From Erythrobacter sp. (GTDB taxonomy: Bacteria; Pseudomonadota; Alphaproteobacteria; Sphingomonadales; Sphingomonadaceae), in the NCBI RefSeq assembly GCF_023653175.1, contig NZ_JAMNXL010000005.1, positions 1 to 53,243 of the forward strand: a DNA stretch of 53,243 nt, written 5' to 3'. Made by a program: the position numbers and the translations under genes. A model generated the notes under the pieces. The model made no database searches and was not told where the DNA came from. It was given only the letters and a program-made list of their open reading frames with translations. Below, one piece after another: positions 1-53,243 of this stretch. Positions within the stretch are counted from its first letter, which is position 1, and the number at the start of each line of letters is the position of its first letter.

Positions 1-2
1 CG

Positions 3-341
3 ATGGAGGCGATCGATTCGATCAAGATCGTGCAGGTCGACGGGCTGACCGGCGGCGGGCGCGCGGCCAATGACGGCGGGAATGGCAGCGGCGGCGGCTC
101 GGGTTCGGGCAATCTCGCCAGCGATGCGGTCGCAGCCGCGCTCGCCTACCGCGCGCAGGCGCCGGTGCTCGACGGGTTGATGAAGGAGCTGGGGCTGGAC
201 GGCTCCTCGCTTTCGGGCCTGATCAAGGGCGCGGCGGAGGCGGAAGCGGAAACGCCTGCCCCGGCCAAGCCTGCCCCACGAAAGGCCATCGCCCGCGACA
301 ATGACGCAGGGGACGCACCGACCGGCGAGGCGGCGGAATAG
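3..341 (+). CDS. Flotillin/SPFH-family protein, C-terminal part (gene cut by window edge)
   Basis: The reading frame is open to the left edge, so only the C-terminal ~112 residues are visible. They have the look of a flotillin tail: an IKIVQVDGL segment, a Gly/Ser/Asn-rich linker, then a helix with AALAYRAQAPVLDGLMKEL, followed by an Ala/Pro/Glu-rich end. Flotillins are membrane-anchored scaffold proteins with an N-terminal SPFH domain; that domain would lie outside the window. The assignment rests on the tail alone and on recall of the family, so it is moderately sure. A hairpin follows the stop codon. Confidence 0.6.
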   Translation: MEAIDSIKIVQVDGLTGGGRAANDGGNGSGGGSGSGNLASDAVAAALAYRAQAPVLDGLMKELGLDGSSLSGLIKGAAEAEAETPAPAKPAPRKAIARDNDAGDAPTGEAAE

Positions 342-348
342 CGAAGGT

Positions 349-375
349 GCGAGGGGCGGCGCTGCTGCCCCTCGC
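349..375. terminator. Hairpin between the convergent flotillin-like gene and galU
   Basis: Arms GCGAGGGGC (349-357) and GCCCCTCGC (367-375) pair perfectly around a 9-nt loop in the 37-nt gap between two convergent genes. There is no T tract on either side, so it is at best a weak or Rho-assisted terminator. Confidence 0.4.
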
Positions 376-378
376 CCG

Positions 379-1257
379 CTACTTCAGTAGATCGAGCGCA
401 ATCGCGCGAACCTCGGCGCCCATATCGGGCCGCGACAGGGCGACCGCGAGGGTCGCCTGCACGAACCCGACCTTGCTCCCGCAGTCATAGCGCGCACCGT
501 CGAAGGTCACCGCGTGGAACGGCTGGGTGCCGATCATCTTGGCCATCGCGTCGGTCAACTGGATCTCGCCGCCGGCACCCTTGCCCTGGTTCTCGAGCAC
601 CCGCATGACCTCGGGCTGCAAAATATAGCGGCCCGAGACGATCTTATTCGAGGGAGCTTCGGCCACCGGGGGCTTTTCCACCAACCCGCGCACTTCGGTC
701 AGGTTGCCGCGCGCTTCGCCCGGTTCGATCACGCCGTAGCTGGAAACCTGTTCCATCGGCACTTCGAGCACCGAGATGAGGTTGCCGCCGACTTCATTAT
801 AGGCCTCGACCATCTGCTTCATGCAGCCGGTGCCGCCCTCGCGCGCGACCATCAGCTCGTCGGGCAGGAAGATCGCGAAGGGCTCGTCGCCGACGATCGC
901 GCGCGCGCACCAGATCGCGTGGCCGAGGCCCAAGGGCACCTGCTGGCGCACCGCGATCACATCGCCCGGCGTCGCGCGGGTGCAATCGAGCACGCTGAGG
1001 TCCTTGCCCCGCTCGGTCATGGTCTGCTCAAGCTCGAAGGCGATGTCGAAATGCTCGACGATCCCGGTCTTGCCGCGTCCGGTGACGAAGATCATCTGCT
1101 CGATCCCCGCCTCCCGCGCCTCGTCGACCGCGTACTGGATCAGCGGGCGGTCGACCACCGGAAGCAGTTCCTTGGGGACGACCTTGGTCGCGGGCAGGAA
1201 GCGGGTGCCGAGACCAGCGACGGGGAAGACGGCTTTACGGATCGGCTTGGGAGACAT
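379..1257 (-). CDS. galU: UTP--glucose-1-phosphate uridylyltransferase
   Basis: Makes UDP-glucose from UTP and glucose-1-phosphate in the cytoplasm, feeding cell-surface polysaccharide and lipid glycosylation. The 292-residue length is normal. The nucleotide-binding signature GLGTRFLPATK followed by PKELLPV is near residues 15-33, and VEKP and GEIQLTDA segments typical of GalU follow. The ATG at 1257 gives the expected short N-terminus (MSPKPIRKAVFPVAGLG). It is transcribed away from murA, and the two share a 155-nt divergent intergenic region. Confidence 0.95.
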   Translation of the reverse strand: MSPKPIRKAVFPVAGLGTRFLPATKVVPKELLPVVDRPLIQYAVDEAREAGIEQMIFVTGRGKTGIVEHFDIAFELEQTMTERGKDLSVLDCTRATPGDVIAVRQQVPLGLGHAIWCARAIVGDEPFAIFLPDELMVAREGGTGCMKQMVEAYNEVGGNLISVLEVPMEQVSSYGVIEPGEARGNLTEVRGLVEKPPVAEAPSNKIVSGRYILQPEVMRVLENQGKGAGGEIQLTDAMAKMIGTQPFHAVTFDGARYDCGSKVGFVQATLAVALSRPDMGAEVRAIALDLLK

Positions 1258-1412
1258 TTGACACCTTCAGCTATTCAATTCGTGAAACGTCTGCGCCCGT
1301 CGCTTGGCTTCGTGCCTTCAGCCACAACGCAGGTCAATGATTGTTAGAATTCGTCACACCCCCCCTCGTGCGGCGAGTTGCACGAAACGCCCTTTTCGCT
1401 AAGGCGGAATCC

Positions 1413-2693
<1,281 letters not shown>

Positions 2694-2703
2694 CGTCAAA
2701 CCT

Positions 2704-2795
2704 CGTCATTGCGAGCGAAGCGAAGCAATCCAGAGCCTGAGCGTGCCAAGGGGGGCAGTCCATGGATTGCCGCGGCCTTCGCCCTCGCAATGACG
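2704..2795. repeat. Imperfect palindromic repeat of the CGTCATTGCGAGCGAAGCGAAG type
   Basis: Left arm 2704-2732 (CGTCATTGCGAGCGAAGCGA then AGCAATCCA) and right arm 2763-2795 (TGGATTGCC ... CGCAATGACG) are inverted copies with a few mismatches, separated by about 30 nt. The element fills the gap between murA and the convergent ribbon-helix-helix gene. From memory, this arm sequence recurs in many unrelated bacterial genomes as a short interspersed palindromic repeat. No coding capacity is apparent. Confidence 0.75.
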
Positions 2796-2799
2796 AAAT

Positions 2800-3033
2800 T
2801 CAGGTGTTGGTGACCAGCCACACGCGGATCGCGCTCGCCAGCCCGGGCGGGGTCGGCGACTTGATCCTTTCGGCATCGATGCGGGCGACGAGGGCGGCCA
2901 CGGCCAGCCCCTCGCGCGCGGCGGCGGCCTTGAGCATGTCCCAGAACAGCGGCTCGAGGCTGATCGAGGTCTGGTGGCCCGCGATTGCAAGCGAGCGCTT
3001 GACCGGGGGGTGATAGGGGGAGGGAGTCTCCAT
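2800..3033 (-). CDS. Ribbon-helix-helix domain protein
   Basis: A 77-residue protein resembling the small alphaproteobacterial ribbon-helix-helix family. After a short N-terminus it has the beta-strand segment HQTSISLEPLFWDMLK, a helix with AAREGLAVAALVARID, and a C-terminal LASAIRVWLV helix. RHH proteins bind DNA as dimers through the beta strand, usually as repressors; the target here is unknown. The gene is bracketed by two unrelated palindromic repeats (2704-2795 and 3061-3106) and ends 4 nt from the first. The start has the only plausible ATG. Confidence 0.75.
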   Translation of the reverse strand: METPSPYHPPVKRSLAIAGHQTSISLEPLFWDMLKAAAAREGLAVAALVARIDAERIKSPTPPGLASAIRVWLVTNT

Positions 3034-3060
3034 CCCCCGGCCTTAGCAGTCTTTGTTGTC

Positions 3061-3106
3061 GCATCGCTATTTGCAGAAAACCGGTTCCCACTTTTCTGCG
3101 CGATGC
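3061..3106. repeat. REP-like palindrome (GCAGAAAA ... TTTTCTGC)
   Basis: Interrupted stem: GCATCGC (3061-3067) pairs with GCGATGC (3100-3106), and GCAGAAAA (3073-3080) with TTTTCTGC (3092-3099). The loop holds ACCGGTTCCCAC-like sequence, and a 5-nt bulge (tattt) sits on the left strand. The core (AGAAAAGTGGGAACCGGTTTTC on the reverse strand, allowing small changes) resembles an interspersed palindrome I recall from alphaproteobacteria. It lies between two genes on the minus strand and could also stabilise or terminate the upstream transcript. Confidence 0.65.
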
Positions 3107-3112
3107 TCCGGA

Positions 3113-3625
3113 TCAGGCCGCTTCGAAGTCGTCCACATATTCGGGGAGGAACACCGGCTCGCGCTCGGACCAGCCCGGCGCGGTGGCGGCGGCTTCGCTC
3201 AGGCTCTGGAGCAGCAGCTTGCGGCGCTCCGGCCGGATCGAGGGCAGGGCGCTGGCGGCGCAGAAGGCGGCCGGAAGGTAGGGGCGCACGCTCGCGCCGA
3301 GCAGGCGTTCGTAGAGGAAGCGGAATGCCGAGAAACTCGCCAGCCGCTCCTGTTCCAGATCGAAGGAGGCAAGGCGCACCAGCTTGCCGAGGAAGCGCTC
3401 GACTTCAAAGGGCGTGCCGTCCTGCGGGATCAGGCCGCGCAGGGACTTCAAATCCTGATAGGCGACATATTGGCGGCGGATCGCGGTGTTCTCCGCCTCG
3501 GAGCGGCCCCAGCGCCGGAAGGCGTCGGTGCGGGCAAGGCCGATATCAAGGCTGCGCTTGATGTAGCGCTGCTCTGCGGGTGCGAACCCGGCGAATTCCC
3601 GCATCTCGGCAATCGGCATCATCAT
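3113..3625 (-). CDS. Conserved-looking protein of unknown function
   Basis: A 170-residue soluble protein that I do not recognise. It is rich in Arg, Ala and Leu, predicted largely helical, with no signal peptide or membrane segment. Visible stretches are FAPAEQRYIKRSLDIG near the N-terminus and FLPEYVDDFEAA at the end. The start is set by three consecutive ATG codons (3625-3617) preceded by AAGGAGA at a good distance; the open frame runs 13 codons further but without a ribosome-binding site. A CtrA-like motif lies about 45 nt upstream. Confidence 0.65.
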   Translation of the reverse strand: MMMPIAEMREFAGFAPAEQRYIKRSLDIGLARTDAFRRWGRSEAENTAIRRQYVAYQDLKSLRGLIPQDGTPFEVERFLGKLVRLASFDLEQERLASFSAFRFLYERLLGASVRPYLPAAFCAASALPSIRPERRKLLLQSLSEAAATAPGWSEREPVFLPEYVDDFEAA

Positions 3626-3666
3626 CGCGCGTCTCCTTCGGACTGGGAGAACGTCGCAGAGCATGG

Positions 3667-3681
3667 TTAATTTAAGGTTAG
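3667..3681. promoter_or_regulatory. CtrA-like binding motif
   Basis: The plus strand reads TTAA-N7-TTAG; the minus strand reads CTAA-N7-TTAAC after including the next base. This is one mismatch from the alphaproteobacterial CtrA consensus TTAA-N7-TTAAC. It sits 42-56 nt upstream of the start of the 170-residue gene on the minus strand. A short inverted repeat AGGTTA/TAACCT (3675-3694 region) overlaps it. Assignment is by motif only. Confidence 0.35.
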
Positions 3682-3692
3682 GTAGATTTAAC

Positions 3693-4670
3693 CTAAATGA
3701 GCCCCGCCAGCGGGCTCGAGGGATCGGCGTACATCCGCCGCGCCATGCGGCCGGCGAGGTAGGCCTCGCGCCCAGCCTCCACGGCGAGCTTCATCGCGCG
3801 GGCCATGCGGATCGGGTCTTTCGCCTCGGCGATGGCGGTGTTCATCAGGATGCCGTCGCAGCCCAATTCCATGCCGACCGCCGCGTCGGACGCCGTGCCG
3901 ACGCCCGCATCGACCAGCACCGGCACCTTGGCGCCCTCAACGATGAGGCGGATCATCACCCGGTTCTGGATACCGAGCCCCGAGCCGATCGGCGCGCCCA
4001 GCGGCATGATCGCGACCGCGCCGGCGTCTTCCAATTGCTTCGCAGCAATCGGATCGTCGGCGCAGTAGACCATCGGGAGAAAACCTTCCTTCGCGAGGAC
4101 CTCGGTCGCCTTCAGCGTCTCGCGCATGTCGGGATAGAGCGTGCGCGCCTCGCCCAGCACCTCGAGCTTGACGAGATCCCACCCCCCCGCCTCGCGCGCC
4201 AGCCGCAGCGTGCGCACCGCGTCCTCGCCGGTGAAGCAGCCTGCGGTGTTGGGCAGATAGGTGATCTTCTTGGGGTCGATGAAATCGGTGAGCATCGGCG
4301 CCTTGGGATCGGAGACGTTCACGCGCCGCACCGCGACGGTGACGATCTCCGCCCCGGACGCGGCGACAGCCGCGGCGTTCTGCTCGAAGCTCTTGTACTT
4401 GCCCGTGCCGACGATCAGGCGGCTGCGGAAGGTGCGGCCCGCGACCGTCCAGCTATCCTCGGCATGATCGCCCCCGCCCACAAAGTGCACGATCTCGAGC
4501 ACATCGTCCGCATTCAGCGGCGCCTCGGCCAGCGTCGAGCGGGGGACGATGGCGCCATTGCGCTCGACCGCGACCTTTTCGGGCGCAAGGTCAAGCTCGC
4601 GCACCAGATCGGCAATTGTCGCGGCGGCGCTGCGGTGCGGAGCGCCGTTGAGGGTAATGCTCTTGGTCAT
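3693..4670 (-). CDS. thiG: Fused ThiS (sulfur carrier) - ThiG (thiazole synthase)
   Basis: Bifunctional protein of thiamine biosynthesis. Residues 1-67 are a ThiS-like ubiquitin fold (MTKSITLNG ... VHFVGGG), and the rest is ThiG, which builds the thiazole phosphate from deoxyxylulose phosphate, dehydroglycine and ThiS thiocarboxylate. The Schiff-base lysine is expected in [10 protein letters not shown] (Lys ~168); a GxGTGKY segment opens the ThiG part and [13 protein letters not shown] is near the phosphate-binding end. An ATG 12 nt upstream (4682) with GAGGG close by is an alternative start. It follows the MerC gene by under 50 nt on the same strand. There is no room for a TPP riboswitch in front. 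Such fusions are known in some proteobacteria. Confidence 0.9.
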
Positions 4671-4719
4671 GGCCGGAGACATAGTCCCTCGCAGCCCCCG
4701 CGCAACCCGCGCGTTTTGA

Positions 4720-5109
4720 TCAGTCCGGGCTGCGCAGGTTCATCCAATGCGCGGCCGCGACGATGGCGACGCCCGTGAGCGTCAGCAGGAATTCGTTGGT
4801 CCCGTGCGGCACCAGCAGCGCGATGCCCATCAGCGCAAGGCCCCCGAGCGCCACGTAGAACGGCCCGCGCCGCCCGTAGCGCAGCATCCCCCGACCGATC
4901 GCCAGCGCGGCGACGATCAGCGCCAGCAGCAGACCGATGCGGTGGATGTTCTCGTCGAGCAGGAAGTGCCCGCCAAGGCCCAGCGCCGAAACCACCAGCA
5001 GCGTCGCCAGACAGTGCAATACGCAAAGACCCGCAAGCCCGATCCCGAGCTGGTCGAGTCGGCGGCGGAGCGAGGTGCGACTCGCGGAAGAATGGGCATC
5101 GGGGGTCAT
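4720..5109 (-). CDS. MerC-domain membrane protein
   Basis: A 129-residue inner-membrane protein with four hydrophobic segments and the MerC-type metal motif GLCVLHC (Cys29 and Cys33) in the first. MerC proteins carry metal ions such as Hg(II) across the membrane, but chromosomal single-domain copies in alphaproteobacteria have no mer operon and may handle another metal. Start chosen at MTPDAHSS; an ATG at 5124 would add MCHPS. Neither has a clear ribosome-binding site. A Zur-like palindrome lies immediately upstream, suggesting metal-dependent repression. thiS-thiG lies downstream on the same strand. Confidence 0.8.
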
Positions 5110-5124
5110 GCTGGGATGGCACAT

Positions 5125-5142
5125 ATGTAATGTTGTTACATT
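5125..5142. promoter_or_regulatory. Zur-like palindrome at the MerC gene start
   Basis: Two overlapping dyads occur: ATGTAA-tgttg-TTACAT (5125-5141) and AATGT-tgtt-ACATT (5129-5142). The 12-mer ATGTTGTTACAT matches 10 of 12 positions of the ATGTTATAACAT core used by alphaproteobacterial Zur. It abuts the MerC start codon and lies 90 nt before the divergent heme A synthase gene. No Zur gene is in the window, so this is a motif-based proposal. Confidence 0.4.
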
Positions 5143-5230
5143 GTGCAAGGCGGACTTGCGCTTATCGCACAGCACTTTGCGGCGAACGGGCTTGCGCGCA
5201 GGGCCGCGCGGGGACAAAGAACGCGGCGTC

Positions 5231-6301
5231 ATGGCCACCTCTGCCTCCGTGTCCAATCTCTTCCCGGCCGCCGCCGCAACGCGCGCCCGCCCGCTGGCGA
5301 TTGCCCGCTGGCTGGAGATCGTCGCGCTGCTGGTGGTGACGATCGTCGTCGTCGGCGGGATCACCCGGCTGACCGAGAGCGGGCTGTCGATCACCGAATG
5401 GAACGTGGTGAGCGGCATCCTCCCGCCGCTGAGCGAGGCGGCGTGGCAGGCCGAATTCGCCAAATATCGCCTCACCGCGGAATTCCGGATGGAAAGCGGC
5501 CCGGCGGGGATGGACCTGGCCGCGTTCAAGTTCATCTTCTTCTGGGAATGGTTCCACCGCCTCCTCGGCCGGGTGATCGGGCTCGCCTTCCTGCTGCCGC
5601 TGATCGTGTTTGCGCTGCGCCGCGCGATTCCCGCTGGCTATGGCTGGCGGCTGATGGCGATGTTCGCGCTGATCTGCGGGCAAGGGGCGCTGGGGTGGTA
5701 CATGGTGTCCTCGGGCGTGGGCGCCACGAACCTGACCGATGTGAGCCACTTCCGCCTCGCCGCGCACCTGCTGACCGCGCTGTTCCTGCTGGCGGGGCTG
5801 GTGTGGACCGCGCGCGACCTGCGCCTGCTCGCCCGCGATCCCGCCGCGCGCCCTGCCCCGCTGACCGCCGGGGCGGCGCTGGTGGCAGGCGTGCTGTTCG
5901 TGCAGTTGCTGCTCGGCGCCTTCGTGGCCGGACTCAACGCCGGGCACGCGGCGAGCGACTGGCCGCTGATGAACGGGCGGCTGGTGCCCGAGACCGACTG
6001 GTCGAACGGGGTGCTGTTCACCCTCGCCAATGATCCCTTCCTCCTGCACTTCATGCACCGCTGGTGGGCGTGGATCGCGGTCGCCGCGCTGGTGTGGCTG
6101 GCGCGCGGCGTGAGGAAGACCGACCGCTTTGCCAGCATCGCGGTCAACGCCGCCTTCGGGACGATGGTGCTGCTCGGCATCGCGACGGTGATGAGCGGCG
6201 TCTCGCTCTGGATCGCCGCCGCGCACCAGCTGGTCGGGGCGCTGACCGTGGCGGCGACGGTGCGCGCGATGCATTCGCACGGTCTCGCCCGGAGCGCCTG
6301 A
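5231..6301 (+). CDS. ctaA: Heme A synthase (COX15/CtaA family)
   Basis: Oxidises heme O to heme A for cytochrome c oxidase, in the inner membrane. The 356 residues carry eight hydrophobic segments, and the conserved heme-ligand histidines are seen in FHRLLGR, HFRLAAHLL, HRWWAW and HQLVGALT. The early motif GGITRLTESGLSITEWN is diagnostic of the family. The frame is open far upstream of the ATG at 5231, but only from that ATG does the protein resemble the family (short cytoplasmic Ala-rich tail, then TM1). The stop codon overlaps the start of cutA by one base, so the two are probably co-translated. Confidence 0.93.
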   Translation: MATSASVSNLFPAAAATRARPLAIARWLEIVALLVVTIVVVGGITRLTESGLSITEWNVVSGILPPLSEAAWQAEFAKYRLTAEFRMESGPAGMDLAAFKFIFFWEWFHRLLGRVIGLAFLLPLIVFALRRAIPAGYGWRLMAMFALICGQGALGWYMVSSGVGATNLTDVSHFRLAAHLLTALFLLAGLVWTARDLRLLARDPAARPAPLTAGAALVAGVLFVQLLLGAFVAGLNAGHAASDWPLMNGRLVPETDWSNGVLFTLANDPFLLHFMHRWWAWIAVAALVWLARGVRKTDRFASIAVNAAFGTMVLLGIATVMSGVSLWIAAAHQLVGALTVAATVRAMHSHGLARSA

Positions 6302-6660
6302 TGGCCGCCGCGCTCGTCTGGTGCCCCTTCCCCGACGCCGACAGCGCCCGCGCCGCCGCCGACGCGCTGCTCGATGACGCGCTGATCGCCTGCGCCAACA
6401 TCCTCGGGCCCATCGAGAGCCGCTTCGTGTGGGAGGGCGCGCGCGCTACCGGCAGCGAGGTCGCGGTGCTGTTCAAGACCACCGGCGAGCGGCTCGATGA
6501 CGTGGTTGAACGCCTCAGCGAGCTCCACCCCTACGATACTCCGGCGATCATCGGCTGGCACGCCGACGCCGTCCATCCGGCCACTTTCGCATGGCTTGCA
6601 GGGAGCGCCCCGGACAAGCGGTATTATTTTACCGTATCCAAAAACGGCGCTTTTGCTTGA
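6301..6660 (+). CDS. cutA: CutA1 divalent-cation tolerance protein
   Basis: A small trimeric cytoplasmic protein of the CutA family, 119 residues. It shows the family pattern [10 protein letters not shown] near the start, [17 protein letters not shown] in the middle, and [12 protein letters not shown], the conserved HPYxxP loop. The molecular role of CutA is still unclear despite the link to copper tolerance in E. coli. Its ATG shares the last base of the heme A synthase stop codon, indicating translational coupling. A -35-like hexamer for the ribosomal-protein operon overlaps its stop. Confidence 0.88.
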
Positions 6661-6686
6661 CTTCGCGAGGCCCAGGCGACATCTGC
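6657..6686 (+). promoter_or_regulatory. Possible promoter of rplM-rpsI
   Basis: TTGACT at 6657-6662 overlaps the cutA stop codon and is followed 16-18 nt later by a weak -10 (acatct/atctgc). A leader of roughly 100 nt would precede rplM. The -10 is poor, so confidence is low. Confidence 0.3.
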
Positions 6687-6793
6687 GCGCCACTTCGCTC
6701 CCCGGGCTGTGGTCGGGGCGAGTGATTCTTGCCGGGCATCAATCCCTTCAGGGACGGTCGGGCAGGAAAAATTTCGAACCAAGGACACATGCC

Positions 6794-7273
6794 ATGAAGG
6801 CGCTCACCAAGCAGACCCGGTCGATCAAACCGGCCGAGGTCGAAAAGAACTGGCACATCATCGACGCCGACGGTCTCGTCGTGGGTCGTCTCGCCGCGAT
6901 CATCGCCAACATCCTGCGCGGCAAGACCAAGCCGACCTACACCCCGCACGTCGATTGCGGCGATCACGTGATCGTCATCAACGTCGAGAAGGTGAAGTTC
7001 ACCGGCAACAAGATGGGCGACAAGGTCTATTACAAGCACACCGGCCACCCCGGCGGCATCAAGGAAACCACCCCCAACAAGGTGCTGGGCGGCCGTTTCC
7101 CCGAGCGCGTGCTCGAAAAGGCTGTCGAGCGCATGATTCCGCGCGGGCCCCTGGGCCGTCAGCAGATGAAGGCGCTGCACCTCTATGCCGGCACCGAGCA
7201 TCCCCATGACGGCCAGAAGCCGCAGGTGCTCGACGTCGCTTCCATGAACCGCAAGAACAAGGTGGCCGCATAA
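6794..7273 (+). CDS. rplM: 50S ribosomal protein L13
   Basis: Early-assembling protein of the large ribosomal subunit, 159 residues. Conserved L13 blocks are visible: [19 protein letters not shown] near residue 20, [28 protein letters not shown] and the [22 protein letters not shown] block. The frame is open a further 99 codons upstream, through cutA in another frame; the start at 6794 is the family start. It overlaps rpsI by one base (TAATG), the usual L13-S9 arrangement. Confidence 0.96.
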
Positions 7274-7788
7274 TGTCTGATGAAACCACCACCGTCTCCG
7301 ATCTGGCCGATCTGAAGGACATCGCCGCCGGCGTGCCCCAGGGCGACGCTGCCGAAATCGCCCGCGTCGCCGCACCGCTGCGCGAGCGCGAGATCGACGC
7401 GCTGGGCCGTGCCTATGCCACCGGTCGCCGCAAGGACGCGGTCGCCCGCGTGTGGGTCAAGCCCGGCACCGGCAAGATCACCATCAACGGCCGCGATCAG
7501 GAAACGTACTTCGCGCGTCCGACCCTGCGCCTCGTGATCAACCAGCCCTTCGGCGTTACCGACCGCACCGGCCAGTACGACGTCATCGCCACCGTGCGCG
7601 GCGGCGGCCTGTCGGGTCAGGCGGGCGCAGTGAAGCACGGCATCGCCCAGGCGCTCACCAAGTACGAGCCCGAGCTGCGCAGCGCCGTGAAGGCCGAAGG
7701 CTTCCTCACCCGCGACAGCCGCGTGGTCGAGCGCAAGAAGTACGGCAAGGCCAAGGCCCGCCGCAGCTTCCAGTTCTCGAAGCGCTAA
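7273..7788 (+). CDS. rpsI: 30S ribosomal protein S9
   Basis: Small-subunit protein whose C-terminal tail (SFQFSKR) reaches the P-site tRNA. The canonical S9 body begins at about residue 45 ([18 protein letters not shown]) and contains [19 protein letters not shown] and the [18 protein letters not shown] block. The first ~44 acidic residues are an N-terminal extension, which is common in alphaproteobacterial S9. Translation is coupled to rplM by a one-base overlap, and an intrinsic terminator follows 21 nt after the stop. Confidence 0.96.
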
Positions 7789-7809
7789 GGCTCTCCTGGA
7801 ACGGACAAG

Positions 7810-7844
7810 AAAAGGGCGGCCCCGCAAGGGAGCCGCCCTTTTCA
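7810..7844 (+). terminator. Intrinsic terminator of rplM-rpsI
   Basis: AAAAGGGCGGC (7810-7820) pairs perfectly with GCCGCCCTTTT (7832-7842) around an 11-nt loop, ending in a T run. The A run on the other side makes it usable from both strands, which suits the convergent small gene at 7864. Confidence 0.85.
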
Positions 7845-7863
7845 TTTGCAAGCGCTGCAGGAG

Positions 7864-8061
7864 TCAGCGTTGCATCAACGACAGCGCGAAGAACAAACCC
7901 GTGCCCGACAGGAACAGCGGCCACGACCAGAACATCCGCACCTCGCCCAGCGAAACCATGTGGATCGCCAGCGGCCCCGCGCTGGTGCCCTGCGATCCGA
8001 TCACCACCGCAATCACCGCCGAAACGATTGCGCCAAAGATCACCGCCTTGATCATGCCCAT
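7864..8061 (-). CDS. Small two-pass membrane protein, unknown function
   Basis: A 65-residue protein (MGMIKAVIFGAIVSAVI ... LFFALSLMQR) with two hydrophobic helices, residues ~4-20 and ~46-61. I do not recognise a family with a known role. Start chosen at the ATG at 8061, with GAAAGG just upstream; a further 24 codons are open but poorly hydrophobic and lack a ribosome-binding site. It converges on rpsI. Confidence 0.55.
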   Translation of the reverse strand: MGMIKAVIFGAIVSAVIAVVIGSQGTSAGPLAIHMVSLGEVRMFWSWPLFLSGTGLFFALSLMQR

Positions 8062-8268
8062 CGCCTTTCGCTTGGCGCGCACCCTCGCAGGGGGCGCTGG
8101 ATGAAAGAGGGTGCAGACACGCGTGGACGACAATCGGGTGCATGCCGTCCCCGCGCGCCTGCACCCCCGCTATCACCAAGAAAGTCTTAACGCGCGCGAT
8201 AGAGGAAAGGTTAAGCGCGAACCCCGTATGTTTACTAGGCGGCTGGCCGGGCGCTTCGCGCCGCGCGC

Positions 8269-9129
8269 TCAGTGCACCGGCGGATCGATCGCCGGAACCT
8301 GTCCGACCGGCGCGACCGGCTCGCCGGGATTGCGCGGAGGCATGGCGTCGGCGGGGACATCGGTGATCAGCATGTCGGGGGTCGGCACGTGTTCGAGATT
8401 GCGGACCGTGACGGTCAGCCTCGCCCCGTCCCACTCCAGCTCATTGAAGCTCGGCGGAGTCGACCGGGTGCGCTGCGAGAGCGTGCCCGCGCCGATCATC
8501 CGCACCGGGCCCTCTGGCGTCGGCTCGGCGATATCAAAGGCATCGTGGACGTGCCCCGAAAGCACCCCCAGCACGCCGCGCTTCGCCAGTTCGCCAAGCG
8601 CTTTCTCGCCGCCATGGGTGAGCGCAGTGCCGTGGGTTCCGACCTCGCGCAGCGGGTGGTGCACCGCAACCAGCGCGCGCGTGCCAGCCGGCAGCCGGTC
8701 GAGCGCGGCAAGGCAGCGCTCCAGCGCCGGCTGCGTCACCCAGCCCTTCGACCAGTTGGTGCGCGGCTGCCAGCGCCGCACCGACTTCAGGGGCACGATC
8801 GCGAGCCCGGGCAGATCGATCTCGCGCTCGACCAGCGCCTTCATCCCCTCGAACCGCTTGTACGGGGTGGTGAACCGCTCGAAGAGGTTGAAGTAGGGCA
8901 TGTCATGGTTGCCGATGGCGATCGTCACCGGCACCTCGAGCGCGGTGATCCAGCGCGTCGCGGCGGCGAATTCGTGATGGCGGGCGCGCATCGTGTGGTC
9001 ACCGGTGATGATGACCGCATCCGGGCGCCGGACCGCGATTTCCTCGCGCACCCAGGCGAGCGCGCGCTTGTCCTCCAACCCGAAATGGATGTCGGAGAGG
9101 TGGAACAGGGTGAGGGGGCTAGATGTCAT
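8269..9129 (-). CDS. Calcineurin-like metallophosphoesterase
   Basis: A 286-residue dimetal phosphoesterase. The metal-binding blocks are in order: SDIHFG (residues ~12-17), ITGDHT, GNHDMPYF, VAVHHPL and SGHVHDAFD. Substrates of this subfamily cannot be read from sequence; cyclic nucleotides, nucleotides or phospholipid-derived compounds are possible. Its start overlaps the end of the upstream lipid-kinase-like gene by 11 nt, so they form an operon and may act on related phospholipid metabolites (inference). Confidence 0.88.
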   Translation of the reverse strand: MTSSPLTLFHLSDIHFGLEDKRALAWVREEIAVRRPDAVIITGDHTMRARHHEFAAATRWITALEVPVTIAIGNHDMPYFNLFERFTTPYKRFEGMKALVEREIDLPGLAIVPLKSVRRWQPRTNWSKGWVTQPALERCLAALDRLPAGTRALVAVHHPLREVGTHGTALTHGGEKALGELAKRGVLGVLSGHVHDAFDIAEPTPEGPVRMIGAGTLSQRTRSTPPSFNELEWDGARLTVTVRNLEHVPTPDMLITDVPADAMPPRNPGEPVAPVGQVPAIDPPVH

Positions 9130-9979
9130 GCGCGGTCGCTAGCAGATCGACTCCGCATGGCTCCACCGCAAAGGTTGAACCCGAAGGGCATTCGGCCGGT
9201 TCGCCATCGATGAGACACGCCAGCGCCCCCCCATCCGCGCTCTCCAGCGTGATCGCCTCGGCCAGCCCGAGCTTGTCGTGCGGCCCCTCGCGGAACCGGT
9301 GGCGCAGTGTCGCCCAGGCCTGCGCGGTGTAATCGAGCGCTGCATCGGCGTAATAGCCGAGGATCTGCACCCCGTGCTCGCCGGGGGTGAGCTCGACCAG
9401 CGGGTAGCCCCCCTCGCGGCTCGCGCGGCGATCGGCGACGAGGACGCCGGGGGCGCTGGCGGACTCGCGCAGCGCGGCGATGGCCTCTTTGGCGACTTCG
9501 GCAATTGCCCCGCTGCGCATCGATTCGCGCACGCGGTTCCAGGATGTGCCGGGGCCGACCAGCAGCCCGGCGAGCGCGACCCCTGCGGCACAGCGCACAC
9601 AGGCGGGCCGACGGGCCAGCGCGCCGCCGCCGGCGACGATGTCGAGGATCGCCCCCAGATCGGTGGTGCGGTGGAGGCGCAGGGGCAGAAGGTTCATCGT
9701 CCCGCCCGGCAGCACCAGCACCTTGCCGCCCCAGCCCGACAGATGGCTCACCAGAGCATTGATCGTGCCGTCTCCGGTATAGACCGCGACCAGCCCCACC
9801 CCTGCCGCATCGAGCGCGGCCGGATCGGGCAGGGAATCGTCGGGGAAGGCGATCACCCGTGCAACGTCGAACCCGCGCGTCTCGAGCGCGGCGGTGACGG
9901 TTTCGGCGGAGTTGACGTCATTGCTTCCGCTCGCCGGGTTAACGACGAGCCAGCAGGGGGTGCGCGCGGGTTGAGGCAT
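9119..9979 (-). CDS. Diacylglycerol/sphingolipid kinase-family protein
   Basis: A 286-residue protein of the DAGK catalytic-domain family. LVVNPASGSNDVN near residue 10 is the first conserved block and YTGDGTINALVSHL the second (GDGT nucleotide loop), followed by LPGGTMNLLPLRL. Members phosphorylate lipids such as diacylglycerol or sphingoid bases; Sphingomonadales contain sphingolipids, but the substrate here is not determined. The start at 9979 has a strong AAGGAGA; the longer frame upstream lacks one. It is followed by the overlapping phosphoesterase gene. Confidence 0.85.
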   Translation of the reverse strand: MPQPARTPCWLVVNPASGSNDVNSAETVTAALETRGFDVARVIAFPDDSLPDPAALDAAGVGLVAVYTGDGTINALVSHLSGWGGKVLVLPGGTMNLLPLRLHRTTDLGAILDIVAGGGALARRPACVRCAAGVALAGLLVGPGTSWNRVRESMRSGAIAEVAKEAIAALRESASAPGVLVADRRASREGGYPLVELTPGEHGVQILGYYADAALDYTAQAWATLRHRFREGPHDKLGLAEAITLESADGGALACLIDGEPAECPSGSTFAVEPCGVDLLATAHDI

Positions 9980-10008
9980 GGGTATCTCTCCTTGTCGCGC
10001 GACGCGCT

Positions 10009-10281
10009 CTAAAGTCGCCCGTTCAGGATGAGCCATGCCGCTCCGGCATTGACTGCGGAGTAGACCGCGTAGGCCCAGGCGAAGCCCGGCCAGCCCTTCA
10101 CCGACAGCAGCAGCGCGAAGAACAGCACCGCGAACTCGCTGAGCATCGCGGCGCGGCGGCCGAAGGTCTGGCTCGCCGCGGGGAGGCGCGCAAACAGCGG
10201 GTGCCCGCGCGCGAAAACGGCGCCGAAGATCGCGAAATTGGCGATTCCCAGCAGGAAGATGATCGCGGTGGCGGACGACAT
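10009..10281 (-). CDS. Small three-helix membrane protein, unknown function
   Basis: A 90-residue hydrophobic protein with three membrane helices (residues ~5-22, ~46-62 and ~66-85). No family recognised with a known role. It lies upstream of the lipid-kinase/phosphoesterase pair on the same strand (29-nt gap) and may be part of that transcript. A possible 34-codon leader ORF precedes it by 2 nt. Confidence 0.65.
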   Translation of the reverse strand: MSSATAIIFLLGIANFAIFGAVFARGHPLFARLPAASQTFGRRAAMLSEFAVLFFALLLSVKGWPGFAWAYAVYSAVNAGAAWLILNGRL

Positions 10282-10283
10282 GG

Positions 10284-10388
10284 TCAGTGCCTGCCCTGCC
10301 GGGGTGAAGGCGTTTTCATCGCATCAGGAAGGGGCGGGCCGCTTTTGGCCCACCGCCACGTCAATCGTCGGTCACTAGGCTTCAGCAT
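10284..10388 (-). CDS. Possible 34-codon small ORF or leader peptide
   Basis: ATG at 10388 has an unusually strong ribosome-binding site (GAGGAGGGA, 3-4 nt away) and runs 34 codons to a TGA 2 nt before the downstream membrane-protein gene. The peptide starts MLKPSDRRLTWRWAKSG and is basic, with no membrane segment. It is the best candidate in the 407-nt interval 10282-10688; I see nothing else coding there. Coding status is unproven. Confidence 0.3.
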   Translation of the reverse strand: MLKPSDRRLTWRWAKSGPPLPDAMKTPSPRQGRH

Positions 10389-10688
10389 GGCTCCCTCCTC
10401 TTTCCTCGTGCTGGGCCAAAACCGACTCCGTGCAAATGCCTTCACCCCGGAAGGGCAGGCTCTCTGATTATGGGGGCACGCCGGTCGATTGGAAACCGCC
10501 ATTTGTCGCCCGTTTCGCGCCATTGGTCATGTCGCTGCCGCGCCGGTCGAGCGACTGACCGGGGTTGATCGACATCGCCGTGCGACTCGCACCGGGGGGG
10601 CGTATCAAGGGTTCAGCAGGAAGCCTGGCACCCCCCGGATCGGACCCCCGCCCGATCTCAGGCCCCTGTGGAGATGGAGGATAACCCG

Positions 10689-11027
10689 ATGAATACCCTT
10701 GCGAAAATGTTCACCCATACGCTTGCCGCAGCCGGCCTTTCGGCGGCGCTCGTCGCCCCGGCCTTCGCCGGCAACCCGTTCGAAGACAATGCCGCGCCCC
10801 GCACCGCCGAGGTCCGCGTTTCCGATCTCGACCTCGCCACCGAAGCCGGCCAGCGCAAGCTCGACAGGCGCGTCGAAATCGCGGTCCGTCAGGTCTGCCG
10901 CGCAGTCAGCAACAAGACCGGCACGCGGATCATGGATCAGAGCGTCCAGGAGTGCAAAGCCAACGCTCGCGCCGAAGCCAAGCAGAAGGTCGCTGCCCTG
11001 ATGGATCGCGCCCAACGCGGCGGTTGA
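10689..11027 (+). CDS. UrcA-family secreted protein
   Basis: A 112-residue protein with a signal peptide (MNTLAKMFTHTLAAAGLSA ... PAFA, cleavage near residue 27). The mature part matches the UrcA family of Caulobacterales and Sphingomonadales: VRVSDLDLATEAGQRKLDRR, then VCRAV and C-terminal QECKANARA with a cysteine pair likely disulfide-bonded. The function of UrcA proteins is unknown. Start chosen at 10689 because GGAGG lies 8 nt upstream. A strong terminator follows. Confidence 0.82.
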   Translation: MNTLAKMFTHTLAAAGLSAALVAPAFAGNPFEDNAAPRTAEVRVSDLDLATEAGQRKLDRRVEIAVRQVCRAVSNKTGTRIMDQSVQECKANARAEAKQKVAALMDRAQRGG

Positions 11028-11085
11028 TCCGATCCGGAGCCCCCGCCCCAGCATTGCCCCGCGCACCCCGGCGCGCGAGCGGCAT

Positions 11086-11128
11086 ACGGCCCGAACCCTC
11101 ACAGTCCCTGGGGTTCGGGCCGTTTTTT
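11086..11128 (+). terminator. Intrinsic terminator of the UrcA gene
   Basis: ACGGCCCGAACCC (11086-11098) pairs with GGGTTCGGGCCGT (11111-11123) around a 12-nt loop, followed by a run of T. Confidence 0.88.
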
Positions 11129-11183
11129 CTGGCGGTTTCGCTGAGGCGAAACGCAGACCGAAGGTGGCACGCAAACAAGGACT

Positions 11184-11939
11184 CTACCTTCCGGCCATCG
11201 CCTTGACGCGGGCGAGATAGGTCCGTCCGATCCGCAGCGCCTCGCCGTTGACCAGCTCGGCCGACCACACCCCGAGGCCATCGTGCCGCAGCCCGCGGAT
11301 ATGGTCGCGGCGCAGGATCGTCGAGCGGTGGATGCGGATGAACTGTTCGGGATCGAGCCGCTCTTCCAGCCCCGCGATCGTCTGCAGCAGCAGGTAGGAG
11401 CGCGCATTCTCCGCGGCTCCGACATGGAGGCGCACATAGTCGCGCTCGGCGTCGATCTGGTGGACCTCGCTCACCGCGATCCGCAGCAGCTCCGAACGAT
11501 GCGGCACCCACAGCTCGTCGAGATAGCGCCCCGCCTTCTGGCGGCGCTGGCCGCGGCGGGCGACGGCGCGCTCGATCGCACGCTCTAGCCGGTCGGCCGA
11601 GACGGGCTTCAGGACATAGTCGACCGCTTCAAGATCAAAGGCCTCGACCGCGAAATGGTCATGCGCCGTTACAAAGATCACCACCGGTGCCTGCGGCTGC
11701 GCGGCGAAGTGGCGCGCCACCCCGAGTCCGTCGAGTTCGGGCATGGTCATGTCGAGCAGCACGAGATCGGGCTCGAGCTTTTCGGCGAGGCGCAGCGCGG
11801 CGGCGCCGTCGCTCGCGGTGCCGACCACTCGCACCGCGGGAATCTCGGCGCAGATCACCTGCACGCGTTCGACCGCGAGCGGTTCGTCATCGACAATCAG
11901 GGTTCTGAGGGCGGTCTCTTCGGTTTCGGTCTCAGGCAT
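11184..11939 (-). CDS. LytTR-type response regulator
   Basis: A 251-residue two-component regulator. The receiver domain (residues ~11-125) has the acidic pair at 17-18, phospho-acceptor Asp63 in LVLLDMTMPELDG, and the lysine in YVLKPVS. The C-terminal half is a LytTR DNA-binding domain, with the diagnostic IHRSTILRRDHI block near residue 208 and RTYLARVK at the end. It overlaps the upstream sensor kinase gene by 8 nt, so the kinase is its partner. The regulon is not evident. Confidence 0.93.
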   Translation of the reverse strand: MPETETEETALRTLIVDDEPLAVERVQVICAEIPAVRVVGTASDGAAALRLAEKLEPDLVLLDMTMPELDGLGVARHFAAQPQAPVVIFVTAHDHFAVEAFDLEAVDYVLKPVSADRLERAIERAVARRGQRRQKAGRYLDELWVPHRSELLRIAVSEVHQIDAERDYVRLHVGAAENARSYLLLQTIAGLEERLDPEQFIRIHRSTILRRDHIRGLRHDGLGVWSAELVNGEALRIGRTYLARVKAMAGR

Positions 11940-13224
11940 GGCGGTTGCTCTCGCGGTGATTGGTCTCGCGGTTCATGGGCCTCGACAGGGGGATGCGGAT
12001 TTCGGTGCAATAGCCGCCCGGCACGGGGGTGGAGGAAAAGCCGATGTCCGGGCCGAAGCGCGCCTCCAGCCGGTCGCGGACATTGGCCAGCCCGATGCCG
12101 AAGCCGTGGGTGGTGCCCTGCGGCACGCCCGGGCCGTCATCGCCGACGGTGATCACCAGCCGGTCGAATTCCTCGCGCGCGGCCACGGTGATCGTCACCG
12201 GGCGCGACACGGGGGAGACCGCATATTTCACCGAATTCTCGACCAGCGGTTGCAGGATCATCCCCGGCACGCGGCATTCCTCGAGATCGGCGGGCAGGTC
12301 GAACCGCGTCACCAGCCGGGTCGGAAAGCGCACCGCCTCGATATCGAGATAGAGCTTCTGGAGATCGAACTCGTCGCGCAAGGAGACATCGGCGGTCGGC
12401 TCGGTGGCGAGGCTGTGGCGGTAGAAGCGGCTGATCGTCTGGATCATCCGTTCGGCGCTGTCGGCCTTGCCGGTCATCACCAGCGCGGAAAGCGAATTCA
12501 GCGTGTTGAACAGGAAATGCGGGTTCACCTGATAACGAAGGCTGCGCAATTCGGCGGCCTTGGCGGCGGAGCGGAACTGCTCCTCACGGGCTTGCGCGCT
12601 GCGCGCCTGCACCCCCGCGAGCAGCGCGAAATAGGTCGAGGCCCAGGCCAGCAGCAGGAAATAGCGGCCCAGCGCGACATCGAGGAGTTTGCGCCAGAAA
12701 TCGGAATAGCTTTCGGCAGGCGCAATCATCACCGCCTGCGAATCGACCACGTCGCCGTCTGCCGCCGGCGGCTGCCCGGCCGGGCTGACGCGGCGCACGG
12801 GGACGTCGACCAACAGGTTACCGCTTTCGTCGCGGCGCAGGTTGATGTTGTATTTCTTGGCGTAGAGCTGCTCCTGCGCCAGCTCCATGTCCTTGAAGAT
12901 CCACTGGTTGACCTGCCCGATGGCGAGCGCGATCGGAAAGGCCAGCGCGATCGCGGCGGAGATCTTGAGCCACAGCGCGCGCGAATCGAACAGCCGCAGC
13001 AGCAGCCACAGCACGATCGTCAGCGCGATGCCGAGCGCGGTGATCACCAGCCGTCGCCAGCCCAGTTCGAGCTGCAGGCTGAGATCGAGCACCAGGCTCG
13101 AACGGAAAGTGGTGAGCGCGAAATAGGTCGCCCACAGGACGACCATCGAGAACAGCACCGTGCGGAACGACACGGTGGCAGCGGGCTCGGCGGGGGCGGT
13201 ATCGCTCAACGGGTTTGTTGCCAT
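11932..13224 (-). CDS. LytS/AlgZ-type sensor histidine kinase
   Basis: A 430-residue inner-membrane sensor. It has two or three N-terminal helices (about residues 23-105), a ~70-residue region likely outside the membrane (VNQWIFKDMEL onward), another helix near 185-205, then a His_kinase domain with phospho-acceptor His236 in NPHFLFNTLNSLSALV. An HATPase domain follows, with PLVENSVKYA (N box) and GDDGPGVP (G1). The sensed signal is unknown. It is co-transcribed with the overlapping LytTR regulator. Confidence 0.92.
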   Translation of the reverse strand: MATNPLSDTAPAEPAATVSFRTVLFSMVVLWATYFALTTFRSSLVLDLSLQLELGWRRLVITALGIALTIVLWLLLRLFDSRALWLKISAAIALAFPIALAIGQVNQWIFKDMELAQEQLYAKKYNINLRRDESGNLLVDVPVRRVSPAGQPPAADGDVVDSQAVMIAPAESYSDFWRKLLDVALGRYFLLLAWASTYFALLAGVQARSAQAREEQFRSAAKAAELRSLRYQVNPHFLFNTLNSLSALVMTGKADSAERMIQTISRFYRHSLATEPTADVSLRDEFDLQKLYLDIEAVRFPTRLVTRFDLPADLEECRVPGMILQPLVENSVKYAVSPVSRPVTITVAAREEFDRLVITVGDDGPGVPQGTTHGFGIGLANVRDRLEARFGPDIGFSSTPVPGGYCTEIRIPLSRPMNRETNHRESNRHA

Positions 13225-13343
13225 TATGCCGACCAGCGATACCGCGCCCGCCCGTGTATGGCTACCGGGCAGGGCGCATGTCGTCGGGCGGAGACTCGCC
13301 TTGGTCGAATGATGAACAGCCGTTCAGGATCGATCAACAGCAC

Positions 13344-14759
13344 TTAATCCCTGGGCTTGATCATGTCCGAGGGCACGACCCAGGCCGCAAACTGCTCTTC
13401 GGTAAGCAGCCCGAGCGCCAGCGCCGACTCCTTCAGCGTCGTCCCTTCGGCATGGGCCTTCTTGGCGATCTTGGCCGCGTTGTCGTAGCCGATGTGCGGA
13501 TTGAGCGCGGTCACCAGCATCAGGCTCTCGTTGAGCAGCTGGGTGATGCGGGTGGTGTTGGCCTCGATGCCCACGACGCAATTGTCGGTGAAGGCGTGGG
13601 CGGCATCGCCGATCAGTTTCATCGATTGCAGCACGTTGTAGATGATCACCGGCTTGAAGACGTTGAGCTCCAGATGCCCGTGCGATCCGGCGACCGTCAC
13701 GGTCATGTGGTTGCCCATCACCTGCGCGCAGACCAGCGTCATCGCCTCGCACTGGGTCGGGTTGACCTTGCCCGGCATGATCGAGGACCCCGGCTCGTTG
13801 GCGGGGAGGCTGAGTTCGCCGAGACCCGAACGCGGGCCCGAGCCCAGCAGGCGGATGTCGTTGGCGATCTTCATCAGGCTGACCGCGAGCACGTTCAGCG
13901 CGCCCGAGATCTCCACCATCGCATCATGCGCGGCGAGGGCCTCGAACTTGTTGGGGGCGGTGACGAAGGCGTGGCCAGTCTCGGCAGCGACTTCGGCGGC
14001 AAAGGCGGTGTCGAAGCCGACCTTGGCGTTGATCCCGGTGCCCACCGCCGTACCGCCCTGCGCCAGCTCGAGCACGCGCGGCAGCGCCGCCTCGACCCGG
14101 GCGATGCCGTATTCGACCTGCTTGGCGTAGCCCGAGAACTCCTGCCCCAGCGTCATCGGAGTCGCGTCCTGCAGGTGTGTGCGGCCGATCTTGACGATGT
14201 CGGCGAATTCCTGCGCCTTGGCGTCGAGCGCGCCGTGGAGCTTTGTCAGCGCCGGAATCAGGTGATCCATCGCCTCGACCGCGGCGGCGATGTGCATCGC
14301 GGTCGGGAAGGTGTCGTTCGACGACTGGCCCATGTTGCAGTGGTCGTTGGGGTGGACCGGGGTCTTGCCGCCCTTCTGGCCGGTGAGGATCTCGTTCGCG
14401 CGGCTCGCGATCACCTCGTTGGCGTTCATGTTCGACTGGGTGCCGGAGCCGGTCTGCCACACCACCAGCGGGAACTGGTCGGCGAGCGTCCCGTCGATCA
14501 CCTCGCGCGCGGCCTGAACGATCGCCTCGCCGATCCCTGCATCGAGCACGCCCAGCTTCATGTTCGCGCGCGCCGCCGAAAGCTTCTGCACGCCCAGCGC
14601 GCGAACGAGGGCGGGGGGCATGGTCTCGCCGCCGATCGGGAAATTGACGATCGAGCGCTGCGTCTGCGCGCCCCAGTGCATCTTGGCCGGAACCGCCACT
14701 TCGCCCAGCGAATCGGTCTCGATCCGCACGTCACCGCCGTTTGTCGCCATGTCACTCAT
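13344..14759 (-). CDS. fumC: Fumarate hydratase, class II
   Basis: TCA-cycle enzyme interconverting fumarate and malate, oxygen-stable and iron-free. About 471 residues; conserved parts include HWGAQTQRS near the N-terminus, [37 protein letters not shown] and the catalytic signature [16 protein letters not shown]. Start is uncertain: ATG at 14759 is used because GAGGG lies 9 nt upstream, while ATG 14768 sits directly on that sequence. Transcribed away from the PCMT-tolC group. Confidence 0.94.
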
Positions 14760-14920
14760 CGAAGCCATCCCTCACTAAGTCGAATTGCGCCCCACTGGGT
14801 TTCGCGCTCCCCTAAGCACCAGCGCGCGGTTTGGTCAAAGGCGTAAAACGCGAGGTCTTGGCAGCCGTGCATGACAGGCAAAAGCCTTGGAAGCGCGCGG
14901 CGGCACGTTTAAGGAGAGGG

Positions 14921-14948
14921 TTGACCAGCTGTATTGCAGCACTAATAC
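14921..14948 (+). promoter_or_regulatory. Probable promoter of the PCMT-tolC operon
   Basis: TTGACC (14921-14926) and TAATAC (14943-14948) are separated by 16 nt and stand out from the GC-rich background. Transcription would start ~10 nt before the ATG at 14965, giving a very short leader. Confidence 0.5.
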
Positions 14949-14964
14949 AGTAACCCGAGAAACG

Positions 14965-15582
14965 ATGAGCACCATGACCACGACACAGAACCCGGTTGGC
15001 CCGGCCGACACGAAAACCGCCCGACGCGCGATGATCGACAGCCAGCTGCGCACCAGCGGGGTGAACGAGGAATATGTGCTCGCCCGGATGCTCGCCGTCC
15101 CGCGCGAGGATTTCCTGCCCGCTCAGAAGGCCGCGCAGGCCTATACCGACCGGGCGGTAATGCTGGGTGAGGGCGGGCATCTCGCCGCCCCGCTGTTCTA
15201 CGGCAAGCTGCTGCTCGAAGCCGCGCCCACCCCCGAAGCGCGCGTGCTGGTGGTGAGCGGCGGCACCGGATACCTCGCCGCGCTGATCGCCCCGCTGGCA
15301 GGCACCGTCACCGAAGTGACCGCCGCCGAAGCCGCAGGCCTGCAAGGCGCGGGCGAATATGACCTCATCGTCATCGACGGCGCGATCGAGCAGCTGCCCG
15401 AGGGGCTCGCCGCCGCGCTGGCGGATAACGGCCGGATCGTCACTGGCCTCGTGCTGCGGCAGGTCACCCGCCTCGCCAGCGGCCGCCGGGTCGCCGGCAG
15501 CGTGACCCTTCAGCCGCTCGAGGATCTCGGCATCCCCGTTCTGCCCGCTTTCGCCGCGCCCAAGCGCTGGACCTTCGCGTGA
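14965..15582 (+). CDS. Protein-L-isoaspartate O-methyltransferase-like protein, shortened
   Basis: A 205-residue member of the PCMT family by its N-terminal half (ARRAMIDSQLRTSGVNEEYV, then VPREDFLP and YTDRAVMLG). The SAM-binding block is altered: VLVVSGGTGYLAALIAPLAG instead of the usual EIGTGSGY form, and the roughly 50 residues normally between motif I and YDLIVIDGAIEQLP are largely missing. It may have lost repair methyltransferase activity. It directly precedes tolC, whose GTG start overlaps its stop codon (GTGA). Confidence 0.75.
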   Translation: MSTMTTTQNPVGPADTKTARRAMIDSQLRTSGVNEEYVLARMLAVPREDFLPAQKAAQAYTDRAVMLGEGGHLAAPLFYGKLLLEAAPTPEARVLVVSGGTGYLAALIAPLAGTVTEVTAAEAAGLQGAGEYDLIVIDGAIEQLPEGLAAALADNGRIVTGLVLRQVTRLASGRRVAGSVTLQPLEDLGIPVLPAFAAPKRWTFA

Positions 15583-17054
15583 CGCGCCGCACGGTCGCAC
15601 TGCGCCTCGCAGGGGCAGCGAGCCTGCTGGCGCTTGCCGCCGCCGGCACCGCCGCGCATGCCGACGACCTTCGCGAAGCGCTCGCGGCTGCCTACAACAC
15701 CAACCCCACGCTCGAAGCCGCGCGGGACAACCAGCGCGCTACCGACGAGACCGTGACGATTGCCCGCGCATCGGGTCTACCCTCGGCGGACATCACCGCC
15801 ACCCACATCGAGTTCCTTCGCCAGTCGGCCAACTCCTTCACCGCGCCGGAGCGCAATCTCGGGGTGACGGCGGCCGTGCTGGTGCCGGTCTATTCGGGCG
15901 GCGCGGTGCGCAACAGCATCGCCGCGGCCAAGGAACGGGTCGAGGCGGGACAGGCCGATCTGCGCAACACCGAAAGCACGCTCTTCGCGCAGGTCGTCGC
16001 CGCCTATATGGACGTGCTGCGGACCGAGGCGCTGGTGGCACTGGCCACCAATAACGTCGCGGTGCTGCGCACCAATCTCGATGCGACCAGCGACCGCTTC
16101 CAGATCGGCGATCTTACCATCACCGACGTCGCCCAGTCGCGCTCGCGCCTCGCGGTCGCCGAGGGCGATCTGCAGAGCGCCGAAGCGAACCTCATCGCCG
16201 CGCGCGAGACCTATGTGCGGCTCGTCGGCCAGGCACCGGGCGAGCTCGAGGCGCCACCGCCGCTTTCCGGGCTGCCCGACACTGTCGGCGCGGCGATCGT
16301 CAGCGCGCTGGAGAACAATCCCAACCTCGAGGCCGCCAAGCTGCGCGCCGAAGCGGCAGGTTTCGACACCAAGGTCGCCGGGGCCGGGCGGCTCCCCACG
16401 GTCGGACTGTTTGTCAACGGCCAGTACAGCGATTTCTACGGTACCCTGGGCGGGCCGATCGCCGCCGAGTTCGCGCAGAGCGAAAAGACCGCCAATGCCG
16501 GCGTGCGCATCACGATCCCGTTGTTCCAGGGCGGCCTGCCCGCCGCGCGCCAGCGCCAGGCCGGTGCGCGCGAGAGCGCCGCGCTCGAGGACGTGATCGC
16601 CGCCGAACGCCAGATCATCGCCGAGACCCGCTCGACCTATTCGAACTGGCAGGCCGCCAACGCGATCATCCGCAGCGCGCAAGCCGCGGTCGAGGCCGCA
16701 GAACTCAGCCTTGAAGGCGTGCGCGCGGAAAACTCGATCGGAAACCGTCAGATCCTCGACGTGCTCAACGCCGAGCAGGAACTGGTCAGCGCCCGCGCCC
16801 AGTTGGTGACCGCGAGGCGCAACGCCTATGTCGCCGGATTCAATCTGCTCGCGCTGATGGGCAAGGCCGAAGCGCGCGATTTGAACCTCGATACCGGCGG
16901 GCCGCTTTACGATCCGCAGGTCAACGCTGACCGGGTCAGCAGCAAACTGAACGATTGGGACCGCGACCCGGAACCTGCTGCGAAATCGACCAGAACCGTT
17001 GACATTCCCCCCGCCACGGCGACAATCGGCCCGCAATTGCTTCCCGGCGAATAA
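15579..17054 (+). CDS. tolC: TolC-family outer-membrane efflux channel
   Basis: A 491-residue outer-membrane exit duct for type I secretion or RND efflux. It has a signal peptide ending TAAHA near residue 27, then two OEP repeats, each starting with the pattern LREALAAAYNTNPTLEAAR and IVSALENNPNLEAAKL. Coiled-coil helices rich in Ala, Gln and Glu are visible, e.g. LDVLNAEQELVSARAQL. GTG start (15579) overlaps the PCMT-like gene by 4 nt. The partner pump is not in the window. Confidence 0.9.
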   Translation: MTRRTVALRLAGAASLLALAAAGTAAHADDLREALAAAYNTNPTLEAARDNQRATDETVTIARASGLPSADITATHIEFLRQSANSFTAPERNLGVTAAVLVPVYSGGAVRNSIAAAKERVEAGQADLRNTESTLFAQVVAAYMDVLRTEALVALATNNVAVLRTNLDATSDRFQIGDLTITDVAQSRSRLAVAEGDLQSAEANLIAARETYVRLVGQAPGELEAPPPLSGLPDTVGAAIVSALENNPNLEAAKLRAEAAGFDTKVAGAGRLPTVGLFVNGQYSDFYGTLGGPIAAEFAQSEKTANAGVRITIPLFQGGLPAARQRQAGARESAALEDVIAAERQIIAETRSTYSNWQAANAIIRSAQAAVEAAELSLEGVRAENSIGNRQILDVLNAEQELVSARAQLVTARRNAYVAGFNLLALMGKAEARDLNLDTGGPLYDPQVNADRVSSKLNDWDRDPEPAAKSTRTVDIPPATATIGPQLLPGE

Positions 17055-17102
17055 ATCCGGTCTCGATTCGGGACAGGGCGGGCGGCTGACACGGGGCAGG
17101 GC

Positions 17103-17627
17103 ATGGCTCAGGAAAACGAAGCATCGGTCGAGGAAATCCTCGAATCGATCAAGAAAGTGATCGCCCGCGACAACCGCGTCGGCGCGCTCGAGGCGCGGCG
17201 GCGGCGGATGCTCGTTTCGGAAGACGATTCGGCCCAGCCCGCCCCGCTCGCCCGCACCCACAAGGTGCGCGATGCCGAGGAAGTGCTCGATCTCGCCGAA
17301 ATGGAGATGTCCTCCCACGAGCATGGCCAAGGCCCTGCCCAGAGCCCTGCCCAGAGCCCTGCCATGCCGATGGCAACGCCGGAGGAAACCCCGCTGATCG
17401 CCGATCAGGTGCGTGATGCGATGCAGGAAAACCTCGCCGCGCTCGCCATGCTGGCCGAGCCGCCCGCTCGCCCGCAGATCGTGCGTTCGGGCGAGACCTC
17501 GCTCGAAGGCCTGACCCGCGAGCTGCTGCGCCCGATGCTGGCCGAATGGCTCGAGGCGAACCTTCCCGCAATGGTCGAAGGCCTGGTGCAGGCGGAAATC
17601 GCCCGGATCGTCGGCAAGCGCCGCTGA
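17103..17627 (+). CDS. popZ: PopZ-like polar organizing protein (DUF2497)
   Basis: A 174-residue protein with the three-part layout of PopZ. The N-terminal helix EASVEEILESIKKVIARD binds partners, a Pro/Gln/acidic disordered middle (residues ~45-115) follows, and the C-terminal oligomerisation helices are LTRELLRPMLAEWLEANLPAMV and VQAEIARIV. In Caulobacter, PopZ forms a polar matrix that anchors ParB-parS, so it fits with the parABS cluster in this window. It starts 48 nt after tolC. The linker carries a short tandem repeat. Confidence 0.85.
   Translation: MAQENEASVEEILESIKKVIARDNRVGALEARRRRMLVSEDDSAQPAPLARTHKVRDAEEVLDLAEMEMSSHEHGQGPAQSPAQSPAMPMATPEETPLIADQVRDAMQENLAALAMLAEPPARPQIVRSGETSLEGLTRELLRPMLAEWLEANLPAMVEGLVQAEIARIVGKRR
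17332..17363 (+). repeat. 12-bp tandem repeat inside popZ linker
   Basis: GCCCTGCCCAGA occurs 2.7 times in tandem, encoding repeated SPAQ-type residues in the disordered linker. The period is a multiple of three, so copy-number change would keep the frame. Confidence 0.8.
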
Positions 17628-17679
17628 GGGTAACCGCGGGGCTAGCGCAGGGGGCGCGGGAGGTCTAACGCCTCCGGCC

Positions 17680-19880
<2,201 letters not shown>

Positions 19881-19884
<4 letters not shown>

Positions 19885-20291
19885 GCCGCAAGGAACTCGA
19901 ATCCGCGCGGCATTCGCTCGCCAAGCATTTCGGCGATCCCGAGCAAGGCACCGCGATCACGCGCCACATCATGCTGTGCGCGCTGTCGGAGAAGCAGAAA
20001 TGCTGCTCGCGCGAGGCGGGGGATGAGGCGTGGGGCTTCCTCAAGTCGCGATTGAAGGAGCTCGGGCTGGTCGGGCCGGTGCGCAATGACGACAGCAAGC
20101 GGGGCAAGGGCGGCGGGGTGCAGCGCACCAAGGCCGATTGCCTGCAGATCTGCGCCGCGGGCCCGGTCGCCGTCGTGTGGCCGGACGGCGTGTGGTACCA
20201 CTCGTGCAGCCCCGAGGTGCTCGAGCGGATCATCAAGGAGCATCTGATGGAGGGCCGCCCGGTGGAGGATTACCGGCTCAATCCGGCCTAG
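19881..20291 (+). CDS. Thioredoxin-like (2Fe-2S) ferredoxin domain protein
   Basis: A 136-residue protein of the thioredoxin-like [2Fe-2S] family. The four likely cluster ligands lie in IMLCAL/KQKCC near residues 32-45 and in KADCLQIC near residues 90-95. The ending [31 protein letters not shown] is typical. GTG start (19881) overlaps the peptidase stop by 4 nt; earlier codons in this frame are a shadow of the peptidase. Its TAG shares a CTAG with the stop of the convergent next gene. Confidence 0.85.
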
Positions 20292-20599
20292 TCCTCCTTC
20301 GGGCTCCAGAGCTCGTCCTTGCTCGGCATGTGGTTGTCGACCGATTCGTCGTGGCCGGTGCCGTTGGACAGGAACACCAGCCCCATCAATCCTCCGCCGA
20401 GCAGCATCGTGAGGCTGATCCCCAGCGCCACCGCGATGTAGAAATGCACCGAAATCATGCCGTTATAGGCAAACAGCAAGCCCATCGCCAATGCGACCGT
20501 CAGCACGGTCGCGGCGAGCAGCCATTTCATGATCTGACGGTAGCGCGCCCAGGCGTGGGCGGCGTTCACAGGATCGTCGAGCGGGGACTTGCGGGTCAT
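20288..20599 (-). CDS. Two-pass membrane protein, unknown function
   Basis: A 103-residue protein with two membrane helices (residues ~27-45 and ~51-78), a basic N-terminus ([20 protein letters not shown]) and an acidic tail. I do not recognise a named function. ATG at 20599 has GGGGAG directly before it, which is closer than ideal; an ATG at 20629 is the alternative. Its stop codon shares 4 nt (CTAG) with the convergent ferredoxin gene. Confidence 0.65.
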
Positions 20600-20744
20600 C
20601 TCCCCGACATGGCCTGCCCCCTCAAGCATTGCAACGCGTGAAAGCTGCAAGGTTCCGCGCATGGGGCGCAACGCGGTGCAACGGCAGATTCGCTTTTTTG
20701 CCTCGCCCATGGCACCTTCATGTCCTGAGAGAGAGGGAGTCGTC

Positions 20745-21176
20745 ATGAACATCGCCCGCATCATCGCCCATCGCGGACCCGCCGACATCATCGCCTGCGA
20801 TTGCACCACCCCGGTTGCCGAGGTGGTGCAGACACTCGCCAGCAAGCGCATCGGCGCGCTGCCGGTGCTGCGCGAGGGGCGCGTGGTCGGGATCGTGTCC
20901 GAGCGCGACGTGATCTACCGCCTCGCCGACCGGGGGAAGGAATGCCTCGATGTCGCGGTCGAGGAGATCATGACCTCGCCCGCGGTCACGGTCGAACCCG
21001 GCACCACCATCGACGAGGCGCTGGGGATGATGACCCGCCGTCGCTTCCGCCACTTCCCGGTGGTCGAGGACGGGCAGCTCATCGCCTTCATCTCGATCGG
21101 CGACCTCGTGAAGCACAAGATGGACGAGGTGCAGCACGAGGCCGAGGCGCTCCGGAACTACATCACCGCGGCGTGA
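20745..21176 (+). CDS. CBS-domain pair protein
   Basis: A 143-residue stand-alone CBS module. CBS1 spans residues ~10-65 (TTPVAEVVQTLASKRIGALPV ... VGIVSERDVIYRLA) and CBS2 ~75-130 (MTSPAVTVEPGTTIDEALGMM ... FISIGDLVKHK). Such pairs bind adenine nucleotides and regulate partner enzymes; the partner is unknown. Start at 20745 follows a GAGAGGGAG; the longer frame has no family match. Confidence 0.88.
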   Translation: MNIARIIAHRGPADIIACDCTTPVAEVVQTLASKRIGALPVLREGRVVGIVSERDVIYRLADRGKECLDVAVEEIMTSPAVTVEPGTTIDEALGMMTRRRFRHFPVVEDGQLIAFISIGDLVKHKMDEVQHEAEALRNYITAA

Positions 21177-21215
21177 CCGCTTGAGAACCGCGTCGAGGCC
21201 ACCTAGATTGGAACC

Positions 21216-21548
21216 ATGAGCCCCGAGCCCCTGATCCTCACCCCGTCCGCCGCCAAGCGGGTCGCTTTCCTTGCGTCGAAGCAGGCGCGCCCGGCGATCC
21301 TGCGTCTGGCGGTCGAGGGCGGGGGGTGTTCGGGCTTCCAGTACAAGTTCGATCTTGCTGATGGGCCCGATGCTGACGACTCGGTGTCCGAGACCGACGG
21401 GGTGAAGCTGGTGGTTGACCCGATGAGCCTCGATCTGATCGCGGGCAGCACCGTGGACTTCGTCGAATCGCTGGGCGGCGCGGCCTTCAAGGTCGAGAAC
21501 CCGCAGGCCGCCGCTGGCTGCGGGTGCGGGGCGAGCTTCGGGATTTAG
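21216..21548 (+). CDS. erpA: Iron-sulfur cluster insertion protein (A-type carrier)
   Basis: A 110-residue A-type carrier that hands Fe-S clusters to apo-proteins. The three conserved cysteines are present: Cys38 in GGGCSGFQY, and Cys102 and Cys104 in the C-terminal GCGCGASF. LILTPSAAKRV at the start is typical. ErpA and IscA cannot be separated safely by sequence alone. It lies 36 nt before xthA on the same strand. Confidence 0.9.
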   Translation: MSPEPLILTPSAAKRVAFLASKQARPAILRLAVEGGGCSGFQYKFDLADGPDADDSVSETDGVKLVVDPMSLDLIAGSTVDFVESLGGAAFKVENPQAAAGCGCGASFGI

Positions 21549-21583
21549 GTTGATCTCTCCCCGCGTCGTTGCGAGGAAGCCCC

Positions 21584-22378
21584 ATGAAAATCGCCACCTT
21601 CAACATCAACGGTATCAAGGCGCGCGGCCCGCGCCTGATTGAATGGCTCGAGGAAACCCGCCCTGCGGTCGCCTGCCTGCAGGAGATCAAGACGCAGGAC
21701 GAGGGCTTTCCGGCCGGCGACTTTTCAGCGATCGGCTATTCCGCGATCTGGCACGGACAAAAGAGTTTCAATGGTGTGGCGATTCTCGTGGACACGCGGG
21801 CGGGCTATACGCTGACCGAAGTGCAGCGCGGGCTGGGCATCCCCGGCCCCAACGAGGGCGACGAGGAGCAGGCGCGTTATCTCGAGGCCGACGTCAACGG
21901 CGTCCGCATCGCCTGCCTCTACCTCCCCAACGGCAACCCGCATCCGGGGCCGAAATTCACCTACAAGCTCGCCTGGATGGCAAAACTGCGTGAACGCATG
22001 GCGCAGATCTGGGCCGAGGAAGTGCCCGCGGTGGTGCTCGGCGATTTCAACGTCATCCCGCATGATGACGACACCTGGTCGGTGAAGGCGATGCAGGACG
22101 ACGCGCTGATGCAGCCCGAGAGCCGCGCGGCCTATGCGCGCCTGCTCGCGGATGGCTGGACCGACGCGATCCGCACCCACAACCCGCGCGGCGGGGTGTG
22201 GACCTATTGGGACTATCAGGCGGGCGCCTGGCAGCGCGATCACGGCTTCCGGATCGACCACATCCTGCTCTCGCCCGAATGCGCCGACCGGATGGAAAGC
22301 TGCAGCGTCGACAAAGCCTATCGCGGCCGTGAGAAGGCCAGCGACCACACGCCAGTTTGGGTCAGGCTTTCAGCCTGA
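21584..22378 (+). CDS. xthA: Exodeoxyribonuclease III
   Basis: AP endonuclease / 3'-5' exonuclease of base-excision repair, 264 residues. Metal and catalytic blocks in order: FNINGIKAR (N-terminal), LQEIKTQ (catalytic Glu), GDFNVIPHDDD, and C-terminal RIDHILLS and SDHTPVWV (catalytic Asp-His). The start is the ATG at 21584 giving MKIATFNINGI. The stop codon falls inside the left arm of the 171-bp hairpin element. Confidence 0.94.
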   Translation: MKIATFNINGIKARGPRLIEWLEETRPAVACLQEIKTQDEGFPAGDFSAIGYSAIWHGQKSFNGVAILVDTRAGYTLTEVQRGLGIPGPNEGDEEQARYLEADVNGVRIACLYLPNGNPHPGPKFTYKLAWMAKLRERMAQIWAEEVPAVVLGDFNVIPHDDDTWSVKAMQDDALMQPESRAAYARLLADGWTDAIRTHNPRGGVWTYWDYQAGAWQRDHGFRIDHILLSPECADRMESCSVDKAYRGREKASDHTPVWVRLSA

Positions 22379-22547
22379 TCCTCGCCGCTGTTTCGCGCTG
22401 CGCGCGAGCGGCTGCGGGCGGGCGGTCGCCCTTGCGGTCCTGCGGACCGACCGATTCCTTACCCAAGGCGAAGTGAACGGCCCAAAGGGCCGCAAGCCCG
22501 AACGGGCGCCCGCAGCGACGCGCCCGAAGGGCGTGTGAGCGAGGATC
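22377..22547. repeat. 171-bp multi-hairpin inverted-repeat element
   Basis: Outer arms are GATCCTCGC (22377-22385) and GCGAGGATC (22539-22547); inner arms are GCTGCGGGCG (22411-22420) and CGCCCGCAGC (22507-22516). Between and beside them are small perfect hairpins: GGTCC-tgc-GGACC, CGGCCC-aaa-GGGCCG, GCCCG-aa-CGGGC and CGCCC-gaa-GGGCG. No ORF of note is present. The outer arms contain the stop codons of the convergent xthA and sleB genes. It is probably a mobile or repeated structured element and may act as a bidirectional terminator. Confidence 0.7.
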
Positions 22548-23196
22548 ACCTGTAGAAGATATGCGTGTCGATCTGGGCGAGGCGCGTCTTGCTCCGGGTC
22601 CAGCCGGGCTTGACGTAGCGCGCATGGAAGAACACCGCGCGGCCCGCTGCGGATTCCCACAGGCCCTTGTCGGCGATGTGGGCGACCGCGACGGCGCGAT
22701 CCCATGCGGCCGAGGCCTCGCGGATCGCCGGCATCCGGCGACCACGCATGAAGGAAAACTGGCCGGGCTGGGCGACGACGCCGCAATAGGAGCGCGGGAA
22801 GCGCCCGTCCTCGGTGCGGTTGATGATCACCTGCGCGACCGCAAGCTGCCCTGCGAGCGGCTCGCCGCGCGCCTCGAAATAGACGGCGCCGGCAAGGCAG
22901 CGCATCTCTTCGGACATCGGCGCAGAGGTGTCGATCATGCCGACCAGCTCGTGCAGTGAACCTGCTTCGGTCGGCGTGGGAGTCGCGGGCGCGGGCGCGG
23001 GCAGGGGCTGCACCACGGCTTCGGCGACATATTCGATTGTCTGGGGAACCAGCTCGGGCGCTTCGACCGGGGCGGGAGCGGCGAGTTGTTCGCTTGCGGC
23101 TTGCGCCAGAGCGGCGGCATCGTGGCCACCTGGGAACATAGTGGTTGCGAAAGCGAGACCCGCAATCGCAGCAATCGTGGCAGTCTTGCGACTCAT
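22546..23196 (-). CDS. SleB-type cell wall hydrolase
   Basis: A 216-residue exported hydrolase. It has an N-terminal signal sequence (MSRKTATIAAIAGLAFATTM), a Pro/Ala-rich linker (~35-78), then a Hydrolase_2 (SleB) domain beginning CLAGAVYFEARGEP, where the Glu is the expected catalytic residue. INRTEDGRFPRSYCGVVAQ and FFHARYVKPGW are other conserved parts. In non-spore-formers such enzymes cleave peptidoglycan glycan strands as lytic transglycosylases. The stop codon lies in the right arm of the hairpin element. Confidence 0.9.
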   Translation of the reverse strand: MSRKTATIAAIAGLAFATTMFPGGHDAAALAQAASEQLAAPAPVEAPELVPQTIEYVAEAVVQPLPAPAPATPTPTEAGSLHELVGMIDTSAPMSEEMRCLAGAVYFEARGEPLAGQLAVAQVIINRTEDGRFPRSYCGVVAQPGQFSFMRGRRMPAIREASAAWDRAVAVAHIADKGLWESAAGRAVFFHARYVKPGWTRSKTRLAQIDTHIFYR

Positions 23197-23388
23197 GGTA
23201 TCTACTAATTCGGCGGTGAGCGCGCACAGGCGCAGGCGGGAACCGTGACCCAGACCGTTACCGATCGGGGAGGTTCGAAGAAGCCTGCCGGCCGCTCCCC
23301 GTCTGCGTGCCGGAGGGTGGGGCCGAATTGCCGCCCTGCCAGCCTGCGCTCAGGAAGTCGGGCGCCACTAGCCCGCCTCCCGTTAACG

Positions 23389-23730
23389 TCAACTCAATTC
23401 GGCGATACGGGCGACGAACCGTTCCCGATCCGCGATATCCACCTCGATTAGCCACATATCACTGTCCTGACGCCGCCTTCGTGCCAGATATTCGGCAAAT
23501 TCCTGATTATTATCAATGCCTTCTCGTTTCACCGCAAGAAATTTGCGCGATCCGTCCAGCTGCGGCATCCTTTCGAAAAGAATGCCGTCCCTTCCGCGAC
23601 ACAGGGTTACGATGAGGATCGTGCCGGCGTCCCGCTCACCCTTGGCCAGCACGGTCGCGAATCCCCCCTCGCTCTCCGCAAGGCGCATGATCGCGCCCGC
23701 TTCGAGGTGGGCGGGGAGTCGGCCCTCCAC
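23389..23730 (-). CDS. DUF1491 family protein
   Basis: A 113-residue protein matching DUF1491 of alphaproteobacteria: LPAHLEAGAIMRLAESEGGFATVLAKGERDAGTI at the start and DSDMWLIEVDIADRERFVARI at the end. Function unknown, with no membrane segments. It begins 2 nt after the stop of the upstream thioesterase gene, so the two are one transcript. The 192 nt between it and the sleB start hold no gene I can support. Confidence 0.8.
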   Translation of the reverse strand: MEGRLPAHLEAGAIMRLAESEGGFATVLAKGERDAGTILIVTLCRGRDGILFERMPQLDGSRKFLAVKREGIDNNQEFAEYLARRRRQDSDMWLIEVDIADRERFVARIAELS

Positions 23731-23732
23731 CT

Positions 23733-24221
23733 CTAAAGCCCCGAGGGGCCGCCCGCTGCGTAGCCCGGCAGGCTGGAGAGGGCCATGCGGCTCTTCATGA
23801 AGGTGCCGGTGCCGCGGCCGATCTCGTCGCCCTCTTCGTCGACCAGCCGCGCCTCGGCGACGAACACGCGGCGGCGGCCGCTGACCCAGCGGCCCTCGGC
23901 GGTGACAGTGCCGGCGCGCACCGGCTTGGAAAAGAACAGGTTGAAGCCGGTGGTGAGCAGGAAGCGGTCGGTCACCAGCGAATTGGCGGCATAGAAGGCC
24001 GCATCGTCGAGCATCTTGAAATAGATCGTCCCGTGCGCCGCGCCGGCAGCGTGGTAATCCTCGGGCGTGACGGTGAAGGTCAACTGCGCGCGGCCCTCGC
24101 CCGGAATGTGGAGGCGGCTCGCGAACTTGGCGTTGACCGGGGCCGAGGCATAGAGACGTTCCAGCGCGCGGTAATGCTGCTCGGCACCGCTCGCAGGCAG
24201 GGGTTCTTCACGCGCTGGCAT
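23733..24221 (-). CDS. PaaI-type hotdog-fold thioesterase
   Basis: A 162-residue hotdog-fold protein. The acyl-CoA thioesterase pattern is seen in DYHAAGAAHGTIYFKMLDDAAFYAANS (HG..YFKMLDDA core) and FFSKPVRAGTVTAEGRWV. The acyl substrate is unknown. It is 16 nt downstream of ptsN and followed immediately by the DUF1491 gene, forming a probable hpf-ptsN-thioesterase-DUF1491 transcript. Confidence 0.82.
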   Translation of the reverse strand: MPAREEPLPASGAEQHYRALERLYASAPVNAKFASRLHIPGEGRAQLTFTVTPEDYHAAGAAHGTIYFKMLDDAAFYAANSLVTDRFLLTTGFNLFFSKPVRAGTVTAEGRWVSGRRRVFVAEARLVDEEGDEIGRGTGTFMKSRMALSSLPGYAAGGPSGL

Positions 24222-24237
24222 CGGGTTCGGCGTTGGA

Positions 24238-24699
24238 TCAGGCCGCGTCGCGCATGAACTGGTTGGTCAGCAGCGCATAGACCGCCTCGGTATCAGGCGC
24301 GTCGGCGAGCATCTGGAGCGTCGTCTCGTCGCGCGTCAGGCGCGAGATCGCGGCCAGCGCATGGAGGTGGGTGGCCCCAGCGTTCTCGGGCGACACGAGG
24401 CCGCACACCAGCGTAACCGGGCGCGCATCCACGGCGGCGAAATCGATCGGGGCTTCCAGACGGATCAGCGCGAGGCTGGGGCGGCGGATATCCTTCGAGC
24501 GGCAATGCGGTATCGCCACCCCGCGCCCGAAGCCGGTGCTCCCCAGCGCCTCGCGTGCCTCGAGGTTCTCGAGCACCTCGTTCTCGTCAAGACCATAGGC
24601 CGCCGCGAGCAGCCGGGCGGTGCGGGCAAGGATCTTCGGCTTGGTGTCGAGCTTGGCGAAAGCGATCGCCTGGGGGGAAAGAGCGAGGTTGACGTCCAT
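24238..24699 (-). CDS. ptsN: Nitrogen PTS IIA protein
   Basis: A 153-residue EIIA-Ntr phosphocarrier. The phosphorylated histidine is His65 in GRGVAIPHCR. It acts in the regulatory PTS-Ntr chain (PtsP-NPr-PtsN), tuning potassium, stringent response and carbon/nitrogen signals in related bacteria. It lies downstream of hpf, as in many proteobacteria where both flank rpoN; rpoN is not present here. Confidence 0.9.
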   Translation of the reverse strand: MDVNLALSPQAIAFAKLDTKPKILARTARLLAAAYGLDENEVLENLEAREALGSTGFGRGVAIPHCRSKDIRRPSLALIRLEAPIDFAAVDARPVTLVCGLVSPENAGATHLHALAAISRLTRDETTLQMLADAPDTEAVYALLTNQFMRDAA

Positions 24700-24857
24700 G
24701 GTACGAATGATCCCGAAAACTGTGCGCCTTCACTGGCGAAGGTCCGGTCCGTTCAAGCCCGAACGGGGGATTGACCGACCGGGGCGGTGCCCCCTCCTGC
24801 GACCGCCTGGACCTTCGAAAGCGGGCCTTGCCGTAAGGTCAAGGCGGGCAACCGGCC

Positions 24858-25424
24858 CTATCTCGGCTCGACCCAACCGATCGAGCCATCGGCGCGTCTG
24901 TAGACCATATTATGCCGTCCGGTGCCAGCATTTTTGAAGAACAGCGCGCCGGTGTTCCTGAGGTCCATCATCATCACCGCATCCGCGACGCTGGCGGTGG
25001 GAATGTCGACACGGGTTTCGGCGATCACCAGCGGCGCATCGGCGATGACTTCCTCCTCCTCGTCCTCCTCGACCATGAAGATGGTATAGGCCGCCTCTTC
25101 CTCGCCGCGCGCGTGATCGGCCTGTTCGTGGCGGTCGGTGAGGCGGCGCTTGTAGCGCCTGAGCTGCTTCTCGATCTTGCCCGCCGCATCATCGAAGGCG
25201 ACATGCACGTCATGCGCGGAGCCTTGCGCCTTGAGGATCAGGCCCTGCATCACATGGGTGACGATATCGCAGGTGAAGGCCCCCGCGGGGGCCTTGCCGA
25301 AGGTCACCTGGCTCGAGATCGCGCGGTCGAAATACTTGTCGACGATCGCGCCGAGCCGGTCCGAGGCGTGCGTCTGAAGCGCGCTGCCGGTGTCCATCTG
25401 GTGGCCTGAAATCCGAATGTCCAT
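24858..25424 (-). CDS. hpf: Ribosome hibernation promoting factor, long form
   Basis: A 188-residue long HPF, which dimerises ribosomes into 100S particles in stationary phase. The N-terminal domain (MDIRISGHQMDTGSALQTHA ... KIEKQLRRYKRR) binds the decoding centre. An acidic linker follows (EEDEEEEV), then the C-terminal dimerisation domain (NTGALFFKNAGTGRHNMVYRR). GGAGG lies 10 nt before the ATG at 25424; the longer frame begins with TTG. Confidence 0.92.
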   Translation of the reverse strand: MDIRISGHQMDTGSALQTHASDRLGAIVDKYFDRAISSQVTFGKAPAGAFTCDIVTHVMQGLILKAQGSAHDVHVAFDDAAGKIEKQLRRYKRRLTDRHEQADHARGEEEAAYTIFMVEEDEEEEVIADAPLVIAETRVDIPTASVADAVMMMDLRNTGALFFKNAGTGRHNMVYRRADGSIGWVEPR

Positions 25425-25500
25425 GAAGCGTAGTCCTCCGTCCAAGAGTGAGGATCCCAGTGGGATGGCGGGTCGGGTAATACCCGCGGCGCGTCAGGTC

Positions 25501-26229
25501 TCAACTAACCCAGATCGCGCTCTTGATCTCCGCGACAAACGCGCGGTGCCGTTCCAGCTCCTCCGGGCTGGCCATATGCGGGCGGGGTTCGCGCCGGGGC
25601 TTTTCCGCGGAGGGACGATGCCAGGGCGCATTGGTGGTGAGTTCGGTGAGGGTGGCGACTTCGGCCACCGGGCCCGGCGCGGAATCGATCAGGCCGAGCC
25701 CGATCTGCCGCCCGCCGGTCAGCTCGACATAGACCTGCGCTAGAAGTTCGGCGTCGAGCAGCGCGCCGTGCTTGACGCGGTGGCTCCGGTCGATCCCGTA
25801 GCGGGTGCACAGCGCATCGAGGCTGAGCTTGGCTCCGGGGTGCTTCTTCCTTGCGATGGCGACCGTGTCGACCATGCGGTCCATGCTGATCGGCGCGCGG
25901 CCGATCAGTTCGAGCTCATTGTTGAGGAAGCCGAAATCGAACCCGGCATTGTGCGCCACCAGCGGGGCATCGCCGAGGAATTCAAGCAGTTCCTCCGCCA
26001 GTTCGGCAAACCGCGGCTTGGTGGCGAGGAAGGCGGCGCTGAGGCCGTGAACCCGCTCGGCCTCGGGCGGCATGTCGCGATCGGGGTTGAACCAGGCGTG
26101 GAAGGTGCGCCCCGTCTCGACCCGGCCGACCATCTCGACGCAGCCGATTTCCACCATGCGGTCCCCGGTCTTGGGATCGAGCCCGGTGGTTTCGGTGTCG
26201 AAGATGATTTCGCGGATATTGAGCGACAT
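25501..26229 (-). CDS. dnaQ: DNA polymerase III epsilon subunit (proofreading exonuclease)
   Basis: A 242-residue DEDDh 3'-5' exonuclease. Exo I FDTETTGLDP, Exo II HNAGFDFGFLNNE and Exo III HGALLDAELLAQVY are intact. The C-terminal tail after residue ~190 is the region that binds the alpha subunit. The start is the ATG at 26229; the longer frame is not exonuclease-like. It is the last gene of the ppsR-maf-aroE-coaE-dnaQ operon, 49 nt after coaE. Confidence 0.94.
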   Translation of the reverse strand: MSLNIREIIFDTETTGLDPKTGDRMVEIGCVEMVGRVETGRTFHAWFNPDRDMPPEAERVHGLSAAFLATKPRFAELAEELLEFLGDAPLVAHNAGFDFGFLNNELELIGRAPISMDRMVDTVAIARKKHPGAKLSLDALCTRYGIDRSHRVKHGALLDAELLAQVYVELTGGRQIGLGLIDSAPGPVAEVATLTELTTNAPWHRPSAEKPRREPRPHMASPEELERHRAFVAEIKSAIWVS

Positions 26230-26278
26230 TTGGGGGACTATCCTCCCATCTTCGGGGACTTGCAAGCGGCCTTTGTCG

Positions 26279-26863
26279 TCAAAGTGCAGCAATCAGCGCA
26301 GCGACCTGAGCGCGGGTTTCCTCGAGGGAGGTGCCGGTGTCGATGATGTGATCGGCGCGCGCACGTTTCTCGGTATCGTGCAGCTGAAGGCCGAAAATGT
26401 GCGCGAATTTCTCGGGTGTCATCCCCGGGCGGGCAAGCACGCGGGCGCGCTGGATTTCCTCCGGGGCGGAGACGACGACCACGAGGTCGACCGAAGAGTG
26501 GCCGCCGCGCTCGAACAGCAGCGGGATGTCGAAGACGACCGCGGGCTTGTCGCCGTGGGCTTCAAGGAAGGCCGCGCGCTTGGCCGCCACGGCGGGGTGG
26601 ACGATCGCCTCGAGCCGCGCGAGCGCGGCCTTGTCGGCGAAGACCTGATGTCCGAGCCGGTCGCGATCGACGCCAGCCTCGCCGGTCGAACCGGGGAAGG
26701 CGGCTTCGATGGGCGCGATGAGTTCGCCGCCTGCCCCCTGCATCGCGCGCACCTCCGCATCGGCGTCGAACACCGGAATGCCCGCCTCGGCGAACATCGC
26801 GGCGACGGTCGACTTGCCCATGCCGATGCTGCCGGTGAGGCCGATGATTTTTTGTTGTTTCAT
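26279..26863 (-). CDS. coaE: Dephospho-CoA kinase
   Basis: Last step of coenzyme A synthesis: ATP-dependent phosphorylation of dephospho-CoA. The 194 residues contain a P-loop GSIGMGKST near residue 11, VFDADAEVRAM, and VVFDIPLLFERGG. It overlaps the aroE stop by 4 nt (ATGA), so it is translationally coupled. Confidence 0.94.
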   Translation of the reverse strand: MKQQKIIGLTGSIGMGKSTVAAMFAEAGIPVFDADAEVRAMQGAGGELIAPIEAAFPGSTGEAGVDRDRLGHQVFADKAALARLEAIVHPAVAAKRAAFLEAHGDKPAVVFDIPLLFERGGHSSVDLVVVVSAPEEIQRARVLARPGMTPEKFAHIFGLQLHDTEKRARADHIIDTGTSLEETRAQVAALIAAL

Positions 26864-27717
26864 GAGGTCAGCAGCGTTCGCAATTCGGCATCGTGTTGGC
26901 GGGGCGGGGCCTCGCCGAAGAATTTCTCGAACGCTGCAGCCGCCTGTCCGATCAGCATCGACAGCCCGTCGATGGTGCGGTGTCCGCTGGCGCGCGCGGT
27001 TTGGAGCAGGGGGGTCTCCAGCGGCGCGGTGACGATGTCGTAGGCGATGGCGCCGGGCGGCGTGTGGCTCCAGTCGAAGACGAGCGGGGGCTGGCCGGTC
27101 ATGCCGAGGAGGCTCGCGTTGATCACCAGATCGAGGCAGCCTTCACGGCCATCAAAGGGGAAATCGGTGGGATCGGCGAAGTGGGCAAGGTCGATGGCGT
27201 GGTGCTCGCCCCCAGGCGCAAGCTCGTCGAGCAAGGCGCGCGCCTTGACCGGATCGCGCCCCGCCACGACCAGCGTGAAGCCGTGCCCCGCCAGCGCGGC
27301 GATGATCGCCCGCGCCGCCCCGCCGGTGCCGATGATGCGGGCCATGCGGAAATAGTGGGTCTGCGCGAGATCCTTCGCCAACGGCTCGAGGAACCCGGCG
27401 GCATCCGTGTTGGTTCCGGCCAGCGCGCTGTCACCCGACGGCAGAATCGTGTTCACCGCGCCGATGGCGTCGGCGGGCGGGTCGATCCGGCCCAGCAGCG
27501 GAATGACCGCCTGCTTGTGCGGCATCGTGACATTGCACCCGCGCCAGTCGAGGTCTTCGCGGCGGGCCAAGAGGTAGTCCGCCAGCTCGTCAGACCGCAC
27601 ATGGCAGGCGCGATATTCGGCGTCGATCCCGAGCTTCTCGAGCCAGAAATTGTGGATTGCCGGCGACTTGGACTGTGCAATGGGATCGCCGATCACTTCC
27701 GCATAAGGACGGGTCAT
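26860..27717 (-). CDS. aroE: Shikimate dehydrogenase (NADP+)
   Basis: Reduces 3-dehydroshikimate to shikimate in aromatic amino-acid synthesis. The 285 residues have the substrate block SKSPAIHNFWLEKLG, the catalytic lysine in NVTMPHKQAV, NTDAAGF, and the dinucleotide loop IIGTGGAARAI. The start at 27717 overlaps maf by 4 nt; a longer frame upstream is a shadow of maf. Confidence 0.94.
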   Translation of the reverse strand: MTRPYAEVIGDPIAQSKSPAIHNFWLEKLGIDAEYRACHVRSDELADYLLARREDLDWRGCNVTMPHKQAVIPLLGRIDPPADAIGAVNTILPSGDSALAGTNTDAAGFLEPLAKDLAQTHYFRMARIIGTGGAARAIIAALAGHGFTLVVAGRDPVKARALLDELAPGGEHHAIDLAHFADPTDFPFDGREGCLDLVINASLLGMTGQPPLVFDWSHTPPGAIAYDIVTAPLETPLLQTARASGHRTIDGLSMLIGQAAAAFEKFFGEAPPRQHDAELRTLLTS

Positions 27718-28301
27718 GTCAGCAGCACCCCTTCCTCGCGCAAGGCCTCCAGCAAAGGCAGCAGCGGCATCCCGAGGACGGTGAACTGGTCGCCCTCTAT
27801 CTCGGAGAACAGCTGCACCCCCGGCCCCTCGATCCGGAAGGCGCCGACGGTGTGGCCGATCGCGGGCCACTCCATATCGAGATAGGCGGCGATGAAGTCC
27901 TCCGAGAGGTCGCGCACATGGAGGCGTGCGAGGCTGGCGTGCGACCATTGGCACCCGCCGTCTTTCACCAGCGCGGCGGCGGAGTGCAGCTCCATCACCT
28001 TGCCGGAGAAGAACCGCAGATGCTCCCCCGCTTCCTCACGGTTCCCCGGCTTGTCGAAGCGGCGATTGGCGCAGACCACCAGTGAGTCCGACCCCAGCAC
28101 CAGCGCCCCCGGATGGAGCGCCGCCACGGCTGCGGCCTTGGCCACCGCCAAAGCCTCGGCCACCTCGGCGGGCGCGGCGCCCGCGAGGCCCGCTTCGACC
28201 GCACGTTCGTCGATATCGGAGGGGATGCTGTCATAGGCGACCCCCGCAGCATCGAGCATCGCCCGGCGCGAGGCCGATTTGCTGGCGAGAATCAACGTCA
28301 T
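27714..28301 (-). CDS. maf: Maf-family nucleoside triphosphate pyrophosphatase
   Basis: A 195-residue house-cleaning pyrophosphatase that hydrolyses non-canonical nucleoside triphosphates. Family blocks LILASKSASRRAML at the N-terminus, PSDIDERAV, and VLGSDSLVV are present. The nucleotide preference between Maf subfamilies is not resolved. Overlaps ppsR and aroE by 4 nt each. Confidence 0.9.
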   Translation of the reverse strand: MTLILASKSASRRAMLDAAGVAYDSIPSDIDERAVEAGLAGAAPAEVAEALAVAKAAAVAALHPGALVLGSDSLVVCANRRFDKPGNREEAGEHLRFFSGKVMELHSAAALVKDGGCQWSHASLARLHVRDLSEDFIAAYLDMEWPAIGHTVGAFRIEGPGVQLFSEIEGDQFTVLGMPLLPLLEALREEGVLLT

Positions 28302-29143
28302 ATCGGCTTCCCCGTCCCGCCCTCGCTCGCCGGCTTGCGGTCGCGCTCCTGCACGAGCCGGATGATCGCCGCCGCGGTCTCCTCGATCGAGCGGCGGGTA
28401 ACGTCGATCACCGGCCAGCCATTGTCGCCGAACATCCGCCGCGCGAACTGCAGCTCGGCCTTGACCTTGTCATTGTCGACATAAGCCGTCTCGGTCGCCT
28501 CGTTGAGCGAGAGCAGCCGGTTGCGGCGGATCTGGATCAACCGCTCTGGCGAGGTCGTCAGCCCCACCACCAGCGGGTGCCGCAGCCGGTAGAGCGTTTG
28601 CGGAGGCGGGCTCTCCACCACCAGCGGGATATTCGCCACCTTGTAGCCGCGGTTGGCGAGATAGATGCTCGTCGGGGTCTTCGAGGAGCGCGACACGCCG
28701 ACCAGGACGATATCGGCCTGCTCCCACTCCTCGTGCGCAAGGCCATCGTCATGCGCGATAGTGTACTGGATCGCGTCGACGCGCTTGAAATAGCTCTCGT
28801 CCATCATGTGCTGGCGGCCCGGGCGGCCATGCGCCTCCTGCCCGAGCTGCGCCTCGAGCGCCGCCGTGACCTGATCGAGCACCGGCACGGCGGGCAGGCC
28901 AAGGTGGCGGCAATGCTCTTCGAGGCGCTTCCTCGTCTCCGGGTTCACCAGCGTGTAGAGCACCAGCCCGGGATGCGCGGCGAGATCGGGGACGATGCGG
29001 TCCATGTGCTGGAGCGAGCGGACCATCGGCCAGAAATGGCGGTTCACGGCAGGGTTGTCGAACTGGGCAAGCGCCGCCTTGGCGATCATTTCCAGCGTCT
29101 CCCCGGTCGAATCCGAAACGAGGTGGAGATTGAGTCGGTTCAT
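28298..29143 (-). CDS. ppsR: PEP synthase / pyruvate phosphate dikinase regulatory protein (DUF299)
   Basis: A bifunctional serine/threonine kinase and phosphorylase that controls PEP-forming enzymes. The 281 residues have HLVSDSTGETLE at the start and a P-loop-like GVSRSSKTPTS near residue 155. The first gene of a tight operon, homologous to RP001, which marks one side of the replication origin in Rickettsia and Caulobacter. Start chosen at MNRLNLHLVSD (29143); 31 further codons are open but unlike the family. Confidence 0.92.
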   Translation of the reverse strand: MNRLNLHLVSDSTGETLEMIAKAALAQFDNPAVNRHFWPMVRSLQHMDRIVPDLAAHPGLVLYTLVNPETRKRLEEHCRHLGLPAVPVLDQVTAALEAQLGQEAHGRPGRQHMMDESYFKRVDAIQYTIAHDDGLAHEEWEQADIVLVGVSRSSKTPTSIYLANRGYKVANIPLVVESPPPQTLYRLRHPLVVGLTTSPERLIQIRRNRLLSLNEATETAYVDNDKVKAELQFARRMFGDNGWPVIDVTRRSIEETAAAIIRLVQERDRKPASEGGTGKPI

Positions 29144-29459
29144 GCCATCGGGGCCCTGTGGACAGATCGCCGCATAAACCACGGGAGGCGCGGGCGGACA
29201 AGCTGGGGACGGATTTTCATGCCCGCTAACGGCCATTCGCCAAGCCTATTTGCGCACACGGGACAAGTTTTGTCGACAGGCTGGGAAGAGTGGGGATAAA
29301 GCTGGCTTGACGTCCAATCCGTGCGGATTCGATGGGGGCAGGGACTAGGGGCTTAAGCGGGGGGTAACCGGGCAAGAACCGGTAATTCCCGCTTTCCACA
29401 GGGCCAACATACTCCATCATCCTCTTTATAAATTGAATTGAATTGTTCTAAGGAGCCCT
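29144..29459. other. oriC: Probable chromosomal replication origin (oriC)
   Basis: A 316-bp gene-free interval between divergent ppsR (RP001) and hemE, the position of oriC in Caulobacter crescentus and Rickettsia. DnaA-box-like 9-mers are TGGGGATAA (29291-29299, 8 of 9), TGTGGACAG (29157-29165), CTTTCCACA (29392-29400) and TTGCGCACA (29250-29258), the last three about 7 of 9. A CtrA-like TTAA-N7-GTAAC is at 29353-29368. An AT-rich tract with three AATTG repeats (29425-29450) adjoins hemE and could be the unwinding region and hemE promoter. No perfect DnaA box was found. Confidence 0.65.
29353..29368 (+). promoter_or_regulatory. CtrA-like site in the origin region
   Basis: TTAA-gcggggg-GTAAC differs at one position from TTAA-N7-TTAAC. 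In Caulobacter, CtrA binds oriC to block initiation. Three GANTC (CcrM-type) sites lie at 29109, 29132 and 29326. Confidence 0.4.
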
Positions 29460-30476
29460 ATGCCCGGTCCGCTTCTCGATACGCTCAAAGGTGTCCGCCA
29501 GGACGTCGCTCCCGTCTGGCTCATGCGTCAGGCCGGGCGCTATCTGCCTGAATACCGGGAACTTCGGGCTGACAAGGGCGGGTTCCTCGAGCTGGTTTAC
29601 GACAGCGAGGCGGCGGCCGAGATCACGGTGCAGCCGATCCGGCGCTTCGGTTTCGACGGTGCGATCCTGTTCTCCGATATCCTTATCGTGCCGCACGCGA
29701 TGGGGCAGGGGCTGACCTTTGCCGCGGGCGAGGGGCCGCACCTTGCGCCGACGCTGCTCGAGGTGGAGCTGGACAGTTTCACCCCTGCCTTCGAGCGGTT
29801 CGAGCCGGTTTACGAGACCGTGCGCCTCACCCGCCAGCAGATCGGCCCCGCAGTGACCATGCTCGGCTTTGCGGGGAGCCCCTGGACGGTAGCGACCTAC
29901 ATGATCGCGGGCGAAGGCTCCAAGGATCAGGGCCCCGCGCGCCTCCTCGCCTATCGCGATCCGGCGCGGATGCAGGCGATCGTCGATGCCATCGTCGAGG
30001 TCTCAGTCACCTACCTGCGCGGCCAGATCGATGCCGGCGCCGAGGCAGTGCAGCTGTTCGACAGCTGGGCGGGCAGCCTTGCTCCCGACCAATTCGAGAA
30101 GTGGGTGATCGCCCCGAATGCGGCGATCACCGCGAAGCTCAAGGAATCGCACCCCGATACTCCGGTAATCGGCTTCCCCAAGGGCGCGGGTGCCAAGCTC
30201 CCCGCCTATGCCCGCGAGACCGGAGTGGACGCGGTTGGCCTCGACGAGACGCTCGATCCGGTCTGGGCGCACCAGAGCCTGCCTGAGGGCATGCCGGTGC
30301 AGGGCAATTTCGATCCGCTCCTGCTCGAGGCTGGTGGGCCTGCCGTAGCGGCGCGCGTCAAGACCATCATCGCCGCCTTCGAGGACCGCCCGCACATTTT
30401 CAACCTCGGCCACGGGATCGGGCAGTTCACGCCGATCGCGCATGTCGAGGAATTGCTCGCGGCGCTGAGGGGCTAG
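29460..30476 (+). CDS. hemE: Uroporphyrinogen decarboxylase
   Basis: Converts uroporphyrinogen III to coproporphyrinogen III in heme synthesis. 338 residues with the signature PVWLMRQAGRYLPEYREL at the start and GFAGSPWTVATYMIAG in the middle; the active-site Asp is in FSDILIVPHAMG. AAGGAG lies 4 nt before the ATG. It flanks the putative origin and is followed after 4 nt by hemJ, linking two heme steps. Confidence 0.95.
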   Translation: MPGPLLDTLKGVRQDVAPVWLMRQAGRYLPEYRELRADKGGFLELVYDSEAAAEITVQPIRRFGFDGAILFSDILIVPHAMGQGLTFAAGEGPHLAPTLLEVELDSFTPAFERFEPVYETVRLTRQQIGPAVTMLGFAGSPWTVATYMIAGEGSKDQGPARLLAYRDPARMQAIVDAIVEVSVTYLRGQIDAGAEAVQLFDSWAGSLAPDQFEKWVIAPNAAITAKLKESHPDTPVIGFPKGAGAKLPAYARETGVDAVGLDETLDPVWAHQSLPEGMPVQGNFDPLLLEAGGPAVAARVKTIIAAFEDRPHIFNLGHGIGQFTPIAHVEELLAALRG

Positions 30477-30480
30477 GCGA

Positions 30481-30924
30481 ATGCAGGAACTGCTCTCCTC
30501 GATCTACCTGTTCCTCAAGTCGGGGCATGTGATCTTCATGGTGTTCTGGCTGGCGGGGCTGTTCATGCTGCCGCGCCAGTGCATCTACATGCTCGACCAC
30601 GCCCCGGGATCGCCGGGCGAGGCCAAGTGGGCCGAGCGGATGGGCAAGCTGCGCACAATCATCCTCACGCCCGCGATGATTATCGTTTGGGTGCTGGGGC
30701 TTTCCATGGCCTATGCTCACGGCCATTTCAGCTCGGGTTGGCTCCACGCCAAGCTCACGCTGGTGCTGGTGCTGACCGGCTATCACGGCTGGCTGGTCGG
30801 CCAGACCAAGAAAATGGCGCGCGGGGAGCGGCCCTTGAGCGAAAAAACCCTGCGGATGATCGGTGAGGTGCCCGGCATCCTGCTGATCTTCGTCGTGCTG
30901 CTGGTTTATTTCCAACCCTTCTAA
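30481..30924 (+). CDS. hemJ: Protoporphyrinogen oxidase HemJ
   Basis: A 147-residue inner-membrane protein with four helices, of the HemJ/UPF0093 family that oxidises protoporphyrinogen IX. The first helix has the conserved His16 and KSGHVIFMVFWLAGLFMLPR. Helix 3 region LHAKLTLVLVLTGYHGWL holds further conserved His and Lys residues. It starts 4 nt after hemE. Confidence 0.9.
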   Translation: MQELLSSIYLFLKSGHVIFMVFWLAGLFMLPRQCIYMLDHAPGSPGEAKWAERMGKLRTIILTPAMIIVWVLGLSMAYAHGHFSSGWLHAKLTLVLVLTGYHGWLVGQTKKMARGERPLSEKTLRMIGEVPGILLIFVVLLVYFQPF

Positions 30925-31127
30925 CGCGGCGCCCGCCTTTCGCATTCGGCGATTGACCTCGGGCCCGCGCGCCCCTATTTCCCGACCACCTTTCCGGTAC
31001 CGGAGCGCCAATCCGCTCCCGCAAGGTCTGCTTTCTCCAAGCCCAGCCCCGTCCACCAAAGGGGCACCGCCTGCCAAGGGCGGCACTGACCCACCGGCCA
31101 CTTCAAGACTTTCGGAACACCACAAAA

Positions 31128-32393
<1,266 letters not shown>

Positions 32394-32438
32394 GCAACGG
32401 GCCGGAGGGTCGGGCCGCAGACGGACGGACGGGAATAC

Positions 32439-32831
32439 GTGCTCAGCCAGTATCTCTACATCAGCACCGCGCCGACCCTGCCGCGCGAGGAGGTCGATGC
32501 CATCCTCGCAGCCAGCGCGCGTAACAATCCGGCGCGCGGCATCACCGGCCTGCTGCTGTTCAACGGCCGCAACTTCCTGCAATTGCTCGAGGGAGATGAG
32601 GGTGAGGTCGCCGCGCTGATGGAGACCATCACCGCTGACCCGCGCCACGCGGGCGTCTCGGTGCTCGACCGCCGCGGAATCGAAGCGCGCGCTTGCCCCG
32701 ACTGGGCGATGAAGCGCGTGATGATCGCCGAGAGCATCGAGTCCCGCCGCGAGATGCTCGAGCGCGATCTGCCCGCGGGGCTCGACCCCGAGGTGCGCAA
32801 GATGATCGTCAACTTCGCGGTGCTGAACTAA
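32439..32831 (+). CDS. BLUF-domain blue-light photoreceptor
   Basis: A 130-residue protein made of a single FAD-binding BLUF domain plus a short helical tail. The flavin-contact residues are present: Tyr7 (YLYIS), Asn30 (RNNPARGITG) and Gln48 (FLQLLEGD), with CPDWAMKRV near residue 88 as the Trp/Met loop. It has no output domain, so it must signal by protein contact. GTG start at 32439, since the family begins there. It follows rho on the same strand by 45 nt. Confidence 0.92.
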   Translation: MLSQYLYISTAPTLPREEVDAILAASARNNPARGITGLLLFNGRNFLQLLEGDEGEVAALMETITADPRHAGVSVLDRRGIEARACPDWAMKRVMIAESIESRREMLERDLPAGLDPEVRKMIVNFAVLN

Positions 32832-32841
32832 GGCGGCCCGG

Positions 32842-33258
32842 TCAGGCCTTGGCTGCCGCCAGCTGCGCGCCCATCATCTCCCAGACCTTGTTGATCGCCT
32901 TCAAGGGCCGCACCATCACCTTGAAATCGCTGATCTTTCCATCCGCACTGAAGCGGATGATGTCGACCCCGTTGATGGCGATCTCGTCCAGCTCGGTGAC
33001 GAATTCGAGCATCATCTCGTCTCCGTCCACCAGTTCACGGACATAGTGGAACGCATCGTTCCCCAGCACCTGAGCCGCCGCGACCAGATAGGCCATGACG
33101 ATTGCCTTGCCAGCCTGCGGCGTGTGCACCACCGGGGAATGGAACACCGCGTCATCGGCGAGCAGATCGGCGAGCAGCGCGGGATTGCTGCCGTGCTCCA
33201 TATAGGCGTGCCAGTTGGCGAGCCCGGCGTGTGCGTTCCCCATCATTTCCTCCCTCAT
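32842..33258 (-). CDS. NTF2-like / SnoaL-like fold protein
   Basis: A 138-residue single-domain protein of the NTF2-like superfamily. NWHAYMEHGSNPALLADLLADDAVFHSPVV is typical of the cone-shaped fold; IIRFSADGKISDFKVMVRP is the end pattern. Whether it is an enzyme is unknown. Start at 33258 is supported by an ATGA overlap with the preceding gene; ATG 33246 has a GGAGG close by as an alternative. Confidence 0.75.
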   Translation of the reverse strand: MREEMMGNAHAGLANWHAYMEHGSNPALLADLLADDAVFHSPVVHTPQAGKAIVMAYLVAAAQVLGNDAFHYVRELVDGDEMMLEFVTELDEIAINGVDIIRFSADGKISDFKVMVRPLKAINKVWEMMGAQLAAAKA

Positions 33259-33866
33259 TTTGCTCCCGGCCATCCCAACAGGTCGTCCCCGCTTGGGGAT
33301 CTTTCGAGCCGCAGCGGCGCGCTGCGCTTCTTCTTGCGCTGCCTGTCGACTTCGTCATAGGCGACATCGCTGTCGTCGCCCCGCAGCTTCAGCCTGTGGC
33401 TGGTGAGATCGCCGGTCAACAGGTTCCAGCTCGCCTCCCGCCCGTCATGCGCGAAGGTGCGGCTGTAGAGCGTCGCGTCGAGCCCGATCAGCCGCATCGC
33501 GCCGAGCTTGCCGTCCCAGCGGAAGCGGTGGGTGGAGGCCACCGCAGTGGTGCCGCCGGTCAGCTCCTTGAGCAGCAGGACATCGCCCTTCACCTCAAGC
33601 ACCGCATCACCGAGCGGGCCGGGATCGAGCGGGAGCACCTGGGGCGGGTTCTCGCCGGAATCGGTCTCGCTGCGATAGCTCGTCACCACGCGCAATTCGC
33701 GCCTCCCGCCGTCGCCAACGACCATGGCGGAGTCGTCCAGACCATCGCCATTGAGGTCGGCCGTGACGGCCACCTCGATATGCATGGTGCTCACCGCATG
33801 GACCGTCGCCTGTGCGGCTACCGGCGCGGCGATCAGGCCGAGGCCGAGGAGGGTGGTGCGCCTCAC
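33255..33866 (-). CDS. Exported protein with FG-GAP/EF-hand-like motif
   Basis: A 203-residue protein with a signal peptide (MRRTTLLGLGLIAAPVAAQA). Just after it, DLNGDGLDDSAMVVGDGGRRELRV resembles a calcium-binding FG-GAP or dockerin-type loop. The remainder is not recognised; it ends in a basic/acidic segment. It overlaps the dienelactone hydrolase upstream and the NTF2-like gene downstream by 4 nt each, so the three form one transcript. Confidence 0.6.
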   Translation of the reverse strand: MRRTTLLGLGLIAAPVAAQATVHAVSTMHIEVAVTADLNGDGLDDSAMVVGDGGRRELRVVTSYRSETDSGENPPQVLPLDPGPLGDAVLEVKGDVLLLKELTGGTTAVASTHRFRWDGKLGAMRLIGLDATLYSRTFAHDGREASWNLLTGDLTSHRLKLRGDDSDVAYDEVDRQRKKKRSAPLRLERSPSGDDLLGWPGAK

Positions 33867-34561
33867 CCCAGAGCGTCCGCGAAGAACGCCGCCGTGCGCC
33901 CGTCGGCGAGGTTGGCGGCCTCCTCGTGGCGGCGCTTGCCGTGTTCGGTGGCGAAGCCGTGGTCGAGGCCTTCGTAATCGTGCAGCGTCACCTTGGGGTG
34001 ATCGCCAAGCCCCTCATGCATTGCCGCCTGTGTTTCACGTGGAACAAAGCCGTCATTGGTGGGGATGTGCAGCATCAGCGGGTGGGCGATCGCGTGCTTC
34101 TCGTGGAGCAAGCCGTCGATGCCGACGCCGTAATAGCCGACGCTCGCGTCGATATCGGTGCGCGCTGCGGTCATGTAGGCGAGCCGCCCACCGAGGCAGT
34201 AGCCGACGCAGCCGACCTTCGCGATGCCGAGGGTGCGGCGAATGTGGTGGATGGTCGCCTCGATGTCGCGGATGCCGGCGTCCTGGTCGAACTCGCCGAA
34301 CAGGCCGAGGGCGCGCTGGAATTCGGGCTCCACGTCCGGGTCGAGCTCGATGCCCGGCTCGATCCGCCAGAACAGATCGGGCGCCACGGCGAGGTAGCCC
34401 TCGGCCGCCAGCTTGTCGCACTTCTGGCGGATGCCGGGGTTCACCCCGAAGATCTCCTGGATGACGATGATCGCAGCCCGCGGTTCGCCCGAGGGCTTGG
34501 CCACATAGGCGCTGAAGCTCGCGTCACCTGAAAGGGTGGGGATGGTTTCGTTGAAGCGCAT
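33863..34561 (-). CDS. Dienelactone hydrolase-family protein
   Basis: A 232-residue alpha/beta hydrolase with a cysteine nucleophile. Catalytic Cys122 is in GYCLGG, Asp170 is in NDGFVP, His201 in LDHGF, and Glu36 in QEIFG. It likely hydrolyses lactones or esters; the true substrate is unknown because no other aromatic-degradation genes are nearby. A parS site lies inside the gene and encodes FVPRET right after the catalytic Asp. Confidence 0.88.
   Translation of the reverse strand: MRFNETIPTLSGDASFSAYVAKPSGEPRAAIIVIQEIFGVNPGIRQKCDKLAAEGYLAVAPDLFWRIEPGIELDPDVEPEFQRALGLFGEFDQDAGIRDIEATIHHIRRTLGIAKVGCVGYCLGGRLAYMTAARTDIDASVGYYGVGIDGLLHEKHAIAHPLMLHIPTNDGFVPRETQAAMHEGLGDHPKVTLHDYEGLDHGFATEHGKRRHEEAANLADGRTAAFFADALG
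34031..34046. other. parS: parS site 1 (variant) in the dienelactone hydrolase gene
   Basis: TGTTTCACGTGGAACA, the reverse complement of the known parS form TGTTCCACGTGAAACA. It is the left-most site of the cluster, about 4.6 kb from the putative origin. Confidence 0.85.
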
Positions 34562-34659
34562 GGGGGTCTCTCCTTCGGGGGTGGCTCACGGTCTATCTCT
34601 TGCCTTGTCAGCGTGCCAAGCCCAAATGAAACAGGGATGACGAGAGGAGGGCTAGCCCC

Positions 34660-34929
34660 ATGAAGATCACCATCGAAATCGACTGCACCCCCGAAGAGGC
34701 GCGCAGCTTCATGGGCCTGCCCGATGTGAGCGCGGCCAACAATGTCTATGTCGAGAACCTCACCAAGGCGATGCAGGGCGTCTCGAGCCCCGATCAGCTC
34801 CAGCAATATGCCAGCGCGCTGGCGCCGATGGGGCAGATGGGGATGAAGCTGTTCCAGAATTTCGTGGAGAGCGGGATGAAGGCGGCCGCGGGCGGGGTTC
34901 CGGGAGCGTCGAAGAAGTCCTCCGACTAA
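34660..34929 (+). CDS. DUF6489 family small protein
   Basis: An 89-residue protein (MKITIEIDCTPEEARSFMGL ... ) of the DUF6489 family. It has a beta-strand start, then helical middle (LTKAMQGVSSPDQLQQYA) and a Gly/Ala/Lys-rich tail. Function unknown. It lies 4 nt before mnmE, and its GAGGAGGG ribosome-binding site precedes the ATG. Confidence 0.75.
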   Translation: MKITIEIDCTPEEARSFMGLPDVSAANNVYVENLTKAMQGVSSPDQLQQYASALAPMGQMGMKLFQNFVESGMKAAAGGVPGASKKSSD

Positions 34930-34933
34930 GGCT

Positions 34934-36220
34934 GTGAGTTCTGCCGAGACGATCTTCGCGCTCTCGAGCGGTGCGCCGCCGGCGGGCGTGGGCGTGATCC
35001 GCGTTTCCGGCCCGGCGGCGCGGGCGGCTTTGCTGGCGCTGGCAGGCCGTGTGCCTGAGCCGCGCCGCGCGTCGCTGGCGCGGCTGCGTGATGCTCAGGG
35101 GGCATTGCTCGACGAGGCGTTGGTGCTGTGGTTCGCGGGGCCGGCGACCGCCACCGGAGAGGATCTCGCTGAATTCCACTGTCACGGGGGCCGTGCGGTG
35201 GTTGCGGCGGTAGAGGGGGCGCTCGCTTCGCTTCGCGGGATAAGGCGTGCCGAACCGGGGGAGTTCACCCGCCGCGCCTTCGCCAATGGTCGGATCGATT
35301 TGGCCGAGGCCGAGGGGCTCGCCGATCTGCTCTCTGCCGAGACCGAATTGCAGCGCGCCGCCGCGCTCGCCAATGCTGGCGGGGCGCTGTCGCGGGAGGT
35401 TGAGGGATGGCGCGAGCGGGTGCTTTCGCTGTCCGCCGAGGTGGAGGGCGTGCTCGACTTCTCGGACGAGGAAGACTCCGCTGATCTCCCCGAATGTTTT
35501 ACGTGGAACATTGGCGCGCTGGCCGAGGAACTGGCCGAGTGGCTGACCCGCCCACGCTCGGAGCGGCTGGGGGAGGGGTTCCGGGTGGTGCTCGCCGGGC
35601 CGCCCAACGCCGGCAAGTCCACTTTGTTCAACGCGCTGGTGGAGAGCGAGGCGGCGATCACTTCGCCCATCGCCGGCACGACGCGCGACGTGATCGAGCG
35701 GGCGGTGGCGATCAGCGGCGTGCCTTTCACTTTCGTCGATACCGCCGGACTAAGGGAGGGCGAGGCCGCCGACTCCATCGAGGCGATCGGCATCGACCGC
35801 GCCCGGAGCGCGCTGGCCCGCGCCGACGCTGTCTTGTGGCTGGGGGCCGAGGGCGAGGGGCCGGAAGGCGCCTGGGAGATCGCCGCGCAGTCAGACCGCG
35901 AGGGATACGGCGAGAAGCCGGGCGCCCGCTTCACGCTCTCGGCCATGACGGGCGAGGGGGTCGCGGCGCTCAAGACCGCGCTGGTCGAAGCCGCGCGCGC
36001 GGCGCTCCCCAAACCGGGTGAGGCCGCGCTCAATGCCCGCCAGCACGCTCGCCTCGCCGAAGCAGCCGAAGCCCTGCAATCGGCGCAGGGCCTCGCCGAT
36101 CCGCTGTTGGTCGCCGAGGAACTTCGCCGCGTCCGCCTCGCCTTCGATCGTTTGGTCGGGCGGGCAACCACCGAGGACATGCTCGACACGCTGTTTGGGC
36201 GGTTCTGCATCGGGAAGTAG
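34934..36220 (+). CDS. mnmE: tRNA uridine-5-carboxymethylaminomethyl modification GTPase
   Basis: With MnmG, installs the (c)mnm5 group on wobble U34. The 428 residues comprise an N-terminal formyl-THF-binding domain (SAETIFALSSGAPPAGVGVIRVSG), a helical domain, a Ras-like G domain (GPPNAGKSTL near residue 225; DTAGLREGE) and the FCIGK C-terminus with the catalytic cysteine. GTG start (34934) 4 nt after the DUF6489 gene. A variant parS encodes CFTWNI at residues 188-193. Confidence 0.94.
   Translation: MSSAETIFALSSGAPPAGVGVIRVSGPAARAALLALAGRVPEPRRASLARLRDAQGALLDEALVLWFAGPATATGEDLAEFHCHGGRAVVAAVEGALASLRGIRRAEPGEFTRRAFANGRIDLAEAEGLADLLSAETELQRAAALANAGGALSREVEGWRERVLSLSAEVEGVLDFSDEEDSADLPECFTWNIGALAEELAEWLTRPRSERLGEGFRVVLAGPPNAGKSTLFNALVESEAAITSPIAGTTRDVIERAVAISGVPFTFVDTAGLREGEAADSIEAIGIDRARSALARADAVLWLGAEGEGPEGAWEIAAQSDREGYGEKPGARFTLSAMTGEGVAALKTALVEAARAALPKPGEAALNARQHARLAEAAEALQSAQGLADPLLVAEELRRVRLAFDRLVGRATTEDMLDTLFGRFCIGK
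35495..35510. other. parS: parS site 2 (one mismatch) inside mnmE
   Basis: TGTTTTACGTGGAACA. It differs at the sixth base from the known variant and is the weakest of the eight sites. Confidence 0.55.
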
Positions 36221-36240
36221 GGCGCGCCGCTCGGCGAAAA

Positions 36241-36256
36241 TGTTTCACGTGAAACA
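36241..36256. other. parS: parS site 3 (perfect) between mnmE and mnmG
   Basis: TGTTTCACGTGAAACA, perfect 16-bp palindrome, 39 bp from the next site. Confidence 0.95.
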
Positions 36257-36279
36257 TTGGCGGAGATTCCCGGCCCGAA

Positions 36280-36295
36280 TGTTTCACGTGAAACA
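36280..36295. other. parS: parS site 4 (perfect) between mnmE and mnmG
   Basis: TGTTTCACGTGAAACA, perfect 16-bp palindrome. Sites 3 and 4 are the only intergenic ones, so they may be the primary loading pair. Confidence 0.95.
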
Positions 36296-36370
36296 TTTTG
36301 GCTGAGGTGAAAGCACGCGGGGGGTGAAACATCTTTGACGATTGCGCCCCCGCGCCCTATCTGCCCGCCC

Positions 36371-38236
36371 ATGCAATCCTTCGACGTCCTCGTCATCGGC
36401 GGCGGTCACGCCGGGGTGGAGGCTGCCTGCGCGGCGGCGCGAATGGGCGCGCGCACGGCGCTGGTGAGCTTCGACCTCGCCGCCATCGGTGCGATGAGCT
36501 GCAATCCGGCGATCGGAGGCCTCGGCAAGGGACACCTCGTGCGCGAGGTCGACGCGCTTGACGGCGTGCTGGGCCGCGCGGCGGATGCTGGCGCAATCCA
36601 CTACCGGATGCTCAACCGCTCCAAGGGTAGCGCCGTCTGGGGCCCGCGCGTGCAGGCCGACCGGGTGCGCTTCAAGGCGGCGGTGCAGGCGATGGTGCGC
36701 GCGCAGGCCAACCTGACGCTGGTACAGGGCGAGGCTGCCGCGCTGGTGCTGAAGGGCGGGGTGGTCGCGGGGCTGGAGCTGGCCGACGGCACAATGTTTC
36801 ACGTGAAACATTTGGTGCTGTGCACCGGCACCTTCCTCGGCGGCATCCTGTTCCGCGGTGAGGAACGCTACGAGGGCGGGCGGATTGGCGAGAACGCCGC
36901 GCACCGCCTCGCGCAGCAGTTGCGCGGAGCTGACCTCCCCATGGCGCGCCTCAAGACCGGCACCCCGCCGCGTCTGGATGGCCGCACCATCGATTGGGCG
37001 GTGCTCGAGGAGCAGCCCTCCGATGGCGAGGCCTGGACCATGTCGCCGCTCACGCCCCGGCGGATCAACCCGCAGGTGTTCTGCGCGATCACCCGCACCA
37101 CCCAGGCCGGCCACGACGCGATCCGCGCCAATCTCCACCGATCGCCGCTTTTCTCGGGGGCGATTGCTGCGGCGGGACCGCGCTATTGCCCGTCGATCGA
37201 GGACAAGATCCACCGCTTCGGCGACCGGGAAGGGCATCAGGTGTTCCTCGAGCCCGAGGGGTTGGATACGCACATGGTCTATCCCAACGGCATCAGCACC
37301 TCGCTCCCGGTCGATGTGCAGGAGGAGGTGGTGCGCACCATGCCGGGCTGCGAGCGTGCGGTGATCGTGCAACCGGGCTATGCGGTGGAGTATGACCACA
37401 TCGACCCGCGCGCGCTGACCCCCGACTTGCAGCTCCGGGCGATCCCCGGTCTCTATTGCGCAGGCCAGATCAACGGGACGACCGGCTACGAGGAGGCCGC
37501 CGCGCAGGGGCTGGTAGCAGGGCTCGAGGCGGCTGCGGCGGTGCTCGGCAAGCAAGCGCCCCGGTTCGACCGCGCCAATTCCTATATCGCGGTAATGGTC
37601 GACGACCTGACCTTGCAGGGCGTCTCCGAGCCTTACCGGATGCTCACCGCCCGCGCCGAATACCGGCTGCGGCTGCGCGCCAACAATGCCGCGACGCGGC
37701 TGACCGGGCTCGGGATCGAAGCGGGGTGCATCGGCGAGGAGCGCCGCGCCTGGTGGGAACGCCGTGAAGCGACGCGCGAAATGTTTCACGTGAAACATTC
37801 GCAGAGGGTGCATGCGCGTGAACTCGCCGATCTCGGGCTGGCAGTGCGGCGCGATCAGGGCGAGAAGACTCTCGCCGAATGGTTGCGCTATGACGGGGTG
37901 ACACCCGAGGCTCTTGCGCCATGGCTCGGCGAGATCACCGCCCTCGACCCGCTGCTCGCCGAGGAGATGGCGGAGGATGCGGCCTATGCGCCCTACCTCG
38001 CCCGGCAGGACGCCGAGCTGCGCGATCTGCGCGCGAGCGAGGCCCTGCCGCTGCCCTCGGACTTCCCCTATGCCGAGGTGCCCGGCCTCTCCAACGAGAT
38101 GGTCGAGCGCCTGAGCAAGGCCGCGCCAGGGACGCTGGCGGCTGCCGGGCGCGTGCCCGGGGTGACACCGGCGGCGCTTTCCGCATTGTTGGTGCATGCG
38201 CGTCGCCGCCTCGTATCGGGGTCGTTCGCAGCGTGA
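36371..38236 (+). CDS. mnmG: tRNA uridine-5-carboxymethylaminomethyl modification enzyme, FAD subunit
   Basis: FAD-dependent partner of MnmE, 621 residues. FAD loop [19 protein letters not shown] at the N-terminus, [22 protein letters not shown], and [22 protein letters not shown]. Start at ATG 36371; a longer TTG-starting frame has no family match. Two parS sites lie inside and each encodes MFHVKH (residues 142-147 and 471-476). It overlaps rsmG by 4 nt. Confidence 0.95.
36795..36810. other. parS: parS site 5 (perfect) inside mnmG
   Basis: TGTTTCACGTGAAACA; read in frame as MFHVKH in the segment just before the conserved [11 protein letters not shown]. Confidence 0.95.
37782..37797. other. 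parS: parS site 6 (perfect) inside mnmG
   Basis: TGTTTCACGTGAAACA; read in frame as MFHVKH in the helical C-terminal region. Confidence 0.95.
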
Positions 38237-38859
38237 TCACCAGTGAAACCGAGGCGCGGGCCTATGTTGCCGAGCTGACCGACGCGGCGGGGATGGCGCG
38301 GCTCGAGGCCTTCGCCGCGCTGGTGCTCGAGGAGAACCAGCGCCAGAACCTCATCGCCAAGGCGACCGAACCGCATCTGTGGCAGAGGCACATCGCAGAC
38401 TCCGCGCAGCTCATCGAAAATGTTTCACGTGAAACATTGGGGCCGAATGCGGGCGGGCCCTGGCTCGATCTCGGCAGCGGCCCCGGCTTTCCCGGCCTCG
38501 TGATCGCCGCGCTCTGCCCCAACATGCCCGTGGTGCTGGTCGAATCCCGCGCGCGGCGGGTGGAGTTCCTCGAGCGCGCCATCGCAGTGCTCGACCTCGC
38601 CAAATGCCGCGTTGAGGGGCAGCGGCTCGAGCGCGTCGCGCCGTTCCCGGCCCGCGCCATTTCGGCACGCGCCTTCGCGCCTTTCCCCAGACTTCTCGAC
38701 CTATCCGCACCCTTCTCCACAAGGGCCACGCGCTACGTGTTGCCCAAGGGACGTTCGGCGGCGCAGGAATTGGCGGCGCTCAAGCCTTCGATTCGGGCAA
38801 TGTTTCACGTGAAACATTCCTTGACCGATCCCGAGGCGGGGATCATCGTGAAGGCGTGA
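38233..38859 (+). CDS. rsmG: 16S rRNA (guanine527-N7)-methyltransferase
   Basis: Methylates G527 of 16S rRNA; loss gives low-level streptomycin resistance in other bacteria. 208 residues with the SAM-binding block [16 protein letters not shown] near residue 77 and [11 protein letters not shown] near the end. GTG start (38233) overlaps mnmG by 4 nt (GTGA). Two perfect parS sites lie within it. Confidence 0.93.
38421..38436. other. parS: parS site 7 (perfect) inside rsmG
   Basis: TGTTTCACGTGAAACA; read in a different frame from the mnmG copies, giving NVSRETL (residues 63-69). Confidence 0.95.
38801..38816. other. parS: parS site 8 (perfect) near the end of rsmG
   Basis: TGTTTCACGTGAAACA; read as MFHVKH (residues 190-195). 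It is the right-most site, 101 bp before parA. Confidence 0.95.
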
Positions 38860-38916
38860 GGCGCGAACCCTGTGCGGATTCATCATGAATCGGCGCGCGT
38901 AAGGACAGGAAACACC

Positions 38917-39693
38917 ATGCTGACCATCGCGATTGCCAATCAGAAGGGCGGAGTGGGCAAGACCACGACCGCGATCAACATCGCCACCGCCATGGCGGCG
39001 ACCGGATGGCGCACTCTGCTGATCGACCTCGATCCGCAGGGCAACGCCTCGACCGGCCTCGGAGTCGACGCTGCCGACCGCGGTATTTCGAGCTATGACC
39101 TGCTGGTCGACGAGGTTGCGCTGGCCTCGGCGATCGTGCCGACCGCGATCCCGCGCCTCGACATCATCCCGGCGACGGTCGATCTGTCGGGGGCCGAGGT
39201 CGAGCTGGTTGCGGTCGAGGGCCGCACGCACCGGCTCCACCGCGCGCTCGCCGGCTATACCGGGCACGACATCTGCTTCATCGACTGCCCGCCCTCGCTG
39301 GGCCTGCTGACGCTCAACGCACTGTGCGCCGCCAACACCCTGCTGGTGCCGCTGCAATGCGAGTTCTTCGCCCTGGAGGGGCTGAGCCAGCTGCTCCAGA
39401 CGGTCGATCAGGTGCAGCAGCGCTTCAACCCCGAGCTGGGCATCATCGGCGTCGCGCTCACCATGTATGACCGGCGCAACCGGCTGACCGATCAGGTCTC
39501 GGATGACGTGCGCGATTGCCTCGGCAAGCTGGTGTTCGAAACGGTGATCCCGCGCAACGTCCGCCTGTCTGAGGCGCCGAGCCACGGGCTCCCTGCGCTG
39601 ATCTATGACCAGCATTGCATCGGCAGCCGCGCCTATATGGCGCTGGCGCGCGAGCTGATCGGGCGCTTTCCCGCAGAAAGACAAGCGGCATGA
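38917..39693 (+). CDS. parA: Chromosome-partitioning ATPase ParA
   Basis: Walker-type ATPase that moves ParB-parS complexes along the nucleoid. 258 residues with the deviant Walker A KGGVGKTTT (residues ~10-18), Walker A' IDLDPQGNAST and Walker B FIDCPPSLGLL. Start at ATG 38917 with AAGGACAGG upstream; a longer open frame is unlike the family. Overlaps parB by 4 nt (ATGA). Confidence 0.95.
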   Translation: MLTIAIANQKGGVGKTTTAINIATAMAATGWRTLLIDLDPQGNASTGLGVDAADRGISSYDLLVDEVALASAIVPTAIPRLDIIPATVDLSGAEVELVAVEGRTHRLHRALAGYTGHDICFIDCPPSLGLLTLNALCAANTLLVPLQCEFFALEGLSQLLQTVDQVQQRFNPELGIIGVALTMYDRRNRLTDQVSDDVRDCLGKLVFETVIPRNVRLSEAPSHGLPALIYDQHCIGSRAYMALARELIGRFPAERQAA

Positions 39694-40664
39694 CCGACAA
39701 TATTGATCAAGCATCTGAAATTCTTGCAATTTCGCGGGCAGGAACGGATAAGCCCCGGCGCCTCGGCAAGGGGCTTGGCGCGCTGCTCGGCGAAACCCGC
39801 CGCGAAGAGCCGCTGGTGCGCCGCGAGGAGATCGCCACCGCCTCCTCCGAGGTTCCGCCGCCGGACGTCTCGCCGCTCAGGATGCTGCCCCTGGCGAGCA
39901 TCAAGCCGCTGCCCGGCAACCCGCGCAAATATTTCGACGAGACCGCGCTCGAGGAGCTGGCGGCGTCGATCGCCACCCGCGGGGTGATCCAGCCGATCAT
40001 CGTTCGCCCCCATCCGGCAGGCGACGGCTACCAGCTGGTCGCGGGCGAGCGGCGCTGGCGCGCGGCGCAGAAGGCGCGGCTGCACGAGATCCCGGCGCTG
40101 GTGCGCGCTCTGTCAGACCGCGAGGTCATGGCGCTTGCGCTGATCGAGAACCTGCAGCGCGAGGACCTCAATCCGGTCGAGGAAGCGCGCGCCTATCATC
40201 GCCTCGCCGAGGAAGAGGGGATGATCCAGGTCGACATCGCCAAGATGGTCGAAAAGTCGCGCAGCCATGTCGCCAACATGATGCGGCTGGTGACGCTGCC
40301 CGACCAGGTGCTCGACCTCATTCAGGAGGGCAAGCTCACCATGGGCCACGCCCGCGCGCTGATCGGGCGCGACGATGCGCGCGAGCTGGCTGCGATCGCG
40401 GTCGCCGAAGGGCTGTCGGTGCGCGATATCGAGACGCTCACCAAGAAGCCGGCCAAGCGCCCCGAGGCGCCCTCCGAACCGGCCTATCTCAGCACCGAGA
40501 GCGCCGATATCGTCGCGGTGCAACAGCATCTCGAGGAGTTTCTCGGCCTGACGGTCAAGATCAAGCCCGAGAGCGATCCGCGCAAGGGCACGATCACGAT
40601 CCGCTACACCACGCTCGACCAGCTCGACCTGCTGTGCCAGCGGCTGACCGGCGGAGAGATTTAA
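39690..40664 (+). CDS. parB: Chromosome-partitioning protein ParB
   Basis: CTPase that loads at parS and spreads along DNA. 324 residues: N-terminal RLGKGLGALLG (ParA-interaction region), CTP-binding GERRWRAAQKA, LIENLQREDLNPVEEA, HTH IAKMVEKSRSHVANMMRL that reads parS, and a C-terminal dimerisation domain (DLLCQRLTG). Its targets, eight sites, lie just upstream. Confidence 0.95.
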   Translation: MTDNIDQASEILAISRAGTDKPRRLGKGLGALLGETRREEPLVRREEIATASSEVPPPDVSPLRMLPLASIKPLPGNPRKYFDETALEELAASIATRGVIQPIIVRPHPAGDGYQLVAGERRWRAAQKARLHEIPALVRALSDREVMALALIENLQREDLNPVEEARAYHRLAEEEGMIQVDIAKMVEKSRSHVANMMRLVTLPDQVLDLIQEGKLTMGHARALIGRDDARELAAIAVAEGLSVRDIETLTKKPAKRPEAPSEPAYLSTESADIVAVQQHLEEFLGLTVKIKPESDPRKGTITIRYTTLDQLDLLCQRLTGGEI

Positions 40665-40683
40665 AGACTCGCGCCTGGACATG

Positions 40684-40724
40684 AAAAAGCCCCGCAAGGT
40701 CGCCTGGCCTTGCGGGGCTTTTCT
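40684..40724 (+). terminator. Intrinsic terminator of parAB
   Basis: AAAAGCCCCGCAAGG (40685-40699) pairs exactly with CCTTGCGGGGCTTTT (40708-40722), an 8-nt loop and T tail. The flanking A run makes it usable from the convergent gene at 40787 as well. Confidence 0.9.
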
Positions 40725-40786
40725 GTTGCGCCCCGGCGAGGGGGCGTTTCTGCTTTCAGCAGAGCTTCGCTTCCACGTGAAAAAAC

Positions 40787-41674
40787 TCAGCGCTGGCGGA
40801 TCAGCTTGCCCGGGCGCGGGGCGGGATCGGTAATCACGCGCGTACGGCCTTCGATGTAGGTCTCTTCGCGCACCGTCTCGCGCACCACGACCTGCTGCTG
40901 CACCTCGGTGCGCACAGGCACCAGCACCACCTGCGGCGGCGGGGCATAGGCGTAGCCGTAGGAATAGGCCTGCGGGTAGCCATAGCCATAGGCCGGATAG
41001 GCGATCTCGCGGCTCGCGATTCGCGCACCCGGCGCGCCATAGGCCGACAGGTAGCTGTCGAGCGCGGCTTCGCAGTCGTAGAGGTTCTTCTTCCTGTCGC
41101 CGTCGAACAGGCTGCCGATCAAGCCGCCGATCAGCCCGCCGCCGCCCACGCCGAGCACCGTGCCGAGCACGCGGTCACCCGCGCCGGCGATCTCGTAACC
41201 GGCAATCCCGCCCCCGATCGCGCCGAGCAGCCCGCCGATGATGAGGCCGGTGCGGTCGCGGCTCTGCCCGCGGGTGCGGCGCCGGCATTCGTCGATCCAC
41301 TGCTGGCGCTCGAACACGGCCGGAGCGGCGGCGGCATAGCCGTAGCCTTGCGGCGCATAGCCCTGGCCGGGGAAGTGTTGCGGCGCATAGTATTGCGGGG
41401 CGGGGGCGGGGCGCACCACGCCGGGGGCATTGATGTAGCGGGTGCGGGTGATGGTCTCGACTCCGCCCTCGATCGTCACCGTCTCGGTCGGGCGGATCGC
41501 CGTAACAGGGGCCGGGGTCGGTGCGCTGCGCATGTCGGCGGGCAGCTCGCGCAGCTCGTTCTGGCCCATCGGGGCGAGCGGCGGGAGGTCGCTGTAGTCC
41601 TGCGCCTGCGCGGCAGCGGGCAGCGCAACCAGCGCGAGCGCGGCGAGCGGAAGGGTCGAAAAAGTCTTGGACAT
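40787..41674 (-). CDS. Glycine-zipper 2TM-domain envelope protein
   Basis: A 295-residue exported protein. It has a signal peptide (MSKTFSTLPLAALALVALPAAAQAQ), a Pro/Tyr/Gln-rich region (~30-125), then a glycine zipper (GLIIGGLLGAIGGGIAGYEIAG and VLGVGGGGLIGGLIGSLFDG), and a Tyr/Gly/Pro-rich end with GYGYPQAYSYGYAYAPPP. Glycine-zipper proteins insert in membranes; function unknown. Low-complexity DNA encodes the Tyr-rich part. Confidence 0.8.
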   Translation of the reverse strand: MSKTFSTLPLAALALVALPAAAQAQDYSDLPPLAPMGQNELRELPADMRSAPTPAPVTAIRPTETVTIEGGVETITRTRYINAPGVVRPAPAPQYYAPQHFPGQGYAPQGYGYAAAAPAVFERQQWIDECRRRTRGQSRDRTGLIIGGLLGAIGGGIAGYEIAGAGDRVLGTVLGVGGGGLIGGLIGSLFDGDRKKNLYDCEAALDSYLSAYGAPGARIASREIAYPAYGYGYPQAYSYGYAYAPPPQVVLVPVRTEVQQQVVVRETVREETYIEGRTRVITDPAPRPGKLIRQR

Positions 41675-41796
41675 GGGCGAATCTCCCTGAGTCAGCCAGG
41701 TCAGCTGATGGTTAGCAAAAGACTAACACTGTCAGGCCTGTGCGCCCAAGCCGGGTGTGGCTCCTGTCCCGTTTCGGGAAAGATCGGGGGCCCCTG

Positions 41797-42297
41797 TCAG
41801 ATTCGGGCCGAGAGCAGCGCGGCGAGCGCCTCGATCCCCTTGGCATCGGCCTCGGTGAAACGGGCGGGGGTGGGGCTGTCGAGGTCGATCACCGCGATCA
41901 CTGTCCCGTCACGCAGCACCGGCACCACCAGCTCGCTCGCACTGGCGGCGTCGCAGGCGATGTGGCCGGGGAAGGCGTGGACGTCGGCGACAAGTTGCGT
42001 AGCGCGACTTTCCGCCGCGGCGCCGCACACGCCGCTGCCGAAGGGGATGCGGATGCAGGCCGGGCGGCCGACGAAGGGCCCGAGCACCAGCTCCTCGGCG
42101 CCCCCGCTCTTGGCAGACGCGACCCGGTAGAACCCGGCCCAGTTGAGATCTGGCAGGAACTCCCACAAGAGCGCCGCGACATTGGCCATGTTGGCGACCG
42201 CGTCCGGCTCGCCCTCGGTCAGCGCCCCGGCGGCCGCGAGCAGTTCGCGGTGGAGTTCGTCCGCGGAGAGCGGGGTGTCGGGCTTGAAATCGTACAT
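41797..42297 (-). CDS. msrC: Free methionine-(R)-sulfoxide reductase (GAF domain)
   Basis: A 166-residue GAF-fold enzyme that reduces free methionine-R-sulfoxide. All three redox cysteines are present: Cys81 (ACIRIPFG), Cys91 (SGVCGAAA) and Cys115 (HIACDAAS), at spacing matching the E. coli enzyme; LNWAGFYR near residue 51 is also conserved. It protects against oxidative damage. Confidence 0.92.
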   Translation of the reverse strand: MYDFKPDTPLSADELHRELLAAAGALTEGEPDAVANMANVAALLWEFLPDLNWAGFYRVASAKSGGAEELVLGPFVGRPACIRIPFGSGVCGAAAESRATQLVADVHAFPGHIACDAASASELVVPVLRDGTVIAVIDLDSPTPARFTEADAKGIEALAALLSARI

Positions 42298-42362
42298 CGG
42301 GAGCGGGGTCTTTCGTCGCTTGTCAGTTGCCGCAAGGCCCGTGCGGCCTTATTCCGTGCCAC

Positions 42363-43841
42363 ATGACATTCTTCCGCAAAATCGCAATCGCTCTCGCAGT
42401 CTTCCTCGTCGTCACCGGGGGCGGGCTGTGGTTCGTCACCCGCGGCGACACCGCCGATCTTAGCGTCGACGAGGTCGCGGGCAAGGACCCGGTGCTGCAG
42501 GAGGCGGATGCCCAGACCTTCCCCACAGTCCAGGTCGCAGAGCCCGTGGGCTGGGCCGCGGGCGAGGCCCCGACCCCCGCCGAGGGGCTCGAAGTCGCGC
42601 GCTTTGCCGAGGGGCTCGTGCATCCGCGCACGCTTTACACCCTGCCCAATGGCGACGTGCTGGTTAGCCTGACCCGCGCGCCACAGGTGAAGAACGAGGG
42701 CGGCGGGATCATGGACGCGATCAAGGGTTGGATCGCCGACAGCCTGCTGACCAAGGCGGGCGCGACCGGCCTGTCCCCCAACCAGATCGTCCTGCTGCGC
42801 GACGCGGACGGTAACGGCACGGCGGAAACCCGCAAGGTGATCGCGCAGGATGACCTCGATTCGCCTTCGGGCCTCGCCTGGGCGGACGGCACGCTCTACA
42901 TCGCCAACCACAATGCCGTGCTCGCCTTCCCCTATGCGCTGGGGGCGGATGCGGTGAGCGGCAAGGGCACCAAGATCATGGACCTCGCGCCGGGCGGAGG
43001 GCACTGGATGCGCAACCTCAAGCTCTCGCCCGATGGCAAGCAGCTCTATGTCGCGGTCGGCTCGGTCAGCAATGTCGGCGAGAGCGGCATGAAGGTGGAG
43101 GAAGGCCGCGCGCTGATCTGGGAGTATGACTTTGCGAGCCGGCGCCAGCGCCAGTTCGCAGCCGGCCTGCGCAACCCCAACGGGCTCGATTTCTCGCCGT
43201 GGAGCGGCGAGCTGTGGACCACGGTGAACGAGCGCGACATGCTCGGCAGCGATCTGGTGCCCGATTACCTCACCAACGTGCCGGTGGGCGCGCAATATGG
43301 CTGGCCCTGGGTCTATTTTCGCACCAACCGCGACCGCCGGGTCGACGCGCCGATGCCGCGCTTCCTGATGGAATATGTGCGCAAGCCCGAATATGCGCTG
43401 GGGCCTCACGTTGCGGCGCTGGGCATGGTGTTCTCGCAAGAGGGCGACCGGATGGGGCAGGCCTTCGCCGGCGGGGCCTTCATCGCACGGCACGGCTCGT
43501 GGAACCGCAAGCCGCCCTCGGGCTATGACGTGGTGTTCGTTGACTTCGACGATCGCGGCAATCCGGTCGGCAAGCCCAAGCCGGTGCTGACCGGCTTCCT
43601 CAAGGACGATGGCACCACCCGCGGCCGTCCGACCTGGGTGACGTGGGGGAGCGATGGTTCGCTGCTGGTGTCGGACGATACCGCCGGGATCATCTGGCGC
43701 GTCCGCTCGCCGAGCGCGGCTCCGGCACCCGCGATCGCGCGGCTGGTCGGCAAGCCGCTCCCCCCGCAGGAGCTGACAGATCCGCGCGCCAAGTTCGAGG
43801 CGGATTACCTACGCCAGCAGGCTGGGCAGAAGGTCAACTAG
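42363..43841 (+). CDS. PQQ-dependent sugar dehydrogenase family protein
   Basis: A 492-residue membrane-anchored periplasmic protein. It has an N-terminal hydrophobic anchor (residues ~5-25), then a six-bladed beta-propeller typical of sorbosone/glucose dehydrogenases of the GDH-B type: LPNGDVLVSLTRAP, LSPDGKQLYVAVGS, GLRNPNGLDFSPWSGELWTT and GSWNRKPPSGYDVVFV. Whether it binds PQQ or acts on a sugar is not shown. The longer frame to 42327 is less likely. Its stop shares CTAG with the convergent ATPase gene. Confidence 0.87.
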   Translation: MTFFRKIAIALAVFLVVTGGGLWFVTRGDTADLSVDEVAGKDPVLQEADAQTFPTVQVAEPVGWAAGEAPTPAEGLEVARFAEGLVHPRTLYTLPNGDVLVSLTRAPQVKNEGGGIMDAIKGWIADSLLTKAGATGLSPNQIVLLRDADGNGTAETRKVIAQDDLDSPSGLAWADGTLYIANHNAVLAFPYALGADAVSGKGTKIMDLAPGGGHWMRNLKLSPDGKQLYVAVGSVSNVGESGMKVEEGRALIWEYDFASRRQRQFAAGLRNPNGLDFSPWSGELWTTVNERDMLGSDLVPDYLTNVPVGAQYGWPWVYFRTNRDRRVDAPMPRFLMEYVRKPEYALGPHVAALGMVFSQEGDRMGQAFAGGAFIARHGSWNRKPPSGYDVVFVDFDDRGNPVGKPKPVLTGFLKDDGTTRGRPTWVTWGSDGSLLVSDDTAGIIWRVRSPSAAPAPAIARLVGKPLPPQELTDPRAKFEADYLRQQAGQKVN

Positions 43842-44650
43842 AGCCTGATTCCCGCCCGCCCCGCCAGCTCGGTCGCGAATTGCAGCGCGGTGCGGCCTGA
43901 CCGATTGCCGCGCTGGATGGCGAAGGCCATCGCCTCCTCGGCATCGAAGGCGAGGCCGAGCGGGGCGGTGTAGCCCTCGAGAATCGCGAGATAGGTGTCC
44001 TTGTCCGCCGGGTGGAAGCCCAGCGTCAGCCCGAAGCGGTCAGCGAGCGCCAGCGCATCGTCGCGCTCGTCGCGTTCATGGAGCGCCGCCGAGGTATCCT
44101 CACGCTCGATAATGCTGCGGCGGTTGGCGGTGACCAAGAGCCGGATATGCGCGGGGCGCGGGGCGATGCCGCCTTCGAGCAGGCTGCGCAGTGCGAGCAT
44201 CTCCGCCCGCGCCTCGGCGCCGAAGCCGAGATCGTCGATGAACAGCAGGAAGGCGCGCTTCACCTCCGCCAGCTCAGCGATCAGCGCGGGGAAGGTCGGG
44301 AGTGTGCCCGGGGCAAGCTGGACAAGCGCGAGATTCTGCGTCTCCCGCTGCACATCGGCGACGCAGGCGCGCACCAGTGCCGATTTGCCCATCCCCCGCG
44401 CGCCCCACAGCAGCGCGTCATGCGCCGCCGCCCCGCTCGCCAGACGGGCGCACAGCCCGCGCAGTGCTGCTTTCTGGGCGTCGATCCCGTGAAGGGCGTC
44501 GAGCGGCAAGGCTTCGAGCACCGGCACCGCGCGCGCCTGCTTGCCCTCCCAAACATAGGCGGGATGCGCGATCCAGTCGGTCGGCGGCGGCGGTGGGGGC
44601 GCGAGGCGTTCGAGCGCGGCGGCGATCCGCTCCAGCGCGCCTTCGGTCAT
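43838..44650 (-). CDS. DUF815-family AAA ATPase
   Basis: A 270-residue P-loop ATPase. Walker A GARGMGKSAL near residue 84, Walker B AFLLFIDDLGF near residue 133, and a C-terminal helical lid with RGNRSGRTALQFATEL. DUF815 proteins are widespread and their role is not known. The N-terminus is Pro-rich (LAPPPPPPTDW). It follows the acyl-CoA dehydrogenase gene by one base. Confidence 0.85.
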   Translation of the reverse strand: MTEGALERIAAALERLAPPPPPPTDWIAHPAYVWEGKQARAVPVLEALPLDALHGIDAQKAALRGLCARLASGAAAHDALLWGARGMGKSALVRACVADVQRETQNLALVQLAPGTLPTFPALIAELAEVKRAFLLFIDDLGFGAEARAEMLALRSLLEGGIAPRPAHIRLLVTANRRSIIEREDTSAALHERDERDDALALADRFGLTLGFHPADKDTYLAILEGYTAPLGLAFDAEEAMAFAIQRGNRSGRTALQFATELAGRAGIRL

Positions 44651-44651
44651 C

Positions 44652-46394
44652 TCAGGCGACCAACGCGTCGGCGGTCAGCGCGTAGAGCAGCTCCGCCCCC
44701 GCCACTGCGCCTGCCTTGAGGCCCGCGGCTTCGGGCACGATCCGGTCGAGGAAGAAGCGCACCGTCACCGGCTTGGTCGCCGCCAGCTCCGGAGCCGCGC
44801 CCGCCGCGACCGCCTGCGCCTGCTTCATCAGCTGCCACCCTGCGACGCAGACTGCGGCCATGGTGCAGAACGGGACGCTGCCTGCGAGGCGGTCATCGAG
44901 GCTCGCATCGTCGCGCATCCACTGGGCGACATTGGCGCAGTCGCGGGCGAGCGCGGCGAGGGCATATTCCTCCGCGGCCTCGCGTGCGATCTCTTCGAAC
45001 AGCGCGACCAGCGCCTCGCCCCCGTCCAGCCCCAGCTTGCGGGTCACAAGGTCCGCCGCCTGAATGCCATTGGTGCCTTCATAAATCGGCGCGATGCGCG
45101 AATCGCGCCAGTGCTGGGCGGCGCCGGTTTCCTCAACGAAGCCCATGCCGCCGTGGATCTGGATGCCGAGGCCCGAGACCTCGACGCCCACATCCGTGCC
45201 CCACGCCTTGAGCATCGGCACGATGATCTCGCCCCGGGTCCGCGCCGCCTCGTCGCCGAGATTGCCGCGATCGACCTGCCCGGCGCAGTAATAAAGCAGC
45301 GCGCGCACGCCTTCGGTGAGGGCCTTCATCCGGCAAATCATGCGGCGCACGTCGGGGTGCTCGATGATCGCCACCGGGGTCTTGTCGGGCGAGCCTGCGC
45401 GCGCCGACTGCACCCGGTCCCGCGCATAGGCGAGCGCCTGCTGGGTCGCGCGCTCGGCGATCTGCGCGCCCTGGTTGCCGACGTTGATCCGAGCGTTGTT
45501 CATCATCGTGAACATCGCGGCGAGCCCCTTGTTGGGCGCGCCGACCAGCTCGCCGATGCATTCGCCATTGTCGCCATAGGACATGACGCAGGTCGGCGAG
45601 GCGTTGATGCCGAGCTTGTGTTCGAGGCTGACGCAGCGCAGGTCGTTCCTCGGGCCGAGGCTGCCGTCGGCATTCACATGATACTTGGGCACCACGAAGA
45701 GCGAGATGCCGCGCGATCCCTCGGGCGCGCCGGGGAGGCGGGCGAGGACGAGGTGGATGATGTTCTTCGCCAGATCATGCTCGCCCCAAGTGATGTAGAT
45801 CTTCTGGCCGGTGATCCGGTACTTGCCCGCATGCTCGCCCGTCTCGATCGGTTCCGCGGTCGAGCGCAGCGCGCCGACATCGCTTCCCGCGGCGGGCTCG
45901 GTGAGGTTCATCGTGCCCGACCACTCGCCGCTCACCAGCTTGGGCAGATACATCGCCTGCTGGGCGGGCGAGCCGTGGTGCTCCAGCGCCTCGATCGCGC
46001 CGACGCTCAGCATCGGCAGCAGGGTGAAGGCCATGTTTGCCGCGCCGAGATTCTCCAGCACGTTGCAGGCCAGCGTGAAGGGCAGGCCCTGACCGCCATG
46101 CGCGGCCGGGCTCGCGATGGCGTTCCAGCCCTGCTCGACATAGGCGTGATAGGCGGCCTCGAAGCCCTCGGGCAGGCGGACAACGCCGTTCTCGAGCTTC
46201 GCGCCCTCCAGATCGCCCTTGCGGTTGAGTGGCGCGAATTCTCCGGCCGCGAACTGGCCGACGCCGGCGACGATGGCTTCGACGAGGTCGGGCTCGGCGT
46301 GGGCGAAGCGTTCGGTGGTCGCCAGCTCGTCGATCCCGGCATTGACGCGGATGGCGAGCAGCTGGTCGGCGGTCGGCGGGGTGAAGGGGGTCAC
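44652..46394 (-). CDS. Acyl-CoA dehydrogenase
   Basis: About 580 residues of a flavoprotein similar to the DmdC/large acyl-CoA dehydrogenase group, which oxidises acyl-CoA thioesters. Conserved parts are MNLTEPAAGSDVGALR, KIYITWGEHD, MMNNARINVGNQG, and the active-site RIAPIYEGTNGIQA. The GTG at 46394 gives the family start (VTPFTPPTADQ); an upstream ATG (46469) would overlap the divergent tsaC start and gives a low-complexity tail. No clear ribosome-binding site at either. Confidence 0.9.
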   Translation of the reverse strand: MTPFTPPTADQLLAIRVNAGIDELATTERFAHAEPDLVEAIVAGVGQFAAGEFAPLNRKGDLEGAKLENGVVRLPEGFEAAYHAYVEQGWNAIASPAAHGGQGLPFTLACNVLENLGAANMAFTLLPMLSVGAIEALEHHGSPAQQAMYLPKLVSGEWSGTMNLTEPAAGSDVGALRSTAEPIETGEHAGKYRITGQKIYITWGEHDLAKNIIHLVLARLPGAPEGSRGISLFVVPKYHVNADGSLGPRNDLRCVSLEHKLGINASPTCVMSYGDNGECIGELVGAPNKGLAAMFTMMNNARINVGNQGAQIAERATQQALAYARDRVQSARAGSPDKTPVAIIEHPDVRRMICRMKALTEGVRALLYYCAGQVDRGNLGDEAARTRGEIIVPMLKAWGTDVGVEVSGLGIQIHGGMGFVEETGAAQHWRDSRIAPIYEGTNGIQAADLVTRKLGLDGGEALVALFEEIAREAAEEYALAALARDCANVAQWMRDDASLDDRLAGSVPFCTMAAVCVAGWQLMKQAQAVAAGAAPELAATKPVTVRFFLDRIVPEAAGLKAGAVAGAELLYALTADALVA

Positions 46395-46467
46395 TTGGGG
46401 GGCATCCTTGCGGGTCTTGGGGGGCTGCGCTCGTGGCAGGGCGGGCAAACGAATATAGCGCCGGGGC

Positions 46468-47430
46468 ATGAGCGGCAAGAACGTTACGGAAGTGCGGCTG
46501 GCGGACGCCGAGGGGATCGTGGCGGCGGCGCGAATCCTCGAATCGGGCGGGCTGGTGGCGGTGCCGACCGAGACGGTCTACGGCCTCGCCGCGCGCGCGG
46601 ACAGCGCCGAGGCGGTGGCGCGGATCTATGCCGCGAAGGGCCGACCTGATTTCAATCCGCTGATCGTGCATGTGCGCGGGGTGGAGCAAGCGCGGGAACT
46701 GGCGCTCTTACCGCACAAGGCCGATGTCCTTGCCGATCTGGTGTGGCCCGCCTCTCTGACCCTTGTGGTCCCACGCAGGCCGGAGGCAAAACTCGCGCCT
46801 GCGGTGACCGCCGGCCTGCCTACGGTCGCCCTGCGCAGCCCGGACCATCCGGTGATGCATGCCCTGCTTTCCGCCTGCGCCTTTCCGCTCGCCGCCCCAT
46901 CGGCCAACCGCAGCGGTTTCGTCAGCCCGACCACCGCGGCCCATGTCCTTGCGACGCTCGACGGGCGCATTGACATGGTTCTCGACGACGGGCGGCCCTG
47001 TTCGGAAGGGTTGGAGTCGACGATTGTTGCCATTCGGCCAGACGGCAGCTGGGAGGAATTGCGCCCCGGCCCGGTCAATCTGGACGCCTTGCACCAACAC
47101 TATTGGGACGAACCTTACCCGCGCGCGGCAAAAGCCGAGGCGCACACAATCGAAGCGCCCGGCCAGCTCGCCAGCCACTACGCCCCGGGCAAGCCGGTCC
47201 GCCTGAACGCCACGTGGGCGGAGCCAGACGAGTTCCTGATCGGTTTCGGGCCGGTCGATGGCGATTGCACGCTATCGGCAGGCGGGGTTCTCGGCGAAGC
47301 GGCGGCGCGGCTCTATGCCTGCCTGCACGAGGGTGCTCGCGCTCCGCAGCCGCGCATCGCAGTTGCCCCGGTGCCCGAGGAAGGTGTCGGCCGAGCGATC
47401 AACGACCGGCTGCGGCGGGCGGCGGCTTAA
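46468..47430 (+). CDS. tsaC: L-threonylcarbamoyladenylate synthase (Sua5-type)
   Basis: Makes threonylcarbamoyl-AMP for tRNA t6A37. The 320 residues combine the YrdC/TsaC domain (residues ~10-200; VPTETVYGLAARA, PSANRSG, LESTIVAIR) with a C-terminal Sua5 domain (PGQLASHYAPGKPVRL onward). Divergent from the acyl-CoA dehydrogenase. Its TAA shares TTAA with the convergent lipoprotein gene. Confidence 0.93.
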   Translation: MSGKNVTEVRLADAEGIVAAARILESGGLVAVPTETVYGLAARADSAEAVARIYAAKGRPDFNPLIVHVRGVEQARELALLPHKADVLADLVWPASLTLVVPRRPEAKLAPAVTAGLPTVALRSPDHPVMHALLSACAFPLAAPSANRSGFVSPTTAAHVLATLDGRIDMVLDDGRPCSEGLESTIVAIRPDGSWEELRPGPVNLDALHQHYWDEPYPRAAKAEAHTIEAPGQLASHYAPGKPVRLNATWAEPDEFLIGFGPVDGDCTLSAGGVLGEAAARLYACLHEGARAPQPRIAVAPVPEEGVGRAINDRLRRAAA

Positions 47431-47759
47431 TCCTCTTCTGGCTCCACCGGAATCCCCGGGGCCAGCGCCTTCATCTCGGCGCGGATCGCCTGCGCCTTTT
47501 CACACGCTTCATCGTCCCCATCAGCGCAGCGTTCGGATTGCTTGGTGAAGGCCCGGTCGAGCTCGCCCATGCGCTCCTCGCGCTTGCGGATTTCGCGGCC
47601 GCGCTTCTCGTCTGCTTCGGACTGGCTGGTGGTGGCGAGGTCGACGCCCTTGCTCACCACGCGCACCGGCGCGGTGACCACGCCGACCGCGGCCTTGGCG
47701 AGGCAGCCCTGAAGCGCGAGGGCGGCGCAGCTGACAGCGATGAGTCGGAGCGGGGACAT
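47427..47759 (-). CDS. Small lipoprotein, unknown function
   Basis: A 110-residue protein with a lipoprotein signal sequence ending at the lipobox LQGC (Cys19). The mature part has a short hydrophobic stretch, then a charged coiled-coil-like helix (DEKRGREIRKREERMGELD) and two cysteines in CADGDDEACEKAQ. No known family. Start at 47759; a further seven codons upstream are unlikely. Confidence 0.65.
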   Translation of the reverse strand: MSPLRLIAVSCAALALQGCLAKAAVGVVTAPVRVVSKGVDLATTSQSEADEKRGREIRKREERMGELDRAFTKQSERCADGDDEACEKAQAIRAEMKALAPGIPVEPEED

Positions 47760-47800
47760 GGCTCGCACAGTCTCACTCACCGGTTACGATCTGGCAAATC

Positions 47801-48613
47801 CTATTCCGCGGGCTTCGACGGTGCGGCGGGTGCAGCCGGTGCGGCGGGGGGTGCCGGGATCGCGCCGCTCGCGCCGCCCCCAGCCGCTCCGGGGTTGCAG
47901 GTCAGCGTGCCCGAGCCGAAGGCGTTGACGGTGCACTTGGCGCTGCCCGACACCTTGATGTCGCCAGCGCCGCCGATGGTCGCCTCGACCGTCCCGTCCG
48001 AGGCGAAGGCGACGTCGCCGGTGCCGCCGATCGTGACTTCTGCCTGGTCGGCCTTGAGCGTGGGCATCAACACCTCGCCTGCTCCGCCGATCAGCACGGT
48101 GAGCTCCTTCGCCGTGCCCGCGCCGCGCACCGTGCCGCTGCCGCCGATATTGATCCCGAGCCGCTCGCTGGCGATTGTCCCGAACTCGACGAGGCCGCTG
48201 CCGCCGATGTTGATGTCGGCCTGTTTGGCGAGGCCCTGCGCCTTGACCGTGCCGCTGCCACCGATGATCACCTCGGTAGGCGCGGGCATGGTGATGCGGA
48301 TCGTGGCGTTGCTGTTGCCGTTCCAGCCGTCCTCGCGGGTGATGCCGATCACTTCGCTGTCGCGCACGAAGCGCAAGCTTTCGGTGTTTTGCCCCTCGAC
48401 CTTGATCGCGAAGGTTTCGCCCTCGGTCAGGATCACGGTGTCGCCCGAGGCGAGGAAGACCTTGGCGGGCGGGGCGCCGGCGATTTCGATCTCGGAGAGG
48501 GGCACGCCCTTCTGGCCGTTGATCTCGGCATCGGCACCGTCGCAGGCGGGCAGCGCCACGGCGAGCGCGAGGATGGCGGCGGGGGCCATGCGGCGGCGGA
48601 AGGCGTGGGTCAT
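47801..48613 (-). CDS. Head-GIN domain lipoprotein (DUF2807)
   Basis: A 270-residue lipoprotein. The lipobox is LPAC near residue 24, then a right-handed beta-helix-like DUF2807 domain with repeated blocks IGGSGTV, IGGSGLVEF, IGGAGEV, IGGTGDV and IGGAGDI. It ends in a Pro/Ala tail. The function of the family is unknown. The ATG at 48613 has GGGAGAG upstream; the longer frame lacks a signal sequence. A dyad operator-like repeat lies ~20 nt before it. Confidence 0.88.
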   Translation of the reverse strand: MTHAFRRRMAPAAILALAVALPACDGADAEINGQKGVPLSEIEIAGAPPAKVFLASGDTVILTEGETFAIKVEGQNTESLRFVRDSEVIGITREDGWNGNSNATIRITMPAPTEVIIGGSGTVKAQGLAKQADINIGGSGLVEFGTIASERLGINIGGSGTVRGAGTAKELTVLIGGAGEVLMPTLKADQAEVTIGGTGDVAFASDGTVEATIGGAGDIKVSGSAKCTVNAFGSGTLTCNPGAAGGGASGAIPAPPAAPAAPAAPSKPAE

Positions 48614-48631
48614 GGCGATGTCTCTCCCTTT

Positions 48632-48655
48632 GGCGTATTGCTGATGTAATACACC
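48632..48655. promoter_or_regulatory. Operator-like inverted repeat before the head-GIN gene
   Basis: GGCGTATT (48632-48639) and AATACACC (48648-48655) are inverted, 7 of 8 matching, with an 8-nt spacer. It lies 19-42 nt upstream of the start codon on the minus strand, overlapping the expected promoter. The cognate regulator is unknown. Confidence 0.4.
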
Positions 48656-48699
48656 ATCGGGCGGGGTGCAAGGGGGAGGGCCAACGCCAACGCCCAAGC

Positions 48700-48730
48700 G
48701 AAAAGGGCCGCCCCTAAGGACGGCCCTTTC
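48700..48730 (-). terminator. Intrinsic terminator of carD
   Basis: AAAGGGCCG (48702-48710) pairs with CGGCCCTTT (48721-48729). On the minus strand the hairpin ends in TTTT, 25 nt after the carD stop. Confidence 0.82.
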
Positions 48731-48754
48731 CTGTTCACTCGCAGCGCGGGAAGC

Positions 48755-49288
48755 TTACGCTTCTTCGGCGGTGTCGTAATACTGCGGCGCGTGTTCGCGC
48801 AGCACGTCGAGGATCTTGCCGAGCGCGGTGGGCTCGTCGGTCTCTTCCATCGCCGCCAGTTCGCGGGCGAGGCGCGAGGACGCCGCTTCGAAGATCTGGC
48901 GTTCCGAGTAGGACTGCTCGGGCTGGTCTTCGGGGCGGAACAGGTCGCGGGTCACTTCGGCGATCGACACGAGGTCGCCCGAGTTGATCTTGGCTTCATA
49001 TTCCTGCGCGCGGCGCGACCACATGGTGCGCTTGACCTTGGGCTTGCCCTTGAGGGTTTCCATCGCCTGCCTGAGCGTCTTGTCCGACGAAAGCTTGCGC
49101 ATCCCGATCGCTTCGACCTTATTGGTCGGCACACGGAGCGTCATGCGCTCCTTCTCGAACCGCAGCACGTAGAGTTCGAGCTGCATCCCGGCGATCTCTT
49201 CCTTCTGGAGTTCGATCACACGGCCTACGCCGTGCTTCGGGTAGACAACATAATCGCCGACGGTGAATGCGTTCGCGGTGCTCGCCAT
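48755..49288 (-). CDS. carD: CarD-family transcriptional regulator
   Basis: A 177-residue RNA-polymerase-binding protein. Residues ~1-65 form the RID domain (FTVGDYVVYPKHGVGRVIELQ) that contacts the beta subunit; the C-terminal helical domain (WSRRAQEYEAKINSGDLVSIAEV) binds promoter DNA. CarD stabilises open complexes, especially at rRNA and stress promoters. The ATG at 49288 has AAAGGAA upstream. The 278 nt upstream to fdxA contain no gene I can support. Confidence 0.93.
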   Translation of the reverse strand: MASTANAFTVGDYVVYPKHGVGRVIELQKEEIAGMQLELYVLRFEKERMTLRVPTNKVEAIGMRKLSSDKTLRQAMETLKGKPKVKRTMWSRRAQEYEAKINSGDLVSIAEVTRDLFRPEDQPEQSYSERQIFEAASSRLARELAAMEETDEPTALGKILDVLREHAPQYYDTAEEA

Positions 49289-49566
49289 GCACGTTCCTTT
49301 CAATCGGCCGACATTCGCAACAGGGAGAGAGACGACTGACCCGGCGGCGCGACCCAACCCCTCACGGGGCGAGCGCCGGGTGCGAATCATCCGGTTGGGG
49401 GTTGCTGGTGTCGGGCCTTCCTGGTTTCTGGACGCCTGCGCGGACCCGGGTCCGGCGCGGTCACGACATTATATAGCACGCCTGCAACAAAATTGCGAGT
49501 CGGCGTTTTTATGAACCCTCCACGCGTCCCTCGCCGCAACGCGCGGGCCGCTGGGAAGGGGCTGCA

Positions 49567-49905
49567 TCAGTCCCCGTCGCCGGGCGCGTCGGTGAAGTAC
49601 CTCTCGAACTTGTCCTTTTCGCCCTTGTGCGCGTCGGCATCCTCGGGCGGGGCCTTCTGGCTGGTGATGTTGGGCCACACGGCCGAGAATTTGGTGTTGA
49701 GTTCGAGCCACTTTTCGAGCCCGTCCTCAGTGTCGGGGAGAATCGCCTCGGCCGGGCATTCCGGCTCGCACACGCCGCAGTCGATGCACTCGCTGGGGTT
49801 GATCACCAGCATGTTCTCGCCCTCGTAGAAACAGTCGACCGGGCACACTTCCACGCAGTCGGTGTACTTGCACTTGATGCAGTCTTCGGTGACGACGTAA
49901 GTCAT
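49567..49905 (-). CDS. fdxA: 7Fe ferredoxin FdxA
   Basis: A 112-residue ferredoxin with one [3Fe-4S] and one [4Fe-4S] cluster. Cysteines are at 9, 12, 17, 21, 25, 40, 43, 46 and 50, in the order [17 protein letters not shown] and [12 protein letters not shown]. The acidic C-terminal tail ([10 protein letters not shown]...) is usual for the family. It follows the S4 gene by 10 nt. Confidence 0.95.
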
Positions 49906-49915
49906 TGCGGCTCTT

Positions 49916-50281
49916 TCACGAGAAGTCTTCGGGAACGTCCGGCGGGGGATCCGCCGTCGGAGGCGACGCTGCTATGGTCATTTGCCCTTTACGGTCAAGC
50001 CCGTCAGAATCAACCTCACGATAATGCGATGCCGCCTGTGCGGGCGAGCCGCGGCGGTCGGGCAGGGCGGTCAGTTCGATCACCCGCACGCCGCCGCCCG
50101 TTGCAAGGGTCAGCACATCCCCGATACGGGCCTGTTCCGCACCGCGCAGCACATGCTTTCTGTTGCGGCGCAAAGCGTGAGTATCGATCAGCGTCTGGGC
50201 GGCGGAGCGGGTGCGGGCAAAGCGCAGGTAGACGAGCAGCCGGTCGATCCGGATCGAGCCTCCCGCACCTTCGCCGCTCAT
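49916..50281 (-). CDS. S4-domain RNA-binding protein (Hsp15-like)
   Basis: A 121-residue protein with an S4 RNA-binding domain at residues ~9-60 ([31 protein letters not shown]) and a disordered Pro/Ala/Asp-rich tail. Hsp15 rescues stalled large subunits in E. coli; the role here is inferred. It overlaps the end of the helicase gene by 4 nt and precedes fdxA by 10 nt. Confidence 0.82.
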
Positions 50282-53064
50282 CCCTTGAGCAGGTCCGCCA
50301 GCTTGTCGAAGGCCCCCCCGGCGCGGGCCGGGCCGGTGTCGGGCTTGGGCAGGGGCGGACGGTTGCCCTGCGGCCGCTTGCCACCCGGCTTGCCGCGCGG
50401 TTTGCCCTCGGCAGGCCGCGCGTCGTCGGACTCCGGCTTGCGCTGCCGGGGGCGCTCGGCGGTGCCCCGCGCATCGCGCCGGGCGTCGCGTTCCTCGGGG
50501 CGGCGCGGGCGCCAGTACCAGCGGTCGGGGGCGGGAGCGCCCTGCGCGCCTTCGGGCAGCGCGCGGGCACGATCGCAGCGGAACCCCGCGCTGCCGAGCA
50601 GGCGGCGGGCGTTCTCGGCCTCGAGGCCCACTGAGACAGCAAGCGCGAGGTCGAGCCGGAACGGTCGATTGCGCTCCTTGGGATGGGCGGCAACGACCTT
50701 GCCGCGCGCATCAAAGGCCGCGCGAAAAATCTTTTCGGCGAGGTCGACCCGGATCGCCTGGCTACCGGCATAGCGGTAGCCTGCGGGCAAGCGACCCTTG
50801 GGCCAGCTCCCCTCGGCCAGCACCGGCTGCATCGCCTCCTGCACCGCGCGGGTGTCGAGCCCCAGCGCGTGCAGCAGGCGGCGCGGGGCGGGCTTCAGCA
50901 GCGGCGCATCGAAGATGTCGAGCGCGCCGAAGGTGATGCCGAGCTTGCGCAGGTAGGGGCGCATCTCCTTGGGGAGGTTTTCCAGCCCCGCCTCCTCGCG
51001 GCTGATCACCCCGCGCGCCTCGATCAGGGTGATGACCAGCGCGCGGGCCTGTGATCCGGCGGCGGGATCGCGCGCCGCCTCGGCGAGCTTGCGCAAGGGG
51101 GCGAGGGGTTCGAGCTGCTGTTCCAGCCACGCGGCAAGCCCCGCCTCGAGCTTCGCCTTGGCCGTATCAGGCAGCAGCGCGACATCGCGGGTGAGGGTCA
51201 GGCGCGGCGTGCCGAAATTGCCCGAGCCGGGGTGGCCGGGGAAAGCGATCGCGGCGAGCGCGCGGCCCTGCCACTTCACCGCGCCGCCGCTGATCTCCAG
51301 CTCGGCGATGCCTTCCGAAAGCAGCCACTCCGCGCGGCGTTCCAGCAATGCCGGCAGCGCTTTCTCGCCTGCCGCAAGCAGCATCCGCCGGTCAGCCACG
51401 CCTGCCGAGGGATCGACATGGAAGCGGAAGCCCTCGAGCCGGCCGATGCTCTCGCCCTCCACCGTCAGTTGGCCATCGGGTTCGAGCGTGACGGGCAGCG
51501 CACTGGCATCCTGCCCCAGCGATTTCATCAAGAGAGTCGTCCTTCGGTTCACGAAACGCTCGGTCAGCCGCGCGTGCAGCGCATCCGAGAGCTTCGCCTC
51601 GACCGCGCGCGCCCGCGCAGCCATTTCGTCGCGCGCCAGCACCCAATCGGGGCGCTGGCAGATGTAGGCCCAGCTGCGAATCGCAGCGATGCGGCCCTGG
51701 AGCGTGTCGATGTCGCCCTGCATCCGGTCAAGCTCGGCGATGCGCGCGGCGACGAAATCCGCGCCGAGATAGCCGCCGCGCAGGTCGTCCCACAGCCGGG
51801 CGACGAAGCGGGCGTGCTGTTCTACCCCGAGATTGCGGAAATCGGGGAGCGTGCAGGCCTCCCAGAAGCGCCGGACCGACCCGGCCCCGCGCACCGTCTC
51901 GGCGATGGAGTCGCCCGCGAGGCGGCGCAGCACCGCCATGTCGATGGCTTCGGGCGCGGCCTTGAGCACGGGATTATCGGGCCGCGCTTCCAGATCGGCG
52001 ATCAGCGCGCCCAGCGAATCGAAGCGCGGATCGGCCTCGCGCCAGAATAGGTGGGTGAGGGGCGCGAATTTGTGCTCCTCGATCGCGTAGACTTCCTCGT
52101 CTGTGAACTGGAGCGGCTCGCCGTCCCCCTTGCCGGTGCCTGACAGCGTGCCGAACGTCCCGTCGCGCTGGTGCCGCCCGGCGCGCCCGGCGATCTGCGC
52201 CATCTCCGAAGGGGTGAGGCGGCGCTTGCGGCGGCCGTCATACTTGCTCAAGCTGGCAAAGGCGACGTGGTCGAGATCGAGGTTCAATCCCATCCCGATA
52301 GCGTCGGTGGCGACGATATAGTCGACCTCGCCCGCCTGGAACATCGCGACCTGCTTGTTGCGGGTTTCGGGCGACAGGGCTCCCATCACTACCGCCGCGC
52401 CGCCGCGGAACCGCCGTAAGGCCTCGGCCATCGCGTAGACTTGTTCCACGCTGAAGGCGACCACGGCCGAGCGCTTGGGCAGGCGCGAGAGCTTGCAGAC
52501 GCCCGCGTGGCTGAGGGTGGAGAAGCGCGGGCGGCTGGTGATGTCCGCCTTGGGGATCAGCGCCTTGATCATCGGTTCGAGGGTCGCGCTGCCGAGGATC
52601 ATCGTCTCCTCGCGCCCGCGCATGTGCATCAGGCGATCGGTGAAGATGTGCCCGCGTTCCGGGTCCGCGCCCAATTGCGCCTCGTCCAGGGCGACGAAGG
52701 CGTGCTGACCGGCGGTGCGCGGCATGGCTTCGGCGGTGCAGAGGAAATAGCGCGCGTCAGGCGGCTCGATCCGCTCCTCACCGGTGATCAGCGCGACCTG
52801 CTTGTCGCCCTTGATGGCGCGCACCCGGTCATAGACCTCGCGCGCCAGCAGGCGCAGCGGGAAGCCCATCATGCCACTGGAGTGCCCGCACATCCGCTCG
52901 ATCGCCAAGTGCGTCTTGCCGGTGTTGGTCGGCCCGAGCACGGCGCGCACATGTGCGTCCTCGGCGGGACGGGGGGTGAGGGACTGGGGCACGACGCCTG
53001 CGGTCATCGCAGGCTTGCCGCAGGGGGGCAAGGCCATGGGCGAGGCCCGCAGGGCAATAGGCAC
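50278..53064 (-). CDS. SUV3-like superfamily 2 RNA helicase
   Basis: About 928 residues. Motif I GPTNTGKTH near residue 45, motif Ia LLAREVYDRV, motif II LDEAQLGADPERG (DEAQ box), III GSATLEP, and conserved helicase motifs V-VI ATDAIGMGLNLDLD and QIAGRAGRHQRDG. A large C-terminal domain follows, then a basic, low-complexity tail (RPRQRKPESDD ... KRPQGNRPP) likely binding RNA. Related to mitochondrial SUV3 of the RNA degradosome. Start is uncertain: GTG 53064 has AAGG just upstream; ATG 53037 and 53007 are alternatives. Confidence 0.88.
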   Translation of the reverse strand: MPIALRASPMALPPCGKPAMTAGVVPQSLTPRPAEDAHVRAVLGPTNTGKTHLAIERMCGHSSGMMGFPLRLLAREVYDRVRAIKGDKQVALITGEERIEPPDARYFLCTAEAMPRTAGQHAFVALDEAQLGADPERGHIFTDRLMHMRGREETMILGSATLEPMIKALIPKADITSRPRFSTLSHAGVCKLSRLPKRSAVVAFSVEQVYAMAEALRRFRGGAAVVMGALSPETRNKQVAMFQAGEVDYIVATDAIGMGLNLDLDHVAFASLSKYDGRRKRRLTPSEMAQIAGRAGRHQRDGTFGTLSGTGKGDGEPLQFTDEEVYAIEEHKFAPLTHLFWREADPRFDSLGALIADLEARPDNPVLKAAPEAIDMAVLRRLAGDSIAETVRGAGSVRRFWEACTLPDFRNLGVEQHARFVARLWDDLRGGYLGADFVAARIAELDRMQGDIDTLQGRIAAIRSWAYICQRPDWVLARDEMAARARAVEAKLSDALHARLTERFVNRRTTLLMKSLGQDASALPVTLEPDGQLTVEGESIGRLEGFRFHVDPSAGVADRRMLLAAGEKALPALLERRAEWLLSEGIAELEISGGAVKWQGRALAAIAFPGHPGSGNFGTPRLTLTRDVALLPDTAKAKLEAGLAAWLEQQLEPLAPLRKLAEAARDPAAGSQARALVITLIEARGVISREEAGLENLPKEMRPYLRKLGITFGALDIFDAPLLKPAPRRLLHALGLDTRAVQEAMQPVLAEGSWPKGRLPAGYRYAGSQAIRVDLAEKIFRAAFDARGKVVAAHPKERNRPFRLDLALAVSVGLEAENARRLLGSAGFRCDRARALPEGAQGAPAPDRWYWRPRRPEERDARRDARGTAERPRQRKPESDDARPAEGKPRGKPGGKRPQGNRPPLPKPDTGPARAGGAFDKLADLLKG

Positions 53065-53197
53065 AACACCTTATCGCACGCGCGCCCCGACTGGTCGCTG
53101 GTTAACGGCAGTTTTACTATGTTGCGGCTAGAAAATGCGACAAGGCTCCGCTTGAGGGTGGCGCAAGGCTCGTTCGCCAAGGGCACCGCTTCGGGGC

Positions 53198-53243
53198 ATG
53201 ATGTTGGATCACGCGCGCAAACTGACCGAACCGGAAGAGGGCC
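53198..53243 (+). CDS. Possible start of a gene running off the window
   Basis: Two adjacent ATGs (53198, 53201) open a frame to the window edge (MMLDHARKLTEPEEG...). It is divergent from the helicase gene. No family is recognisable from 15 residues. Confidence 0.25.
   Translation, partial: MMLDHARKLTEPEEG

Follow-up and report, generated by a model that had tools for sequence, protein, structure and literature searches.

A predicted chromosomal replication origin between ppsR and hemE in an Erythrobacter-like sphingomonad

Replication origins next to hemE

The chromosomal origin of the Sphingomonadaceae has been reported near hemE, and the predicted oriC of Sphingopyxis granuli TFA and of other members of the family (DoriC/Ori-Finder) lies beside this gene within a conserved gene organization, with DnaA boxes that are likewise conserved and a candidate unwinding element (PMC4741004). 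In Caulobacter, the origin is known for its weak G- and W-boxes (PMC4468827), transcription of hemE within the origin is described as important to replication and as repressible by CtrA (PMC8959179), and the methylase CcrM is not required for the control of initiation, with normal DNA content in the absence of ccrM (PMC3973325). Loss of ctrA in Sphingomonas melonis is described as being without negative effect on growth or viability (PMC8116508). As to the methylated sites themselves, YGAKTCG has been described as the extended GcrA motif (PMC7987155), and a GANTC located between the -10 and -35 elements marks a timed promoter class in Caulobacter (PMC4287350).

The locus analyzed here, a 316-bp gap between the divergent ppsR and hemE genes (29144–29459), is very likely, as judged from its sequence features, the oriC of a sphingomonad. 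It resembles the S. granuli TFA-type origin in its position beside hemE, its gene organization, its DnaA boxes and its candidate unwinding element; it differs in belonging to another species and in its GANTC sites and GAKTCG promoter-like element, neither of which is mentioned in the passages of that report that describe the TFA origin (PMC4741004). With Caulobacter crescentus Cori it shares hemE at the origin, weak DnaA boxes and an AT-rich region (PMC4468827, PMC8959179), and Cori is likewise described as having hemE transcription tied to the origin (PMC8959179) and several GANTC motifs (PMC3973325). Unlike Cori, described with five CtrA boxes, it displays one imperfect, unconserved CtrA-like site and a conserved GAKTCG element. 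The predicted origin is ordinary for its group, and placement on the hemE side has already been predicted for relatives.

The locus and its gene neighborhood

The window, that is, the whole stretch of 53,243 nucleotides that was analyzed, is the entire contig C38, one of the 289 that make up a 3.70-Mb draft genome. The nearest relatives of its hemE are mainly Erythrobacter and Porphyrobacter records, and the host is an Erythrobacter-like sphingomonad. The gene-free divergent gap described in the initial annotation was recovered exactly, between the start of ppsR at 29143 on the minus strand and the start of hemE at 29460 on the plus strand. The former gene (28298–29143, minus strand; NF003742, 337.6 bits against a cut-off of 225), there called RP001, belongs to the PPDK/PEP synthase regulator family, and the latter (29460–30476, plus strand; TIGR01464, 373.7 bits against a cut-off of 302.95) encodes uroporphyrinogen decarboxylase. 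The minus-strand genes leading up to the gap are dnaQ, coaE, aroE (assigned by eye), a Maf-like gene that scores below its cut-offs, and ppsR, and the plus-strand genes leading away from it are hemE, a hemJ-like gene (104.5 bits against a cut-off of 138.05), rho, mnmE, mnmG and parAB. An open reading frame after rho (32439–32831) resembles, by eye, a BLUF-type photosensor protein.

A parS-like cluster (34031–38816) stands just ahead of parAB and comprises six perfect copies of TGTTTCACGTGAAACA and two copies with one or two mismatches, eight sites against 0.05 expected. The parA gene (38872–39693, plus strand; Pfam AAA_31) is followed by parB (about 39687–40664, plus strand; ParB_N, HTH_ParB and ParB_C), so that the parS-like sites and parAB are located 5–11 kb from the gap; parAB has been suggested as an anchor to place ori (PMC8116508). 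By their coordinates, two of the parS-like sites fall between mnmE and mnmG, and the others fall inside open reading frames, including mnmE and mnmG.

Conservation of the gap

For comparison, the best 80 of at least 594 confirmed hemE stretches in one genome collection were combined with the window, giving 81 loci. In 67 of the 81, a gap separates hemE from a divergently oriented ppsR homologue; of these 67, 51, the window included, were classed as sphingomonad-like by record titles and identity order, and 16 as other alphaproteobacterial; this search found no ppsR in the remaining 14 of the 81. The gap measures 291–436 bp in the 51 sphingomonad-like loci, the ends in the relatives being extrapolated from tblastn and unannotated, and its architecture persists across them. 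In the 17 closest loci (the window and 16 relatives), the nearly invariant elements comprise, from ppsR to hemE, (i) the ppsR-side DnaA box, (ii) GCATAAACCACGGGAG, (iii) CTTGAC, (iv) one GANTC, and (v) GGTAATTCCC, with the hemE-side box and GGGCCAAC after it; variation is greater in the two central boxes than in these stretches. One record, L045, bears the title Bacillus sp. 2B10, but its ppsR-hemE region is typical of sphingomonads (hemE identity 64%), and for this reason its label looks wrong or its assembly contaminated.

DnaA boxes and the AT-rich tract

A search for 9-mers with at most two mismatches to TTATCCACA returned exactly four sites in the gap, in line with the four DnaA-box-like 9-mers of seven to eight matches first noted there. 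The ppsR-side box, CTGTCCACA (29157–29165, minus strand, 7/9), adjoins ppsR and is aligned with at least seven matches in 41 of 48 rows, which are those with an ungapped 9-mer after three of the 51 were dropped as gapped. The two central boxes, TTGTCGACA (29270–29278, plus strand, 7/9) and TTATCCCCA (29291–29299, minus strand, 8/9), each reach this level in 27/51 rows. The hemE-side box, CTTTCCACA (29392–29400, plus strand, 7/9), adjoins the AT-rich tract, forms the core of the conserved block GGTAATTCCCGCTTTCCACAGGGCCAAC (29381–29408), and is aligned at this level in 28 of the 30 ungapped rows, 21 of the 51 having been dropped as gapped. Four or more boxes per 316-bp stretch occur in a single run in the 53-kb window, at the gap, the mean being 0.32 per stretch; of 5000 first-order Markov sequences with the composition of the gap, 0.28% reach four. 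A perfect DnaA box is found neither in the gap nor in the 53-kb window, an absence that the initial annotation had considered notable. It is in fact ordinary, because 36 of the 51 sphingomonad-like gaps, this one included, are without one; perfect copies of TTATCCACA occur in 15/51 of these gaps and in 5/16 of the other alphaproteobacterial gaps.

The AATTG tract reported beside hemE is equally real. With 6 G or C among its 30 nucleotides, the stretch 29422–29451, a candidate DNA-unwinding element, and two 30-mers that overlap it have the lowest GC content of any 30-mer in the 53-kb window, and in 45 of the 51 gaps the AT-richest 30-mer starts 30–85 nt before the hemE end of the gap. The two palindromes of the initial annotation also exist, TGTCGACA at 29271 and AATCCG-TG-CGGATT at 29316, and neither is kept beyond near relatives in the aligned gaps. 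The former occurs three times in the 53-kb window; the latter, the right half of which overlaps the conserved GATTC, looks incidental because it is kept in the nearest relatives only.

Other signals were sought in the same gaps. Five in-phase DnaA-trio triplets can be read by eye from 29416; the published trio pattern of BUS (DnaA box, spacer, DnaA-trios), defined as at least three xAx on the melted strand no more than 16 nt from the box, passes in 3 of the 36 testable gaps (of 51), against 9% in shuffles, and shows no enrichment in this sample. No IHF site with at most one mismatch is present in the gap of the window. Over the 51 gaps, 17 carry such sites, 23 in all, where 10.1 would be expected and 20 runs gave 18 at most.

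Taken with its surroundings, the gap is, in our judgement, very likely an oriC: its four weak boxes would serve as DnaA binding sites, and DnaA would open the duplex at the AT-rich tract beside hemE. Binding would be cooperative, as at the weak Caulobacter boxes, the box at 29392–29400 would direct melting of 29422–29451, and forks would leave the origin both ways.

GC skew and the position of the origin

A cumulative GC-skew minimum had been proposed as a check of the origin. A pooled switch at hemE is found in five relatives; inside the window, the cumulative minimum lies near 20 kb, not 29 kb, which we read as local noise. The skew evidence is that of the relatives, the genome under study being in 289 contigs; the five were selected among 149 family genomes on the criterion of long or single contigs, with sampling at 15–20 kb per stretch. 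With the origin set at hemE, the right-minus-left GC skew is positive in all five (0.012–0.031), with permutation p values of 0.0005–0.016 per relative, which are optimistic since 5-kb pieces were shuffled and their correlation ignored. The best positions of the single relatives are +0.06, -0.04, -0.08, 0.00 and -0.01 of the chromosome, and the pooled best position is -0.01 (from -0.02 to 0 the score stays within 95% of its maximum); the pooled switch at hemE is located to about 1–2% of the chromosome. Coding-strand bias displays no clear pattern in the three relatives in which it was assessed.

The skew scan advances by 1% of the chromosome per step (about 28 kb) and single genomes scatter by up to 8%, so that the skew cannot single out the gap within its neighborhood, and this coarseness would accommodate an origin nearby but outside the gap, for instance nearer to parS/parAB. 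Within the 53-kb window, however, no other 316-bp stretch holds four boxes and none is as AT-rich, so that we regard such a displaced origin as extremely improbable. Nearly as improbable is that the gap represents a conserved divergent promoter region of ppsR and hemE and nothing else, with DnaA regulating transcription there and replication starting elsewhere: promoter-like elements toward both genes would explain part of the conservation, but the pooled skew of the five relatives points to the gap locus, parS and parAB are adjacent, the box cluster and the AT-rich tract are in keeping with an origin, and the published origin placement is beside hemE (PMC4741004). The proposal of the initial annotation that the gap is oriC is supported by synteny, box clustering, the conserved gap, the pooled skew switch at hemE and the nearby parS/parAB.

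CtrA-like sites

Control by CtrA through several conserved TTAA-N7-TTAA boxes was considered and rejected: the gap contains one imperfect site, TTAA-N7-GTAA (29353–29367, one mismatch), shared at these columns by 0 of 16 close relatives. Across the 51 gaps, CtrA-like sites with at most one mismatch occur in 11, against 3.7 expected (maximum 7 in 20 runs); we read this excess as an effect of composition, because the sites occupy scattered columns and 7 of the 11 lie in the AT-rich stretch nearest hemE. CtrA control in single relatives is possible.

Promoter-like elements and GcrA/CcrM

Toward hemE, a -35-like TTGACG (29307–29312, plus strand) would belong to the hemE promoter, each TTGAC column being kept in 26–28 of 28 Erythrobacter-side rows, and is followed by GATTCG (29326–29331, plus strand), a GANTC in the form GAKTCG. 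The latter is aligned as GAKTCG, 14 bp after TTGAC and across a spacer of variable sequence, in 28/28 Erythrobacter-side loci, the window included; these comprise L001–L026, L033 and L078, and the unselected count is 26/26, since L033 and L078 were added after the pattern had already been noticed in them. In the 23 other sphingomonad-like loci, GAKTCG is absent from the same columns (0/23). The base preceding GAKTCG is Y in 4, G in 17 and A in 7 of the 28, and is not Y in the window; no conserved -10 after GAKTCG could be seen by eye in the aligned gaps.

At the scale of genomes, TTGAC-N13-15-GAKTCG has one match in the 3.70-Mb genome, the one described here, against four for a reversed-pattern control, and TTGAC-N13-14-GAKTCG has 391 matches in 137 of 149 family genomes, where its reversed control has 310. 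A genome-wide promoter class defined by this pattern was accordingly rejected, and since the pattern is hardly in excess, it is noteworthy solely by its place before hemE. Among the matches listed (150, in 52 genomes), 33 of the 52 genomes have one on the hemE strand, 125–138 bp ahead of the gene, where 0.008 would be expected; the remaining 117 of the listed matches are at other places, and 19 of the 52 genomes, including G128, one of those sampled for skew, have none of their listed matches before hemE.

To judge by its sequence, TTGAC-N14-GAKTCG is similar to a hemE promoter of the GcrA/CcrM type lying within the origin, and the genome encodes a predicted GcrA (PF07750, on contig C215) and a candidate CcrM-type methylase (RAMA, PF18755, in a 426-aa open reading frame on contig C82). 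As in the GcrA/CcrM-dependent promoters described in PMC7987155, GAKTCG is invariant (on the Erythrobacter side) and is flanked by a -35-like TTGAC and, on its other side, the expected -10; unlike the YGAKTCG promoters of that report, it has the Y in 4/28 only and sits inside a predicted origin. The element would be read by sigma-70 RNA polymerase together with GcrA once CcrM has methylated the GANTC, and transcription across the origin would therefore follow the methylation state. Toward ppsR, a putative promoter is formed by TTGTCC (29196–29201), a 17-bp spacer and TTTATG (29173–29178), on the minus strand (29173–29201). The nearly invariant GCATAAACCACGGGAG (29172–29187 in the window) is read as part of it, and since the ppsR-side DnaA box lies just downstream of GCATAAACCACGGGAG, DnaA might also act on ppsR.

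GANTC sites in the gap

GANTC, the CcrM methylation site, on which the initial annotation was silent, occurs 216 times in the 51 sphingomonad-like gaps (12.56/kb), against a Markov expectation of 68 on average and 90 at most (200 runs), whereas three control pentamers of the same shape occur 26, 31 and 32 times. In the same loci, its density is 2.14/kb in 212 other intergenic gaps and 1.90/kb in coding sequence, and in the 16 other alphaproteobacterial gaps it is 7.34/kb, 51 sites against 32 expected (maximum 47). These enrichment figures are not to be taken as probabilities, because related loci are not independent. Each of the 51 gaps holds at least one GANTC, and the gap of the window holds the fewest, one, at 29326. 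A second GANTC, inside AACAGACTC adjoining the AT-rich tract, is present in 20/51 sphingomonad-like and 5/16 other gaps, this 9-mer occurring nowhere else in 1.21 Mb of these loci; the window is without it because it has AACATACTC in place of AACAGACTC at 29406–29414.

GANTC density was also considered as a unique landmark of the origin and discarded, since the gap is enriched and yet often not the local maximum: among the 48 sphingomonad-like loci that span 9 kb or more, it is the single GANTC-densest stretch of its length in 17, with 9 ties, and among 12 other loci in 2, with 1 tie. A separate GANTC-dense stretch was observed about 5–5.6 kb to the ppsR side of hemE in nine loci (L019, L020, L033, L036, L040, L041, L042, L047 and L055), at about 4.4–4.9 kb in their own coordinates.

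Whether these sites bear on replication is evenly balanced in our estimate against the alternative that the gap is oriC and that GAKTCG and GANTC serve the timing of hemE or general CcrM marking, without effect on replication. GcrA and CcrM are transcription regulators, GAKTCG is positioned like a promoter element, and deletion of ccrM is described as leaving initiation control normal in Caulobacter (PMC3973325), all of which suit that alternative; against it, GANTC is enriched throughout the gap in 51 loci, beyond the promoter, and transcription of hemE within the Caulobacter origin has been called important for replication (PMC8959179). More tentatively, sphingomonad origins might run on a methylation clock instead of CtrA, with a GcrA/CcrM-read hemE promoter and the GANTC sites tying transcription of the origin, and by way of that its firing, to full or half methylation, a counterpart, by different parts, of the enterobacterial Dam/SeqA system. 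In a term search of the open-licence PMC, no paper was found that describes, for sphingomonad origins, GANTC enrichment or a hemE promoter of the GcrA type; this does not prove novelty. The GAKTCG element and the GANTC load may be new.

Implications for the family

The analysis places a predicted oriC for an Erythrobacter-like draft genome and, for relatives on the Erythrobacter side, offers an anchor for origin finding in the form of TTGAC-N13-14-GAKTCG about 130 bp before hemE together with the boxes and the AT-rich tract. If the methylation element acts on replication, the long-standing question of initiation control by CcrM marks would become testable in a group in which loss of ctrA is described, for S. 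melonis, as harmless (PMC8116508).
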